From Gluconobacter sp. Dm-62 (GTDB lineage Bacteria; Pseudomonadota; Alphaproteobacteria; Acetobacterales; Acetobacteraceae), in assembly GCF_018256155.1 (NCBI RefSeq), contig NZ_JAERLY010000002.1:496001-560000 (forward strand): DNA of 64,000 nucleotides. Reading direction: 5' to 3'. The notes beneath the pieces are model-generated. The model was not told where the DNA came from, ran no database searches, and worked only from the letters and a program-made list of their open reading frames with translations. Position numbers and translations under genes: made by a program. Within the stretch, counting starts at the first letter, position 1; every line of letters starts with the position of its first letter. Below are positions 1 to 64,000 of the stretch, one piece after another.

Positions 1-1489
1 CCAGATCGACCTGCCAGTGCTTCATGAGGTTGGTGGAAATGTCGAGATAGCCTGCGGCAACGTCACGGGACCACTTGCCGGCATTGGCCGGATTGGTGCC
101 AGGAAAACCATCCGAGCTGGAATAGCTGTAACTGGCCGGAGAGCCGGTGCCGATTGCATACGCTTCATAGCGGTATGATGCGCCGCCAGCCACGTTGATG
201 GCGTACGGCCAGAGAGATGTGTGGAATTTGCGGCTGAGATCGACGCTGTTCGTCCACTGGGTGTCATTATAGGACTGTGCGGCGAAGGATGTCGGGGTCT
301 GGCCCGTGGCGGTATAGAGACCCACATTGGTCGAGCTCTGGGTGTCGAAAGCGTCGTAGTCCCGTCCGAAAACCGAGGATACGTCCCAGTGCCAGCCTGC
401 CAGCGTCCCCTTGAAGCCTGCCGTCAGTTCGTAGTCATCTTCGTTCAGGGCTTCGACGGGCGCATAGCCATAAGGGTAAATCGCGGCATAGCCAGGGTAT
501 TTAGCGAGCGTGGAGGGTAGCCGGTAGTTCTGGTACGATTCCGCGTGCCGATGCGCATAGGTTGCGCTGGCATAGGCCTGTACGTTGTCAGTAATGTCGT
601 AGCCCGCATTGAGGGCAACGCTCTCACGGGTCTGCTCGGGCTGGCCAAGGAGCTGATTGACATAGGTATTGGTCCGATTGTCGGCACCGGACCGGACTGT
701 GTGGTCCTGATGCACAAAATCGCCGCCGATATGAACAAAACCGCGATTGTTCAGATTTAACCCGCCATCGATGAACACACCTTGCTGAAAGCCATCGCCT
801 TCGCTCGTAATTCCCGTGTTCGAGCGCATGGTCAGACCATGGTTCTGCTTCTTGAGGATGATGTTGACCACACCTGCAATGGCGTCCGAACCATACTGGG
901 CGGACGCACCGTCACGCAGGACTTCGATATGATCGATCATGGACATGGGGATCATGTCGATATCGACCGGTGTGGAGCCCTGTGCGGGGCCACCGTCGGC
1001 ATACATATTGGCCGTGGTGTGTCGCCGCTTGCCATCGACCAGAATGAGCGTTTCGTTGGGGTTGAGGCCGCGAAGCGCAATCGTATCGGTCAGCGCGCCG
1101 GCATCGAAACCGCCTGTCGGTACGGTGAGGGACGGGAGCAGAAGCGCCAGAGAGTCGCGCAGGGTCGGCTGGCCGGTTCCCGTCAGCTGACGATTTGTGA
1201 CGATATCAACGGGAGCTATGGAATCCCGAGCCTTTTTGCCGACTTCACGCGTCCCCGTCACGACGATGGCTTCGCTTCCCCCTGAAACCTCCGGAGCGGG
1301 TTTCGGTATCTGTCGGGGTTTGGCTTTCTGAGCCGCCGGGGTCGTATGGGCCTGTTTGTGCTGAACCGGGACGGACTGCGTTGTTGCAGCCCGGCTTTCG
1401 TCCATCATGAGAACGAACGCAGAGCCGAGAAGGGAAGTCCCCAGAAGGGTCATATGACGAAGGGAAAGCTGGGTCAGCACTTTTACCAC
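1..1489 (-). CDS. TonB-dependent receptor, N-terminal part (runs off left edge)
   Basis: Outer membrane receptor that would import a chelated metal or other ligand using TonB energy. One open frame on the minus strand covers about 496 codons with no stop before base 1. It starts with a hydrophobic export signal (LLGTSLLGSAFVLMM), then a Pro/Gln/Lys-rich linker, a TonB-box-like EAIVVTG near residue 77, and the plug domain (LRGLNPNETLILVDGKRR, then IEVLRDGASAQYGSDAIAGV). The beginning of the barrel follows, and the C-terminal barrel lies outside the window. The start is uncertain: GTG at 1489 or ATG at 1453, neither with a convincing Shine-Dalgarno; the ATG gives a more usual signal peptide. 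The gene is divergent from the MRJP-like gene. The family assignment is secure; the ligand is unknown. Confidence 0.93.
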   Translation of the reverse strand, partial: MVKVLTQLSLRHMTLLGTSLLGSAFVLMMDESRAATTQSVPVQHKQAHTTPAAQKAKPRQIPKPAPEVSGGSEAIVVTGTREVGKKARDSIAPVDIVTNRQLTGTGQPTLRDSLALLLPSLTVPTGGFDAGALTDTIALRGLNPNETLILVDGKRRHTTANMYADGGPAQGSTPVDIDMIPMSMIDHIEVLRDGASAQYGSDAIAGVVNIILKKQNHGLTMRSNTGITSEGDGFQQGVFIDGGLNLNNRGFVHIGGDFVHQDHTVRSGADNRTNTYVNQLLGQPEQTRESVALNAGYDITDNVQAYASATYAHRHAESYQNYRLPSTLAKYPGYAAIYPYGYAPVEALNEDDYELTAGFKGTLAGWHWDVSSVFGRDYDAFDTQSSTNVGLYTATGQTPTSFAAQSYNDTQWTNSVDLSRKFHTSLWPYAINVAGGASYRYEAYAIGTGSPASYSYSSSDGFPGTNPANAGKWSRDVAAGYLDISTNLMKHWQVDL

Positions 1490-1507
1490 GCAATTTGTTA
1501 GTAATAT

Positions 1508-1533
1508 ATACGAAATACAAAATCGTTTCGTAT
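1508..1533. promoter_or_regulatory. 26-bp palindrome over the TonB receptor promoter (candidate operator)
   Basis: Perfect 8-bp arms ATACGAAA (1508-1515) and TTTCGTAT (1526-1533) are separated by 10 bp. On the minus strand a TTGACC hexamer (1547-1542) could be the -35 box, and the palindrome would then cover the -10 region, as a repressor site would. A second, shorter inverted repeat GCGGAA/TTCCGC lies at 1536-1541 and 1555-1560. The regulator is unknown. Confidence 0.45.
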
Positions 1534-1666
1534 TTGCGGAAGGTCAACATAATTTTCCGCTTCCGAAAATATTCTGATCACATTTTGTAGGACCTGTGGC
1601 GTTCTTCCCACGGATCGGGCGTTATGGAAACGGTTTGTCTTGTAAATGGATTTCGGGAGGATGTGC

Positions 1667-2863
1667 ATGAAGCGACGTCATTTTCTGCGGGCCGCTTCGG
1701 CAGCCCCAGCGTCACTTGCGGTTTCGGCGGCTCTGCCAGGCTCTCAGGCGCGTGCCGCTGGAAACGAGGATAACGGTACAGGTCCTTACGGGGAGCTCGA
1801 TATTGTTGCCGAATTTGATGGCCCTGGTCCGTCGGGGATCGTGGTTCTTCCAAACGGCAGGACCTTTGTAGGCTTTCCCCGTCACGCCGTGGATCACAAG
1901 GGCGCAACGCTTGGCGAACTGGTGGATGGGAAGGTCATGCCTTATCCCAGTGCGGCAATGAGCCTTCCCGGAAATGTTCCGGCAGAATGCCTTGTGTCCG
2001 TTCATGGTATGACGATGGATCGTCAGGGTCGCCTCTGGGTGATTGATGACGGCAAGCGTGCCGGACATCCCCTGCAGCCGGGCGCAGCGAAGATCGTCTG
2101 CATTGATCCGGCAACGAACCGTGTGGCCCACAAGATCATTCTGAAAGCGCCTGTTCTCCTGCCGGACAGTCATATGAATGACCTGCGTGTATCGCTCTCC
2201 CGCGGCGCGCAGGGAACGGTTTTCGTGACGGATTCATCCTTCGGGACAAAGCCCGGGCTTGTGATTGTCGATGTTGCGACACAGCAGGCTCGCCGGGTTC
2301 TGACGACGCATCCAGCTATTTTGCCCGAGACGGGATTTCTGGCGATTGTGGAAGGGGAGCCCCGACGCTACATCCCCGGTCATCCACAACTTGTATCCGG
2401 TGGCGTTGATGGTATTGCCCTGACGAAGGACGAGAAGCGCCTCTATTTCTCTCCCCTGACCAGTCGGCGGCTCTACAGCCTGCCGGTGGATCTTCTGGCC
2501 GATCCTGCTTCGGACGATGCGGTTCTGGCTCCTGCGATCCGCGATGAGGGCGAGAAGGGGGTGGCGGACGGTCTGGCACTGGATGCCCAGGATCGGCTTT
2601 ATACAACCAACTACGAGCATGATTGTATTCTGCGGCGCGATCCGGATGGAACGTTCAAGATGATGCTCCGTGATCCCCGCGCCCTTTCCCCGGACGGAAT
2701 CTTTGCGACCGCGGATTATGTCTATTGCACGTTCGGGCAGTGGAACCGTCTTGCTTCGTTCAACGAGGGGACTGACCGCAGAGTCACGCCCTATCTTCTG
2801 ATCCGCTTTCCGATTGAACAGACGCAGCCCTACAATGCCCTGCCGCAAGGTCAGAAGACTTGA
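1667..2863 (+). CDS. Tat-exported MRJP/Yellow-family (SMP-30-like beta-propeller) protein
   Basis: A 398-residue protein resembling the major royal jelly/Yellow family, related in fold to SMP-30/gluconolactonase propellers. The N-terminus MKRRHFLRAASAAP is a twin-arginine-type signal followed by an Ala-rich h-region and ARA-like cleavage site, so periplasmic location is expected. Propeller-type stretches include HGMTMDRQGRLWVIDDG, NDLRVSLSRGAQGTVFVTDS, GGVDGIALTKDEKRLYFSPL and VADGLALDAQDRLYTTNYE. The ATG at 1667 is chosen because GGGAGG (1655-1660) is 6 bp upstream; ATGs at 1646 and 1661 are in frame but badly placed. The gene is divergent from the TonB receptor. The substrate is unknown; lactonase activity or small-molecule binding are possibilities. 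Confidence 0.85.
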   Translation: MKRRHFLRAASAAPASLAVSAALPGSQARAAGNEDNGTGPYGELDIVAEFDGPGPSGIVVLPNGRTFVGFPRHAVDHKGATLGELVDGKVMPYPSAAMSLPGNVPAECLVSVHGMTMDRQGRLWVIDDGKRAGHPLQPGAAKIVCIDPATNRVAHKIILKAPVLLPDSHMNDLRVSLSRGAQGTVFVTDSSFGTKPGLVIVDVATQQARRVLTTHPAILPETGFLAIVEGEPRRYIPGHPQLVSGGVDGIALTKDEKRLYFSPLTSRRLYSLPVDLLADPASDDAVLAPAIRDEGEKGVADGLALDAQDRLYTTNYEHDCILRRDPDGTFKMMLRDPRALSPDGIFATADYVYCTFGQWNRLASFNEGTDRRVTPYLLIRFPIEQTQPYNALPQGQKT

Positions 2864-2875
2864 CTGCGGATATGA

Positions 2876-2910
2876 AAACGCCCCGGTGGATCATCTCCAC
2901 CGGGGCGTTT
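2876..2910. terminator. Bidirectional rho-independent terminator
   Basis: A 15-bp stem, AAACGCCCCGGTGGA with TCCACCGGGGCGTTT, closes a 5-nt loop. It ends in T on the plus strand and is preceded by AAAA, so it can serve both the MRJP-like gene and the convergent YidB-like gene. Confidence 0.9.
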
Positions 2911-2936
2911 GACCGCTTGTGCGTCGAAGCTTTAAT

Positions 2937-3296
2937 TCAGGCCGTCGTGGACGGTGTCTGATCTTCCGACGTGTGCTTGTCCACCGCGGCGGGAAGCAGT
3001 TGTGCCAGAGCCGGCAGGATCGTTCCGGCGGGCAGACCCGTCTTGGACACGATCGTCTGAATCTGCTGGTCCGTTAGAAGGTTACGCAGCTCGTCCGTGG
3101 TGATGGGCAGGTTCTCGCCGTTTCCGATCCAGGAGTGGATCTTGTCGGTCAGTCCAGCGCTCTGCGCCTGACTGATGAGCATGTTCAGGCCGTCTCCCTT
3201 GAGGAAGTCACCGATGCTGCCGCCAAATTTATCGCCAAGCTGGCCGCCGATTGCGCCTGCTGCCTGGTTCATGAGATTTCCGAGAAAGCCGCTCAT
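2937..3296 (-). CDS. YidB-family (DUF937) protein
   Basis: A 119-residue protein of the YidB/DUF937 type. The N-terminus is Gly/Ala-rich (GFLGNLMNQAAGAIGGQLGDKFGG). It is followed by the family-typical segment with IHSWIGNGENLPITTDELRNLL and a C-terminal helix around GLPAGTILPALAQLLPAAVDK. There is no signal peptide or membrane helix. The function of the family is not established. The gene lies just downstream of minE on the same strand, 62 bp after the minE stop, and converges with the MRJP-like gene at the shared terminator. Confidence 0.85.
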   Translation of the reverse strand: MSGFLGNLMNQAAGAIGGQLGDKFGGSIGDFLKGDGLNMLISQAQSAGLTDKIHSWIGNGENLPITTDELRNLLTDQQIQTIVSKTGLPAGTILPALAQLLPAAVDKHTSEDQTPSTTA

Positions 3297-3358
3297 CCGT
3301 AATGTTCCGTTCTTTCAGACGCGGCGCTTCGGCCGCAGTGGGGGTCCTGAGGTGAGGT

Positions 3359-3640
3359 TTAGGAGGCCCGTTTGCCGCTGAGTTCCTGAGGAACTTCGAC
3401 GTCAATTTCGAGCATGGAGCAGCCGCTTCCGCGGTCCACCTTGATCTGGACCTTGTCCTGATCAACGGCGACATGGCGCGCGATGACTTCCATGATCTCC
3501 TTGTGGAGTTGCCGGATCAGATCGGACTCGCCCGTTTCACCACCTGCACCACGTTCATGGGCAAGCAGGATCTGCAGGCGGTCCTTGGCGACGCTGCTGG
3601 ATTGCTGACGCCGGGCGAAAATATTTGCGAGAAAACTCAT
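3359..3640 (-). CDS. minE: Cell division topological specificity factor MinE
   Basis: A 93-residue MinE. It stimulates the MinD ATPase and drives pole-to-pole oscillation so that FtsZ assembles at mid-cell. The N-terminal [12 protein letters not shown] is the amphipathic membrane-targeting/MinD-contact region, followed by the helix [14 protein letters not shown]. The C-terminal topological specificity domain includes [17 protein letters not shown] and [21 protein letters not shown]. The start at 3640 lies 4 bp after the minD stop, consistent with translational coupling; an upstream in-frame extension would overlap minD and lacks family similarity. It is the last gene of minC-minD-minE. Confidence 0.96.
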
Positions 3641-3644
3641 GAAC

Positions 3645-4457
3645 TCATGCGTCCCTCTTGAAAAGCCAGTCAAGGAAACCGCGCTTCTCGACTGGAACCG
3701 AGACTTCGAGCTTCTCGCCGTTCAGGCGACGGGCAGCTTCGAAATAGGCGCGGGCAGGAAGGCTCGTGGGTGCCGCCAGCGTAACGGGAGCACCGACGTT
3801 GGACGACTTCAGCACATCTTCACTTTCCGGAACAATGCCGAGCAGCGGGATGGACAGGATTTCGAGCACGTCTTCGACGCTCAGCATTTCCTTGCGCGCG
3901 GCGCGGGCCGGGTCGTAGCGGGTCAGAAGCAGGTGCTTGTCGACCTTCTCGCCCTGTTCGGCCTTCTTGGTCTTGCTGTCGAGCAGGCCGATGATCCGGT
4001 CGGAGTCACGGACGGAGCTGACTTCCGGATTCGTGACGATCACGGCCGTGTCGGCGTGATACATGGCAAGCTGGGCGCCACGCTCGATCCCGGCCGGGCT
4101 GTCGCAGATGACCCAGTCAAACTTCTCGCGAAGTTCATCCATCACGCGGGCAACGCCCTCTGACGTCAGCGCGTCTTTATCACGGGTCTGGGACGCGGGA
4201 AGGATGGACAGTGTTTCGCAGCGCTTGTCACGGATCAGAGCCTGCGACAGGCGCGCGTCACCCTGTACGACATTGATGAGATCGAAAACGACCCGACGCT
4301 CTGCGCCCATGACCAGGTCAAGGTTCCGCAGCCCGACATCGAAATCAACCACCACGACATTCTGCCCGCTCTGAGCGAGAGCGGCGCCGAGCGCGGCGGT
4401 CGATGTCGTCTTGCCGACGCCACCCTTGCCGGAAGTGACAACCAGAACCTTGGCCAT
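3645..4457 (-). CDS. minD: Septum site-determining ATPase MinD
   Basis: A 270-residue ParA/MinD-family ATPase that binds the membrane in its ATP form and recruits MinC. The deviant Walker A motif GKGGVGKTT is at residues 10-18, the [10 protein letters not shown] segment follows at about residue 40, and the Walker B-like CDSPAG is near residue 120. The C-terminal amphipathic membrane-targeting helix is [10 protein letters not shown]. The start at 4457 is supported by GGAG 6 bp upstream and by the family N-terminus [13 protein letters not shown]; the longer open frame (to 4526) adds 23 unrelated residues. It lies between minC (148-bp spacer) and minE. Confidence 0.97.
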
Positions 4458-4488
4458 GAATACTCCAAAAAAACGTCTTTGCGGTATG

Positions 4489-4517
4489 CGGTTGCCTGTG
4501 ACGGGGTACCGCAACCG
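4489..4517. other. Inverted repeat in the minC-minD spacer
   Basis: CGGTTGC (4489-4495) and GCAACCG (4511-4517) can form a 7-bp stem with a 15-nt loop in the unusually long 148-bp gap between minC and minD. It may set the MinC to MinDE ratio or stabilise mRNA. No T tract follows. Confidence 0.4.
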
Positions 4518-4605
4518 GTTTCGCATTCTATGAAAGTTTTACGCCCTGCGGCAACCTGCGAATAGGGGTGCTTTCAAGGCAGGCCCAATCAATTCACAGT
4601 TCGGC

Positions 4606-5334
4606 TTATGCAGGTAGCGGCAGGACCCGGACCCGGTCTTCGTCCAGGGCGGCCTGCGCGGCCTGACCCAGAATGGAGGGATCAATGTCTTCCGTGACGG
4701 CATAATAGCCGTCGAGAGCCAGAAGTTCGGCCAGCATGCGGCTTGCGAAAATACGGCTCTGCGACTGTCCACCCACGCCGGCAATCGCCCGCCCGCGCAG
4801 GGTTCCGTAAACATGGATGGAGCCCGCGGCCACGATTTCAGCGCCTGATGATACGGACCCGAGAATGATCACGTCCCCCTGCATGTGCTGGATACTCTGA
4901 CCTGAGCGTACGGTCTGGTCGATGATCAGCGTCCCACCGCCGGAAACCGGGCCTGCCGCACTTGCGGAGGGATCTTCCGGAATCTCGACTTCACCGGCTG
5001 GACGGCCACCATCAAGGGTTTCGGGCCAGTCCCAGTGCGCAACCGCGGGCCAGTGGCGGCTTCCCCCCTCGATACCGATGATCCGAACGCCGCGGCTTCG
5101 GATATCGCCCAGCAATGTCGACAGGCCCGGCGTGGTTTCGTTGAGGAGGCCGAGGTCCAGAATGACCGGCTTTCCGGTGAAGAGGCCACCCGAGCGGGCG
5201 ATCTGGTAGTCGAGACCTTCCAGCCACGAGGAAAGGGGACCTTCGGGAGACAGCACGAGTGCAAGGAAGGAGCGGCCGCGTGCACGGATGCGCATGGGGG
5301 CGTTCGAAGAGGGTGCAGAAACGGGATCGGGCAT
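4606..5334 (-). CDS. minC: Septum site-determining protein MinC
   Basis: A 242-residue inhibitor of FtsZ polymerisation, activated by MinD. The N-terminal domain (about residues 15-110) includes LVLSPEGPLSSWLEGLDYQI and the conserved VILDLGLLNE. A Pro/Ser linker leads to the C-terminal beta-helical domain (about 140-215) with VRSGQSIQHMQGDVIILGSV, AEIVAAGSIHVYGTLRGRA and AGVGGQ, which binds MinD and FtsZ. The start at 5334 (MPDPVSAPSS) avoids a 34-residue extension that would run into the divergent GST gene. It is the first gene of the min operon. Confidence 0.93.
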   Translation of the reverse strand: MPDPVSAPSSNAPMRIRARGRSFLALVLSPEGPLSSWLEGLDYQIARSGGLFTGKPVILDLGLLNETTPGLSTLLGDIRSRGVRIIGIEGGSRHWPAVAHWDWPETLDGGRPAGEVEIPEDPSASAAGPVSGGGTLIIDQTVRSGQSIQHMQGDVIILGSVSSGAEIVAAGSIHVYGTLRGRAIAGVGGQSQSRIFASRMLAELLALDGYYAVTEDIDPSILGQAAQAALDEDRVRVLPLPA

Positions 5335-5411
5335 CGTGAAAATCGTCGGACCTGTGTCGGGCAGTCGGTGAGGCTCTTGTGAGCGGGTATCGGCTGACTT
5401 AGAAAGTGGCA

Positions 5412-6080
5412 ATGCGTATCCTGCATCACCTTCCACTTTCTCCGCAATGCCGTCTCGTGAGGCTCGCCCTCACAGAGAAGCGACTCCCGTTCGAACCTGT
5501 CATTGAACGGGTCTGGGAGCAGCGCGAGGAATTCCTGCATCTCAATCCCGCGGGCGAAGTTCCTGTGCTGGTTGAGGAAAATGGTCTGGCCGTACCGGGC
5601 GGGCGAGTCATCTGCGAATATCTGGAAGATGCCTATCCCGATACGCCGCTTCTGGGGCGTACATTCGCCGAGCGCGTCGAGACGCGGCGTTTGGTGGACT
5701 GGTTCGACACCCGCTTCGCACAGGAAGTCACCCGGAACCTGCTGGGCGAAAAGGTGGACAAGCGCCAGTTCGGACGCGGTCACCCGGACGGCAATGCGCT
5801 GCGGGCCGGTTATGCGAACATGCGCTTTCATCTCGATTATATCGGCTGGCTGGCAGAGACGCGGTCCTGGCTGGCGGGGCCTGCTCTGTCGCTCGCCGAT
5901 TTCGCGGCTGCGGCGCATCTGTCCGCGCTGGATTTCATCGGGGACGTGAACTGGTCCAAGGCGCCTGCCGCGAAAGACTGGTATGCCCGGGTGAAATCCC
6001 GGCCCTGCTTCCGGGGTCTTCTGTCCGACAAGGTCAGTGGCATCACGCCGCCGGCGCATTACGCCAATCTGGATTTCTGA
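5412..6080 (+). CDS. Glutathione S-transferase family protein
   Basis: A 222-residue cytosolic GST-fold protein. The N-terminal thioredoxin-like domain starts MRILHHLPLSPQCRLVRLAL, with Ser near residue 10 in the glutathione-site position. NPAGEVPVLVEENG contains the cis-Pro, and GGRVICEYLEDAYP follows. The all-alpha C-terminal domain has the motif LSLADFAAAAHLSALD. The ATG at 5412 is used; a GTG at 5406 is also in frame. It is divergent from minC and probably co-transcribed with the flavoprotein gene 8 bp downstream. The substrate cannot be read from the sequence; stringent starvation-type or maleylacetoacetate isomerase-like members are alternatives. Confidence 0.88.
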   Translation: MRILHHLPLSPQCRLVRLALTEKRLPFEPVIERVWEQREEFLHLNPAGEVPVLVEENGLAVPGGRVICEYLEDAYPDTPLLGRTFAERVETRRLVDWFDTRFAQEVTRNLLGEKVDKRQFGRGHPDGNALRAGYANMRFHLDYIGWLAETRSWLAGPALSLADFAAAAHLSALDFIGDVNWSKAPAAKDWYARVKSRPCFRGLLSDKVSGITPPAHYANLDF

Positions 6081-6088
6081 GGCTGCCC

Positions 6089-7267
6089 ATGATGAACCCC
6101 GATGTGATTGTGCTCGGAGCCGGCGCAGCGGGGCTGATGGCTGCGGCGACGGCCGGACAGAATGGGGCGCGTGTCCTGATTCTGGATCACGGGCCGGAGC
6201 CGGGACGCAAGATCCTGATCTCGGGCGGTGGCCGGTGTAATTTCACGCATCTTGAGACCGGTCCCAACTGCTTCATTTCGCAAAACCGTCATTTCGCGCG
6301 TTCTGCTCTGGCCCGATACACGCCGCAGGATTTCGTCAAGCTGGTGAACCGCTACGGCATCGCCTGGCATGAGAAGGCGCGAGGGCAACTGTTCTGTGAT
6401 GGCTCGGCCGGGCAGATCGTGGACATGCTGATCTCGGAGTGCCGCACCGCCGGGTGTGAGCTTCGGATGCAAACGCGCATTCTCGATGTGCGGCAGGCAG
6501 AGCACGGCTTCATTGTCTCAACAGACGGCGGCGAAATCCGGACTGGGTCGGTGATCCTTGCCACAGGTGGTCTGTCCATCCCCAAGCTTGGGGCGTCGGA
6601 TCTGTCACTGCGGCTGGCGCGGAAATTCGGTTTGCGGGTTGTGCCGACGGCGCCTGCACTCGTGCCGCTGGTTCTTGCGGATGCCGATCCGGAGCTTGCA
6701 GGCGTGTCGCTACCGATCGTGGCGCGCGTGGGTAAGAAAGGGCCGCGGTTCGAGGACGGAATGGTCTTCACGCATCGAGGCGTTTCAGGCCCGGCGATCC
6801 TGCAGATTTCGTCCTATCTTGAGACCGGCGATGCGGCGCAGATCGATCTGCTGCCGGGGCAGAATGCGCTGAACGTGCTGCTGAAGGTCAAGAAAGACCG
6901 TCCGAAAGCCCTGCCGCCCAGCTTGCTGGAAGCGCTGCCGCTGCGGCTGGCGCGCGCGATGGCTGTCGGGCTGGGGGATACGATGCTGGCGAACCAGCCG
7001 GATCGTGCGATCAAGGCGCTGGCGGAGCGGGTTTCGAACTGGCAGCTTCGTCCTGCCGGGACGGAGGGCTACGCCAAGGCGGAAGTCATGCGCGGTGGGA
7101 TCGATACGCGGGACCTGTCGTCCCAGACACTCGAATCCCGGGATGTTCCGGGGCTTTACGCGATTGGTGAGGCCGTGGACGTGACAGGCTGGCTGGGTGG
7201 TCACAATTTCCAGTGGGCCTGGGCGAGTGGTGTTGCGGCAGGGCAGGCCGCTGCCGGGCACCGTTAG
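6089..7267 (+). CDS. YhiN/HI0933-family FAD-dependent oxidoreductase
   Basis: A 392-residue flavoprotein of the HI0933/YhiN (BaiN-like) family. The FAD-binding Rossmann motif VIVLGAGAAGLMAA starts at residue 7. The family hallmark GRKILISGGGRCNFTH follows at about residue 39. Other family segments are VILATGGLSIPKLG, GMVFTHRGVSGPAIL and the C-terminal FAD contact GLYAIGEAVDVTGWLGGHNFQWAWASG. The physiological reaction of the family is poorly defined. It starts 8 bp after the GST gene, suggesting one transcript. Confidence 0.92.
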   Translation: MMNPDVIVLGAGAAGLMAAATAGQNGARVLILDHGPEPGRKILISGGGRCNFTHLETGPNCFISQNRHFARSALARYTPQDFVKLVNRYGIAWHEKARGQLFCDGSAGQIVDMLISECRTAGCELRMQTRILDVRQAEHGFIVSTDGGEIRTGSVILATGGLSIPKLGASDLSLRLARKFGLRVVPTAPALVPLVLADADPELAGVSLPIVARVGKKGPRFEDGMVFTHRGVSGPAILQISSYLETGDAAQIDLLPGQNALNVLLKVKKDRPKALPPSLLEALPLRLARAMAVGLGDTMLANQPDRAIKALAERVSNWQLRPAGTEGYAKAEVMRGGIDTRDLSSQTLESRDVPGLYAIGEAVDVTGWLGGHNFQWAWASGVAAGQAAAGHR

Positions 7268-7281
7268 TCGCTCACCAGTCT

Positions 7282-7298
7282 GGGGCGTCAGCCGCCCC
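7282..7298 (+). terminator. Weak terminator-like hairpin after the flavoprotein gene
   Basis: GGGGCG and CGCCCC form a 6-bp stem with a 5-nt loop 14 bp after the stop codon. Only TT follows, so it could equally be a 3' stabilising stem. The rest of the 148-bp gap to the lipoprotein gene shows nothing recognisable. Confidence 0.4.
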
Positions 7299-7415
7299 TT
7301 GCCACAGGATTGCCATGCTGACATCCGATCACGCGGCAACCGATGGGGCGGCGATCCGTTTTTCGCTTTTCCAATTCCGGTTTTCTGAAACTGGCCGATC
7401 AAGGACACATCCACC

Positions 7416-7661
7416 ATGTCTCGTTCCGTTTTCCGTCATGTTCTGAGTGCTGCTGCCGGTCTGTCCTTTCTGGGACTTGGCGCCTGTGTTGGCACCGCGG
7501 CTTCTGGTCCTGTCGCACCGGGAACGCCGATCGCGGGTTATGGCTATACCTGCAAGGCCGGGATCTACACCTGCAAGATGCCGACGCAGGTTCCGCTTGG
7601 TGCGCCCTGCTCCTGCCCGGGCCTCGGGGCTGCATCTTACGGCAATATCCATCAGCCGTAA
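7416..7661 (+). CDS. Small Cys-rich lipoprotein, function unknown
   Basis: An 81-residue protein preceded by AAGGA 10 bp upstream. The signal peptide ends in a lipobox LGLGAC with Cys24 as the expected lipidation site, so the mature protein would be about 58 residues and membrane anchored. The mature part is Gly/Pro-rich and has four further cysteines, in YTCKAGIYTC and APCSCPG, which could form two disulfides or bind a metal. I do not recognise a family. It sits between the flavoprotein and rmuC genes on the same strand, with no clear functional link. Confidence 0.75.
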   Translation: MSRSVFRHVLSAAAGLSFLGLGACVGTAASGPVAPGTPIAGYGYTCKAGIYTCKMPTQVPLGAPCSCPGLGAASYGNIHQP

Positions 7662-7707
7662 GCCTTACGGCATTGGCCGTATTGCGATGAGCGGGTAGGA
7701 CTGCGCC

Positions 7708-8940
7708 ATGCAGGAGAATATTTCCGGAATGGCGCAGTTTCTTCCCTGGATCGTGGTGGCCGTAGCGCTGCTGGTCGCGCTTCTAGCCGTTCTGCGGGGG
7801 AGTAACGGCGGTGGCCGGTTCGAGCGTCTGCTCGAACGTGAGGCGCAGGAACGCTCACAGGACGTCGAATATCATCGGGCGCATCTGTCGGAAGTCGAGC
7901 GTGTGCTGTCCGGGCGGTTGGACCAGTTCCGGCTGGAGACCAGCGAGCGGTTGAGTACGTTGGCTCGAAATCTTGGGCAGGATCAGGCAGAAGGGCGGCT
8001 TCTGCTGTCGGATGCACTGCGCGAGATGTCGCAGAGCCAGAACGAACAGATCGAGCGGATCCGCGCCACTGTGAATGAACAGCTCCACGGCGCGGTTGAA
8101 AAGCAGATGCAGACCAGTTTTCAGCGCGTGGTGGAGCAGTTCAGCGCCATGCAGAAGGCGCTGGGCGAGGTGACGAGTGTCACGGCGCAGATCGGGGATC
8201 TGAAACGGCTGTTCTCGAATGTGAAGACGCGCGGGGGCTGGGGCGAGGCGCAGTGCCGGGCCATTCTGGACGATATTCTCCCCGCAGGCAGCTACGACAT
8301 GAACTTCCGGCTGGGTACGGCGGGGGAGAATGTCGAATTCGCGGTGAAAATGCCGGTGCGGGGGACGGAGACGCCGCCGCGCCTTGCGATCGACAGCAAG
8401 TTTCCGACCGAGGCCTATGAGCGGTTGCTGAATGCGGCGGAAGCAGGGGATGCACTGGCCGAGCGTCAGGCTCGGCGGGAACTGGAAAATGTGATCCGGT
8501 TCGAAGCCAAGAAGATTGCCTCGAAATATATTCTTCCTCCCGTGACAGTCGAATTTGCCGTGCTCTATCTGCCGACGGACGGGCTCTATGCCGAAATCGC
8601 CCGGATGCCCGGCGTGATTGATGAGATTGGCCGCCTGCATCGGGTGATGGTGATGGGGCCCTCGCTTCTGCCGGCAATGCTGCGGACCGTGCATCTGGGG
8701 TATGTCACGCTGACGCTCGAGGAGCGGACAGAGGCGATTGCCGGATTGCTGGGAGCCACGCGGCAGGAAATGCTGCGGATGGACCAGGTTCTGGAAAGGC
8801 TGCATCGCAATGCCGGGACCATGGGCAACACGATCGAGGAAGCCCGGCGTCGGACCCGTGTTCTCGGCCGACGTCTGCGGGCGCTCGACGGGACGGCGGA
8901 CGAAATGGAAGAGGCGCTGGACGAGCCGACTGTGCCCTGA
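7708..8940 (+). CDS. rmuC: DNA recombination protein RmuC
   Basis: A 410-residue RmuC-family protein. An N-terminal membrane helix ([19 protein letters not shown], residues 11-29) is followed by a long coiled coil (about 40-155). The conserved nuclease-like core has SNVKTRGGWGEAQCRAILDDILPAG and LAIDSKFPTEAYERLL, then PVTVEFAVLYLPTDGLYAEI and GPSLLPAMLRTV. In E. coli loss of RmuC raises inversion frequency at short inverted repeats; a nuclease role is inferred from fold similarity. GGTAGGA 8 bp upstream supports ATG 7708. Confidence 0.94.
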   Translation: MQENISGMAQFLPWIVVAVALLVALLAVLRGSNGGGRFERLLEREAQERSQDVEYHRAHLSEVERVLSGRLDQFRLETSERLSTLARNLGQDQAEGRLLLSDALREMSQSQNEQIERIRATVNEQLHGAVEKQMQTSFQRVVEQFSAMQKALGEVTSVTAQIGDLKRLFSNVKTRGGWGEAQCRAILDDILPAGSYDMNFRLGTAGENVEFAVKMPVRGTETPPRLAIDSKFPTEAYERLLNAAEAGDALAERQARRELENVIRFEAKKIASKYILPPVTVEFAVLYLPTDGLYAEIARMPGVIDEIGRLHRVMVMGPSLLPAMLRTVHLGYVTLTLEERTEAIAGLLGATRQEMLRMDQVLERLHRNAGTMGNTIEEARRRTRVLGRRLRALDGTADEMEEALDEPTVP

Positions 8941-8971
8941 GCGTCCTACTAAGAGCGATTTTAATTGGATG

Positions 8972-8992
8972 ACATGGGAGGCTGCCCCATGT
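8972..8992 (+). promoter_or_regulatory. Hairpin enclosing the start codon of the response regulator gene
   Basis: ACATGGG (8972-8978) and CCCATGT (8986-8992) form a perfect 7-bp stem with a 7-nt loop. The GGGAGG Shine-Dalgarno (8976-8981) lies partly in the 5' arm and loop, and the GTG start (8991) is partly in the 3' arm, so the structure would reduce initiation if it forms. Confidence 0.45.
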
Positions 8993-9731
8993 GAAGATCA
9001 TGACCATGACGTCCGCACATGAATCCGGGGCGCCTGAGCGCCTTCCCGAACCCTCTCCCCGGCTTCTGCTGATCGAGGATGACGACAGCATTGCGGCTGA
9101 GGTCGCAGAGGAACTGACGACCCGCGGCTATGAAGTGACGAGGGCCGCAACGGGCGTTGAAGGGCTGGATCACGCCTGTACCGGGCAGTTCGATCTGATG
9201 ATCGTGGATCGCATGCTGCCGGAACTGGACGGACTGACAGTTATCGAAAGCGTCCGTGCCCAGAGAATCAACATACCGGTTCTGGTGCTGTCCGCACTGT
9301 CGGCGGTGGATGACCGGGTGAGTGGCCTCAAGGCAGGAGGCGACGACTATTTGACCAAGCCCTTCGCCATGGAAGAACTGGCCGCCCGTCTGGAAGCACT
9401 GCTGCGCCGTCCGACGGACAGTCGCGTGACGATGCTTCGGGTTGGCCCGCTTGAAATGGATCTGATCGAACGCAGGATTTTCCGTAATGGACAGGAGATC
9501 GAACTGCTGCCACGGGAATTCCGACTGCTGGAATACATGATGCGTCGCCCAGATACTGTGCTGACGCGTACCATGTTGCTTGAGGACGTCTGGAACTACC
9601 GTTTCGTTCCACAGACAAATCTGGTTGACGTCCATATCGGAAAGCTACGTCGCAAGATCGATCTGCCTGGCGAGCCCCCGCTTATTCACAGCATTCGCGG
9701 TGCCGGGTTCAGTCTGCGTGTCCCGGGCTGA
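8991..9731 (+). CDS. OmpR-family response regulator
   Basis: A 246-residue DNA-binding response regulator. The receiver domain (about residues 23-137) has the acidic pocket IEDDDS, the phospho-acceptor Asp73 in MIVDRMLP and the conserved Lys123 in YLTKPF. The C-terminal winged helix (about 150-245) has ELLPREFRLLEYMM, TRTMLLEDVW and VDVHIGKLRRKID. The GTG start at 8991 lies 9 bp after GGGAGG; ATGs at 9000 and 9006 are alternatives. It overlaps the sensor kinase gene and is upstream of an RND efflux triad on the same strand, which it probably controls. Confidence 0.94.
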   Translation: MKIMTMTSAHESGAPERLPEPSPRLLLIEDDDSIAAEVAEELTTRGYEVTRAATGVEGLDHACTGQFDLMIVDRMLPELDGLTVIESVRAQRINIPVLVLSALSAVDDRVSGLKAGGDDYLTKPFAMEELAARLEALLRRPTDSRVTMLRVGPLEMDLIERRIFRNGQEIELLPREFRLLEYMMRRPDTVLTRTMLLEDVWNYRFVPQTNLVDVHIGKLRRKIDLPGEPPLIHSIRGAGFSLRVPG

Positions 9732-11148
9732 ACTGCGCTTTTCCGAACTGTTCCGGGCTGATCTTTTCCGCACGGCTACTTTCCGGCTGACACTGGCGTT
9801 TGTCGTGGCCATTATTGCCGGGATGGCGCTTCAGTTCGGGCTCGTTTACGGGCAGATGAGCGGATACGAACAGCAGCGGTCTACGGATCTGCTGCAACGC
9901 GAGGCCGCTCTGCTGGTGCACGAGACTCCAGCAGAGCTCGAATATGAAGTTCGTGAGCGCAGCAAGACCGATCTGCGTGTCATCCTCAATGGGGCGGCGC
10001 TGTTTGACATGAGCCGCAACCGGATTGCTGGTGACATCAAGAAATGGCCTGTCGGACTTGAAGTTTCCCCCCGGACCCAGCGCCTGTGGGACGCGCCTCC
10101 GGGTGATACGCCGTATGAAATGCGTTATCTTGCTGTTGAAGTGGAGGGGACGCAGGGAAACCGGGACCGCATCCTTGTCCTGGCCCGCTCGCTGCATATG
10201 GCGAACGAGTTGCGCTATATCACCAAGCGCGCTGCACTGATGTCTGTTGTGCCGGTTGTGGCATTTGCGCTGATGGCGGGGATTTTCCTGAGTCATCGTG
10301 CGCTGGGCCGGATCAAGGACATGCATGAGGCGATCGACCGCATTATGGACGGCGATCTGCACGAGCGATTGCCGACCGGCCGCGAACGCGATGATATCGA
10401 GCGTTTGGCAGTTTCTGTTAACCGGATGCTGGACCGGCTGGAGCATCTGCTCGACGAGATCCGGGATGTGGGTAACGACATTGCTCACGACCTTCGGACG
10501 CCCTTGGCCCGTGTCAAGGCACGGCTGGAGCGTGTTTCGGCCATTACAAATGATCCAGTGGCTCTTCAGGGCGCGATTGAACGTGCCGCCTTGGATCTGG
10601 AACAGTGCTTCTCTGTCATCACCGCTCTTCTGCGGATTGGCGAGATTGAAAACGGCCGACGCCGGGCCGGGTTTGTCGCGATGGATCTGCGCGAACTGCT
10701 CGCGGGGGTGGTGGATCTGTATGAACCCATCGCCGAGACCGAGGGCGTTGTGCTTGAAGTGATGGACTCGAACGAGCCGGTACCACTTTTCGGGGACAGG
10801 GACCTGTTGAATGAGGTTCTTGCCAACCTTGTAGACAATGCGATCAAATTTACTCCTGCGTCGGGAACGGTTCGGTTGAGTGCAGGGCTGGACCCGAATG
10901 GGGGAGGGTGGCTGCGCGTTGCCGATACTGGAATTGGTATTGCCGAGGACGAACGCAAGGCAGTCATGGGGCGTTTCTATCGTTCGGATAAAAGCCGTCA
11001 TGTTCCGGGGAGTGGGCTGGGGCTTAGCCTGGTGTCGGCAATTCTCCGACTGCACGGCGCGTCGGTTGATATCGTTTCTGCCCAGCCAGGAGAGGCGCTG
11101 CCCGGCGCGGTTTTCACCGTGCATTTTGCCCACCCGACATCTGCCTGA
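9718..11148 (+). CDS. Sensor histidine kinase
   Basis: A membrane sensor kinase of about 476 residues, partner of the preceding regulator. The first membrane helix is LTLAFVVAIIAGMALQFGLV. A periplasmic domain of about 140 residues follows, then a second helix VVPVVAFALMAGIFLS and a HAMP region. The dimerisation/phosphoacceptor motif GNDIAHDLRTPLARVK has His257. The ATPase domain shows the N box NLVDNAIKFTP, G1 box VADTGIGIAEDE and G2 box GSGLGLSL. The start is inferred as GTG 9718, overlapping the regulator by 14 bp; there is no clear Shine-Dalgarno and GTG 9700 is possible. The stimulus is unknown; coupling to the downstream RND pump suggests a toxic compound or envelope stress. Confidence 0.92.
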   Translation: MSRAELRFSELFRADLFRTATFRLTLAFVVAIIAGMALQFGLVYGQMSGYEQQRSTDLLQREAALLVHETPAELEYEVRERSKTDLRVILNGAALFDMSRNRIAGDIKKWPVGLEVSPRTQRLWDAPPGDTPYEMRYLAVEVEGTQGNRDRILVLARSLHMANELRYITKRAALMSVVPVVAFALMAGIFLSHRALGRIKDMHEAIDRIMDGDLHERLPTGRERDDIERLAVSVNRMLDRLEHLLDEIRDVGNDIAHDLRTPLARVKARLERVSAITNDPVALQGAIERAALDLEQCFSVITALLRIGEIENGRRRAGFVAMDLRELLAGVVDLYEPIAETEGVVLEVMDSNEPVPLFGDRDLLNEVLANLVDNAIKFTPASGTVRLSAGLDPNGGGWLRVADTGIGIAEDERKAVMGRFYRSDKSRHVPGSGLGLSLVSAILRLHGASVDIVSAQPGEALPGAVFTVHFAHPTSA

Positions 11149-11160
11149 GATGCATCGAAA

Positions 11161-11203
11161 TGTGTCTTAGTGTGTCAATATTTACCGGGTGTCTTGATAT
11201 TTA
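11161..11203 (+). promoter_or_regulatory. Phased TGTGTC direct repeats, candidate response-regulator box of the RND operon
   Basis: TGTGTC occurs at 11161-11166 and 11171-11176, exactly one helical turn apart. A third copy of the core, GGTGTC, is at 11188-11193. The second and third copies are extended by a similar ATATTTA. Direct repeats of about 10-11 bp period are the usual target of OmpR/PhoB regulators, and the kinase-regulator pair lies immediately upstream. A TATTTA at 11198-11203 could be a -10 box. Confidence 0.5.
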
Positions 11204-11296
11204 AACAGAATTTTCCTTGTCGTCTGAGTCCCGATGGATATGACTCGGATCAATTTGCAAGGGGACACCCGTTGAGAATGACCGGACCAGGAAGAG

Positions 11297-11306
11297 CCCC
11301 TAGGGG
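11297..11306 (+). promoter_or_regulatory. Palindrome covering the ribosome binding site of the RND pump gene
   Basis: CCCCTAGGGG is a perfect 10-bp palindrome whose 3' half is the AGGGG Shine-Dalgarno 12 bp before the chosen ATG 11319. Intramolecular folding would be strained, but base pairing in the leader could still limit translation. Confidence 0.35.
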
Positions 11307-11318
11307 TTGTCTGACCGC

Positions 11319-14300
11319 ATGAATGCCATTGTCGTTACCGCGCTGAAGCGGCCTTATACCTTCGTGGTTCTGTCGATCATGATCCTGATCTTCGGGGTCA
11401 GGGCCATTGTGTCCACGCCAACGGACGTTTTCCCGTCGATCAAAATTCCGATCGTAGCGGTTATCTGGTCCTATACGGGACTGATGCCTGAGGACATGTC
11501 GGGGCGTATCGTTTACTATTACGAACGTTCTTTGACAGCCACGGTCAGTAACATCGAGCATATCGAGAGCTCGTCCTATTACGGGCGTGGCATCGTGAAG
11601 GTGTTCTTCCAGCCGGGGACCAATACGGCTGTTGCGCAGACGCAGATTACGTCCGTGTCCCAGACCGTCATCAAGCAGCTACCAAACGGTTCGACCCCAC
11701 CTCTCATTCTGGCAATGGACGCTTCGTCCGTTCCTGTCCTGACGCTGCAGGTCAACAATCCGACCATGTCCGGGTCGGAAATCTACAACATGGCGTCCAA
11801 CCTGATCCGGCCGGAACTGATTTCCGTGCCCGGGGCCGCCATTCCCAATCCGTATGGTGGTCTGGCTCCGGACATCATGGTGGATATTGATCCGATCAAG
11901 CTGCTGGCGCACAGGTTGTCACCTGAAGACGTGGCCACAGCGCTCAACCTGCAGAACATCGTTCTTCCGGCGGGTGACCAGCGTATCGGTCAGCTGGACT
12001 GGATGGTGAAGACGAATTCCACGCCCCTTGATCTGGATGTGTTTAACAAAATGCCGGTCAAACAGGTCGGCAATTCTGTGATCTACCTGCGTGATGTCGC
12101 CTGGGTTCATCGAGGAGGGCCGCCGCAGATCAATGCCGTCCTTGTAAAAGGGCAGCAGGCAGTCCTGATCGTCATCCTAAAAAGCGGCGATGCCTCGACG
12201 TTGTCTGTCGTAAGCGGAATCAAGAAGCTTCTGCCGCAGGTCGAAGCCACTCTGCCGGCAGGGACGACGATGAATGTCCTGACGGACGCGTCGAGTTTCG
12301 TGAAGGAATCGGTGGTGGACGTGGTGCGTGAGATGATCACGGCCGCGATCCTGACCAGTCTGACAGTCCTGCTTTTCCTTGGGTCCTGGCGGTCGACCAT
12401 TATCGTGGCGACCTCCATTCCGCTGGCGATGCTGTGTTCGATCATCGGGCTGAGTATTGCCGGGCAGTCCATTAATGTGATGACGCTGGGTGGCCTGGCG
12501 CTGGCTGTTGGTATTCTCGTCGATGATGCGACCGTCATGATCGAGAACATCGACACGCATCTGGAGACTGGAAAGGATCTGGAAAACGCCATCATTGATG
12601 CGGCAAACCAGATCGTTATTCCGACTTTCGTGTCGACGACCTGTATCTGTATCGTGTGGCTGCCGCTGTTTGAGCTGACGGGGATTTCCGGCTGGCTGTT
12701 CATGCCGATGGCCGAGGCGATTATTTTCGCCATGATCGCATCCTTCATCCTGTCGCGGACGCTGGTGCCGACAATGGCGAACTGGATGCTCGCAGCTCAG
12801 GTGCGGATGCATCGCGATCCTGAATGGCACAATCGCAAGCGCGGCATTTTCGGCCGTTTCCAGGAAGGCTTCGAGGCGCGCTTTACCAGTTTTCGTGAGC
12901 ACTACAAGACGATCCTCGAGACCCTGATCTCGATCCGCGGTCGCTTCGTGACATTGTTCCTGCTGGCAGCCGTTTCTTCTATGGCGCTGCTGCTGTTCAT
13001 CGGTCAGGATTTCTTCCCGGAAATCAAATCCGGAACGCTGCAGATGCATATGCGCGCTCCGATCGGTAGTCGTCTTGAAGAGACAGGCAAGATTGCCGGA
13101 CTGGCTGAGCGTCGGATCCGGAGCCTGTTGCCGGGGCAGGTGACCAACGTCGTCAACAACTGCGGCCTGCCCTTCAGTCAGTTGAATCAGGCGATGATAC
13201 CGTCTCCGACTGTCGGATCGCAGGACTGCGACATCACCATTCAGCTCCGTGACTCTGAAAGTCCGATCCCCGAATATCGCCGGACCCTGCGCAAGGGACT
13301 GACGAATGATTTTCCTGGCACCATCTTCACGTTCCAGCCGGGCGATCTGACGGCCAAGATCCTGAATTTCGGTCTGCCATCGCCGATTGATGTGCAGGTT
13401 GTCGGTCGTGATCTGAGTGAGAATTTCAAGTTCGCGACGCGGCTTGCCAAGAAGCTGCGTCATATCCCGGGTATTTCTGATGTCTCAATTCAGGAGCCGA
13501 TGACGCAGCCGACCATCATGGTTAATAACCGTCGCAGCTTTGCGCTAGGAACGGGCATTACGGAGCGGGACGTGGCGCTGAACGCCCTTGTCACGCTGTC
13601 TGGTAGTGGACAGGTCGGTCAGACCTATTACCTGAATGCGCAGGGAACGTCACAGCTGATCGATGTGCAGACGCCCGCAAACTATCTCCAGACCATGAAT
13701 GATCTGGAAATCCTTCCGATCGACAAGGGAGATGGCAATCCGACCAACCAGACACCGCAGCTTCTGGGTGGCTTGAGTGCACTGGTTCAAACCGGGACAC
13801 CGGCTGAAGTCGCGCATTACAACATCATGCCGGTCTTCGACATCTACGCCGCGCCGGAAGACATGGATCTGGGAACGGTTTCGCGAGCTGTAAACCGGAT
13901 TGTGGATGGGGAGCGCAAACTGCTGCCGCACGGTTCGTCTATGGTCGTCCGTGGACAGGCCGTGACGATGAATGATGCGTATATCCAGCTGATTGGCGGC
14001 CTCGCGCTCTCGATCGTGCTGGTCTACCTGATTATCGTTGTGAACTTTCAATCCTGGCTTGATCCGTTCGTCATTATCACGGCGCTCCCGGGAGCTTTGG
14101 GTGGCATCTCGTGGAGCCTGTTCCTGACGCACACCTCCATGTCCGTCCCCGCACTGACGGGCGCGATCATGTGCATGGGAACGGCGACGGCAAATGCCAT
14201 CCTTGTGGTGTCCTTTGCCCGTGAACGGATGGATCATCATGGCGATGCCATCCTTGCAGCGCTTGAGGCCGGTTACGAACGTATCCGTCCGGTCCTCATG

Positions 14301-14486
14301 ACGGCGCTTGCGATGATGATCGGTATGATTCCGATGTCCATCAGCAATTCTGACAATGCCCCGCTGGGCAAAGCTGTGATTGGTGGACTTCTGGTGGCGA
14401 CGATTGCCACCCTGCTGTTTGTTCCCTGCGTTTTTGCCCTTATTCATTACAAGCGGCCTGCTGGGCCTGAAGGAGACCGCGCGTGA
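11319..14486 (+). CDS. RND-superfamily efflux transporter (inner membrane pump)
   Basis: A proton-driven RND pump of about 1055 residues. The N-terminal helix YTFVVLSIMILIFGVRAI is followed by a first periplasmic porter domain. The central membrane block contains the RND proton-relay helix GGLALAVGILVDDATVMIEN with the paired Asp residues, as in HAE-type drug pumps and unlike the heavy-metal CusA/CzcA signature. A second porter domain and a final helix bundle end near LLFVPCVFALIHY. The ATG at 11319 is preferred; a TTG at 11307 abuts the AGGGG. Its 3' end overlaps the adaptor gene (GTGA). The substrate is unknown. Confidence 0.93.
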   Translation: MNAIVVTALKRPYTFVVLSIMILIFGVRAIVSTPTDVFPSIKIPIVAVIWSYTGLMPEDMSGRIVYYYERSLTATVSNIEHIESSSYYGRGIVKVFFQPGTNTAVAQTQITSVSQTVIKQLPNGSTPPLILAMDASSVPVLTLQVNNPTMSGSEIYNMASNLIRPELISVPGAAIPNPYGGLAPDIMVDIDPIKLLAHRLSPEDVATALNLQNIVLPAGDQRIGQLDWMVKTNSTPLDLDVFNKMPVKQVGNSVIYLRDVAWVHRGGPPQINAVLVKGQQAVLIVILKSGDASTLSVVSGIKKLLPQVEATLPAGTTMNVLTDASSFVKESVVDVVREMITAAILTSLTVLLFLGSWRSTIIVATSIPLAMLCSIIGLSIAGQSINVMTLGGLALAVGILVDDATVMIENIDTHLETGKDLENAIIDAANQIVIPTFVSTTCICIVWLPLFELTGISGWLFMPMAEAIIFAMIASFILSRTLVPTMANWMLAAQVRMHRDPEWHNRKRGIFGRFQEGFEARFTSFREHYKTILETLISIRGRFVTLFLLAAVSSMALLLFIGQDFFPEIKSGTLQMHMRAPIGSRLEETGKIAGLAERRIRSLLPGQVTNVVNNCGLPFSQLNQAMIPSPTVGSQDCDITIQLRDSESPIPEYRRTLRKGLTNDFPGTIFTFQPGDLTAKILNFGLPSPIDVQVVGRDLSENFKFATRLAKKLRHIPGISDVSIQEPMTQPTIMVNNRRSFALGTGITERDVALNALVTLSGSGQVGQTYYLNAQGTSQLIDVQTPANYLQTMNDLEILPIDKGDGNPTNQTPQLLGGLSALVQTGTPAEVAHYNIMPVFDIYAAPEDMDLGTVSRAVNRIVDGERKLLPHGSSMVVRGQAVTMNDAYIQLIGGLALSIVLVYLIIVVNFQSWLDPFVIITALPGALGGISWSLFLTHTSMSVPALTGAIMCMGTATANAILVVSFARERMDHHGDAILAALEAGYERIRPVLMTALAMMIGMIPMSISNSDNAPLGKAVIGGLLVATIATLLFVPCVFALIHYKRPAGPEGDRA

Positions 14487-15745
14487 GCCATTCTACGGAT
14501 CAGGGGCAGGTGCCTCCGACAAACCATCCGGCACGCACGGGTTCAGGAACGCGTGGCAAGCTCATCCTGCTGGTGGTGATCCTGCTGGCGATCGCGTTGG
14601 CGGCCTGGGGGATTGTGCAACGGGGAGCGCATTATCATTCCCTGACGGGCGCTACTGACGAAGCCGCCATTCCGCCTGTGACGCTTATTGCGCCGCAGCC
14701 GGGTCCCAAGACCCGGCAGGTCGATCTGCCGGCCAATCTTGCTGCCTGGTATGAGGCGCCGATCTACGCGCAGGTCTCGGGCTATGTGAAGATGTGGTAC
14801 AAGGATTACGGCGCGCATGTGAAACGTGGCGATGTTCTTGCGGAAATCAGTACGCCAAGCATTGATGCCCAGTTCGAAGCTGCCAAAGCGCATTACAATG
14901 TCATTCTGGCGCGTTACAATCTGGCCGTGATCACGACCCAGCGCTGGACGGCGTTGAAGGGAACGCAGGCCGTGTCCCGTCAGGAAGTGGACGTGCAGGC
15001 TGCCAACGCTGCAGCGCAGAAAGCCGAACTTGAGGCAGCGCGTCACGATGTGGACCGCTTCCAGGCTCTTGAAGACTTCAAGAAGATTGTAGCGCCTTTC
15101 GACGGGATCGTGACATCGCGACTGGTGAACGTAGGCGATTACGTGAATGCAGGCGGTGGCAACGTCAATTCACGGGGTACGGCTTCCGAGCTCTTCTCCG
15201 TCGCTGATGTTCACCGGATGCGTGTGTTTGTCTCCGTGCCACAGGATTTCGCCAGCGTTATTTCACCAAAGATCGAAGCTGAGTTGACGGTGCCGCAGTA
15301 TCCTGGAAGCCGCTTCCGGGCGACGTTCCTCGCGACGGCAAATGCATTCAATGCTGCGACCCGCACGGTTACAACCGAGTTGACGCTGGATAACTCAGAC
15401 AATCTGCTGTGGCCGAATTCCTATGCGACGGCTCATATTTCGGCTCCGGGCAATCCGAACATCCTGATTCTGCCGGAAGGCTCGATCATTTTTCGGGCTG
15501 AAGGGTCGCAGGTCGCCAAGGTCATCAATAACCATGCCCATCTGGTCAATGTGACCGTTGGCATCAACTTCGGGACGACAGTCCAGATCCTTAGCGGTAT
15601 TACAAAAGACGACCGTGTGGTTGCCAACCCTACGGCTGATCTGCTGGAAGGGGATGAAGTCAAGATCGTCCCGACGACACCGGGATACAATACGCCGAGC
15701 AAGGCGCAGCATGATGCAAACCCTGAGGAGGCCGGATCTCGCTGA
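14483..15745 (+). CDS. RND periplasmic adaptor (membrane fusion protein)
   Basis: A 420-residue adaptor linking the RND pump to the outer membrane factor. One N-terminal membrane anchor (LILLVVILLAIALAAWGIV, about residues 29-47) is followed by the first lipoyl half (PIYAQVSGYVKMWYKDYGAHVKRGDVLAEI), an alpha-helical hairpin (about 130-200), the second lipoyl half (IVAPFDGIVTSRLVNVGDYV) and beta-barrel and membrane-proximal domains. The GTG start overlaps the pump stop codon by 4 bp, so translation is probably coupled. No metal-binding His/Met cluster is visible. Confidence 0.93.
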   Translation: MSHSTDQGQVPPTNHPARTGSGTRGKLILLVVILLAIALAAWGIVQRGAHYHSLTGATDEAAIPPVTLIAPQPGPKTRQVDLPANLAAWYEAPIYAQVSGYVKMWYKDYGAHVKRGDVLAEISTPSIDAQFEAAKAHYNVILARYNLAVITTQRWTALKGTQAVSRQEVDVQAANAAAQKAELEAARHDVDRFQALEDFKKIVAPFDGIVTSRLVNVGDYVNAGGGNVNSRGTASELFSVADVHRMRVFVSVPQDFASVISPKIEAELTVPQYPGSRFRATFLATANAFNAATRTVTTELTLDNSDNLLWPNSYATAHISAPGNPNILILPEGSIIFRAEGSQVAKVINNHAHLVNVTVGINFGTTVQILSGITKDDRVVANPTADLLEGDEVKIVPTTPGYNTPSKAQHDANPEEAGSR

Positions 15746-17415
15746 TGAAACCGGAATGTTCCCAGTCATCCCCGCGCCCGTCATCTCCATCCGCCATGGC
15801 TTCTTCCAGACGTAACTGCTCAGGATGGCGAATCACAACGGCCCTGGCTGGCGTGCTTTCGATTGGGCTGACCTCATGTGATCTGGCGCCCGAATATCAT
15901 CCCCAGAAATTTCTCTATCCCGAAGGATGGGAAGGGAAGGGGCTGATGGTCAACGCGCAGCCCTCGGATGGGGCTGTCCGCAGCGATTGGTGGACCATGT
16001 TCAACGATCCCATTCTTGATGGGCTCGAAAAGCGCATGCTGGCGGTTAATCCTGATCTGCAGGCGCAGGCGGAAGCCTTTACGCAGGCGCGTGATGTGGC
16101 CCGTGAGACGGAAAGCCGTCTTTATCCCCAGGTCACTGGTGCGGCTCACATGAGCGACAACAAGGGATCTCTTGGCCGGTTGTATAACAACCCGGCCACG
16201 AGCAGCAGTCTCGTCTATGAGTCCAATCAGGCCTATAGCGGTGCTGCGACCTGGGAGCCGGATTTCTGGGATTCCATCCGTAACACCACGCGGATGCAGA
16301 AGAACCTCGCGCAGGCGTCAGCAGGTCAGTATGCGCTGGCGCGGCTGAGCCTGGAAGCCGAGCTCGCGTCCGACTACATCGCCCTGCGCGGACTTGATGC
16401 CCAGAATGCGGTGTATGATGATTCAATTCGCTACTTCCATGCAGCAGTTGAAATCACGGAGCTGCGTCAGGCAGGTTCGATTGGCGCCGGACTGGATGTC
16501 TCACGTGCAGAAACGCAGCTTTATTCGGCGCAGGCGGCCAAGAGCAATCTGATTGCCCGGCGTAATGTCATGGAACATGCCATCGCGGTTCTGCTGAATA
16601 CTGCTCCGGCCGGTTTTCATATTGCGCCCGTTCAGGACGTGAAAATGCATTTCGGGGTCGTGAAGATCAATGCCGGCCTGCCCGCGTCCCTGCTGGAGCG
16701 CCGTCCTGACATCGCAATTGCCGAGCGACAGATGGCGGCTTCGGCCCGTGCGATCGGTGTCTCGCGCGCTGCGTTTTATCCGCACATCACCTTCAGTGCA
16801 GAGGGTGGTTTCGAAGACGGGGGGTTCGATCTTGCCAGTATTTCGCGGGCCTTCTGGAAGATCGCGGTTCAGGCGGTCGAGCCAGCGTTCACCGGTGGTT
16901 TGCGGCGCGCGGCGCTGCAGCGTTCCTGGTCGCAGTATCGGGGAATGGTGGACAACTACCGTTCTGTCGTCCTGTCTGCGTTTCAGGACGTCGAGGACGG
17001 CCTGACGCAGACACGCCAGTTCAAGATTTCCCAGGATCAGCAGCAGAAGGCCGTGGAGGCCGCGCTGCGGACTCAGAGCATGACCATGGCGCTCTATACC
17101 GGCGGGCTGTCGAATTATCTTGATGCGCTTGTAGCTCAGCAGGATGCGCTTCAGGCACGTCTGGCGGAGGTCGAGGTCCAGACGGCGCAGGTTCAGTCCT
17201 CTGTACGTCTGGTGCGTGCTCTGGGCGGGGGCTGGAGTGCCAGTGACCTGCCGGGTGTCAAGCAGATCGATCCGTTTGGACCGCTGCAGTACAATGGCCT
17301 GCGTACTCCGAAGTCTGTGAATGGCATCGACAATCATGCGTCCCCGCTGGACAATGATCTGCGCGGAGATCATCTGTCGGCGAATGTCCCGCAAGGCTTG
17401 ACGGGGCAGCCTTAA
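15745..17415 (+). CDS. RND outer membrane factor, NodT-type lipoprotein
   Basis: A 556-residue TolC/OprM-like outer membrane channel. A lipobox IGLTSC (Cys45) follows an unusually long N-terminal region; an internal ATG at 15796 (MASSRRNCSGW) would give a normal-length lipoprotein signal. The outer-membrane efflux repeats include DWWTMFNDPILDGLEKRMLAVNPDLQ, the conserved LLERRPDIAIAERQMAA, and YTGGLSNYLDALVAQQDALQARL. A 70-residue C-terminal tail follows the usual ALGGGW end. The ATG overlaps the adaptor stop (TGATG), so this is the third gene of the triad. It lies directly upstream of rplK. Confidence 0.93.
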   Translation: MKPECSQSSPRPSSPSAMASSRRNCSGWRITTALAGVLSIGLTSCDLAPEYHPQKFLYPEGWEGKGLMVNAQPSDGAVRSDWWTMFNDPILDGLEKRMLAVNPDLQAQAEAFTQARDVARETESRLYPQVTGAAHMSDNKGSLGRLYNNPATSSSLVYESNQAYSGAATWEPDFWDSIRNTTRMQKNLAQASAGQYALARLSLEAELASDYIALRGLDAQNAVYDDSIRYFHAAVEITELRQAGSIGAGLDVSRAETQLYSAQAAKSNLIARRNVMEHAIAVLLNTAPAGFHIAPVQDVKMHFGVVKINAGLPASLLERRPDIAIAERQMAASARAIGVSRAAFYPHITFSAEGGFEDGGFDLASISRAFWKIAVQAVEPAFTGGLRRAALQRSWSQYRGMVDNYRSVVLSAFQDVEDGLTQTRQFKISQDQQQKAVEAALRTQSMTMALYTGGLSNYLDALVAQQDALQARLAEVEVQTAQVQSSVRLVRALGGGWSASDLPGVKQIDPFGPLQYNGLRTPKSVNGIDNHASPLDNDLRGDHLSANVPQGLTGQP

Positions 17416-17450
17416 CTGGTCTAGGGGTCCGCCTCAATTCGAACGCGGGA

Positions 17451-17486
17451 GGAGCCGGCTTGGCCGACTCCGTTGAACCGCGGTTC
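17451..17486 (+). promoter_or_regulatory. rplK leader hairpin and palindrome
   Basis: GGAG-C-CGGC (17451-17459) pairs with GCCG-A-CTCC (17463-17471) around one C/A mismatch, and GAACCGCGGTTC (17475-17486) is a perfect palindrome. In bacteria ribosomal protein L1 commonly autoregulates the L11-L1 operon by binding its leader RNA; this structure is a candidate site, inferred only from position. No clear -35/-10 pair was found in the 100-bp gap. Confidence 0.4.
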
Positions 17487-17515
17487 GGGAACGACAAAAC
17501 AGGGGAGTCCCGGAT

Positions 17516-17950
17516 ATGGCCAAAAAAGTTGTTGGCTACATCAAGCTTCAGATCCCGGCTGGTAAAGCCAATCCTTCTCCGCCGGTTGGTCCGGCTCTGG
17601 GTCAGCGCGGCCTGAACATCATGCAGTTCTGCAAGGAGTTCAACGCCAAGACCCAGCAGCTCGAGCCCGGCATGCCGATCCCGGTGGTCATCACCGCCTA
17701 TGCGGATCGCACGTTCTCCTTCATCACGAAGACGCCGCCGAACACGTACTTCCTGCTGAAGGCTGCCAAGATTTCCAAGGGTAGCCAGACGGTCGGCAAG
17801 TCCGCTGCGGTTGGTTCCGTGACGACGGCTCAGCTTCGCGAGATTGCTGAGACGAAGTTCAAGGACATGAACGCCAACGATCTTGATGGCGCCGTGCGCA
17901 TGCTCGCCGGTTCCGCCAAGTCGATGGGCCTGAACGTGGTGGAGGGCTGA
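17516..17950 (+). CDS. rplK: 50S ribosomal protein L11
   Basis: A 144-residue L11 that binds the GTPase-associated region of 23S rRNA and supports factor turnover and RelA activation. It opens [20 protein letters not shown] with the Pro-rich hinge [19 protein letters not shown]. The C-terminal RNA-binding domain contains [15 protein letters not shown] and [17 protein letters not shown] precedes ATG 17516. It is the first gene of the rplKAJL-rpoBC cluster, but secE and nusG are not upstream. Confidence 0.98.
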
Positions 17951-17954
17951 TATC

Positions 17955-18647
17955 ATGGCCAAGAACAAGCGTCTGAACGCCGCACAGGCAACTGTCGAGC
18001 GTAACAAGCCGTACGGCCTGACCGAGGCTGTTGCTCTCGTAAAGAGCAACGCCAAGGCAAAGTTCGACGAGACGATCGAAATCTCGCTGAACCTCGGCAT
18101 TGACCCGCGTCATGCTGACCAGATGGTCCGTGGTCTGATCTCCCTGCCGAACGGAACGGGCAAGACCCTTCGCGTTGGCGTTTTCGCCCGTGGCCCCAAG
18201 GCTGAAGAGGCCCTGGCCGCTGGTGCGGAAGTTGTCGGTGCGGAAGATCTGGCTGAAAAGATCCAGGCTGGCGAAATCAATTTCGACCGCTGCATCGCGA
18301 CGCCGGACATGATGGCTCTCGTTGGTCGTCTGGGTAAGATCCTCGGCCCGCGTGGTCTGATGCCGAACCCGCGTCTCGGCACGGTGACCATGGACGTCAA
18401 GGGTGCCATTACGGCAGCCAAGTCCGGTCAGGTTGAATATCGCGCCGAGAAGGCCGGTATCATCCATGCAGGCGTCGGCAAGGCTTCCTTCGGTGAAGAC
18501 AAGCTGGTTGAGAACATCAACGCTCTGGTCGATGCCGTTCAGAAGGCTCGTCCGACGGGTGCCAAGGGTACGTATCTGAAGAAGGCAGCCCTGTCTTCCA
18601 CGATGGGTCCGGGCGTTCGCGTTGACGTTTCGAGCTTCGAAGCCTGA
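17955..18647 (+). CDS. rplA: 50S ribosomal protein L1
   Basis: A 230-residue L1, the mobile stalk protein near the E site and the usual translational repressor of its own operon. Characteristic stretches are [53 protein letters not shown] and [20 protein letters not shown]. It starts 4 bp after rplK and is followed by a 305-bp leader before rplJ. Confidence 0.98.
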
Positions 18648-18952
18648 TTGACAGGAGGTCTTCCTTCTGGGAAAGACCTCCACGAAATGACGTTGCGCCT
18701 TCGGGCGTGATGGCTAAGGGGTAGCCTGCTTGCAGGCTGCTTCCAAACCTGTCCAAGACCGCACGTGGACCTTCGGGGCCTTAAGGATCTTTCGGGATCG
18801 CGGGCGTCAGACGGGGCGACAGTATTCAGTGGCTCTGCTGCGATGTGCTGGGTTCGCTCACTTCTGTGGACAGGCGAGCGGAACCGTCTCGAAAGAGAAG
18901 GTTCCATGGGTAACCTGGTCCGGCGCAAGTCGGGCTGACGAGGAGACAGGTT
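18648..18952 (+). promoter_or_regulatory. rplJ (L10) leader region
   Basis: This 305-bp gene-free stretch separates rplA from rplJ. A strong stem GGAGGTCTT/AAGACCTCC (18654-18662 with 18673-18681) starts 7 bp after the rplA stop but lacks a T tract. A compact stem AGCCTG/CAGGCT with a CTTG loop follows at 18723-18738. L10-(L7/L12) complexes are known in bacteria to repress their own mRNA through a long structured leader at this position, so the region is a likely L10 leader. No promoter was identified with confidence. Confidence 0.6.
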
Positions 18953-19477
18953 TTGGACCGTACGGATAAACGGGCCTTTGTTGAGTTCCTCGCCGATGTG
19001 TTTGGCAGCACGTCCATGGTTGTCGTCACCCAGAACAAGGGTCTGACGGTTGCCGATGTGACGGAACTGCGTCGACGCATTCGTGCGGCAGGAGCGACAT
19101 ACAAGGTTGCGAAGAACCGGCTGGCCAGCCGTGCTCTGGATGGGACCCAATTCGACGGCATCGCGCCGCTGCTCAAGGGACCGACCGCGCTTGCGTGGTC
19201 TGAGGATCCTGCATCAGTAGCAAAAGTGATCGTCGAGTTCGCCAAGACGAATGACAAACTGGTGGTGCTTGGTGGCGCCCTGGGTTCCCAGACGCTTGGC
19301 GTCGACGGAATCAAGGCCCTTGCCGAGCTGCCGTCGCTGGACGAGCTGCGCGCAAAGCTGGTGGGTATGATCAATACCCCCGCAACGCGTATCGCAGGTG
19401 TTGTCCAGGCGCCGGCTGGCCAGCTTGCTCGCGTCTTTGGTGCCTATGCCAAGGCCGGCGAAGCAGAAGCCGCCTGA
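18953..19477 (+). CDS. rplJ: 50S ribosomal protein L10
   Basis: A 174-residue L10, base of the ribosomal stalk that carries L7/L12 dimers. The N-terminal domain reads [20 protein letters not shown] and includes [20 protein letters not shown] and [12 protein letters not shown]. The C-terminal helix that holds L7/L12 ends [16 protein letters not shown]. The initiation codon is TTG at 18953, with GAGGAG (18940-18945) 7 bp upstream; no ATG is available near the conserved N-terminus. The rare start codon behind a long leader may help set stalk protein stoichiometry. Confidence 0.96.
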
Positions 19478-19544
19478 GAATGATGGCCCGCGCTGCGGCG
19501 TAGGCCTGAACCTGATCAACAGTACATCAATTTAGGATAAGACC

Positions 19545-19916
<372 letters not shown>

Positions 19917-19928
19917 TTCACTGACTTC

Positions 19929-19954
19929 AGGCTGTCCCGTTCGCGGGGCAGCCT
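19929..19954 (+). terminator. rplL-rpoB attenuator-like hairpin
   Basis: An 11-bp stem with a TTCG tetraloop (AGGCTGTCCCG with CGGGGCAGCCT, one G/T wobble) begins 12 bp after rplL. It has no T tract, so it is more likely a partial attenuator or RNase processing site than a full terminator. In E. coli the same boundary carries an attenuator and an RNase III site. TCTGCC-T-GGCAGA follows at 19954-19966. Confidence 0.6.
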
Positions 19955-20156
19955 CTGCCTGGCAGACAGAGAGGGCGGGGATCGCATGCGGTTCCCGCCC
20001 GATTTGCCGTTGGAGCAGAATGGGCGTATAGTGCGCGGCTCGCCACGTACGGAAAATTTCATAATGGCCGGTCGTTCCGGTCGTCCGCCATGCAGGGGCC
20101 AGTTCTCCGGCACAGTTTACGGGCGACTCGAAGGTCTGGTGCAGAGGGCAGAATAG

Positions 20157-23100
20157 ATGAACGCGATCACCAAATCGTTCACGGGACGCAAAAGGATCCG
20201 CAAAAGTTTCGGGCGCATTCCCGAAATTGCGCCGATGCCCAATTTGATCGACGTGCAGCGCGCCTCCTATGAGGCATTCCTGCAGATGAACGTAAGCCCT
20301 GACAGCCGGCAGGATGCCGGCCTTCAGGAAGTTTTCCGTTCGGTTTTTCCGATCAACGATTTTGCGGGTCGCGGCCGTCTGGACTTCATGTCCTACGAAT
20401 TCGAAGATCCGAAATATGACGTCGAAGAATGCATTCAGCGTGGTCTGACCTATGCAGCGCCGCTGAAGGTCATTCTTCGTCTGACGACATGGGATATCGA
20501 CGAGGATACGGGCTCGCGCTCGATCCACGATATGAAGGAACAGCCGGTTTACATGGGCGACATGCCGCTCATGACCGATAACGGCACCTTCATCATCAAT
20601 GGCACCGAGCGTGTCATTGTCTCGCAGATGCATCGTAGTCCGGGCGTGTTCTTCGATCACGACAAGGGCAAGACGCATTCTTCGGGTAAGTATCTTTTCG
20701 CTGCCCGCGTCATTCCGTATCGCGGTTCCTGGCTCGATTTCGAGTTCGATGCCAAGGATCTGATTTATGTCCGTATCGATCGCAAGCGCAAGCTTCCTGT
20801 CACGACACTTCTGTATGCGCTTGAAGGTTCGAGCTACCTCGCGCAGCGTGATCAGAAGATCATTGATGGTGGCGACGTTGAGGGTCTCGATGTTCGTGGA
20901 ATGGATCAGGATGAAATCCTATCCTACTTCTACCAGACTGTGCCATTCACCCGTCTGGGTGGCGAGTGGGCCCGTCCGTTCGATCCCGACGCATTCCGTG
21001 GCCTGAAGCTGCTCAGCCCACTGGTTGATGCCGACACCGGCGAAGTGGTTGCTGAGGCTGATGCCAAGCTGACCGCCCGTATGGTTCGCAAGATCGCGGA
21101 AAAGACCCGCGTCGTGCAGGTCGGTCGTCTCGATATCCTTGGCCGCTTCCTTGCCTATGATCTCGTGAACGAGAACACCGGCGAGATCTACGGTGAAGCA
21201 GGCGAAGAGCTGACCGAAGACCGTCTGGCTGCGCTTGAAGAAATGGGCATCACGGAGCTTCCGCTGCTGTCCGTGGACGGCTCGCATGGTCCCTGGATCC
21301 GCAACACGCTGGCTGCCGACAAGAACAGTTGCCGTGATGAGGCCCTGATCGACATCTATCGCATTATGCGTCCCGGCGAGCCGCCGACCAAGGAAACGGC
21401 AGAAGCCATGTTCCATGGTCTGTTCTTTGACCAGGGCCGCTATGATCTTTCCGCGGTTGGCCGTGTGAAGATGAACATGCGTCTTGATGTCGATGCGCCG
21501 GATACCCTGCGCGTTCTGCGCAAGGAAGATATCCTGCGCACCATCAAGATCATGTGCGAGCTGAAAGACGGCCGCGGCCAGATCGACGATATCGATAACC
21601 TCGGTAACCGTCGTGTCCGCTCCGTCGGCGAACTGATGGAAAACCAGTATCGCGTTGGCCTCCTCCGTATGGAGCGCGCCATCCGCGAGCGTATGGGGTC
21701 TGTCGACATCGATACGGTCATGCCGCATGACCTGATCAATGCGAAGCCTGCTGCTGCTGCGGTGCGTGAGTTCTTCGGCTCCTCGCAGCTCAGCCAGTTC
21801 ATGGATCAGACCAACCCACTTTCCGAAGTGACGCACAAGCGTCGTCTTTCGGCGCTTGGCCCGGGCGGTCTGACCCGTGAGCGCGCAGGCTTCGAAGTCC
21901 GTGACGTTCACCCGACGCATTACGGCCGTATCTGCCCGATCGAGACGCCGGAAGGCCCGAACATCGGTCTGATCAACTCGCTGTCGACCTACGCCAAGGT
22001 GAACAAGTACGGCTTCATCGAGACGCCGTATCGTCTGGTGGAAGAGGGCGTTCTTCAGGATGGCTGGAAATATCTTTCCGCCATGGAAGAAGAAAAGCTC
22101 GTTGTTGCCCAGGCTGATGCCAAGCAGGACGATCAGGGTCGTCTGACGGATGAGCTTGTTTCCGTTCGTCGTTCGGGTGACTTCCGTGTTGTCCCTCCGG
22201 AGCAGGTCACAGCCTGCGACGTTTCGCCGAAGCAGCTTGTTTCTGTCGCTGCCGCGCTCATTCCGTTCCTTGAGAACGATGACGCCAACCGCGCACTGAT
22301 GGGCGCGAACATGCAGCGTCAGGCTGTGCCGCTGGTGAAGGCTGATGCCCCGCTGGTCGGTACCGGCATGGAAGCTGCGGTTGCGCATGACTCGGGTGCG
22401 ACCATCGTGGCCAAGCGCCGTGGTGTGATCGACCAGATCGACGGTGCCCGTATCGTGGTTCGTGCCACGGACGAGGTTGGTGCAACGCAGGGCGTGGATA
22501 TCTATCGTCTGCGCAAGTACATGCGTTCCAACCAGTCCACCTGCATCAACCAGCGGCCGCTGGTGAAGGTTGGTGACACGGTTCATGCAGGCGACATCAT
22601 CGCTGACGGTCCGTCCACCGAGCTTGGTGAACTGGCTCTGGGTCGTAACGTGCTCGTCGCGTTCATGCCCTGGAACGGTTACAACTTCGAAGATTCCATT
22701 CTGATCTCCGAGCGTATTGCCCGTGATGACGTCTTCACTTCGATCCACATCGAAGAGTTCGAAGTCATGGCCCGCGATACGAAGCTGGGTCAGGAAGAAA
22801 TCACGCGCGACATTCCGAATGTTGGCGAGGAAGCCCTGCGCAACCTCGACGAAGCCGGCATTGTGTATGTTGGTGCGGAAGTGAACCCGGGTGACATTCT
22901 CGTTGGCAAGGTGACGCCGAAGGGTGAAAGCCCGATGACGCCGGAAGAGAAGCTTCTGCGCGCCATCTTCGGTGAAAAGGCTTCCGACGTCCGTGATACC
23001 TCTCTGAAGCTGCCGCCAGGCACGACAGGTACGATTGTCGACGTTCGCGTCTTCTCCCGTCGTGGCGTGGACAAGGACGAGCGCGCCATGGCGATCGAGC

Positions 23101-24329
23101 GCGCTGAGATCGAGCGCCTCACCAAGGATCGCGACGATGAACGCGGCATTCAGGAGCGCAGCTTCTATAACCGTCTTCGTGAGCGTCTCGTCGGTCAGAC
23201 CGCCGGGGCAGGCTTCAAGGGCCTCCGCTCGGGAACGCCGATCACGGAAGAGGTTCTTGACGAGCATCATCGCGCGACCTGGTCCAGCATTACGGTAGCT
23301 TCCGATGACGTCATGTCGGAGCTTGAAAAGCTTCGTGGTGAGTTCAAGGAAGCGACCCGTCGCATCGATGCGCGTTTCGACAGCAAGGTAGAGAAGCTGC
23401 AGCGCGGTGACGAGCTGCCGCCTGGCGTGATGAAGATGGTCAAGGTCTTTGTTGCCGTGAAGCGCAAGCTTCAGCCGGGTGACAAGATGGCCGGTCGTCA
23501 CGGTAACAAGGGTGTCGTCTCCCGCGTTGTTCCGGTTGAGGACATGCCGTTCCTTGAGAATGGTCAGGCTGTTGATATCGTTCTGAACCCGCTGGGTGTG
23601 CCGTCGCGCATGAACATCGGTCAGATCCTTGAAACCCATCTTGGCTGGGCCTGTGCCAATATCGGTGCAAGCATCGGCGATATGGTCGACGAGTATCAGC
23701 GGACCGGCGAACGCAAGCAGGTATTGCTTGACCGTCTGCATGAAGTCTATGGAGACGTGATCTTCAATGACGACATCGCAACGCTGCCGAACGAACAGCT
23801 GATCGAGCTTGCGAACAATCTTCGCAAGGGTCTGCCGATCGCAACGCCGGTGTTCGACGGTGCCTCGATTCCCGACATCGAAGAGATGCTCGAGAAGGCT
23901 GGTGTCAACAAGTCGGGTCAGTCCCAGCTGATCGACGGTCGTACGGGTGAGCTCTTCGAGCGCCAGACGACGGTTGGTTACATCTACATGCTGAAGCTGC
24001 ATCACCTTGTCGATGACAAGATCCATGCCCGTTCGATCGGTCCTTACTCGCTCGTCACGCAGCAGCCGCTGGGTGGTAAGGCGCAGTTCGGTGGTCAGCG
24101 CTTTGGTGAAATGGAAGTGTGGGCCCTTGAAGCATACGGTGCAGCCTACACGCTGCAGGAAATGCTGACGGTGAAGTCGGATGACGTGTCCGGCCGTACC
24201 AAGGTCTACGAGGCAATCGTTCGTGAGCAGGACGATTTCGAAGCCGGCATTCCGGAGAGCTTCAACGTTCTGATCAAGGAACTGAAGTCGCTCGGCCTGA
24301 ATGTCGAACTCGAGCAGAGCGGGTCTTAA
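20157..24329 (+). CDS. rpoB: DNA-directed RNA polymerase subunit beta
   Basis: The 1390-residue beta subunit. It contains the rifampicin-pocket segment [20 protein letters not shown] and [20 protein letters not shown] without an obvious resistance substitution, then [17 protein letters not shown]. The active-site segments [14 protein letters not shown] and [15 protein letters not shown] follow, with the C-terminal [24 protein letters not shown]. The full family length is present. ATG 20157 follows the consensus start of alphaproteobacterial RpoB ([20 protein letters not shown]). It is transcribed with rpoC 80 bp downstream. Confidence 0.99.
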
Positions 24330-24368
24330 TTGCCCGCTCTCTCCTTCTCGCCACGGTTCATTTTTAAG

Positions 24369-24393
24369 GTGTCCGCGGGACGCCGCGGTACAC
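24369..24393 (+). other. Hairpin in the rpoB-rpoC spacer
   Basis: GTGT-CCGCGG (24369-24378) pairs with CCGCGG-T-ACAC (24383-24393) around a GACG loop, a 10-bp stem with one bulged T. It ends 3 bp before the GGGG that is the likely rpoC ribosome binding site. There is no T tract. Confidence 0.5.
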
Positions 24394-24409
24394 ATTGGGG
24401 TTTCGGCGC

Positions 24410-27400
24410 ATGAACGAACTCATGAAGATCCTGGGTCAGACCGGCCAGTCGGTGACCTTCGACCAGATCAAGATCCAGCTCGCTTCCAGCGAGCAGGTGC
24501 GGTCATGGTCTTACGGCGAAATCAAGAAGCCGGAGACCATCAACTACCGGACGTTCAAGCCTGAGCGTGACGGCCTGTTCTGTGCTCGTATCTTTGGTCC
24601 GATCAAGGATTACGAGTGCCTTTGCGGCAAGTACAAGCGGATGAAGTTCCGCGGTATTGTCTGCGAAAAGTGTGGCGTTGAAGTCACGCTGGCCAAGGTG
24701 CGCCGCGAGCGCATGGGACATATCGAGCTGGCGTCGCCTGTTGCGCATATCTGGTTCCTGAAGTCCCTGCCAAGCCGCATCGCCACGATGCTGGACATGC
24801 CGCTCAAGGACGTCGAGCCGGTTCTGTATTTCGAAAAGTTCCTGATTCTCGACAAGGGCGTCTGTGAATCGGATCAGATCGACTCCTACAAGAACGGCAA
24901 GAAGCGCGACCAGTATCTTCTGGACGAAATCCGCTGCGAAGACCTGCTGGATGAATATCCTGATGCAGGCATCGACGTCGGAATCGGTGCAGAGGCCATC
25001 AAGCGCGCGCTCTCCAGCTACGACTGGGGCATTCCGAATGACCAGGAACGCGATCTGAGCCTTGCGGCAAAGGAAAAGGGTCTGCCGGATCCGTTCGACT
25101 ATGACGCTGAAGTCATGGAAGGCGATTCCGAGAAGACCATGATGCGTAAGAAGCTGCGCAAGGCGACTTCGGAAGCCGCGCGCAAAAAGCTCGTCAAGCG
25201 TCTGAAGCTCGTCGAAGCGTTCGTGGAAAGCGGTTCGCGCCCTGACTGGATGATCATGGACATCGTTCCGGTCATTCCGCCGGAACTGCGTCCGCTCGTG
25301 CCGCTCGATGGTGGCCGTTTCGCAACGTCCGATCTGAACGATCTGTATCGTCGCGTCATCAACCGTAACAACCGTCTGAAGCGGCTGATCGAGCTACGTG
25401 CGCCGGACATCATTGTCCGCAACGAAAAGCGCATGTTGCAGGAAGCTGTTGACGCCCTGTTCGACAACGGCCGTCGTGGCCGCGCCATCACGGGTGCCAA
25501 CAAGCGTCCGCTGAAGTCGCTGTCTGACATGCTGAAGGGCAAGCAGGGACGTTTCCGTCAGAACCTGCTTGGAAAGCGCGTCGATTACTCTGGCCGTTCG
25601 GTCATCGTGGTTGGTCCGGAACTGAAGCTGCATCAGTGCGGCCTTCCGAAGAAGATGGCGCTCGAACTGTTCAAGCCGTTCATCTACTCGAAGCTTGAGA
25701 AGTACGGTCACGCCACCACCATCAAGGCTGCAAAGCGCATGGTGGAAAAAGAGCGTCCGGAAGTCTGGGATATCCTCGAAGAGGTGATCCGCGAGCATCC
25801 GGTCATGCTGAACCGCGCACCGACACTTCACCGTCTGGGTATCCAGGCGTTCGAGCCGACGCTGATCGAAGGCAAGGCCATTCAGCTTCACCCGCTGGTC
25901 TGCACCGCATTCAACGCTGACTTCGACGGCGATCAGATGGCCGTTCACGTGCCGCTGTCGCTTGAAGCCCAGCTTGAAGCCCGTGTGCTGATGATGTCGA
26001 CAAACAACATCCTCAGCCCCGCAAACGGCAAGCCGATCATCGTGCCGTCCCAGGATATCGTTCTGGGTCTGTATTACCTGAGCCTTGAAGTTCCGGAATA
26101 CCGCGAGACGCCGGATGAGGCTGTCATCAAGGATGGCAAGATCGTCAGGGCTGCCCCGTCGGCCTATTCGAACGTTGCCGAAATCGAGAGCGCCATGCTT
26201 TCGGGTTCGCTTCAGCTGCATGACAAGATCCGTCTGCGTCTGGAAACGGTCGATGCAGCTGGCAAGCCCGTGCGTCAGATGATCGTGACGACTCCGGGTC
26301 GTGCGCTGATTGCCCAGATTCTGCCGAAGCATCAGGCTGTTCCGTTCAGCCTGATTAACAAGCAGCTGACGAAGAAGAACGTGTCTGACGTGATCGACAC
26401 GGTCTATCGTCACTGTGGCCAGAAGGAAGCGGTGATTTTCTGTGACCGTCTGATGGGTCTTGGTTTCCGTCATGCAGCCCGCGCCGGCATTTCCTTCGGC
26501 AAGGATGACATGATCATTCCGGACGCCAAGGCAACGCTGGTTGGCAAGACGTCGGAAGAGGTCAAGGAGTTTGAGCAGCAGTATCAGGACGGTCTGATCA
26601 CGGCTGGCGAGCGCTACAACAAGGTGGTGGATGCTTGGTCACGCTGCACGGACGAAGTCCAGGCTGCGATGCTCAAGGAGATTTCCAAGCAGGTTATCGG
26701 CAAGCCGACGAACTCGGTCTGGATGATGAGCCATTCCGGTGCCCGTGGGTCGCCGGCCCAGATGAAGCAGCTCGCCGGTATGCGCGGCCTGATGGTGAAG
26801 CCTTCGGGCGAGATCATCGAGCAGCCGATCATCGCGAACTTTAAGGAAGGCCTGTCGGTTCTCGATTACTTCACGTCTAGCCACGGTGCCCGTAAGGGTC
26901 TTGCGGATACGGCACTGAAGACCGCGAACTCGGGTTATCTGACGCGTCGTCTCGTCGATGTGGCGCAGGATTGCATCATCGTTGAGCCGGATTGTGGTAC
27001 GGAACGCGGTCTGACGGTGCGTGCGGTCATGGATAGCGGCGAAGTCGTCGCTTCCCTGTCCGAGCGTATCCTGGGCCGTACGCTGTCCAAGGACGTCGTG
27101 CATCCGGTTACGCAGGAGATCGTCCTGCCGCGCAACACGCTCATTGAAGAGCCTGAAGCCGAGCTCATCGAGAAGTCCGGGGTGGAAAGTGTTGATATCC
27201 GCTCCGTTCTGACCTGTGACAGCCGCGTTGGGATCTGTGGTCACTGCTATGGCCGTGATCTGGCACGTGGTACGCCGGTCAACATTGGTGAAGCGGTCGG
27301 CGTTATCGCTGCGCAGTCTATTGGTGAGCCGGGCACCCAGCTGACGATGCGTACCTTCCATATTGGTGGTGCGGCAACGCGTGGTGCCGAGCAGTCCATG

Positions 27401-28729
27401 GTCGAAGCGTCCCGAGACGGTATCGTGACGATCAAGAACCGGAACGTGGTCGAGAACTCGCAGAAGGTTCTGGTCGTGATGTCGCGTAACTGCGAGATCC
27501 TGCTGACCGATGAGAACGGTGTGGAACGTGCCCGCTATCGTGTGCCTTACGGTGCACGCCTGATGGTCTCGGAAGGGGAAGCGGTAACGCGGACCCAGAA
27601 GATGGCCGAGTGGGACCCGTACACCCTGCCGATCATCACCGAGCAGGCTGGTACCATCGAGTATCTCGACCTGATCGACAGCATCACGCTCGTTGAGCGT
27701 ATGGATGAAGTCACGGGTCTGAGCTCGAAGGTCGTCGTCGATTACAAGCAGGCAGCCAAGGGTGTGGATCTGCGTCCACGCCTGCAGATCAAGGATGCTT
27801 CCGGAAACGTCGTCAAGCTCGCAAACGGCAATGATGCCCGCTACTTCCTCTCTCCGGACAGTATTCTGTCGGTTGAAAACGGAGTTGAGGTCAATGCCGG
27901 TGACGTGCTGGCCCGTATTCCTCGCGAAGGCTCCAAGACGCGTGACATTACAGGTGGTCTGCCGCGTGTGGCAGAACTCTTCGAGGCACGGCGTCCAAAG
28001 GACCATGCGATCATTGCCGAAGGCGAGGGACGCATCGAGTTCGGGAAGGACTACAAGTCGAAGCGCTGCGTCATCGTCAAGAATGACGATACGGGCGAAG
28101 AGACCCAGTACCTCATCCCGAAGGGGAAGCACGTTTCCGTTCAGGAAGGCGACTTTGTCCAGAAGGGCGATCCGCTGGTCGATGGTCCGCGCGTGCCGCA
28201 TGACATTCTCAAGGTCATGGGTGTTGAAGCGCTGTCTGACTATCTCGTCAACGAGATCCAGGACGTCTATCGACTGCAGGGCGTGAAGATCAATGACAAG
28301 CATATCGAGGTCATTGTTCGTCAGATGCTGCAGAAGGTGGAAATCCTTGAGCCGGGTGATTCGACCTACCTGATCGGTGAGACGGTGGACCGGATCGAGT
28401 ACGAGGGTGAAAACCAGCGTCTGACCCAGAACGGGGATACGCCTGCACGGGCCATGCCGGTTCTGCAGGGCATCACCAAGGCGTCCCTCCAGACGCAGTC
28501 CTTCATCTCGGCGGCCTCCTTCCAGGAGACCACACGTGTCCTCACGGATGCGGCGACGTCGGGCAAGGTGGATACCCTCAACGGTCTCAAGGAGAACGTG
28601 ATTGTCGGGCGTCTGATCCCGGCAGGAACGGGCAGCGTGATGAACCGTCTGCGGGGCATCGCTGCGAGCCAGGACCGCCACCGCGTTGGCGGAACGTCTC
28701 CGGCAGCCGTCGAAGATGCAGCAGAATGA
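24410..28729 (+). CDS. rpoC: DNA-directed RNA polymerase subunit beta'
   Basis: The beta' subunit of about 1439 residues. The N-terminal zinc-binding cysteines are in [23 protein letters not shown]. The catalytic Mg-binding NADFDGDQM is near residue 505. The second zinc site is [15 protein letters not shown], followed by the trigger-loop/bridge region with [20 protein letters not shown]. The start is ATG 24410 ([12 protein letters not shown]); a TTG at 24395 in the same frame would lie upstream of the ribosome binding site. It is followed by a strong hairpin terminator. Confidence 0.99.
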
Positions 28730-28731
28730 TG

Positions 28732-28769
28732 AACGGGATCCCTGCCGCTGATGGGGCAGGGATCCCGTT
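28732..28769 (+). terminator. rpoC terminator
   Basis: A 15-bp stem, AACGGGATCCCTGCC with GGCAGGGATCCCGTT, encloses an 8-nt loop and starts 2 bp after the rpoC stop codon. Only TTT follows the stem. It closes the rplK-rpoC transcription unit. Confidence 0.8.
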
Positions 28770-28770
28770 T

Positions 28771-28805
28771 GCCCGATTCCGGAATCTTTCCGTGCAGAAT
28801 CGGGC
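28771..28805 (+). terminator. Second hairpin after rpoC
   Basis: GCCCGATTC (28771-28779) and GAATCGGGC (28797-28805) form a 9-bp stem, followed by CATTTT. It stands immediately after the first terminator and may back it up. Confidence 0.5.
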
Positions 28806-28822
28806 CATTTTAGCTGAACCAC

Positions 28823-28851
28823 TTGACTTGAGGCCGAACCCTTCGTAGGTT
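28823..28851 (+). promoter_or_regulatory. Likely sigma-70 promoter of the str operon
   Basis: TTGACT (28823-28828) and TAGGTT (28846-28851) are separated by 17 bp, downstream of the rpoC terminators and about 256 bp before rpsL. The -35 box is strong and the -10 box weak. Confidence 0.5.
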
Positions 28852-29106
28852 CCGCGCCCTCGGCACATGCCTTCTCGGAAGGCTGAAAAAGCCGACGAAG
28901 TTTAAAGAATCGCATGCGGTGCCGCTATTTTCCCTCGGGAGAAAATGCCAAGGCCGTACGCTGGAGAGAGAAGGGAACAGTTCAGGCTGTTTCCTTTTCA
29001 CGATGTGGAAATGGCAGGCGGTCCTACCGCATGTCGGTTGGAACAAATGTCAAGGCAGAAGCAGCAATGTGGCTGCCTGAAATAGGACAAGGATTGGGAA
29101 GGGCGC

Positions 29107-29478
29107 ATGCCGACCATCAACCAGTTGATCGCGAACGGCCGTGAGCCGGCCGCAAAGCGGAACAAGGTCCCCGCACTGCAGGGCTGCCCGCAGAAGCGCG
29201 GCGTTTGCACGCGTGTGTATACCGTAACGCCGAAGAAGCCGAACTCCGCTCTGCGTAAGGTCGCCAAGGTGCGTCTGACCAACGGGTATGAGGTCGTGAG
29301 CTACATTCCGGGTGAAGGTCATAACCTTCAGGAACACAGTGTTGTTCTGATCCGTGGTGGCCGCGTGAAGGATCTTCCTGGCGTCCGTTATCACATCCTG
29401 CGTGGTGTGCTTGATACACAGGGTCTCGCCAAGCGTCGTCAGCGTCGTTCGCTGTACGGCGCAAAGCGTCCGAAGTAA
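29107..29478 (+). CDS. rpsL: 30S ribosomal protein S12
   Basis: A 123-residue S12, part of the decoding centre. It opens [15 protein letters not shown] and carries the conserved loops [18 protein letters not shown] and [29 protein letters not shown]. The lysines at the classical streptomycin-resistance positions appear wild type. GGGAAGG precedes the ATG. It is the first gene of a shortened str operon rpsL-rpsG-tuf. Confidence 0.98.
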
Positions 29479-29490
29479 GAGGTATTTGGA

Positions 29491-29967
29491 ATGAGTCGCC
29501 GTCACCGCGCTGTAAAGCGCGAGATCCTTCCCGATCCGAAGTTCGGAGACGTCGTCATTACGCGCTTCATGAATGCGCTGATGTACGATGGTAAGAAATC
29601 CACTGCCGAGGGCATCGTTTACGGTGCACTCGAAGTCATGCGCCGCCGCGGCGGCACGACTGCAGATCCGGTGGCTATGTTCCACTCGGCTCTGGACAAC
29701 GTGAAGCCTGCGGTTGAAGTCCGCTCGCGTCGCGTCGGTGGCGCAACCTATCAGGTTCCGGTTGAAGTCCGCACCGAGCGTCGTCAGGCCCTCGCGATCC
29801 GCTGGCTGATCGACGCCTCCCGCAAGCGTGGCGAGAACACGATGCAGGAGCGTCTGTCCAACGAACTGATGGATGCGGTCAACAACCGTGGCTCCGCTGT
29901 CAAGAAGCGCGAAGACACGCACCGTATGGCTGAAGCCAACAAGGCATTCAGCCACTATCGCTGGTAA
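29491..29967 (+). CDS. rpsG: 30S ribosomal protein S7
   Basis: A 158-residue S7, primary binder of the 3' domain of 16S rRNA. It begins [20 protein letters not shown], with the characteristic [37 protein letters not shown] and NKAFSHYRW at the C-terminus. It follows rpsL by 12 bp. The gene that normally comes next, fusA, is absent. Confidence 0.98.
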
Positions 29968-29992
29968 TCAGAACCGGTTAAAGGGCTTCCGG

Positions 29993-30021
29993 CAGTGTCA
30001 CGATCTTGGGATCGTGCACTG
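29993..30021 (+). other. Strong hairpin between rpsG and tuf
   Basis: CAGTG-T-CACGATC (29993-30005) pairs with GATCGTG-CACTG (30010-30021) around a TTGG loop, a 12-bp stem with one bulged T. It has no T tract and lies where fusA would be expected. It may be an mRNA processing or attenuation site. Confidence 0.6.
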
Positions 30022-30082
30022 ACTGGTTTGAACTTTCAGTCTTACTCCCGTTCCAGGTGGAGCGGGGTTTTGGAGAAAGACG

Positions 30083-31273
30083 ATGGCAAAGGCTAAATTC
30101 GAGCGGACGAAGCCGCACTGCAACATCGGCACCATCGGTCACGTCGATCACGGCAAGACCTCGCTGACTGCTGCAATCACCAAGACGCTGGCAAAGACCG
30201 GCGGCGCCACCTACAGCGCGTACGACCAGATCGACAAGGCTCCGGAAGAGCGCGCTCGTGGTATCACCATTTCCACGGCTCACGTTGAGTACGAGACGGC
30301 TAACCGTCACTACGCTCACGTCGACTGCCCCGGCCATGCTGACTATGTGAAGAACATGATCACGGGTGCGGCGCAGATGGACGGCGCGATTCTCGTCGTG
30401 TCCGCTGCCGATGGTCCGATGCCGCAGACGCGTGAGCACATCCTGCTCGCACGTCAGGTTGGCGTTCCGGCCCTCGTGGTCTTCCTGAACAAGGTTGATC
30501 AGGTTGACGATCCGGAACTGCTTGAACTCGTGGAAATGGAAGTTCGTGAACTTCTGTCTTCCTATCAGTTCCCGGGCGACGATATCCCCATCGTCAAGGG
30601 CTCTGCTCTTGTGACGCTGGAAGATGGCGATGCAGCAATCGGTGAAGACCGCGTGCTTGAGCTCATGACCCAGGTTGACGCCTACATCCCGCAGCCGGAG
30701 CGCCCGGTTGACCGTCCGTTCCTGATGCCGATCGAGGACGTGTTCTCGATCTCGGGTCGTGGTACGGTTGTCACGGGTCGTGTTGAGCGTGGCGTCGTGA
30801 ACGTGGGTGACGAAGTCGAGATCATCGGCCTGAAGGATACCATCAAGACGACCGTTACGGGCGTTGAGATGTTCCGCAAGCTGCTCGATCGCGGTGAAGC
30901 CGGTGACAACATCGGTGCACTGGTTCGTGGCACGAAGCGTGAAGATGTCGAGCGTGGCCAGGTTCTGGCAAAGCCCGGCTCCATCACGCCGCACAAGAAC
31001 TTCAAGGCTGAGGCTTATATCCTCACGAAGGAAGAGGGCGGTCGTCACACGCCGTTCTTCACGAACTACCGCCCGCAGTTCTATTTCCGTACGACCGACG
31101 TCACTGGCGTCGTGACGCTGCCGGAAGGCACGGAAATGGTCATGCCGGGTGATAACGTTGCCATGGACGTGGAGCTGATTGCTCCGATCGCCATGGACGA
31201 AGGCCTGCGCTTCGCTATTCGCGAAGGCGGCCGTACCGTGGGTGCCGGTGTGGTTTCTTCCATCACCGCCTAA
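30083..31273 (+). CDS. tuf: Elongation factor Tu
   Basis: A 396-residue EF-Tu, the GTPase that delivers aminoacyl-tRNA. G1 GHVDHGKT is at residues 19-26, the switch region carries ARGITI, G3 is DCPGH near 81-85 and G4 NKVD near 137. Domains 2 and 3 include [17 protein letters not shown] and [18 protein letters not shown]. The length is typical. It follows rpsG with a 115-bp hairpin-containing spacer, is followed by its own terminator-like hairpin, and precedes the S10 operon. Confidence 0.99.
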
Positions 31274-31303
31274 GGTCCTGCGTTTAGCTGTTGGCTTTGG
31301 CAG

Positions 31304-31330
31304 CCCCGGTCAGATTTTTTCTGACCGGGG
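31304..31330 (+). terminator. Hairpin after tuf
   Basis: A perfect 10-bp stem CCCCGGTCAG/CTGACCGGGG carries a loop ATTTTTT and is followed by TTCCCTTTC. It probably terminates most tuf transcripts before rpsJ. Confidence 0.7.
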
Positions 31331-31393
31331 TTCCCTTTCAGGGGCAATGGCAGTAGGACGACACCCGAATTTTTGAGTTGGACGAACAAGAAC

Positions 31394-31702
31394 ATGGACA
31401 ACCAGAACATCCGCATTCGCCTTAAGGCGTACGATCATCGCGTGCTGGACAACAGCACCAAAGAGATCGTAAACACGGCGAAGCGTACGGGTGCGCGGGT
31501 TCGGGGTCCGATCCCGCTGCCGACGCATATCGAACGGTTCACGGTGAACCGCTCGCCACACGTGGATAAGAAAAGCCGCGAACAGTTCGAAATTCGGACT
31601 CACCGCCGGCTGCTCGACATTGTCGAGCCGACCCCGCAGACCGTGGACGCCCTCATGAAGCTCGACCTCGCCGCTGGCGTGGACGTCGAGATCAAACTCT
31701 AA
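31394..31702 (+). CDS. rpsJ: 30S ribosomal protein S10
   Basis: A 102-residue S10 (also NusE, an antitermination factor). It starts [19 protein letters not shown] and includes [29 protein letters not shown]. The ATG at 31394 gives the family N-terminus; an upstream in-frame start at 31373 adds seven unrelated residues. It is the first gene of the S10 operon. Confidence 0.98.
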
Positions 31703-31712
31703 GGTCCAGACG

Positions 31713-32396
31713 ATGCGAACCGGATTGATTGCAAAGAAGCTGGGAATGACCCGGCTGTTTAAGGAAGATGGCACTCATGTGCCTGTGACGGTCCTTCACC
31801 TTGACAATGTCGAGGTTGTGGATGCCCGCACGAACGAGCGCGATGGCTATACCGCCATTCAGCTCGGACTTGGTAATGCCAAGGTGAAGAATGTCACCAA
31901 GGCGAACCGTGGCCATTTCGCCCGGGCCAAGGTCGAGCCAAAGAAGCATCTGGCAGAGTTCCGCGTCTCTGAAGACGCCCTGCTGGAAGCTGGAACCAAG
32001 CTGTCCGCTGCTCACTTCGTTGTGGGGCAGAAAGTTGACGTCACGGGCCAGAGCAAGGGCAAGGGTTTTGCGGGTGTTATGAAACGTCATAACTTCGCAG
32101 GTCTCGAAGCATCCCACGGCGTCTCCATCAGCCACCGTTCCCACGGTTCTACAGGCCAGCGCCAGGATCCTGGCAAGGTCTTCAAGGGAAAGAAGATGGC
32201 AGGTCACATGGGTGACGAGCGTGTTACCACGCTCAACCTTGAGATCGCTGCCGTGGATGAAGAGCGAAACCTGATCATGGTCAGGGGTGCAATTCCTGGT
32301 GCGAAGAACGGCCTTGTGCTGATTCGCGATGCAATCAAGAAGGCTCGCCATGCTGATGCGCCGTACCCGGCAGCAACAGCGGCGGCCGCCGGTTGA
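31713..32396 (+). CDS. rplC: 50S ribosomal protein L3
   Basis: A 227-residue L3 that reaches toward the peptidyl transferase centre. It starts [20 protein letters not shown] and contains [15 protein letters not shown], the loop [28 protein letters not shown] (here given by its conserved HRSHGSTGQ core) and [16 protein letters not shown]. It has a C-terminal Ala-rich tail. It follows rpsJ by 10 bp. Confidence 0.98.
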
Positions 32397-32407
32397 GGAC
32401 GAGGGGC

Positions 32408-33022
32408 ATGGAATACGATATCAAGACCCTCGATAATGGTAGCGCAGGCTCTGTCGCGCTTCCGGAAGAGATTTTCGCGGTCACGCCGCGCTCTGACATC
32501 ATGGCACGTGTTGTGCACTGGCAGCTCGCAAAGCGCCGTGCCGGTACGCACCGGACCAAGGGCATGGGTGAAGTTTCTGGCACGACCAAGAAGCCTTTCC
32601 GTCAGAAGGGCACGGGTTCTGCCCGCCAGGGCTCCCTGCGTGCACCGCAGTTCCGTACGGGTGGCGTTGTTCATGGTCCGGTCGTTCGCGATCACGGCTA
32701 TGACCTTCCCAAGAAGGTCCGTCGTCTCGGCCTGATCTGTGCGCTGTCGCAGAAGGCTGCGGAAGGCAAGCTGATCGTTCTCGATGCAGCTAACGGTGTC
32801 ACCAAGACCCGTGAAGCAGCAGCGAAGATCAAGGCTCTGGGCTGGACGTCCGCACTGATCGTTGATGGCGCTGTTGACGAGCAGTTCGCTCGCGCAATCG
32901 CTAATCTGCCGAAGATCGACGTTCTGCCGACCATTGGTGCAAACGTCTATGACATCCTCAACCACGATGTGCTGGTTATCACCCGCGCCGGTCTTGAGGG
33001 TCTTAAGGAGCGTCTGGCATGA
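32408..33022 (+). CDS. rplD: 50S ribosomal protein L4
   Basis: A 204-residue L4, lining the exit tunnel. Conserved segments are [40 protein letters not shown] and [15 protein letters not shown] 32408 ([10 protein letters not shown]) follows GAGGGG closely; a GTG-like upstream extension from 32393 overlaps rplC and is not family-like. In E. coli L4 represses the S10 operon; no matching leader structure was established here. Confidence 0.97.
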
Positions 33023-33360
33023 CCACCAATACCGTCATGAACGCACATAAGACTGCACAGAACATGTCACAGGAAGCCCTGTACGACGTGATCCGTGCAC
33101 CGCTGATCACCGAAAAGGCTACGCTTCTTTCAGAGCGTAACCAGGTGGTGTTCAAGGTCGCTCCCGGTGCGACGAAGCCTCAGATCAAGATTGCGGTTGA
33201 GAAGCTCTTCAACGTGAAGGTTACTGGCGTAAGCACGCTGGTCCAGAAGGGCAAAGTCAAGCGCGTCAAGGGTCGTCCTGGTCGTCGCTCGGACATCAAG
33301 AAGGCGTATGTACAGCTTGCTGAAGGTCAGTCCATTGACCTTACAGCCAAGCTGGGCTGA
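33019..33360 (+). CDS. rplW: 50S ribosomal protein L23
   Basis: A 113-residue L23 at the tunnel exit, a docking site for trigger factor and SRP. The conserved core is [35 protein letters not shown] and [22 protein letters not shown] 33019 overlaps the rplD stop (ATGA) and has AAGGAG 8 bp upstream, giving an N-terminal extension of about 15 residues over the usual length; internal ATGs at 33037 and 33064 are alternatives. Confidence 0.96.
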
Positions 33361-33376
33361 CGCGGGGTAGGATACC

Positions 33377-34207
33377 ATGGCACTAAAGCACTTTAATCCC
33401 ACAACGCCGAGCACACGCGGCACCGTGCTGATTGATCGCAGTGAGCTCTTCAAGGGCAAGCCGATCAAGCAGCTCACGGAAGGTAAGAACAAGTCGGGCG
33501 GCCGTAACAATCACGGTCGTACGACAGTTCGGTTCCGTGGCGGCGGGCACAAGCAGTCCTATCGTTATGTCGACTTCAAGCGTCGCAAGTTCGATGTGGC
33601 CGCTACGGTCGAGCGTCTCGAATACGATCCGAACCGCACGGCGTTCATCGCGCTAATCAAGTATGAAGACGGCGAACTCGCCTACATTCTTGCTCCGCAG
33701 CGCGTAAAGGTTGGCGATCGCGTCATCTCCGGCGCCCACACGGACGTCAAGCCTGGCAATGCCATGCCGCTGGGTGCAATGCCGGTCGGAACGATCGTGC
33801 ATAACATCGAGCTGAAGCAGGGCGCTGGTGGCAAGCTGGCCCGCTCTGCTGGCACGTATGCCCAGCTGGTCGGCAAGGATGCCGGCTATGCGCAGGTCAA
33901 GCTGCAGTCCGGTGAGCTACGTCTTGTTCGCGGTGAATGCATGGCAACCGTTGGTGCTGTGTCCAACCCGGACAACATGAACCAGCATTTTGGTAAGGCT
34001 GGTCGCTCCCGCTGGCTCGGGCGTCGCCCGCATAACCGTGGCGTTGTCATGAACCCGGTCGACCATCCGCATGGTGGTGGTGAAGGCCGGACCTCTGGTG
34101 GCCGTCATCCGGTTACGCCTTGGGGTGTTCCGACCAAGGGTTACAAGACGCGTGTTAACAAAAAGACGGATAGCCTGATCATCCGTCGCCGTAAGTCCGG
34201 CAAGTAA
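33377..34207 (+). CDS. rplB: 50S ribosomal protein L2
   Basis: A 276-residue L2, needed for subunit association and peptidyl transfer. It starts [18 protein letters not shown], with [20 protein letters not shown] and the conserved C-terminal loop [20 protein letters not shown] containing the functionally important histidine. It is of full length and follows rplW by 16 bp. Confidence 0.98.
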
Positions 34208-34223
34208 GAGGGGGCAAATAGAG

Positions 34224-34502
34224 ATGGCACGTTCCGTCTGGAAGGGCCCGTTCGTTGACGGGTATCTGTTCGGCAAGGCTGAAGCGTCACGCGCTTCGGG
34301 TCGTAACGAAGTGATCAAGATCTGGTCACGTCGTTCGACGATCCTTCCGCAGTTCGTTGGACTTACGTTCGGCGTCTATAATGGTCACAAATTCCTGCCA
34401 GTGCAGGTCACGGAGAACATGGTCGGTCACAAGTTCGGTGAGTTCTCACCGACGCGGACCTACACCGGTCATGGCTCTGACAAGAAGTCGAAGCGGGGCT
34501 GA
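34224..34502 (+). CDS. rpsS: 30S ribosomal protein S19
   Basis: A 92-residue S19 of the 30S head. It starts [20 protein letters not shown] and contains [35 protein letters not shown] and [17 protein letters not shown]. It sits between rplB and rplV in conserved order. Confidence 0.98.
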
Positions 34503-34504
34503 AA

Positions 34505-34933
34505 ATGAGCAAGCCAAAGCATATTCGCACGCTTGCTGACACGGAAGCGCAGGCAATTGCCCGCAACATCCGCGTCAGCCCGCAAAAGCTGAACCTGGTT
34601 GCGGCAATGATCCGCAACCAGCCAGCTGACAAGGCTATCGCTGCTCTGACCTTCTCGCGTCGTCGTATCGCGCAGCAGGTCAAGAAGACTCTTGAGAGCG
34701 CCGTGGCCAACGCTGAGAACAATCATCAGCTCGACGTCGATCAGCTGGTGGTCAAGACCGCAGAAGTGGGCAAGTCCATTGTCATGAAGCGTTTCCACGC
34801 TCGTGGCCGTGGCCGCTCCTCTCAGGTCCAGAAGTTCTTCAGCCACCTGAAGATTGTTGTTGCCGAGCGTGCAGAAGCACCGGAAGAGACGAAGCCGTCT
34901 CGCGGAACCAACAAAGAGCAGAAGGCAGCCTGA
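34505..34933 (+). CDS. rplV: 50S ribosomal protein L22
   Basis: A 142-residue L22, whose extended hairpin lines the exit tunnel near the macrolide site. Family segments are [19 protein letters not shown], the hairpin [20 protein letters not shown] and the C-terminal strand [10 protein letters not shown]. The C-terminal Glu/Lys-rich tail of about 20 residues extends beyond the typical core. It starts 2 bp after the rpsS stop. Confidence 0.97.
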
Positions 34934-34936
34934 TCC

Positions 34937-35614
34937 ATGGGACATAAGGTCAATCCGATCGGGCTTCGGCTCGGCGTCAACCGTACCTGGGACAGCCGCT
35001 GGTACGCTGGTCAAGACTATGCGCGCCTGCTGCATGAAGATCTGAAGCTTCGTGCATTCCTGCGTCGCAAGCTGTCCGGTGCAGGCGTGTCCCGCGTTGT
35101 TATCGAGCGTCCGGCAAAGAAGCCCCGCGTGACGATCTATGCTGCCCGTCCGGGCGTCGTGATCGGCAAGAAGGGCCAGGACATCGATGCGCTCCGCAAG
35201 GAACTGAGCCGTATGGCGAAGACCGACGTGGCGCTGAACATCGTCGAGATCCGCAAGCCGGAAATCGATGCGACCCTCGTTGCCGAGAACATTGCTCAGC
35301 AGCTGGAACGCCGCGTTGCTTTCCGTCGTGCTATGAAGCGCGCAATTCAGTCCGCAATGCGTCTGGGTGCCCAGGGCATCCGGATCACCTGCGGTGGTCG
35401 TCTGGGTGGTGCTGAAATCGCTCGCGCCGAAAAGTACCGTGAGGGACGCGTTCCCCTGCATACGCTTCGCGCTGATATCGATTATGGTACGGCAACTGCC
35501 AAGACAACGTATGGTACCTGCGGTGTGAAGGTATGGATCTTCAAGGGTGAGATCCTGGCTCATGACCCGTTGGCACAGGATCGTCGTGCTGCGGAGCAGG
35601 CTCCCCAGCGCTAA
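34937..35614 (+). CDS. rpsC: 30S ribosomal protein S3
   Basis: A 225-residue S3 at the mRNA entry. It starts [20 protein letters not shown], has the KH-domain core [20 protein letters not shown] and the C-terminal domain with [20 protein letters not shown]. It is followed by a 57-bp gap with a hairpin, rather than by rplP directly. Confidence 0.98.
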
Positions 35615-35615
35615 G

Positions 35616-35637
35616 ACTGTGAGCGAAAGCTCACAGT
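35616..35637 (+). other. Hairpin between rpsC and rplP
   Basis: A perfect 9-bp stem ACTGTGAGC/GCTCACAGT with a GAAA tetraloop starts 1 bp after the rpsC stop and is followed by TCCTTTG. It may be a partial terminator or 3' stabiliser inside the S10 operon. Confidence 0.6.
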
Positions 35638-35671
35638 TCCTTTGCTGGTGCTGATTTGAGGATTTAACAAC

Positions 35672-36088
35672 ATGCTTTCCCCGAAGCGGACAAAGTTTCG
35701 TAAGGCCCATAAGGGCCGCATTCACGGTCTTGCGAAAAGCGGAACCCAGCTGAACTTCGGTGCCTTCGGCCTGAAGGCGCTGGAGCCGGAGCGGATTACC
35801 GCTCGCCAGATCGAAGCCTCCCGTCGTGCGATCACGCGTGCCATGAAGCGTGCCGGTCGTGTGTGGATTCGTATCTTTCCGGACACTCCGGTCTCGACAA
35901 AGCCTGCAGAAGTGCGTATGGGCTCCGGTAAGGGTAACCCCGAGTACTGGGCCGCACGCGTCAAGCCGGGTCGTATCCTGTTCGAGATCGAAGGCGTTCC
36001 GCCTGAGGTTGCCAAGCTGGCCCTGAGTCTGGGGGCTGCAAAGCTTCCGATCAAGACCAAGTTCGTTCAGCGTATCGGAGACGCGTAA
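35672..36088 (+). CDS. rplP: 50S ribosomal protein L16
   Basis: A 138-residue L16, important for A-site tRNA placement. It starts [19 protein letters not shown] and contains [40 protein letters not shown] and [19 protein letters not shown]. Its TAA overlaps the rpmC ATG (TAATG). Confidence 0.98.
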
Positions 36089-36321
36089 TGGCCGACACGT
36101 ACAAGCCTGCCGATCTGCGCGCGAAGAGCGAGGACGAGCTGAACGCTCTTCTGCTCGATCTCAAGCGCGAACAGATCAATCATCGTTTTTCGGCTGCCAC
36201 CGGGCAGTCGGAGAACACAAGCCGCGTCAAGGTCGTGCGCCGTGCAGTTGCACGTATCAAGACACTGGCTCACACATCGAAGAACCGTGCGGGCGCCAAA
36301 ACGTCCGCCGCTAAGTCCTGA
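36088..36321 (+). CDS. rpmC: 50S ribosomal protein L29
   Basis: A 77-residue L29, next to the tunnel exit. The two-helix core is [40 protein letters not shown] and [17 protein letters not shown]. It overlaps rplP by one base. Confidence 0.96.
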
Positions 36322-36334
36322 GAGGAGACGGACG

Positions 36335-36607
36335 ATGCCAAGGCGCGTCCTGACGGGTAGGGTCACGAGCGACAAGATGGACAAGACGGTTACCGTTCTT
36401 GTTGATCGTCGCATCATGCATCCGCTCTACAAGAAGTTTATTCGCCGCTCCAAGAAGTATGCGGCTCATGACGAAGAGAACGTCTGCCAGACGGGTGATC
36501 TGGTTCGCATTGAAGAATGCGCACCGATCTCCAAGCGCAAGACGTGGTCTGTCGTGTCGCGCAACGGAGAGGAACTTGCTTCGGCTTCCTCTTCCGTCAG
36601 CGCATAA
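36335..36607 (+). CDS. rpsQ: 30S ribosomal protein S17
   Basis: A 90-residue S17. It starts [20 protein letters not shown] and includes [41 protein letters not shown] and a Ser-rich C-terminus. ATG 36335 with GAGGAG (36312-36317 region) upstream matches the family; the longer open frame back to 36242 overlaps rpmC out of frame. Confidence 0.97.
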
Positions 36608-36619
36608 GGGGGTAGGCAC

Positions 36620-36988
36620 ATGATTCATCCCGAGACCAACCTGGACGTCGCCGACAATTCCGGCGCACGTCGGGTGCAGTGCATCAAGGTGCTGGGCGGT
36701 TCCAAGCGGAAGACCGCCTCGGTCGGCGACGTCATTGTCGTGTCCGTCAAGGAAGCAATTCCCCGCGGCAAGGTGAAGAAGGGTGACGTCCATCAGGCCG
36801 TTATCGTTCGAACCTCCTACCCGGTCCGTCGTGCAGATGGCTCCGCCATCCGTTTCGACAAGAATGCTGCCGTTCTGCTGAACAAGCAGCAGGAGCCGAT
36901 TGGTACGCGTATCTTTGGCCCGGTGGTTCGTGAGCTGCGTGCGCGCAAGTTCATGAAGATCATCTCGCTGGCTCCGGAGGTGCTGTAA
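36620..36988 (+). CDS. rplN: 50S ribosomal protein L14
   Basis: A 122-residue L14 of the intersubunit bridge. It starts [20 protein letters not shown], followed by [20 protein letters not shown] and [20 protein letters not shown]. The stop overlaps the rplX start (TAATG). Confidence 0.98.
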
Positions 36989-37308
36989 TGGCTGCTCGTA
37001 TCAAGAAGGGTGACCAGGTTCTGGTCCTCTCCGGCAAGTCCCGTGGCGTTCGTGGCGAAGTTCTCGCCGTGATGCCGAAGGCCGAGAAGGCTGTTGTGCG
37101 TGGCGTGGCAATTGCCAAGCGTCACACGAAGCCCAACCGCGCAGGCGGCGAAGGTGGAATCATCGAGCGCGAAATGCCGATCCATCTTTCTAACCTGAAG
37201 CTGGTTGATCCGAAGAGCGGTAGGCCGACGCGCGTGGGCTTCCGTATTCTGGAAGATGGTCGCAAGGTTCGCGTTGCCAAGGCAACCGGCGAAGTGATCG
37301 AAGGCTGA
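36988..37308 (+). CDS. rplX: 50S ribosomal protein L24
   Basis: A 106-residue L24, an assembly initiator. The KOW motif is [20 protein letters not shown], then [20 protein letters not shown] and [19 protein letters not shown]. Confidence 0.97.
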
Positions 37309-37319
37309 GGAACGCAACA

Positions 37320-37883
37320 ATGAGCGAATATAAAAACGCTTTGCCGCGTCTGCACCAGCGCTACGAAGAAATTCTGAAGAAGCAGCTTCGTGAGCAGTTT
37401 GGTTATGCCAACGAACTCCAGGTTCCCAAGCTCGAGAAGATCGTGCTGAACATGGGTGTTGGCGAAGCCGCTGGCGACCAGAAGAAGCTTGATGCTGCTT
37501 TTGCGGAAATGACCCTGATTTCAGGTCAGAAGCCCGTCAAGACCCTTGCTCGCAAGGCTATTGCAGGCTTCAAGATCCGCGAAGGTCTGCCCATCGGCTG
37601 TAAGGTCACGCTCCGTCGTGCCCGCATGTACGAGTTTCTTGACCGTCTGGTGACGATCTCTATGCCGCGTATCCGCGACTTCCGCGGCCTTCCGGCAAAC
37701 AAGGGCTTTGATGGACATGGCAACTTCGCCATGGGTATCAAGGAACAGATCGTGTTTCCTGAGATCGAATATGACAAGATCGATGCCGTCCGCGGTATGG
37801 ACATCATTTTCGTGACCAGCGCCAAGTCTGATGCTGAAGCAAAGGCCCTGCTGAAGGCCTTTGATCTGCCGTTCAACGGCTGA
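37320..37883 (+). CDS. rplE: 50S ribosomal protein L5
   Basis: A 187-residue L5 that binds 5S rRNA and contacts P-site tRNA. Conserved parts are [56 protein letters not shown] and FGMGIKEQ-like [14 protein letters not shown]. It is followed by an unusual 132-bp gap with a hairpin before rpsN. Confidence 0.98.
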
Positions 37884-37923
37884 TCAATAATTTTTCAGAC
37901 CGATCACGGTTAAAATCAGGATT

Positions 37924-37951
37924 CGGCCTTCCATTGGAAGGCCGCTTTCCT
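37924..37951 (+). terminator. Terminator-like hairpin between rplE and rpsN
   Basis: A perfect 9-bp stem CGGCCTTCC/GGAAGGCCG with an ATT loop is followed by CTTTCCTTTAT. It could terminate part of the transcription inside the spc operon. Confidence 0.6.
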
Positions 37952-38015
37952 TTATAGACACGCTGATTGGAAAACCGTCGGGATAGGCCTGACAGGTTCC
38001 GGGAGAAAATTCGAG

Positions 38016-38321
38016 ATGGCGAAGGTCTCAGCGGTAAACCGCAATAACCATCGCGCTGACTTAGTGAAGCGCGACAAGGAAAAGCGGACCGCTCTCAAAA
38101 ACATCATCAAGGATCGTACACTGTCGGTTGAAGACCGCTTTGATGCGACCCTTAAGCTGGCCCAGATGCCGCGCAATGGATCCGCTACGCGCGTCCGTCT
38201 GCGTTGCAAGCTTTCTGGTCGCCCCCGTGCCAACTATCGCAAGTTCGAACTGAGCCGTATTGCTCTTCGCGATCTTGCCTCCGCCGGCCAGATTCCTGGC
38301 ATGGTCAAGTCGAGCTGGTAA
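38016..38321 (+). CDS. rpsN: 30S ribosomal protein S14
   Basis: A 101-residue S14 of the zinc-free (C-minus) type. It starts [19 protein letters not shown] and contains [20 protein letters not shown] and [21 protein letters not shown]; the CxxC pairs of the short zinc-binding form are missing. It stands 132 bp after rplE rather than adjacent. Confidence 0.97.
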
Positions 38322-38333
38322 AGGGTAGATCGA

Positions 38334-38732
38334 ATGTCTTTGTCTGATCCACTGGGCGATATGCTGACCCGGATCCGCAATGCGCAGCGTGCCCGTCATG
38401 CTGTCTGCGTTGCGCCTGCATCCAAGCTGCGCGCAAGCGTTCTGGAAGCCCTGAAGCGCGAAGGCTACATCCGTGGTTTTGCTGCTGAAGAGCTCCGCAA
38501 GGGTGTTGCACAGCTCCGTATCGAGCTGAAGTATGTAGAAGGCCAGCCGGTCATCAAGGAAATCCATCGCGTTTCCAAGCCCGGCCGTCGCGTCTACTCG
38601 AAGATCAAGGAACTTCCGCGCGTTTATGCCGGCCTTGGTGTGTCGATCCTGTCCACCCCGCGTGGCGTCCTGTCGGACGTCGAGGCTCGCGCTGCCAACG
38701 TTGGCGGCGAGGTCCTCTGCCGCGTCTTCTAA
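38334..38732 (+). CDS. rpsH: 30S ribosomal protein S8
   Basis: A 132-residue S8, a primary 16S binder and the known repressor of the spc operon in E. coli. It starts [20 protein letters not shown], with [20 protein letters not shown] and [20 protein letters not shown] near the C-terminus. Confidence 0.97.
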
Positions 38733-38742
38733 GGAGGATCGC

Positions 38743-39279
38743 ATGTCTCGCGTAGGTAAATATCCCGTCGAAGTTCCGACCGGCGTGCAGGTTTCCGTTG
38801 CTGATGGCATTTTTACGGCCAAAGGCAAGTTGGGCGAACTGACTGTTCCGGTGTCCCGTCATGTGGAAGTCAAGATCGAAGGCAGCAATGTTTCCGTTGC
38901 TCCTCTTGGTCGCCGCTCCCGTGAAAACTGGACCATGTGGGGAACGACCCGCGCCCTGATCGCCAATACGGTCAAGGGTGTGTCCGACGGCTTCTCCAAG
39001 GGGCTTGAAATTCAGGGTACGGGTTTCCGTGCTGCTGTTCAGGGCTCCAACCTGGTGATGAACCTCGGTTTCTCGCACGATGTTGTCTATCCGATCCCGG
39101 AAGGCATCAAGATCACCACTCCGCGTCCGACCGCAATTGTCGTTGAAGGCAACGACAAGCAGCGTGTTGGTCAGGTTGCGCTCGATATTCGCAGCTTCCG
39201 CAAGCCTGAGCCGTACAAGGGCAAGGGCGTTCGGTACGAGACCGAGGTTCTGCGTCGCAAGGAAGGTAAGAAGAAGTAA
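38743..39279 (+). CDS. rplF: 50S ribosomal protein L6
   Basis: A 178-residue L6. It starts [19 protein letters not shown] and includes [40 protein letters not shown] and the C-terminal [27 protein letters not shown] precedes ATG 38743; the longer frame from 38626 overlaps rpsH and is spurious. The stop overlaps the rplR start. Confidence 0.98.
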
Positions 39280-39641
39280 TGGCATCGCAGCAAGGATTGC
39301 AGGAACGCCGCCGTCAGCGGCTGCGTTTCCAGCTTCGTCGCAAGAGCGGCGGCCGGCCGCGTTTGTCGGTCTTCCGTTCCAGCAAGCACATTCACGCCCA
39401 GATCATCGACGATGCTCAGGGCCGTACGCTCGCCAGCGCTTCCACGCTGGAAAAGACGCTTCGCGATGCTGGCAAGACCGGCGCCGACGTGTCTGCGGCC
39501 ACGGTTATCGGCAAGCTGATTGCCGAACGTGGTGTTGCAGCTGGCGTCAAGACCGTCGTGTTCGACCGCGGCTCTTATCTGTATCATGGCCGGGTCAAAG
39601 CCCTGGCAGAGGCTGCCCGTGAGGGCGGACTCTCGTTCTAA
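39279..39641 (+). CDS. rplR: 50S ribosomal protein L18
   Basis: A 120-residue L18 that binds 5S rRNA. Core segments are [40 protein letters not shown] and [20 protein letters not shown]. It is coupled to rplF by a TAATG overlap. Confidence 0.98.
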
Positions 39642-39653
39642 GGAGGATCACAC

Positions 39654-40229
39654 ATGGCACGTGAGCCAAGAGAAGGCGGCCGTGGTGGTCGTGAGCGCGA
39701 GCAGGGCGATGATCTGGTCGACAAGCTCGTAACCATCAACCGTGTTGCCAAGGTCGTGAAGGGTGGTCGCCGTTTTGCGTTCGCTGCCCTCGTGGTTGTT
39801 GGTGACCAGAAGGGTCGCGTTGGTTACGGAGCGGGCAAGGCTCGTGAAGTTCCCGAAGCAATCCGCAAGGCAACCGAGCGCGCCAAGCGCACGATGATCC
39901 GCGTTCCGATGAAGGAGGGCCGTACCCTCCATCACGATACGTTCGGTCATTACGGTGCTGGCAAGGTGGTTGTTCGTGCGGCTGAAGCCGGTACGGGTAT
40001 CATCGCTGGTGGCCCGATGCGTGCAGTGTTCGAAAGCCTCGGCGTCAATGACGTTGTGGCCAAGAGCCTCGGCACGCGGAACCCGCACAACATGATCAAG
40101 GCAACGTTTGCTGCGCTCGAAAAAGCCAGCAGCCCGCGTCATGTTGCTTCCCGTCGCGGCAAAAAAGCTGCTGAACTGTTTGGTAAGCGTGAGCAGACCC
40201 AGACGGAAGCGGAGGTGACAAATGGCTGA
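39654..40229 (+). CDS. rpsE: 30S ribosomal protein S5
   Basis: A 191-residue S5, involved in fidelity and mRNA helicase activity. It contains [40 protein letters not shown] and [20 protein letters not shown]. An Arg/Gly/Glu-rich N-terminal stretch of about 20 residues precedes the core. Its end overlaps rpmD by 8 bp. Confidence 0.98.
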
Positions 40230-40410
40230 GAACGGCAAAACCGTCCAGGTTACGCAGATCGCATCGGTCATCGGTCGTAAACCGGGCCAGGCCGGGACCC
40301 TCACGGGTCTGGGCCTGCGTGGAATTGGTTCCACGCGCACTCTGGAGGATACTCCTTCGGTGCGTGGAATGATCCGCAAGGTTGCCCACCTCATCAAGGT
40401 GGAGGGTTGA
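40222..40410 (+). CDS. rpmD: 50S ribosomal protein L30
   Basis: A 62-residue L30. It reads [20 protein letters not shown], then [19 protein letters not shown] and [11 protein letters not shown]. It overlaps the rpsE 3' end and lies 1 bp before rplO. Confidence 0.96.
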
Positions 40411-40411
40411 A

Positions 40412-40900
40412 ATGAACCTCAACGAACTTCGTGACAACGAGGGCTCTCGTTATCGCAAGAAGCGTCTCGGACGCGGCATCGGGTCCGGCAAGGGCAAGAC
40501 GTCGGGTCGTGGCGTCAAGGGTCAGAAGGCTCGTGAGGGCGTGTCCCTCAATGGCTTCGAGGGTGGCCAGCTTCCGCTGTACCGTCGTATGCCGAAGCGT
40601 GGCTTTGTGAACATCTTCCGTAAGGAATATGCTCCGGTGAACCTCGGTGCGATCTCCAAGGCCATCGAAAGCGGAAAGCTGGACAAGGCTGCAACCGTCA
40701 CCGAGGAGACCCTTCGCAAGGCTGGTCTTGTCAATGGTAGCAAGCTGGCCGGTGTCCGTCTTCTTGCCCATGGTGAACTTTCGTATGGTGTGACCATCGA
40801 AGTCGCTGGCGCTTCCGCTGCCGCTCTGGCTGCAGTTGAGAAGGCTGGTGGTACCGTCAAGGTACTCGAGACCAAGAAGGAAGTTCAGGCTGACGCCTGA
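40412..40900 (+). CDS. rplO: 50S ribosomal protein L15
   Basis: A 162-residue L15, an assembly protein. Conserved regions are [40 protein letters not shown] and [20 protein letters not shown]. The ATG at 40412 ([11 protein letters not shown]) follows GGAGGG; the in-frame start at 40382 lies inside rpmD. Confidence 0.97.
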
Positions 40901-40943
40901 TATTTCTTCCCTGGGCTTCGGCTCAGGCTAGGGTTGGATAGTG

Positions 40944-40980
40944 AACAGCGTCCCGTGCTTTCGTGCGGTGACGCTGTTTT
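40944..40980 (+). terminator. Terminator-like hairpin between rplO and secY
   Basis: AACAGCGTC (40944-40952) and GACGCTGTT (40970-40978) form a 9-bp stem with a 17-nt loop ending in TTTT. secY begins 17 bp later, so it may attenuate ribosomal protein transcription before the translocon gene. Confidence 0.55.
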
Positions 40981-40997
40981 CATGAAAGGACAGGTGG

Positions 40998-42371
40998 ATG
41001 GCTTCCGCAGCAGAGCAGCTCGCCGCCAATCTCAATATGAGTTCGTTTTCCAAGGCGACCGAACTCAAGAAGCGCATCTGGTTTACCCTTGGTGCGCTGA
41101 TCGTCTATCGGCTTGGCACATATATTCCGGTTCCCGGCGTCGATGCGACCGTGATGGGGCAGCTTCTTGCCCAGCATCAGGGTGGCATCCTGGGGATGTT
41201 CGACATGTTCACCGGTGGTGCGCTTGGGCGTATGACCGTGTTTGCGCTGAACATCATGCCGTATATCAGTGCCTCGATCATCATCCAGCTTCTTTCCACG
41301 GCGCTTCCGTCCATGGAAGCGATGAAGAAGGAAGGTGAGGCGGGTCGTAAGAAGCTCAATCAGTATACGCGCTATCTTACGGTGTTCATTGCGCTTTTTC
41401 AGGCTTACGGCATTGCCGTCGGGCTTGAGAACATGACGGCACATGGGGCGAATGCTGTGGTGGCTCCCGGGATGTTCTTCATCGCATCCTGCGTCGTGAC
41501 GCTTGTGGGCGGCACGATGTTCCTGATGTGGCTGGGAGAGCAGATCACGTCCCGCGGCGTCGGGAACGGGATTTCCCTCATCATCTTTGCGGGCATCGTG
41601 GCGAACCTGCCGCATGCTTTGGCCAGTCTTTTCGAGCTCGGACGGACAGGGGCTCTTTCGCCCATTTTCGTTGTGATCTTCCTTGTTCTGGCGATTGCGG
41701 TCATCGGCTTCATCGTCTTCATGGAACAGGCGCAGCGCCGCGTCGTGATCCAGTATCCGAAGCGTCAGGTTGGAAACCGCATTTTCGGCGGTGATTCCAC
41801 CCACATGCCGCTGAAGGTGAACACGGCCGGTGTGATACCGCCGATCTTCGCGTCATCGGTGCTGCTGATTCCTGTAACCATCTCCGGTTTCATGAACGGG
41901 CATTCGATGCCGGGTTGGCTCTCGGTTCTGGGCCAGCAGCTGGGTCAGGGGCAGCCGTTGTACATGCTGTTCTATGCAGCGATGATCCTCTTCTTCTCCT
42001 ATTTCTATGCGGCGATTACGTTCAATCCCGAGGAAACGGCGGAGAACCTGCGTAAGCAGGGCGGCTTCATTCCTGGCATTCGTCCCGGGGCAAGCACTGC
42101 TACGTATTTCGACAAAATCCTGTCCCGTCTGACGGCGATCGGTGCGATGTATCTTGTGGTGGTCTGCCTGCTGCCGCAGATCCTGATCAGCAAATACAAT
42201 GTTCCGTTCTATTTTGGCGGCACAAGCCTGATCATCATTGTGTCGGTCACGATTGATACGGTGACACAGGTCCAGTCCCATCTGGTGGCGCACCAGTATT
42301 CGGGTCTGATCCGCAAACAGCGCAGCCGCGGCTCCCGTGGTGGCGTTCCGGGAGGCTCGAAGCGTCGATGA
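40998..42371 (+). CDS. secY: Protein translocase subunit SecY
   Basis: A 457-residue channel subunit of the Sec translocon with ten membrane helices. The first cytosolic part is [20 protein letters not shown], the plug region [20 protein letters not shown] follows, and conserved segments include [38 protein letters not shown] and [30 protein letters not shown] precedes the ATG. The stop overlaps adk (ATGA). Confidence 0.98.
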
Positions 42372-42949
42372 ACATCATTCTTCTTGGCCCCCCGGGGGCA
42401 GGCAAGGGCACGCAGGCCAAGCGTCTTGAAACCATTTATGGCTTCAAGCAGATTTCCACCGGCGACATGTTGCGGGCGGAAGTGGCGGCAGGTTCGGCGA
42501 TTGGCAATGAAGCCAAGGCGATCATGGAGAAGGGACAGTTTGTTCCCGATCCGATCATCGTTGCCATGATCCAGAGCCGGATTGCGCAGCCGGACTGCCA
42601 GCGCGGGTTCATTCTTGATGGCTTCCCGCGGACTGAAAGTCAGGCCGAGGCGCTGGATGCCATGCTGTTCCAGCTTGGACTGACAATCGACGCAGTGATC
42701 CTTCTCGATGTTAACGAGGACGAACTCGTTGATCGCATTGCCAGCCGTCGAGGCGAAGACGGAACGCGACGTCCGGATGACAATCCTGAGGTGGTTCGTG
42801 CGCGTCTTGATGTCTATCGCAAACAGACTGCTCCGATCCTTCCTTATTATGAGAAGGCCGGACGTCTGCTCCATGTCGATGGCATGAAGGACGTTGAAAG
42901 CGTTGGTAAAGCGATCGATGCCATCGTGACAGGCGCTACGGAAAACTGA
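42368..42949 (+). CDS. adk: Adenylate kinase (short form)
   Basis: A 193-residue enzyme converting ATP + AMP to 2 ADP. The P-loop [10 protein letters not shown] is at residues 7-16, the AMP site STGDMLR at about 30-36, and the conserved [14 protein letters not shown] follows. The LID is the short version ([17 protein letters not shown]) without zinc cysteines. It overlaps secY by 4 bp and ends a transcription segment before the alpha-operon promoter. Confidence 0.97.
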
Positions 42950-42987
42950 GTTCTGAGTAGATATCACGAAAAAGTGATCTCTATCAT

Positions 42988-43015
42988 TTGACTCAGGTAG
43001 GGTGAGCAGTATATT
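42988..43015 (+). promoter_or_regulatory. Sigma-70 promoter of the rpsM-rpsK-rpoA-rplQ operon
   Basis: TTGACT (42988-42993) and TATATT (43010-43015) are 16 bp apart and precede a leader of about 145 nt. These are the best promoter hexamers I saw in the window. The leader has a 7-bp stem TCTGCCG/CGGCAGA with a GAAT loop at 43055-43072. Confidence 0.75.
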
Positions 43016-43054
43016 GCGCGCCCTCGACACAGGTGTAGCCAGACCAGATATGCG

Positions 43055-43072
43055 TCTGCCGGAATCGGCAGA
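43055..43072 (+). promoter_or_regulatory. Hairpin in the alpha-operon leader
   Basis: The perfect 7-bp stem with a GAAT tetraloop lies about 94 bp before the rpsM start. It may contribute to translational control of the operon, which in enteric bacteria uses S4; here rpsD is not in the operon, so the regulator may differ. Confidence 0.45.
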
Positions 43073-43165
43073 TGACAGGTTCGGCTGCGAGACAATCGAC
43101 CTGGCCACGGCCGGGGATATAACAGTCTGGAGCGGCGTTGAGCCGTTCCAATGGGAGTAACAGGC

Positions 43166-43543
43166 GTGGCACGTATTGCCGGCGTAAACATTCCGACCAA
43201 CAAGCGGGTCGTCATTGCCCTGCGTTATGTCTACGGCATTGGCCCGTCGACGGCGCAGTCCATCTGCACGAAGCTCGAAATCCCCGATGCCAAGCGCGTC
43301 AACGAGCTGTCTGACGATGAGATCGTAAAGATCCGCGAGCTGATCGATTCCGAACTGCGCGTCGAAGGCGATCTTCGCCGTGAAACCGCAATGAACATCA
43401 AGCGTCTGATGGACCTCGGTTGCTACCGTGGCCTTCGTCACCGTCGTGGCCTTCCGGTCCGCGGTCAGCGTACGCACACCAACGCCCGTACCCGTAAGGG
43501 CAAGGCCGTTGCTATTGCTGGCAAGAAGAAGGTCACGCGCTAA
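43166..43543 (+). CDS. rpsM: 30S ribosomal protein S13
   Basis: A 125-residue S13 of the 30S head. It contains [39 protein letters not shown] and the C-terminal [20 protein letters not shown]. The GTG at 43166 gives the family N-terminus and has GGGAG 8 bp upstream; an ATG at 43151 would place the ribosome binding site inside the coding sequence. Confidence 0.97.
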
Positions 43544-43600
43544 TTCGCGCCTGATTTCCTCATCGACGTTTTTGCTTAAACTTTTAGGACGACCTCTCTC

Positions 43601-43993
43601 ATGGCGAAGGCCGCTGCTCCGCGTATCCGTAAAAAGGAACGCAAGAATATCATTTCCGGTGTTGCTCACGTGCTCTCCACGTTCAACAACACCATGATCA
43701 CCATTTCTGACGCACAGGGCAACGCGATTGCCTGGTCGTCGTCGGGTGCGCAGGGCTTTAAAGGCTCCCGTAAGTCCACGCCGTATGCTGCTCAGGTGGC
43801 CGCAGAAGATGCTGGCCGCAAGGCACGCGAGCATGGCATGGAAACGCTTGAGATCGAGGTCTCCGGTCCGGGTTCGGGGCGTGAAAGCGCGCTTCGTGCC
43901 CTTCAGGCCGTAGGGTTCAACATTACGTCCATCCGCGACATGACGCCCGTGCCGCACAATGGCTGCCGTCCCCGGAAGCGTCGTCGCGTCTGA
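43601..43993 (+). CDS. rpsK: 30S ribosomal protein S11
   Basis: A 130-residue S11 of the platform. Conserved parts are [40 protein letters not shown] and [19 protein letters not shown]. It is followed by a very strong hairpin before rpoA. Confidence 0.98.
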
Positions 43994-44002
43994 GTGATGC
44001 TT

Positions 44003-44036
44003 TGCTGCGTATCGCGTGCGATACGCAGCATTTGTT
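44003..44036 (+). terminator. Strong hairpin between rpsK and rpoA
   Basis: TGCTGCGTATCGC (44003-44015) and GCGATACGCAGCA (44018-44030) are perfect 13-bp arms with only GT between them, followed by TTTGTT. It resembles a rho-independent attenuator. A second stem CCGCACC/GGTGCGG lies at 44054-44072. Confidence 0.7.
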
Positions 44037-44127
44037 AGTGATTGCATCTTTTGCCGCACCTTACCGGTGCGGGCCCAGGTGCCGCCAATTTCCCTTGGCG
44101 TGCTTCGTTGTTTGAAAGGCCACGACC

Positions 44128-45147
44128 TTGGTTCTCCAGAAAAACTGGCAGTCCCTCATCAAGCCGGAGAAGCTTGAAGTCGAGCCCGGACCGGTTGCCT
44201 CGCGCATCGCCACTGTCGTGGCCGAGCCTCTGGAACGCGGCTTCGGCATGACGCTCGGTAACGCGCTGCGTCGTATTCTCCTGTCGTCGCTGCAGGGTGC
44301 TGCCGTGACCGCCATCCAGATCGATGGCGTGCTGCATGAGTTCTCCGCAGTGCCGGGTGTTCGCGAAGACGTCACGGACATTGTCCTGAACGTCAAGCAG
44401 CTTGCTCTTCGCATGCACGGTGAAGGCCCCAAGCGCATGATCCTGACGGCCACTGGCCCAGGTGAAGTGATGGCTGGCCAGATCCAGGCAGGTCATGACA
44501 TCGAGATCATGAATCCCGATCTCGTGATCTGCACGCTTGATGATGGCGTGAAGCTCGGCATGGAATTCACCGTCAATATGGGTAAGGGCTATGTTGCAGC
44601 AGCAGCAAACCGTCCGGAAGATGCCCCGATTGGTATGATTCCCATCGACGCAATTTACTCCCCGGTCCGTCGGGTTTCCTATAAGATCGAGCAGACGCGT
44701 GTTGGTCAGGTCACTGACTATGACAAGCTGCTGCTGACGGTAGAGACCAATGGTGCAGTGACCCCCGAAGACAGCCTGGCTCTCGCAGCCCGGATTCTTC
44801 AGGATCAGCTGCAGCTGTTTATCAACTTTGATGAGCCGCGTCCGGTCCAGCATGAAGAACCGCAGGATGACCTGCCGTTCAACCGCAATCTTCTCCGCAA
44901 GGTTGACGAACTCGAGCTGTCGGTGCGTAGCGCCAACTGCCTCAAGAACGACAACATTGTTTATATTGGCGATCTGGTGCAGAAGTCCGAACAGGAAATG
45001 CTCCGTACGCCCAATTTCGGGCGCAAGTCGCTCAACGAGATCAAGGAAGTTCTCACCGGTATGGGGCTGTCGCTCGGCATGAGCGTTCCGGCCTGGCCGC
45101 CCGAGAACATCGAGGATCTGGCCAAGCGTCTCGACGAGACGTTCTGA
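44128..45147 (+). CDS. rpoA: DNA-directed RNA polymerase subunit alpha
   Basis: The 339-residue alpha subunit. The N-terminal assembly domain has [37 protein letters not shown] and [20 protein letters not shown]. The C-terminal domain, which contacts UP elements and activators, includes [20 protein letters not shown] and [20 protein letters not shown]. The start codon is TTG at 44128, with GAAAGG 8 bp upstream and no nearby ATG that keeps the N-terminus. Confidence 0.98.
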
Positions 45148-45174
45148 GAACTTTCAAGGTAAGGAAAACTAGCA

Positions 45175-45597
45175 ATGCGTCATGGTGTGAGCGGGCGTAA
45201 GCTCAACGTCACCTCTTCTCACCGCGCTGCCATGTTCCGCAACATGGCCGTGGCTCTCATCAAGCACGAGCAGATCACTACGACCCTGCCGAAGGCGAAA
45301 GAACTTCGCCCGGTGGTCGAAAAGCTGATCACGCTCGGCAAGCGTGGCGATCTGCACGCCCGTCGTCAGGCATTCGCGCAGCTGCGTGACGATGCTGTTG
45401 TGACGAAGCTGTTTTCGGCCGTTGCCGAGCGCTACAAGGGACGTGCCGGTGGCTACTCCCGTGTGCTGAAGGCAGGCGTCCGTTATGGCGACAATGCCGA
45501 TATGGCTGTGATCGAACTGATCGATCGCGATGTCGCTGCAAAGGGCCTGGATAGCGGACCAAAGCAGAACGTTGGTGAGGAGCAGGAGGCTGCCTGA
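45175..45597 (+). CDS. rplQ: 50S ribosomal protein L17
   Basis: A 140-residue L17. It starts [20 protein letters not shown] and contains [20 protein letters not shown] and [27 protein letters not shown] precedes the ATG. It is the last gene of the ribosomal block. Confidence 0.98.
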
Positions 45598-45618
45598 GGC
45601 CCCTGTTTTGATACTTTG

Positions 45619-45653
45619 AAAAAGGCCGGGGCAGGAATGCTCCGGCCTTTTTT
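45619..45653 (+). terminator. rplQ rho-independent terminator
   Basis: An 11-bp stem AAAAAGGCCGG/CCGGCCTTTTT encloses a 12-nt loop and ends in six T. It closes the ribosomal/RNA polymerase block. Confidence 0.93.
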
Positions 45654-45745
45654 GATTCGTGGTTTCTTTGCCACGATGTTGTGTGATATGCAGTCACCAC
45701 TCTTTGCAGAAACTTTTCTGTCTCTTTCGGGGACGGCATGAATCT

Positions 45746-45770
45746 CCGGTCTCCTGCGGGACCGGTTCTT
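45746..45770 (+). terminator. Orphan hairpin with T-rich tail
   Basis: CCGGTCTC (45746-45753) and GGGACCGG (45758-45765) form an 8-bp stem (one G/T) with a CTGC loop, then TTCTTT. It lies in a gene-free region downstream of the rplQ terminator, so it might end an unannotated small RNA or belong to the leader of the MFS gene. Confidence 0.4.
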
Positions 45771-45933
45771 TCCCATTTGGAAGACGTTCTCTCGTTTTTC
45801 GCGTTGGGTCTGCACAATTCTGAGAAACAGGTCCGAGCACTCTCGTAGGGCCTGCCACGACGCATCGAATATGTATCCCGGCAATGAGGCCCGGATAGGT
45901 TCGTGATGCGTCCAGCGTTTGGAGAGCGTTATA

Positions 45934-47244
45934 ATGTCCGAATCTTCCCCCCCGAAACATGGGCTTGCGGAAACCCTTGGGATACCCAGAGCCCTGTTCT
46001 GGGCGTTTGTGGGACAGCTCCTGTTCATGGTTGGCGATGGTGTGGAGGCGGGGTATCTCGATACCTACATGCTTCATCACGGCCACACACAGGGCTTCGT
46101 GAATGAAATGTTCACCTTCTACGGCATCACCGTGATGATCGCTGCCTGGTTCTCCGGGCCACTATCCGATCTCATGGGCCCAAAGAAGGTTATGTGGCTC
46201 GGTCTTATCCTTTGGACCATTCTTGAAGTGGGCTTCCTGACCTTCGGTCTCGGGCCGAATAGCGGGCCGATGATCCTGCTGTTCTATACACTTCGTGGAT
46301 TTGCCTATCCGCTCTTTGCTTACGGCTTCCTTGTCTGGATCGCGGCCGCAACCCCGACCGCCATGCTGGGTTCGGCAGCAGGGTGGTTCTGGTTTTCCTT
46401 CTCGGCAGGTCTGCCGACGTTAGGATCGCAGTTCGCACGCTTTGCCATTCCGCAGATCGGCGAGCTTCGCACCTTCTGGTGTTCGCTCGGCCTCGTGATC
46501 ATTGGTGGCCTTGTCGCACTGCTGTTCACACATGAACCGACCGGGAAAAAGCGGCTTCTTCCTGACCATGTGCCGACCAAGGACATTTTCTTCGGTTCCA
46601 TGAGCATCATGTGGCGTGAGCCGAAGACGCTGATTGCTGGTATCGTCCGCGTTATCGACACGTCTTCGGAATATGCCTTTCTGGCAATCATGCCGGCCTT
46701 TTTCGTGGACCACCTCGGGTTTTCGCTTGGTCAGTGGCTGAACCTTCTGTCGCTCATCTTCCTGAGCAACATTCTGTTCAACCTTGTGTCGGGTATGGTG
46801 GCAGATACCCTGGGTCACCGGTTTGTTGTGGCGGTGTTTGGTGGGATCGGCGGCTTTATTGCCATTCCGCTGTTCTATTACGTTCCGCTGTGGTTCCCGG
46901 GGAATTTCTGGGCTGTGGCTGCCGCAGGTATTTTCTACGGTGCCACTGTTGCAGCCTTCGTCCCGCTGTCGGGCCTGATGCCGCAGATCTGCCCGCGTGA
47001 GAAAGCAGCAGCACTTTCCATCCTTGGTCTGGGCGCTGGTGCGTCTACCTGGGTAGGGCCGGCTGTCGTTGCTGCATGTGAAGCTGTCTTTGGACCGGGC
47101 ATGCAGTATGTGATCTGGACCTTTGCCGTGATCTATCTGCTGTCCGCCGGTATGACGATGGCCCTGACCATCTCTCCGGAAGCTCGCCGCTATAGTGAAG
47201 AGGCGGCGGCACGGGGAGAGACCACTCCTGCTGTCGGGCATTGA
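45934..47244 (+). CDS. MFS transporter, RbtT/DalT/CsbX-like (polyol or sugar)
   Basis: A 436-residue major facilitator protein with about twelve membrane helices. The start HGLAETLGIPRALFWAFVGQ and LLFMVGDGVEAGYLDTYM resemble the ribitol/arabitol (RbtT/DalT) and CsbX group. The MFS signature loop after helix 2 is GPLSDLMGPKKVMW, and after helix 8 VADTLGHRFVV. ATG 45934 has GGAGAG 7 bp upstream; a TTG at 45919 overlaps that ribosome binding site. A polyol substrate would suit an acetic acid bacterium but is inferred. Confidence 0.85.
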   Translation: MSESSPPKHGLAETLGIPRALFWAFVGQLLFMVGDGVEAGYLDTYMLHHGHTQGFVNEMFTFYGITVMIAAWFSGPLSDLMGPKKVMWLGLILWTILEVGFLTFGLGPNSGPMILLFYTLRGFAYPLFAYGFLVWIAAATPTAMLGSAAGWFWFSFSAGLPTLGSQFARFAIPQIGELRTFWCSLGLVIIGGLVALLFTHEPTGKKRLLPDHVPTKDIFFGSMSIMWREPKTLIAGIVRVIDTSSEYAFLAIMPAFFVDHLGFSLGQWLNLLSLIFLSNILFNLVSGMVADTLGHRFVVAVFGGIGGFIAIPLFYYVPLWFPGNFWAVAAAGIFYGATVAAFVPLSGLMPQICPREKAAALSILGLGAGASTWVGPAVVAACEAVFGPGMQYVIWTFAVIYLLSAGMTMALTISPEARRYSEEAAARGETTPAVGH

Positions 47245-47279
47245 TACAGAGCATCCCGTTGGCGCTCTGACGATGTAAA

Positions 47280-47315
47280 AGGAAGGGGCAGTCCGTTACC
47301 GGGCTGCCCCTTCCT
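47280..47315. terminator. Hairpin after the MFS gene
   Basis: A 12-bp stem AGGAAGGGGCAG/CTGCCCCTTCCT encloses a 12-nt loop. It is preceded by AAAA but lacks a plus-strand T tract. Confidence 0.7.
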
Positions 47316-47331
47316 GCGTTGGGAGACTGTT

Positions 47332-47574
47332 ATGTCAAGGAGAAGACCTATGGATGCCGATCTGGAATGCTATCTGGATGCCGAAGTGGGACGACTGCAG
47401 GATAATGCGGGATGCTGTTTTTGGAAGAGCGCCCTGAAGAAAAAAATATCCTGCGCGGCAAGAGAAACGGATGCGCTTGTCAGTGATCTTATGGTGGATC
47501 AGCCACTGTTCTGGCTTCTGAGCTCGTTTTTTGTCGGGATCTTGTTGGGGAAACGTCTTTTTCGGAAAAATTAA
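47332..47574 (+). CDS. Small protein with C-terminal membrane anchor
   Basis: An 80-residue protein. A charged N-terminal half (DADLECYLDAEVGRLQDN, with CC and a later Cys) is followed by a single C-terminal membrane helix (FWLLSSFFVGILLGKRLF, about residues 58-76). The topology and the ending, an anchor finishing in G-K/R-x-L-F, resemble ElaB/YqjD-type (DUF883) ribosome-associated membrane proteins, but similarity is too weak to assign. Both ATG 47332 (GGGAG 6 bp upstream) and ATG 47350 (AAGGAG 7 bp upstream) have good ribosome binding sites. Confidence 0.65.
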   Translation: MSRRRPMDADLECYLDAEVGRLQDNAGCCFWKSALKKKISCAARETDALVSDLMVDQPLFWLLSSFFVGILLGKRLFRKN

Positions 47575-47635
47575 ACTTCCGCAGGTGCGTCACGTTACGA
47601 CATGACCACGAACTCTTGGGCGAGGAGCCTGCGTC

Positions 47636-47806
47636 ATGCTGCACTATGCGATTGTTTTCTTCATCATTTCCATCATTGCCGGCGTTTTCGGCTTCTCGGG
47701 CATTTCTGCCGCGACTGCCGGAATTGCCAAACTGTTCTTCATTGTTTTCCTTGTTCTGGCAGTTCTGGCCATTCTCGCGGGCGTTGCTGGGCTGCATGCG
47801 CTCTGA
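47636..47806 (+). CDS. DUF1328 (YtjA-family) small membrane protein
   Basis: A 56-residue, almost wholly hydrophobic protein starting [20 protein letters not shown]. The rest is a small-residue linker [12 protein letters not shown] and a second helix [20 protein letters not shown]. The two-helix pattern with GVFGFSGI is typical of the DUF1328/YtjA family, which has no known function and is often stress induced. GAGGAG lies 8 bp upstream. It follows the previous small membrane protein by 61 bp and converges with the efflux operon. Confidence 0.88.
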
Positions 47807-47829
47807 GCGCCTGACATACAGTTGATGCG

Positions 47830-47863
47830 AAAAGGGCGGGTGCCAATGGCCCCGCCCTTTTTT
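47830..47863. terminator. Bidirectional terminator
   Basis: AAAAGGGCGGG (47830-47840) pairs with CCCGCCCTTTT (47851-47861), with an inner GCC-AAT-GGC stem and TTTTTT after the plus-strand stem. It separates the DUF1328 gene from the convergent mdtABC-like operon. Confidence 0.9.
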
Positions 47864-47870
47864 ATGGTCT

Positions 47871-49415
47871 TCAGTTCCCGTTCTTGTCTCTTTGGATGAA
47901 GGACGGCAGAAGCGGATTGTCCGTCTGAAGCGAGTTCTTGCTTGGAAGCTGCTGAGTGGTCCAGCCACCTCCCAGATCCGTAATGAGTTTTACCTCGGCG
48001 AGGAATTGTTGCTGCCGGACGCTGAGCTGGGTTTCCTGGTACTGCAGGGCATTCTGTTCGGCGGTGATCACGGTTGTATAGATTTGCGTCCCGGCAAGGT
48101 ACTCGTTCATCGAGACCTGCACCGCTGCCTCGGCGGATTTCACGGCAGCATCCTGCAGAGCCAGCTGCTGATCGAGATAATGCAGACCAGACATCTGATC
48201 CTCGGTGTCCTGAAGCGCGGCGAGAACGGTCTGACGGTAGGTGGCGACGGCATTGTCATAATCCGCTTCCGCACTGCGCACGGCTGCGGAGCGCGCACCG
48301 CCCTGGAAGATCGTCTCGGTTGCGGCCGCGCCAAGGCTCCATGTGCGTGTGGCCGCCTGGATCAGCTGTTGAAGCGGATTGCCGCTATAGCCGTAAGATG
48401 CTGTGAGCGAGACCTGCGGGAAAAAGGCCCCGATCTCATATCCGATTTCCGCATTATATGATTCCATGTTGCGTTCGGCCTGAGCCACGTCAGGGCGGCG
48501 CTGAAGCAGCATGGATGGAACTGCAACAGGTGCTGCAGGGATTGTCGCGGGAAGGGGAGAGGGCGCTAGCGTAAGTTCTGCCGGCGCACGTCCTGTCAGC
48601 ATGGCGATGGCATGCTCATACTGCGAGCGGGCAATATGCGCGTTGGAAAGGTTCGCCTGCGTTGACTGCAGCAGATACCGGGCCTGGAGAACACTCGTTG
48701 GATCGGCGACACCGGCATCCAACTGGTTCTGCAGAATATCCAGGTTGTGGCGATAGAGATCGACGTTACGGGCATAGAGCGCGATCAGGCTGTCCTGATA
48801 ACGCAGGTCGAAATAATCCTGTGCTAGCTGAAGCTGATAGGACAGGCGCATATTGGCAACCAGCGCCGCGTCGGCCTGTGTCGCCGTAACCTGCTCCTGA
48901 ACCTGACGCCGGATCATGCCCCAGACGTCCACGGTCCAGCTTGCGGACGGGCCGGTCGTCCATGTGTTGGACGTGTAGGACTGGCTGGACGTGTAGGGAA
49001 TACCGTTGCTGGCATTCGAGGTGCTGCCGCCTTCCGAGTTGCGGTTGAAGCTGAACTTGCCGCTCAGTGTCGGAAAGAGCTGGGCCCGGATCGAGTCAAT
49101 CGTGGCGGCAGCCTTACGGTACTGCGCCTCATATTCCTTCAGGCTTTGATTGGATGTTGCGACACGCTCTTCAAGATCGTTCAGGACGGGGTCGTTGAAA
49201 ACCGTCCACCAGTCTCCCTTGGGCATTTTTGCAAGATCGGGGACAGCAGCCTGCCAGCCCGGTGGCGGCGGTGCTTCCTTGAACTTCGCAGAGATGATGG
49301 CCTTCGGGCGATGATAGTTCGGCCCGACCATGCCGCCGATGCAGCCGCTCAGGAACGGCAGGGTCGCTGCCCCCAGCAGGGCATTGCGCAGGGTAGACTT
49401 ACGGAGGGCGGTCAT
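47871..49415 (-). CDS. RND outer membrane factor, NodT-type lipoprotein
   Basis: A 514-residue TolC/OprM-like channel. The lipobox LPFLSGC has Cys25. The motifs DWWTVFNDPVLNDLEERVAT, MLLQRRPDVAQAERNMES, GYSGNPLQQLIQAATRTWSL and YLAGTQIYTTVITAEQNALQ match the two outer-membrane efflux repeats. It starts at ATG 49415, overlapping the stop of the upstream pump gene (ATGA); the open frame extends further but would run inside that gene. It is the last gene of the mdtABC-like operon, so this pump carries its own outer membrane channel. Confidence 0.94.
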   Translation of the reverse strand: MTALRKSTLRNALLGAATLPFLSGCIGGMVGPNYHRPKAIISAKFKEAPPPPGWQAAVPDLAKMPKGDWWTVFNDPVLNDLEERVATSNQSLKEYEAQYRKAAATIDSIRAQLFPTLSGKFSFNRNSEGGSTSNASNGIPYTSSQSYTSNTWTTGPSASWTVDVWGMIRRQVQEQVTATQADAALVANMRLSYQLQLAQDYFDLRYQDSLIALYARNVDLYRHNLDILQNQLDAGVADPTSVLQARYLLQSTQANLSNAHIARSQYEHAIAMLTGRAPAELTLAPSPLPATIPAAPVAVPSMLLQRRPDVAQAERNMESYNAEIGYEIGAFFPQVSLTASYGYSGNPLQQLIQAATRTWSLGAAATETIFQGGARSAAVRSAEADYDNAVATYRQTVLAALQDTEDQMSGLHYLDQQLALQDAAVKSAEAAVQVSMNEYLAGTQIYTTVITAEQNALQYQETQLSVRQQQFLAEVKLITDLGGGWTTQQLPSKNSLQTDNPLLPSFIQRDKNGN

Positions 49416-52400
49416 CAGGACTGTGTTTCCCGGGATGAAAGATGGAAGAATGAGGCGATATGGGACCGCAGACGGCCCATGGCGCGTCCGAACCGGTCGA
49501 GATACAGGAAAATGACAGGTGTGCTGTAAAGCGTCAGAAGCTGGCTGACCACGAGACCACCAAGGATGGCGATGCCCAGCGGACGCCGGAGTTCGCAACC
49601 ATATCCATTGCCGATAATCAGAGGCACGGCGCCGAACGCAGCAGCCAGAGAGGTCATGAGAATGGGGCGAAAGCGCAGATGACTGGCCTGACGGATGGCA
49701 TCCGTGGCGGACATCCCTTCACGCTGTGCGACCAGGGCAAAATCGATCAGCATGATGGCGTTTTTCTTGACGATGCCGATCAGCAGAATGACGCCGATCA
49801 TCGCCATGAGGGAGAACTCCTCCCCACAGACCTGCAGGGCAAAAATAGCACCTACGCCAGCAGAAGGCAGGGTCGAGAGGATCGTCAGGGGATGGATCAG
49901 GCTCTCGTAAAGGATGCCCAGAACAATATAGACGGCTGCAAGGGCTGCAAGGATCAGCAGGGCCTCGCTTCCGACCGATTTCTGGAAAGCCGCTGCATTG
50001 CCGGCAAATCCACCATGAATGTCCGACGGGACATGCAGCTTCACCATGGCAGCCTGAACCGCGTCCACAGCCGGCCCGAGCGACACTCCGGGTGCAAGGT
50101 TGAAGGAGACGGTTGTTGCGACGGACTGACCTTCATGGCTGACGGTCAGGGCCGTATTGGTGTTCCGCTGGCGCGAGACAACCGAGAGCGGAACCATTGT
50201 GGCCGCAGTCGTCGCCACAGCTGAACCGCTCGACGCCGATTTGCCACCTGCAAGGGCGTTGGCGACGGAGTTCTGATAGGACTGCTCGCTTTCCGACAGG
50301 GCTGTCGCGGCAGTCGTCGCGCGGGCGCGGATGTTGTTGGACGCCGTGCCACCCGCCGCTGTGCCGCCGGAGATGCTCACCCACATCTGTTCCAGCATTG
50401 ACGGGTCCTGCCAGTAGCGCGGAGCGGCTTCCATGACGACGCGGTACTGGTTGAGGTTGCCATAGATGATCGACGCCGCACGCTGGCCAAAAGCATCATA
50501 GAGCGTATTGGAAATCAGCTGTGGCGTGACGGAGTAGCGTGCTTCCGTGTCGCGGTTGATGGCAATGTTAATGCCCTGTCCGCCCTGTTCCACATCGGAC
50601 GTGACGTCCATGAGCTCTGGCAGCTTCGAGAGCGCCGCGACGATTTTAGGCGTCCATTCAAACAGGTCTTCGGCGGATGGGCCTTCCAGCGAATACTGAT
50701 AGGCAGCGTCGCCGGGGCGTGCACCCGTCCGGACGCTCCCTGGAGCCATGAGCCGCAGTTGCGCGCCGGGAACGTGCGAGAACTTTCGGGTCAGACGCTG
50801 GATGGTCGTGGCAAGATCATCCGTACGTTCGGATTTGGGCTTGAGGGCGACGAACATGTTGGCGGAGTTTGCGGAACGTCCGCCTACGCCCCCCATGACA
50901 CCCACGACGTCACGGTCCGCAGCAACAGTCTTCATGGCCTTGACCACGATTTTCTGGAGCGCCTGAAACGAGATCGACTGATCGGCGACAACACGGCCCA
51001 TGATCTGCCCGGTGTCCTCGGACGGGAAGAAGCCCTTCGGCATCTTCACATACAGCACGCCCGCAAGGATCAGGGTGGCGGGCAGGGACATCGCAATCAG
51101 AAACTGGTGTTTCAGCGCCCAGTCGAGGGAGCGCCCATAACCGGCGGTCACACTGTTGATCGTCCGCTCAAGGAAACGGCCGATCTCTTTCCACGGGCCC
51201 GGACCGTTGTCGTCTGTATGGGTCAGCAACTGGGCGCTGATCATGGGCGTCAGCGTCAGGGACAGGACCAGCGAAATGCAGAGTGTGATGACCATGGTCA
51301 TCGCAAATTCGTGGAACAGGCGTCCGGCAATGCCGCCCATCAGCATGATCGGCGCGAAAACGACGATCAGTGAGACTGTGATGGAGACGACGGTGAAGGC
51401 GACTTCGGTCGTGCCCTTGATGGCTGCTTCCTGCCGTCCGTAGCCCATCTCCATGTAACGGGCGATGTTTTCCAGTACGACGATGGCGTCATCAACCACA
51501 AACCCGGTCGAGATCGTCAGGGCCATCAGGGACATGTTGTCGAGCTGGTATCCCATCAGCGACATGACGCCAAAAGTCCCCACGATCGAGACCGGAACCA
51601 CGATGGCCGGAACCATGATGGCCGAGAGACTGCGCAGGAAAAGCAGGACAACGGCCACCACGAGCACGATGGCGATGAAGAGGGTCTGTTTCGTGTCGTC
51701 CAGCGAGGCCCGGATCGTTTTGGAGCGATCGATCAGGATCGAGATGTCGGTGTTACCGGGAAGAGCAGACTGAAGCACCGGCAGGCGGCTGCGAATGCCG
51801 TCAATCGTTTTGATGACATTTGCGCCACCCTGCGAGAACACCGTGCAGATGATCGCGGCCCTGCCGTTGAGATAGCCGGCCTGACGGAGGTCTTCCACGC
51901 CGTCATTGACGTCTGCCACGTCCGTGAGCCTGACAGGCTGGCTGTTACGGTACGCGATGATCAGGTCGCGGTATTCTTCGGCTTTCGTGGCCTGATCGTT
52001 GGTCGAGAGCATCATCCGTTCGCCATTGGCGTCCAGAAAGCCCTTGGGCGTATGGGCGTTAGCGGAAGCGAGCGCGGCGCGCAGATCCTCGAAGCCGATC
52101 CCATAACGGAACAGGCGCAATGGATTGATCTCAACGCGGACGGCAGGAAGGGAGGCGCCGCGGATGTCCACATCGCCCACGCCCTGGATCTGGCTGAGCT
52201 GCGGGATCAGAATATTGCTGGCGAAGTCGTAAAGCTCCTGCGGCGTCCGGGTGGCGGAAGACAGGGTCAGCGCCAGAATGGGAGGGCCGTTGGAATTCGC
52301 CTTCATGTATGTCGGGTTGCTGCGGAGGGTCGTCGGCAGGTCCTGTCGTGCGCCCTGCAATGCAGCTTCCACATCACGCGCCGCGCCGTTGATATCGCGC

Positions 52401-52693
52401 GACAGGTCGAACTGGAGCGTAATGCGCGTCTGGTTGACTGTGGATTCAGACGTCATTTCCGTGACGCCGGAAATCGCCCCCAGATGCCGTTCCAGAGGTC
52501 CGGCGATGGTGCTCGCAATCTCTGACGGGGAGCCACCGGGCTGGTTCGCCGTCACCATGATAACCGGGAAGTCCACGTCCGGCAGATCGGCAACGGGGAG
52601 GCTGAAATACCCCATGATGCCGCCGATGACGAGCGCAACGGCCAGCAGCGTCGTACCGACTGGCCTCAGGACGAAGAGGCGGACCAGATTCAC
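49415..52693 (-). CDS. mdtC: RND multidrug efflux pump subunit, MdtC-like
   Basis: A 1092-residue RND pump of the MdtC type. It begins MNLVRLFVLRPVGTTLLAVA, with PVADLPDVDFPVIMVTANQP. The proton-relay helix is LMALTISTGFVVDDAIVVLE, and the second half has LPSAGVGAIFALQVCGEEFS. MdtB and MdtC form a heterotrimeric pump in E. coli. An Ala/Ser/Gly-rich stretch of roughly 55 residues (about 775-830) is inserted in the second porter domain and explains the extra length over E. coli MdtC (about 1025). It overlaps its neighbours at both ends. Confidence 0.93.
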   Translation of the reverse strand: MNLVRLFVLRPVGTTLLAVALVIGGIMGYFSLPVADLPDVDFPVIMVTANQPGGSPSEIASTIAGPLERHLGAISGVTEMTSESTVNQTRITLQFDLSRDINGAARDVEAALQGARQDLPTTLRSNPTYMKANSNGPPILALTLSSATRTPQELYDFASNILIPQLSQIQGVGDVDIRGASLPAVRVEINPLRLFRYGIGFEDLRAALASANAHTPKGFLDANGERMMLSTNDQATKAEEYRDLIIAYRNSQPVRLTDVADVNDGVEDLRQAGYLNGRAAIICTVFSQGGANVIKTIDGIRSRLPVLQSALPGNTDISILIDRSKTIRASLDDTKQTLFIAIVLVVAVVLLFLRSLSAIMVPAIVVPVSIVGTFGVMSLMGYQLDNMSLMALTISTGFVVDDAIVVLENIARYMEMGYGRQEAAIKGTTEVAFTVVSITVSLIVVFAPIMLMGGIAGRLFHEFAMTMVITLCISLVLSLTLTPMISAQLLTHTDDNGPGPWKEIGRFLERTINSVTAGYGRSLDWALKHQFLIAMSLPATLILAGVLYVKMPKGFFPSEDTGQIMGRVVADQSISFQALQKIVVKAMKTVAADRDVVGVMGGVGGRSANSANMFVALKPKSERTDDLATTIQRLTRKFSHVPGAQLRLMAPGSVRTGARPGDAAYQYSLEGPSAEDLFEWTPKIVAALSKLPELMDVTSDVEQGGQGINIAINRDTEARYSVTPQLISNTLYDAFGQRAASIIYGNLNQYRVVMEAAPRYWQDPSMLEQMWVSISGGTAAGGTASNNIRARATTAATALSESEQSYQNSVANALAGGKSASSGSAVATTAATMVPLSVVSRQRNTNTALTVSHEGQSVATTVSFNLAPGVSLGPAVDAVQAAMVKLHVPSDIHGGFAGNAAAFQKSVGSEALLILAALAAVYIVLGILYESLIHPLTILSTLPSAGVGAIFALQVCGEEFSLMAMIGVILLIGIVKKNAIMLIDFALVAQREGMSATDAIRQASHLRFRPILMTSLAAAFGAVPLIIGNGYGCELRRPLGIAILGGLVVSQLLTLYSTPVIFLYLDRFGRAMGRLRSHIASFFHLSSRETQS

Positions 52694-55600
52694 GGAGCGC
52701 CTGTCTGAGGATTGGAAGCCTGCGGCTTCGAGGGCGGCCGGCTGCGGCGGTGTCGCTGGATGAAGGCGCGGGTCTTCGTGCCCAGTTCATCCATGAACAG
52801 ATAGATGACAGGCGTTGTGAACAGGGTCAGGAGCTGCGACATCATCAGACCGAAGACGATGGCCACACCCAACGGGCGGCGCAGTTCTGAGCCGACACCC
52901 GTGCCGAGCAGCAGGGGGAGGGCGCCGAACAGGGCTGCAAGCGTGGTCATCAGAATCGGGCGGAAACGGAGCAGCGCCGCACGCTTGATCGATTCAAGCG
53001 GCGTATGGCCTTCTAGACGTTCGGCTTCGAGCGCGAAGTCGATCATCATGATGGCGTTCTTCTTCACGATGCCGATCAGCAGCACGATGCCGATGATCCC
53101 CATGATGTCGAGATCCATCCCGAAGAGATAGAGCCCGATCAGCGCACCGATGGCGGCTGAAGGCAGGGTGGAAAGGATCGTGATCGGGTGGACATAGCTC
53201 TCATAGAGAATGCCAAGAACGATATAGACCGCAATCACGGCCGCCATGACCAGCCAGACCTCGTTGGACAGCGACGAGCGGAACGCCGCAGCGGTACCCT
53301 GGAAGGCGGTCTGGAACTCAGGCGGCAGACCGATCTGCTTTTCCACGCGTTCGATGGCGTTTGTCGCGGTTCCCAGCGAATAGCCGTTGGCAACGTTGAA
53401 CGAGACGGTCGTAGCCGGGAACTGGCCGTAATGGCTGATCAGAAGGGGTGCGAGCGCATGGGTCATCGTCGTCACCTGCGACAGCGGCACGAGGCCTGAT
53501 GTTGGCTGACGGGTCGGGCCGGACGTGCTGCCACCGGCTTCGGATGAAATGCCCGGCAGGTAGAGCTGGCTCAGGGAGGTCAGATCGGTCTGAAGCTTCG
53601 GATCGGCTTCCAGAATGACGCGGTACTGGTTGGACTGCGTGTAGATCGTAGTGATCTGGCGCTGGCCGTAGCTGTCATACAGAAGGTTGTCGATCGTCTG
53701 CGGTGTGATGGAATAGCGTGCGCCGGTCGGACGATCGAGCGAAAGCTGGGCCACCAGCCCCTCGGCCTGAAGGTCGGACGTCACGTCCGTCAGGGACGGC
53801 TCCTTGCGCAGCGCATCCACGAACTTCGGCACCCAGGTCTTGAAGGTGTCGTAATCCGGGTTTTCCAGCATGAACTGGTACTGTGTGGCAGAAATCGAGG
53901 AATCCAGCGACAGGTCCTGGATCGGCTGGACATAGAGTTCCGCCCCGGTCACCTGCTGCCCGACGGAGGACAGGCGGCGCAGGATTGTCTGCAGGTCGCT
54001 TGTCCGCTGCTCGCGCGGCTTAAGGTTGATCAGGAAGCGGCCGACATTCAGCGTCATGTTCTGGCCGTCGATACCGACGAAGGACGAGATGCTTGCGACG
54101 TCCGGATCTTTGAGGATCACGTCTCCAAGGGCGGCCTGACGGTCCTTCATGCCTTCGAATGAAATGGCCTGTGACATCACGGAGATGCCCTGGATCACGC
54201 CGGTGTCCTGCGTCGGGAAGAAGCCCTTGGGAATGGTCCAGGCCAGCACGCCCGTGAGGATGATCGTGCCCACTGTGACCAGCAAGGTCATGACACGGAA
54301 GCGCAGCACCACGTCAAGCCAGCGACCATAGCCCGCGATCAGCGCATTGATGCCACGCTCGGTGCGGTTGGACAGGCGGCTCCAGACCGTGTTTTTCGTG
54401 GAGGGCGCATGCGTGTCGGACAGCAGACGCGCGCACATCATCGGCACCAGCGTCAGGGCGACGACGGCGGAAATGATGATCGTGATGGAGAGCGTCATCG
54501 CGAATTCATGGAAGAGACGGCCGACGACGTCTTTCATGAACAGCAGCGGGATCAGCACGGCGATGAGCGAGACCGTCAGCGAGATGATCGTGAAGCCGAT
54601 TTCGCCAGCACCCTTGAGCGCAGCGGTGTAGCGGTCCTCGCCGGCCTCGACATAACGCGCGATGTTCTCGATCACCACGATGGCGTCATCGACCACGAAG
54701 CCGGTCGCGATGGTCAGGGACATCAGCGAGAGGTTGTCGAGCGAGAAGCCCAGCAGATACATCGCTGCCAGAGTGCCAATCAGTGACAGCGGAACGGACA
54801 GGCTGGGAATAATCGTTGCCGGAACATTCCGCAGGAACACGAAGATCACGCCCACGACCAGCAACATGGCGAGGCCAAGTTCGTATTCCACGTCATTGAC
54901 GGAAGCACGGATGGTCGTGGTGCGGTCGGTCAGTGGCGTGACATCAATGCCCGGTGGCAGGTCGAGCTTGAGCTGCGGCAGGACACGCAGCACGTTGTCC
55001 ACGACGCCAATGACGTTCGCGCCGGGCTGGCGCTGTACGTTCAGGATCAGCGCGGGTGTGCGGTTAGCCCAAGCGGCAAGCTGTGCGTTTTCGGCACCTT
55101 CGACCACGGTTGCGATGTCGCGAACGCGGATCGGACCGTTGTTCTGGTATGCGATCACCTGGTTCATGAGCTGTTCGACGGACTGGATCTGACCGTCGAT
55201 GCGCAGGGAAGTGGAGCGCTTGGGGCCATCGAACGTACCGGTCGGCGAATTGACGTTGACCGTGCTGATGATGGTGCGCAGCGTGTCGATTGCGATGCCG
55301 TAGGAGGTCAGCTTCGGGATGTTGACCTGGATCCGGTACGCCTTGCGGTTGCCACCCGAAAGGGTAACGAGACCGACGCCGGAAATCTGACTGATCTTCT
55401 GCTCAAGACGCGTGTTGACGTAGTCCTCGACCTCAGGAAGTGGTAGCGTTTTGGACGTGATGCCAAGCGTCAGGACGGGGGTATCCGCCGGATTGACCTT
55501 CGCATAGATCGGAGGCGCGGGCAGATCGCTGGGCAGCAGGGAAGTCGCGTTGTTGATCGCGGCCTGAACTTCCTGCTCGGCCACGTCCATCGACATGTCC

Positions 55601-55890
55601 AACCCGAAGCGCAGGGTCACGACCGAAGCACCACCCGAGGACTGGGACGTCATCTGGTCCAGCCCCGCCATCTGGCCAAGCTGGGTTTCCAGAGGGGCGG
55701 TGACGGACGTGCTCATCACATCCGGACCGGCGCCGGGATAGAACGTCGAGACCGTGATCGTCGGGTATTCGACCTGCGGCAGCGCTGACACGGCCAGGAA
55801 GTGATAGCCGAGCAGACCGCTCAGCAGAATGGCGAACATCAGGAGGCTGGTGGCAACCGGGCGCTCGATGAACAGGCGGGACGGATTCAC
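52690..55890 (-). CDS. mdtB: RND multidrug efflux pump subunit, MdtB-like
   Basis: A 1066-residue RND pump. It starts MNPSRLFIERPVATSLLMFA and has LPQVEYPTITVSTFYPGAGP and the proton-relay helix LMSLTIATGFVVDDAIVVIE. The second repeat has LPSAAIGALIGLYLFGMDLD. It lies 39 bp after the adaptor gene and overlaps mdtC by 4 bp (ATGA). The paired B and C subunits point to an MdtBC-type heteromer, which in enterics exports bile salts and novobiocin; the substrate here is unknown. Confidence 0.93.
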   Translation of the reverse strand: MNPSRLFIERPVATSLLMFAILLSGLLGYHFLAVSALPQVEYPTITVSTFYPGAGPDVMSTSVTAPLETQLGQMAGLDQMTSQSSGGASVVTLRFGLDMSMDVAEQEVQAAINNATSLLPSDLPAPPIYAKVNPADTPVLTLGITSKTLPLPEVEDYVNTRLEQKISQISGVGLVTLSGGNRKAYRIQVNIPKLTSYGIAIDTLRTIISTVNVNSPTGTFDGPKRSTSLRIDGQIQSVEQLMNQVIAYQNNGPIRVRDIATVVEGAENAQLAAWANRTPALILNVQRQPGANVIGVVDNVLRVLPQLKLDLPPGIDVTPLTDRTTTIRASVNDVEYELGLAMLLVVGVIFVFLRNVPATIIPSLSVPLSLIGTLAAMYLLGFSLDNLSLMSLTIATGFVVDDAIVVIENIARYVEAGEDRYTAALKGAGEIGFTIISLTVSLIAVLIPLLFMKDVVGRLFHEFAMTLSITIIISAVVALTLVPMMCARLLSDTHAPSTKNTVWSRLSNRTERGINALIAGYGRWLDVVLRFRVMTLLVTVGTIILTGVLAWTIPKGFFPTQDTGVIQGISVMSQAISFEGMKDRQAALGDVILKDPDVASISSFVGIDGQNMTLNVGRFLINLKPREQRTSDLQTILRRLSSVGQQVTGAELYVQPIQDLSLDSSISATQYQFMLENPDYDTFKTWVPKFVDALRKEPSLTDVTSDLQAEGLVAQLSLDRPTGARYSITPQTIDNLLYDSYGQRQITTIYTQSNQYRVILEADPKLQTDLTSLSQLYLPGISSEAGGSTSGPTRQPTSGLVPLSQVTTMTHALAPLLISHYGQFPATTVSFNVANGYSLGTATNAIERVEKQIGLPPEFQTAFQGTAAAFRSSLSNEVWLVMAAVIAVYIVLGILYESYVHPITILSTLPSAAIGALIGLYLFGMDLDIMGIIGIVLLIGIVKKNAIMMIDFALEAERLEGHTPLESIKRAALLRFRPILMTTLAALFGALPLLLGTGVGSELRRPLGVAIVFGLMMSQLLTLFTTPVIYLFMDELGTKTRAFIQRHRRSRPPSKPQASNPQTGAP

Positions 55891-55929
55891 GGTCTTGCTG
55901 TTCCCTAATCTTGCTGTTCTGGTCGGCGA

Positions 55930-57273
55930 TCAGTGGTTGCCGGTATCGGCAGGCGAGGACGGGTCGTTCGTTTTCTGCGGCGCATCGGAGCTCTGCTGCC
56001 CGTTGCGGTGACGGCGGTGCTGTCCGGCGGTCTGCTGCTCGGCTTCCGTGGTCTGCTTGGCAGCCGACGAGGTGTCGGGGATCGAGACCTTCTGGCCCGG
56101 ACGCAGATGGCTGACGCCATCGGTTACGACACGGTCGCCATCGTTCAGGCCCTTCTGGATCACCGCATTCGTGCTGTCGGTCGTGCCCACCGTGACGGGG
56201 ACGACTTCCACTGTCATGTCAGGCTTCACGCGATAGACAAAGCGGCCGTCTGGTCCGGTCTGAAGCGCATTACCGGGAATGAGCAGGGCGTTGTGCAGCG
56301 TCGTGACCAGAAGATGCGGATTGACGAACTGGTTCGGGAAGAGGTGCTCGTCCTCATTCGCGAAAATGCCACGCATCCGGACTGTTCCGGTGGAGGTGTC
56401 GATCTGGCTGTCGAGGGCCTTCACGGTGCCGGTGGCGAGTTTCTGGGTGTTGTCGCTGTTCCAGGCTTCGACAGTCAGTTCGCCGGATTCACGCAGATGG
56501 GTTGCGACATCGCCGAGCTGGTTCTGCGGGACAGTGAAGATTACCGAAATCGGCTGCATCTGCGTCAGGATCGTCAGCCCGCCGGACTGGCCTGCCGTCA
56601 CATAGTTGCCGACGTCGAGCACGCGGATACCGACACGACCTTCGACTGGCGCAATGATGTGGCAGTACATCACGTTCAGCTCGGCGTTCCGGACATTGGC
56701 ACGATCGAACTCGACCTGACCTTCAAGCTGCTGGACCGTGAATTCCTGGTCACGGGCAGTCATGGCGGAGGTCGAGTTCTGCTTGATCAGGCGCTGGTAA
56801 CGGGCATTGTCCACGCGGGCCTTTTCAAGCTGCGCCACATCAGCTGCCAGAGTGCCGCGATACTGGGCAAGCGTGGCTTCATAGGGGCGTGGATCAATCA
56901 GTTCCAGCTCGTCGCCCTTATGGACGTGCTGGCCTTCCTGATAATAGACGGCAGCAATATGACCGTTGACCCGGGGCGTGATCGTTACGTTCGTGACAGG
57001 AACGACCGTGCCGATTTCCTGGAAGATGACAGGCATATCGCCGGTATGGGCGGTTGCGACGGCGACGGGCTGCACGCTTCCGTCCCCGGTCCCGGCGCCA
57101 TTACGTTTGTGCGTCGCGCCATGAGGGCGGAAGATCGCAAACAGGATCAGAAGAACGACCAGAAGGACAACGCCCCAGAGGATCCAGCGCCGACGGGAGC
57201 GGGCAGGAGGAGGGGAGGACTGGGCGGTGCTGTTCGTAAGGCGGTCGTTGGAGCCGGCCGTCTGCTGATCCAT
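55930..57273 (-). CDS. mdtA: RND periplasmic adaptor, MdtA-like
   Basis: A 447-residue membrane fusion protein. The N-terminal anchor WILWGVVLLVVLLILFAIF (about residues 30-48) is followed by TPRVNGHIAAVYYQEGQHVHKG (first lipoyl half, shown by its VNGHIAAVYYQEG core), the helical hairpin, and IIAPVEGRVGIRVLDVGNYV (second half). The C-terminal 45 residues are a low-complexity Gln/Ser/His-rich tail (QQTAGQHRRHRNGQQSSDAP). It is the first gene of the operon and divergent from the CsbD-like gene. Confidence 0.94.
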   Translation of the reverse strand: MDQQTAGSNDRLTNSTAQSSPPPARSRRRWILWGVVLLVVLLILFAIFRPHGATHKRNGAGTGDGSVQPVAVATAHTGDMPVIFQEIGTVVPVTNVTITPRVNGHIAAVYYQEGQHVHKGDELELIDPRPYEATLAQYRGTLAADVAQLEKARVDNARYQRLIKQNSTSAMTARDQEFTVQQLEGQVEFDRANVRNAELNVMYCHIIAPVEGRVGIRVLDVGNYVTAGQSGGLTILTQMQPISVIFTVPQNQLGDVATHLRESGELTVEAWNSDNTQKLATGTVKALDSQIDTSTGTVRMRGIFANEDEHLFPNQFVNPHLLVTTLHNALLIPGNALQTGPDGRFVYRVKPDMTVEVVPVTVGTTDSTNAVIQKGLNDGDRVVTDGVSHLRPGQKVSIPDTSSAAKQTTEAEQQTAGQHRRHRNGQQSSDAPQKTNDPSSPADTGNH

Positions 57274-57487
57274 GGTGGTTCTGTCTTTCCCTATACCAGA
57301 GCTCAGGGCTCTCAGGCGGCGATGCTATGTGTTTTCATACCTATACGGCAGGAGGCCAGCGCCTGCCATGACGCGACCTTAAATCCTGTTCAGTTTTGAC
57401 AATGAAAATCAAAATGAGCGTAAATGATACGTTTCGTTACTTTGTCGCAGGCCTTGTCTCTTTTCCGCTCAAGGATCATATCGGACT

Positions 57488-57513
57488 GGAACCGGATGCT
57501 GCGGTCGCGCGTT
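57488..57513 (+). promoter_or_regulatory. EcfG-type (general stress) promoter match upstream of the CsbD-like gene
   Basis: GGAAC (57488-57492) and CGTT (57510-57513) are separated by 17 bp, which is the consensus of the alphaproteobacterial general-stress sigma factor EcfG (GGAAC-N16/17-CGTT). The start codon is 42 bp downstream. The rest of the 282-bp divergent region to mdtA shows no further clear motif. Confidence 0.6.
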
Positions 57514-57555
57514 CATCAACGCAGACACAGATTTGTCCGGACAAAGGAGAACAAG

Positions 57556-57846
57556 ATGGCTGATACAACTGAAACGAAGGCTGAAGGCCTCCTGGATGAC
57601 GTCAAGGGCAAGGTCAAGGACGGCGTTGGTGGCCTGACCGGTGATGCCAAGCTTCAGGCCGAAGGCAAGTTTGACCAGCTTTCCGGCATGGCACAGCAGG
57701 AATTTGCTGACCTTTATGACGAAGGTGAAACCAAGCTTGAAGCAGCGACTGCGTTTGTGCAGGATCGCCCTCTGATCTCACTCGTGATCGCGACGGTCGT
57801 TGGCATGATCGTAGGCGGTCTGTTGTTCGGACGCAAAAGCTCCTGA
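57556..57846 (+). CDS. CsbD-like stress protein with C-terminal membrane anchor
   Basis: A 96-residue protein. The N-terminal half GLLDDVKGKVKDGVGGLTGD, then AKLQAEGKFDQLSGMAQQEF, resembles the CsbD/YjbJ motif. The C-terminal membrane helix ISLVIATVVGMIVGGLLFG is of the DUF883/ElaB kind. The combination suggests a membrane-tethered general stress protein; the molecular role is unknown. AAAGGAGA (57543-57550) supports ATG 57556. It is divergent from the mdtABC operon and ends at a terminator. Confidence 0.85.
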   Translation: MADTTETKAEGLLDDVKGKVKDGVGGLTGDAKLQAEGKFDQLSGMAQQEFADLYDEGETKLEAATAFVQDRPLISLVIATVVGMIVGGLLFGRKSS

Positions 57847-57890
57847 GGGAGCAACAGCCCTTTCGACGACTGCAACGTCTTTGTGCTAGA

Positions 57891-57921
57891 AGCCTTCCGG
57901 AGTAATCCGGGAGGCTTTTTT
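57891..57921 (+). terminator. Terminator of the CsbD-like gene, containing the next gene's ribosome binding site
   Basis: AGCCTTCCGG (57891-57900) pairs with CCGGGAGGCT (57907-57916) with one G/T wobble, then TTTTTT. The GGGAGG in the 3' arm (57909-57913) is 10 bp before the ATG of the next gene and is its only plausible Shine-Dalgarno. Confidence 0.88.
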
Positions 57922-57923
57922 GC

Positions 57924-58559
57924 ATGGAATGGTTTTACGAGAATAACGGGCAGCAGGCCGGTCCCGTTTCCCGTGAAGAAATCCTGCGTCTGATCATGCA
58001 ACAGCGCATCAAACCCGAAACCCTTGTCTGGACGTCGGAGTTTGGAGAGACGTGGCGGCCAGCCAGCGCTGCCGGGCTTGTGTCGCCGCTGACAGGCCTG
58101 CTGCGGATGTCGTCAGGCATTTCAGAACACTGGGCCTGGGTTTTGCTGGTGGGGCCCTGGCTCATCCAGCGTCTGGCGCTTCTGGTTCTGGATTGGCGCC
58201 AGATCCCGGATAGTGAACGGATGGGAACATTTTCCATCATTGGAATGATGTCACTGGCCCTGTTTTTCACGGCTTTTGTGCTTGATCGCAATTCGATCCG
58301 CGAGAGTGGTCAAACGCCGCCCGGCTTCTGGTGGTGGCTTTTCCTGCCGGGTTATTTCTGGAGGCGGCGGCAGATTGTCGGCCGCGGGCTCTCGCTTCTG
58401 ATCGTCAGCCTCGTGTTGCTGGCGGCGAATGTGACAGAAAAGATCTATCAGCTTCCCCAGATCGAAACCGAGCTTCAGACGCGGCAAGGGCAATCGAGTC
58501 AGCCTGCTCCTACGACGCCTCCGGGTGCTGGCCAGGACAACGAACAGGAAGAACTCTGA
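57924..58559 (+). CDS. GYF_2 (DUF4339) domain membrane protein
   Basis: A 211-residue protein. The N-terminal domain MEWFYENNGQQAGPVSREEI continues LVWTSEFGETWRPASAAG and is the GYF_2/DUF4339 fold, which is thought to bind peptides. It is followed by about four membrane helices (WAWVLLVGPWLIQRLALLVL, TFSIIGMMSLALFFTAFVL, FWWWLFLPGYFW, LSLLIVSLVLLAANV) and a Gln/Pro-rich cytoplasmic tail. The function is unknown. Its start is only 8 bp after the terminator stem of the CsbD-like gene. Confidence 0.85.
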   Translation: MEWFYENNGQQAGPVSREEILRLIMQQRIKPETLVWTSEFGETWRPASAAGLVSPLTGLLRMSSGISEHWAWVLLVGPWLIQRLALLVLDWRQIPDSERMGTFSIIGMMSLALFFTAFVLDRNSIRESGQTPPGFWWWLFLPGYFWRRRQIVGRGLSLLIVSLVLLAANVTEKIYQLPQIETELQTRQGQSSQPAPTTPPGAGQDNEQEEL

Positions 58560-58573
58560 AGTCCGCAGGGAAA

Positions 58574-58663
58574 GAGTCTTTCACACCACACTTGACAGAC
58601 TAAACTCAGAGAAAATGCATTTTTAGGCTTCCCTTTCGAGTCGCCATGATTCAAAACCGATTC
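58574..58663 (+). promoter_or_regulatory. rnhB-ccrM promoter region with four GANTC sites
   Basis: A perfect TTGACA (58592-58597) is followed 18 bp later by a weak TGCATT. GANTC, the target of CcrM, occurs at 58574, 58638, 58648 and 58659. The last three are spaced 10 and 11 bp, so they lie on one face of the helix. About 0.6 sites would be expected by chance in this 147-bp gap. Methylation-dependent autoregulation is inferred. Confidence 0.6.
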
Positions 58664-58706
58664 GGTCACCTGATTTTGGGGTGTCTGTCGGGGAGAACGC
58701 TCAAAA

Positions 58707-59330
58707 ATGCCGGATTACGCCCTGGAAGCTGCCCATGGGGGGCTGGTCGTCGGGATCGACGAAGTCGGGCGTGGTCCTCTGGCAGGGCCGGTGGTGGCTT
58801 CTGCCGTTGCATTCACGACGCCTCCGTCTGAAACCCTGTCTTCCCTCCTTGATGATTCCAAGAAACTGACAGCCCGGCGCCGGATGCTTGCCTATGAGGC
58901 CCTGATGGCTGACGAGCAGGTTCTGATCGGCATCGGTGCCGCGTCTGTTCTGGAAATTGAGCAGATCAATATTGCCCAGGCCTGCTATCTGGCCATGCGC
59001 CGCGCGCTGTCCCGGTTGGGGCGCATGCCGGATCTGGCCCTTGTGGATGGCAAACATGCCCCAAAGCTGCCGTGTCCCATCAAAATGGTGATCGGCGGGG
59101 ACGGGATCAGCCTGTCCATTGCCGCAGCCTCTATCATCGCAAAAGTGACGCGGGATCGCCTGATGGCGCGTCTGGCGGTGCGACATGACGCCTATGGTTG
59201 GGAGCGCAATGCCGGTTATGGCACGGCCGCGCATATGCAGGGCCTGAAGCTCCGGGGGGTGACACCCCATCACAGGCGTAGTTTTGCGCCGATACGAAAC
59301 ATGATTGAAGCAGAGGCACACGCAGCATGA
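58707..59330 (+). CDS. rnhB: Ribonuclease HII
   Basis: A 207-residue RNase HII that removes RNA from RNA-DNA hybrids and single ribonucleotides. The catalytic motif [15 protein letters not shown] has Asp18 and Glu19. [10 protein letters not shown] holds the next acidic residue, and [12 protein letters not shown] and [11 protein letters not shown] follow. It ends in an ATGA overlap with ccrM, an adjacency common in alphaproteobacteria. Confidence 0.97.
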
Positions 59331-60412
59331 GCGGTGAATTTCCCGTCGACCAGATCCTGCGTGGAGAATGCATCGAAACGATGAAGACGCTGCCCGATGG
59401 GAGCGTGGACTGCATTTTCGCCGATCCGCCGTACAACCTTCAGCTACGCGGCGAGCTGCGTCGTCCGGACGAGACCGTCGTGGACGGGGTGGATGATGAT
59501 TGGGACAAGTTCGCGGATTACGCGACCTACGACAATTTTACGCGCGAATGGCTCAGCGAAGCACGCCGTATCCTGCACAAGGACGGTACGATCTGGGTTA
59601 TCGGATCGTATCACAATGTCTTCCGGCTGGGCGCGATCATGCAGGATCTGGGCTTCTGGATCCTGAACGACATCGTCTGGCGCAAGTCCAACCCGATGCC
59701 GAATTTCCGGGGGCGGCGTTTTACGAACGCACATGAGACACTGATCTGGGCGGCTCGTGGTCCGCAGAGCAAGTACCGCTTCAACTATCAGGCCATGAAG
59801 GCGCTGAACGACGATCTTCAGATGCGCTCGGACTGGTATCTGCCGCTATGCACCGGCAATGAGCGCCTGAAGAACGAGCATGGCCTGAAACTGCATCCGA
59901 CGCAGAAGCCGGAAAGTCTGCTCCATCGTGTTCTGGTGGCCTCGACCAATGCCAACGACGTGGTCCTCGATCCGTTCTGCGGCAGTGGCACGACGCCCGC
60001 CATGGCCAAGCGCCTGGGTCGCCATTACATCGCCATCGAACGCCATCCGGATTACGTTAAGGCCGCCCGGGAGCGTGTGGCGCGTGAAGAACGCCTGACA
60101 TCCGAGCAACTCGCGACGACGCCTGCCAAGCGTGAGATGCCCCGTATTCCGTTCGGCAGCTTTGTAGAGACAGGCGTCCTTCCTGCCGGAACGGTGTTGT
60201 ACGACCGGCAGAAACGGCTGAAAGCAACCGTTACGCCTGATGGTACGCTGGTTTCAGGTAATCAGCGTGGCTCGATTCACAAACTGGGCGCGACATTGAC
60301 AGGCGCACCGTCCTGCAATGGTTGGACGTTCTGGTATTTCGAGCGGGACGGACAGTTTGTCCAGATTGACGTGCTGCGCCAGGAAAGTCAGGCGCTTCGC
60401 AACGTCGGCTGA
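59327..60412 (+). CDS. ccrM: CcrM-type adenine DNA methyltransferase (GANTC)
   Basis: A 361-residue solitary beta-class N6-adenine methyltransferase, which in alphaproteobacteria methylates GANTC late in replication and times cell-cycle gene expression. The catalytic DPPY is at residues 33-36 ([10 protein letters not shown]) and the SAM-binding DPFCGSGTT near residue 214; this order defines the beta class. The C-terminal 85 residues ([20 protein letters not shown] onward) are the RAMA domain found in CcrM. No restriction enzyme is adjacent. It is translationally coupled to rnhB. Confidence 0.96.
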
Positions 60413-60431
60413 TACCGCGTAATGTACGCAT

Positions 60432-60464
60432 AAAAAAAGCCGGAGACTGATCTCCGGCTTTTTT
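60432..60464. terminator. Bidirectional terminator after ccrM
   Basis: AAAAAAGCCGGAGA and TCTCCGGCTTTTTT form a 14-bp stem with a CTGA loop. It serves both ccrM and the convergent ankyrin-repeat gene. Confidence 0.93.
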
Positions 60465-60483
60465 CGTATCAGGTTCAGAAATA

Positions 60484-61101
60484 TTAGTGGCCTGCAAAAC
60501 CCAGAAAGCCGACTGATGGGTCGGCTTTCCCACCGCTTGTGTCGAAATGCGGAGACGCTGCGACGAGAGAGCGTTTCGGTGTGACGGATTTTCCGCCAAT
60601 GGTGAGATGGCCGCTGCCATTCTTCATTTCGACGCCCTGATCAGAGACGCTGTTCTCGATTTTGCCGTCCGGATTATAGGTGCGCATCGACAGGAGCAGG
60701 AACATGATGTCCTTGCGGTTCAGGTCGATGGCCATGTCCAGCGGTGTCTGGTCCAGAACGTTGTGGCCACCCATGTCGGCGCCGCGGTTAAGTGCTTCTT
60801 TTGCCGCGTTGAGAGAGCCACGGTTGATGGCGTCGAACAGGGCCGTGGTCGGGTTCACGTCGGCGCGGGCATGCCCGGCATCGTCGTCGGACCCTTCTGC
60901 TCCAGGCAGGGCCGAAGGCGGCGCGGCGCGCTGGGCGGCCTTGCGGGCTTCGGCCTTCTTCTGGTTGGCTTCGGCTTCCTGTTCAGCCTCGGCGTCGTCG
61001 GCATCCTGAGCCTGGGCGTGATGCCAGGGTACGAGAATCGTCGGCGTCATTGCCAGAGCGGCAACGAGCAGCAGGCGGGGCAGGGTGGGGAGCAGTCGCA
61101 T
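60484..61101 (-). CDS. Secreted ankyrin-repeat protein
   Basis: A 205-residue exported protein. The signal peptide LLPTLPRLLLVAALAMTPTI ends at about AQA-Q (residue 31). A highly charged Glu/Lys/Ala-rich segment (about 32-75) follows. Then come about two ankyrin repeats with TALFDAINRGSLNAAKEALN, RGADMGGHNVLDQTPLDMAI and LNRKDIMFLLLSM. The C-terminal part is Gly/Lys-rich and unassigned. ATG 61101 gives the signal peptide; the upstream 92-residue extension is Arg-rich and not protein-like. Confidence 0.85.
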   Translation of the reverse strand: MRLLPTLPRLLLVAALAMTPTILVPWHHAQAQDADDAEAEQEAEANQKKAEARKAAQRAAPPSALPGAEGSDDDAGHARADVNPTTALFDAINRGSLNAAKEALNRGADMGGHNVLDQTPLDMAIDLNRKDIMFLLLSMRTYNPDGKIENSVSDQGVEMKNGSGHLTIGGKSVTPKRSLVAASPHFDTSGGKADPSVGFLGFAGH

Positions 61102-61178
61102 AATCCCAATATACTGTGATCGATCGTCCTGTGCGAGTCTGCAGATGCCTCTTGGACGTGCCGGATTGTGACATTTTT

Positions 61179-63218
61179 TCAATGACCTTCCCGCCACCAG
61201 CCAATTGCGAGGAAAATCAGGGCTGCGAGGAGGGCTGCCCATGCGGGAACGAGGTCCGTCGTCCGCGTTTCGCCTGCGACGGCGGCCGTCGTAACGGGCA
61301 GACCCATCCAGCCTGAACCCGTCATGGCCGAGCCGGTGGGAACCTGTTTCAGATGCGGCGTATGTTCCGCGATCCATGACACCGTTCCCCCCGATTCCTG
61401 AGCGCTTGCGCCCATGACCGTCGCGGTGGCGCGCAGGTCCTGCCGTTCGATTGGATCGTGGGAAACAGGACTTGCAAAGGCGACGAGCCCGTCCTGTCGG
61501 ACGCTCCAGATTCCGGGCGTCGCGGCGGCCAACGTGGCATGCCAGACGCCATTCGTCTGTTTCAGGGTGACGGGCGTGCGCTTTCCGTCTGGTGCGGTGA
61601 CGAGAGCCTCTGGCGAAACAGCCTGTCCCGCAGCGTGGCGCTCGACGTCGAGCTGCCCGTTTTCGATCCGGGCCGTCAGGCGGTTTTCTTCAAGGTCGGG
61701 CTCTTTCATGAGCCAGTGCGAAAGGCGCCGCAGAAGCTCGGCCTGCGGTCCGCCGCCGCCTTCGCCACGGGACCACAGCCAGAGCTGGTCTGACATCAGC
61801 ATGGCCACGCGCCCCCGGTCCACCCGGTCCAACAGAAGAAGCGGCGCGCCGTCAGGACCGTGCATCAGGTCCTCGCCATGCGACTGGTCTGGCCGGAGCG
61901 CACGATACCAGGGACCCCAGTCTTCCGTCAGGCCCGCCGTGACGGGATGGGTTTTGCCCAGATCGGTCAGGGCAGGACGGAAAGCCCGCGTAACCACGCC
62001 GTCCGTTCCGACATGGGCCGGAAGAACCTGTGCGAGGCTTGTGTCCTGAAGAGTGCCGTCCTGCGTGAATTCCGGCCCAGCTGTCACCAGAAGGCCGCCA
62101 CCATTGCGGACGTAGTCGGCGATATTGGTCAGGTATTCGTCTGGCAGGATGTTGCTGTTGCGGAATCCGTCCAGAATGATGAGGTCAAAGCTGCGGATTT
62201 TTTCCTGAAACAGTTCACGGATCGGGAACGGAATCAGCGCCAGATCCGACAGCGGCGTGCCGTCATCGGTGTTGGGGGAGCGCAGGATGGTGAAGTGTAC
62301 GAGATCGACGGACGGATCGGCTTTCAGAAGCCGCCGCCAGACGCGCTCGCCCTGATTGGGCACGCCGGAGACCAGCAGCACGCGCAGCCGGTCACGGACG
62401 CCCCGGATGCGCACGACTTCGCTGTTGTTTTCCGTGGACGCTTCCCCCGCCAGCGGGGAAACCGACAGGCCAACGAGCGTTTCGCCGGGATGCTGGACCG
62501 GCACCGTGATGTCCTGCGGTGTGCCGGTCTGGATCGGTCGTGTCTGGGGCGGGGCGTCGCCGGATCGGATTGTGAGGATGGCGTCGGCTGTGGCCGGAGC
62601 GCCCAGATCGTCCACCTGAACGCGGATCGTGGCGTTCTGCCCGACGATGGCATAGGGCGGCGTGCTCAGGATGCGCAGGCGGCGGTCCTGTTCCTCGCCA
62701 TGCGCGGCCAGCAGGAGATGCAGCGGAAGTGTCTGCCCGTCTGCGCCATGAAAGCGGGGAGGCAGATGGGCTGGAACGTCATGATCCATGCCATCCGTTA
62801 TGACGATGGCGCCCGCGAAACGGCCTTGCGGAAGATCCGCGTGATCCAGCGCCTCGAACAGGCGTGTTCCATGTCCCGTGCCGCCGGGAACATCCACGCG
62901 ATGCAGCGTCAGGCCGGGAAGACGGGCTGCGTCCTGCATGATCTGTTCGGCGGCGCGGTCTGCAATGGCTGTGCGGGGTCCGACCTGCATGGAGGCGGAA
63001 CGGTCCACGACCAGAAGGGCATCCTGCGGGACGGGACGCAGAACCGGGTGGAGCGAGCGTGGCCCGGACAGCCATCCCAGCAGGGCCAGAACAGCGAGAG
63101 CCCGCCAGAGCATTCCGCGCGCACCACCTAGGGCACCGTAAATCGCGCCGGCAACCGTCAGGATCGCCAGCGTCGCCAGAAGCCAGACCGGCAGCATCGG
63201 AGAGAGGTCGAACATCAT
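61179..63218 (-). CDS. VWA-type membrane protein of a DUF4159 cluster
   Basis: A 679-residue inner membrane protein. Two N-terminal helices (WLLATLAILTVAGAIYGAL and WRALAVLALLGWLSG) precede a von Willebrand A-like domain with the MIDAS-type DRSAS and AIVITDGMDHD. A large region with beta-rich segments and a glutamine amidotransferase-like portion (LLVTAGPEF) follows, and one C-terminal helix AWAALLAALIFLAIGWW ends the protein. Together with the DUF4159 gene upstream it belongs to a widespread alphaproteobacterial cluster, often with MoxR and DUF58 genes, whose function is unknown (aerotolerance-like). Its start overlaps the upstream stop (ATGA). Confidence 0.82.
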   Translation of the reverse strand: MMFDLSPMLPVWLLATLAILTVAGAIYGALGGARGMLWRALAVLALLGWLSGPRSLHPVLRPVPQDALLVVDRSASMQVGPRTAIADRAAEQIMQDAARLPGLTLHRVDVPGGTGHGTRLFEALDHADLPQGRFAGAIVITDGMDHDVPAHLPPRFHGADGQTLPLHLLLAAHGEEQDRRLRILSTPPYAIVGQNATIRVQVDDLGAPATADAILTIRSGDAPPQTRPIQTGTPQDITVPVQHPGETLVGLSVSPLAGEASTENNSEVVRIRGVRDRLRVLLVSGVPNQGERVWRRLLKADPSVDLVHFTILRSPNTDDGTPLSDLALIPFPIRELFQEKIRSFDLIILDGFRNSNILPDEYLTNIADYVRNGGGLLVTAGPEFTQDGTLQDTSLAQVLPAHVGTDGVVTRAFRPALTDLGKTHPVTAGLTEDWGPWYRALRPDQSHGEDLMHGPDGAPLLLLDRVDRGRVAMLMSDQLWLWSRGEGGGGPQAELLRRLSHWLMKEPDLEENRLTARIENGQLDVERHAAGQAVSPEALVTAPDGKRTPVTLKQTNGVWHATLAAATPGIWSVRQDGLVAFASPVSHDPIERQDLRATATVMGASAQESGGTVSWIAEHTPHLKQVPTGSAMTGSGWMGLPVTTAAVAGETRTTDLVPAWAALLAALIFLAIGWWREGH

Positions 63219-64000
63219 GGTGCGTCCTCCTCATCAACGCTGTCGGGGCTGGTTGCGGGCGCTTCCGTTTCGGGGCTGCCAAGACGGCGGAGCATTTCGG
63301 GATACTGGGCCTGATCGTTCTTGTAGTTTCCGGTCAGGGCATAGAGGACCATGTTCACGCCGAAACGATAGGCCTGCGTGCGCTGGTCTTCGCCACCGGG
63401 AAGGACGGCGAAGGGATGGTTGCCAGACCCGTCCACAGCCCAGGCATGGGCCCAGTCGCCATTGCCGATGATGACCGGGCTGACATCGTCATTCGCTTCA
63501 TCGCCATTGCGGGCGACATAAACCGGCTGCCCGGCAACACGGCCGGGGAAGCCGCTATGCAACAGATAGAAGGTGTGGGCCAGAACGTGCTTGTCCGTCA
63601 GTTTTGCGAGCGGCGGCACGACCAGACCGTCGGTGACGCGCTGCAACGCGGCCCGGGCGGCGGAACTGGTTCCGGAATCCGTGTCGGTGCCCGCGCCCTG
63701 TTCGTCGATCAGCAGGATGCCGCCGTGTTCCATGAAAGTGTTGAGTGCCTTTGTCCGTTCCGGGTCAGGCTGAACATCCGGCGTGATCGGCCAGTACAGC
63801 AGCGGATAAAACGCCAGATCGTCCTTGCCGGGCGTGACGCCATCCGGATGGCCGAGCGTCGCGGAACTGCGGGCCGTCGTGTAGTCGGAAAGGCCCTGAA
63901 GCCCTTCGCGGGAAACGGCATCGATATCGTCATGCCCCGTCAGGACATAGCCCAGTCGTGTCTCAAGTGCGGCCTGCGGCACCGTTGCCGGAAGCGGAGG
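63215..64000 (-). CDS. DUF4159-domain protein, C-terminal part (runs off right edge)
   Basis: The last 261 codons of a gene that continues upstream beyond the window; the frame stays open to base 64000, so a GTG at 63982 is not necessarily the start. The visible part matches the DUF4159 domain: LAFYPLLYWPITPDVQPD, FMEHGGILLIDEQGAG, HTFYLLHSGFPGRVAGQPVY and the C-terminal YRFGVNMVLYALTGNYKNDQ. In relatives this domain follows a BatA-like N-terminal membrane region. Its stop overlaps the VWA-type gene. Confidence 0.85.
   Translation of the reverse strand, partial: PPLPATVPQAALETRLGYVLTGHDDIDAVSREGLQGLSDYTTARSSATLGHPDGVTPGKDDLAFYPLLYWPITPDVQPDPERTKALNTFMEHGGILLIDEQGAGTDTDSGTSSAARAALQRVTDGLVVPPLAKLTDKHVLAHTFYLLHSGFPGRVAGQPVYVARNGDEANDDVSPVIIGNGDWAHAWAVDGSGNHPFAVLPGGEDQRTQAYRFGVNMVLYALTGNYKNDQAQYPEMLRRLGSPETEAPATSPDSVDEEDAP

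Follow-up and report, generated by a model that had tools for sequence, protein, structure and literature searches.

The leader of the rnhB-ccrM operon in Gluconobacter sp. Dm-62 is crowded with GANTC pentamers, and the question is what they are for: control of the operon through DNA methylation, structure of the leader RNA, binding of some other regulator, or nothing at all. In Caulobacter, the ccrM leader has GANTC in a two-site arrangement. To our knowledge, most work on control by CcrM methylation concerns Caulobacter, its relatives and the rhizobia. Our literature search found no paper joining ccrM with rnhB, or joining CcrM, Acetobacteraceae and GANTC, and none of the titles listed dealt with this leader.

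All features given below are on the forward strand of the window, that is, of the whole analysed stretch of 64,000 nucleotides. The first gene of the operon, rnhB (58707-59330), was identified from the list of open reading frames and a profile match as encoding ribonuclease HII; ccrM (59327-60412) overlaps its end by 4 nt. The product of ccrM had been taken in an earlier note on this DNA for CcrM, and its domains are those of a CcrM-type adenine methyltransferase (N6_N4_Mtase, PF01555, 218 bits; RAMA, PF18755, 54.6 bits); several named Gluconobacter loci encode a CcrM 98-99% identical to that of the window. The operon leader, from the stop codon of a 211-aa reading frame to the ATG of rnhB, occupies 58560-58706 and is 147 bp long, as had been claimed. 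The four GANTC pentamers reported in it (GAGTC, GAGTC, GATTC and GATTC) are all at the expected positions: an upstream one (AGAGTCT, 58574-58578), followed by site A (CGAGTCG, 58638-58642), site B (TGATTCA, 58648-58652) and site C (CGATTCG, 58659-58663), the last three being indeed 10 and 11 bp apart.

By count alone, such a cluster is less striking than it looks. GANTC is depleted in the window (98 sites vs 345 expected from dinucleotide shuffles), and 400 kb of the same contig contain 641 sites. At the observed density, the Poisson expectation for triples within at most 30 bp is about 0.9 per 464 kb, and two were found, the one in the rnhB leader and another at 28775 in the rpoC-rpsL gap. 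Clustering per se was therefore dropped as evidence: as about one triple is expected per 464 kb, a lone cluster is weak evidence and conservation becomes decisive. Scaled to one 147-bp gap, the same rate corresponds to a probability near 3 in 10,000. The second triple (28775-28801) has spacings of 7 and 15 and sits inside an inverted repeat, GCCCGATTC...GAATCGGGC.

To assess conservation we gathered 148 rnhB leaders from genome contigs, 26 genomes of the genus and 60 of the 280 matching family genomes (mostly high-scoring ones), 119 of the leaders being distinct over the last 110 nt. These were sorted into seven acetous groups (n = 84), "other" (n = 11) and "distant" (n = 23) Acetobacteraceae, with one leader without sites (L079) excluded. 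At least two GANTC were found in the last 110 nt in 83 of the 84 acetous leaders, a figure that is partly so by construction, as the groups were set with the leaders in view, by their appearance and by the titles of the records of related loci; the same holds for 5 of the 11 "other" and 2 of the 23 "distant" ones. Three or more sites were observed in 69 acetous leaders, and in none of the "other" or "distant" ones. The distance between the starts of rnhB and ccrM is 620-671 nt in 84 acetous loci.

A count free of any grouping, in which identity may be inflated at 14 loci with only a partial ccrM, gives the following picture. At CcrM identity of at least 86%, two or more sites are present in 33 of 33 leaders and three or more in 31; at 74-86%, in 53 and 38 of 65, respectively; below 74%, in 4 and 0 of 21. 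These counts are not independent, since the leaders share descent. The comparison with other Acetobacteraceae proposed in the earlier note finds the array kept in most close and middling relatives. Within the Gluconacetobacter/Komagataeibacter group, 13 of 17 leaders have fewer than three GANTC, and L138 has a single site. Of 12 additional rnhB leaders, only that of L199 contains a triple; the other 11, counted outside the 119, have 0-3 scattered sites. In the 200 bp upstream of ccrM itself, no triple within 30 bp was found at any of 25 directly examined loci (12 of them with rnhB), and two to three scattered GANTC precede ccrM in four of them (L196, L200, L069, L077).

Could the array be due to chance or shared ancestry, with no function? 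In favour of this, a triple within 30 bp is expected about once in 464 kb. Against this, the array persists across genera whose leaders have otherwise largely diverged, and at loci L001-L049 the density of GANTC is 30.8 per kb in the leaders vs 1.26 per kb in the coding DNA of rnhB and ccrM, a 24-fold enrichment, with none of 735 coding windows of 110 bp from these loci containing three sites. We regard this explanation as hardly credible.

Several other loci differ in organization. No rnhB is present at the locus in the distant Acetobacteraceae L050, L051, L059, L065, L068, L069, L072 and L078; these eight loci have no GANTC array upstream of ccrM and share a TTGACGCGG- or TTGACGCGA-like word about 100 bp or less before this gene, which looks like a different ccrM promoter. 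At L150-L152, L154-L155 and L190-L194 there are one or two GANTC near rnhB (14 bp apart in L154-L155), and the leaders of L190-L194 have a GCGACTCGTTGAG block in common; these leaders possibly represent a transition between array and no array.

The arrangement of the sites is conserved less strictly than their presence. The earlier note proposed that a protein or RNA polymerase reads methylation on one helix face. In Gluconobacter, the 10/11 triple is present in 20 of 20 distinct leaders and in the divergent L199 (21 of 21 in total), and all the aligned leaders but L011 (19 of 20) have the upstream GANTC at -133/-134. The 10/11 spacing occurs in 4 of 16 leaders of the Bombella group, where the distance from site A to site B is 10 throughout (16 of 16), and in 2 of 5 Kozakia/Brytella-like leaders. 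Asaia and Swaminathania have 9/11 (7 of 7), and Neokomagataea-like leaders (n = 4) have 10/10/7 in three cases and 10/17 in one. In Gluconacetobacter/Komagataeibacter (n = 17) the spacing is 12 in six leaders, 11 in four, 20 in five and 30 in one, the remaining leader having a single GANTC and hence no spacing. In Acetobacter (n = 15), 10/11 was never observed; the core sites are spaced 16/18 in 11 leaders, 7/9 in three and 16/8/10 in one, and three of the 15 have additional sites nearby, at distances of 8, 10 or 12 bp. Spacing by one helical turn is thus frequent without being a requirement: with 10/11 in 21 of 21 Gluconobacter leaders vs 0 of 15 in Acetobacter, helical phasing is no general rule, and the reading of one helix face is not supported as a rule, since spacings of 9-12 bp in several genera stand beside 16/18 or 7/9 in most Acetobacter.

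The divergent leader L199 (G015:C1:388128-390600, from a 2.2-Mb genome of the same genus) bears on which gene the array serves. Here the reading frame of rnhB is broken, be it truly or through an error in sequencing. The ccrM gene (90% identity) is whole, and the triple is retained at -60, -50 and -39, with flanks unlike those of other Gluconobacter on both sides. If the break is not a sequencing error, the array would thus be linked to ccrM. In the same leader, UUAGGGCU is pairable with AGCCCUAA, and CCAGC with GCUGG.

What is conserved within the sites themselves bears on selection at the DNA level. At the first site, G-A-T-C is constant, and all four bases (G, T, C, A) occur at N, depending on the lineage. 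Flanking letters carry a further signal. YGAKTCG is the motif reported for GcrA-activated methylated promoters in the relevant passages of PMC7987155, according to which Brevundimonas did not show this extended motif. In the seven groups and L199, 162 of 287 sites fit this motif; in the 400-kb background from the own genome 89 of 641 do, which makes for an approximately four-fold enrichment, and at least one fitting site is present in 84 of 85 leaders. In the window, sites A and C (58638 and 58659) match, and the upstream site (58574) and site B (58648) do not. A GcrA homologue (PF07750) is encoded in the own genome (G000:C11:153498-154190, E = 9.3e-30) and in 55 of 60 sampled genomes of the family; among 14 control genomes, the PF07750 search gave matches in two, Caulobacter vibrioides and Sulfolobus acidocaldarius. 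CtrA control was set aside, as an exact-pattern, one-strand search of the last 200 nt for CtrA-type TTAA-N6/7-TTAA was nearly empty, with a match in 1 of 21 leaders from Gluconobacter and in none of 64 from the other six acetous groups.

These data also bear on the possibility that the leader binds another regulator, e.g. a dimeric repressor, with the GANTC incidental and methylation irrelevant. About 40 bp are almost invariant in the 20 Gluconobacter leaders, which is beyond the needs of the pentamers, and the flanks of the sites are palindromic (CGAGTCG, TGATTCA, CCGATTCGG), as such a regulator would lead one to expect. Across genera, however, it is the flanks that change and the pentamers, with a free N, that persist, and GANTC is the expected recognition site of the very enzyme encoded downstream. 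We consider such a regulator improbable.

Where the sites are situated relative to the promoter can be stated only conditionally. A sigma-70 consensus scan of 58300-60700 yielded no promoter. TTGACA at 58592-58597 is a candidate -35 element, present in 20 of 20 aligned Gluconobacter leaders and not seen in L199, which keeps the array; no good -10 was found downstream of it. The -10 published for G. oxydans is itself weak, nAtnnn, in the portion of PMC5756330 dealing with it, so that a poor -10 is no objection. Of the 85 acetous leaders, 79 have a word resembling TTGAC, TTGCG, TTGCAC or TTTACA at 97-117 nt upstream of rnhB; these words differ from each other and may not be one element. In the RNA-seq paper on G. 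oxydans, the main text does not mention rnhB. The start of TTGACA precedes that of site A by 46 bp. If TTGACA is the -35 element, transcription would start near 58626, and the phased sites would be at about +11 to +32, in the leader and outside the promoter core.

Taken together, the CcrM-type gene, the kept array, the encoded GcrA and the two YGAKTCG sites make methylation-dependent feedback the likeliest use of the sites: the gap is probably a cis-regulatory element through which the DNA methylation state, and with it replication and the activity of CcrM, controls the rnhB-ccrM operon. Of the feedback switch proposed in the earlier note, the conserved array, GcrA and the fit of two phased sites to YGAKTCG speak for the methylation part, and the helix-face part does not hold generally. 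The mechanism could be as follows. The array, ranging from two to several sites, would be retained because CcrM would methylate it; after passage of the replication fork it would be hemimethylated until CcrM restores full methylation, and the state of the sites, full or hemimethylated, would be read most probably by GcrA with sigma-70 RNA polymerase. The output of ccrM would then follow replication and be limited by its own product, and, with several sites needing remethylation, the array could sharpen the switch. Methylation, its reader, the promoter and the direction of regulation are all inferred here.

Known systems offer partial parallels to such feedback. The Caulobacter ccrM gene is described, in the part of PMC2217572 concerned, as transcribed only from the hemimethylated chromosome. 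The leader studied here resembles the ccrM promoter of Caulobacter crescentus in having GANTC in the ccrM promoter/leader region; it differs in usually having at least three sites, in the rnhB-ccrM operon structure, in the near absence of a CtrA-type site and in a predicted fold over the SD in four groups. For GcrA promoters of Caulobacter and Brevundimonas, GANTC both up- and downstream of the promoter is said to activate in the corresponding passages of PMC7987155. Our case is similar to these activated methylated promoters in the encoded GcrA and the YGAKTCG sites, its putative targets, and dissimilar in that the sites are clustered in an array, probably downstream of the start. This position speaks against the main reading, as the sites would be downstream of the candidate -35; in Caulobacter promoters of the class activated at 40-60 min, GANTC is located between -35 and -10, according to the section of PMC4287350 on this class.

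The same letters may act in the RNA. Since GANTC is self-complementary, RNA stems can preserve it as well, and the earlier note had missed that the leader RNA is predicted to pair with the rnhB ribosome-binding site in four groups. In RNAfold predictions for many leaders of a chosen set, an upstream arm pairs with the rnhB SD, and often with the start codon, in the Gluconobacter, Bombella, Acetobacter and Komagataeibacter groups, the pairing letters differing among the four. In the window, the predicted 5' arm of this helix (P1) is GCAUUUUUAGGCUUCCC (58617-58633), whose partner is the rnhB SD and start codon; the predicted 3' arm (58690-58710) runs from the SD-like GGGGAG (58690-58695) through the rnhB AUG. 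Between the arms, site B is predicted to pair with site A at the RNA level.

Expected long-range pairs exceed shuffles by a median z of 1.7 in Gluconobacter, 1.6 in Bombella, 2.35 in Acetobacter and 1.4 in Komagataeibacter. SD pairing above shuffles is absent from Asaia (median z -0.23), Neokomagataea-like (-1.2) and Kozakia-like (-0.71) leaders; long-range pairs above shuffles were found in neither the "other" nor the "distant" group, and the single members L003, L005, L011, L087, L120, L047, L033, L036 and L039 give no pairing signal. P1 as a universal helix is thus ruled out by three groups and single members without signal, and, as these three groups have the array but no P1, the DNA and RNA layers are separable. 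Fold z medians against dinucleotide shuffles are -4.7 in Acetobacter (n = 15), -5.8 in Gluconacetobacter/Komagataeibacter (n = 17), -2.7 in the Bombella group (n = 16) and -1.9 in Gluconobacter with L199 (n = 21), vs -0.1 for a control of 80 gene starts from the own genome, seven of which fall below -2. Elsewhere the medians are -0.06 in Asaia, +1.2 in Neokomagataea-like and -1.8 in Kozakia-like leaders; as the last value arises from an inner hairpin, fold z does not single out P1.

Comparison of sequences gives moderate covariation. In MAFFT alignments analysed with RNAalifold, which contain many broken cells (36 to 45), two-sided changes were observed at 4 of 27 pairs in the Bombella group (13 of 16 leaders), 8 of 23 in Acetobacter, 4 of 33 in Komagataeibacter and 2 of 35 in Gluconobacter; the Acetobacter consensus includes the inner hairpin and lacks P1. 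When arms were swapped among 44 representatives, own arms paired at -18.2 vs -14.6 kcal/mol for swapped ones, a difference matched in 0 of 5000 permutations, and in 1.0% with one representative per lineage group (n = 18). The arms were set automatically and all 44 rows were kept; those of L017 and L022 missed the pyrimidine tract, and those of L044, L136, L138 and L146 include part of the inner hairpin, so that these last four rows are strengthened.

These observations lend weight to an explanation by RNA only, in which a structured 5' UTR hides the rnhB ribosome-binding site and the GANTC are by-products of stem pairing, as a stem with GANTC on one side must have a GANTC-like pentamer on the other. 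The negative fold z in four groups vs the control and the better pairing of arms from the same genome fit it, as do the Bombella leaders, where a varying hairpin is retained without GANTC. Facing pentamers have complementary N.N in Acetobacter and in most leaders of Komagataeibacter, and form a G.U wobble at N.N in Gluconobacter; the complementary ones fit RNA pairing too, which makes the methylation reading slightly less certain. Yet N.N is mismatched with GA and TC kept in L016 (A.C), L120 (C.C) and the Asaia consensus (U.U); Asaia, Neokomagataea-like and Kozakia/Brytella-like leaders keep the array without SD pairing above shuffles; individual leaders are weak, only 9 of 68 in the four groups with signal lying above all 60 shuffles; and the YGAKTCG enrichment is left unexplained. 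We therefore think an RNA-only origin of the array unlikely. A bolder and rather doubtful reading is a dual use, with the DNA array sensing methylation and replication and tuning transcription of rnhB-ccrM, and with an RNA fold whose hairpins are made of the same GANTC letters and whose flanks mask the ribosome-binding site; CcrM might even bind the leader RNA, since the stems contain its recognition letters, and so repress its own translation.

Methylation-dependent control thus remains the preferred reading, and the predicted RNA fold is possibly a second, translational layer in four lineages, where the helix would hold translation of rnhB, and via coupling that of ccrM, low or conditional. 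In a group of industrially used bacteria, CcrM sites are thus densely packed in the leader of CcrM's own operon, where no CtrA site is obvious, which makes a compact test bed for methylation feedback on a methyltransferase and for joint DNA and RNA selection on one sequence.

In the four groups that have it, the predicted helix over the SD, which often extends to the start codon, is reminiscent of RNA thermometers and translational riboswitches; in contrast to known SD-sequestering leaders, it has no Rfam match and is absent from three groups. The Rfam search gave no family for the window leader (E up to 1) or for seven relatives (gathering thresholds). A terminator-like hairpin 3' of ccrM (60430-60466), unlisted by the consensus scan, has A- and T-runs on its flanks and is overlapped by weak sub-threshold Rfam matches.
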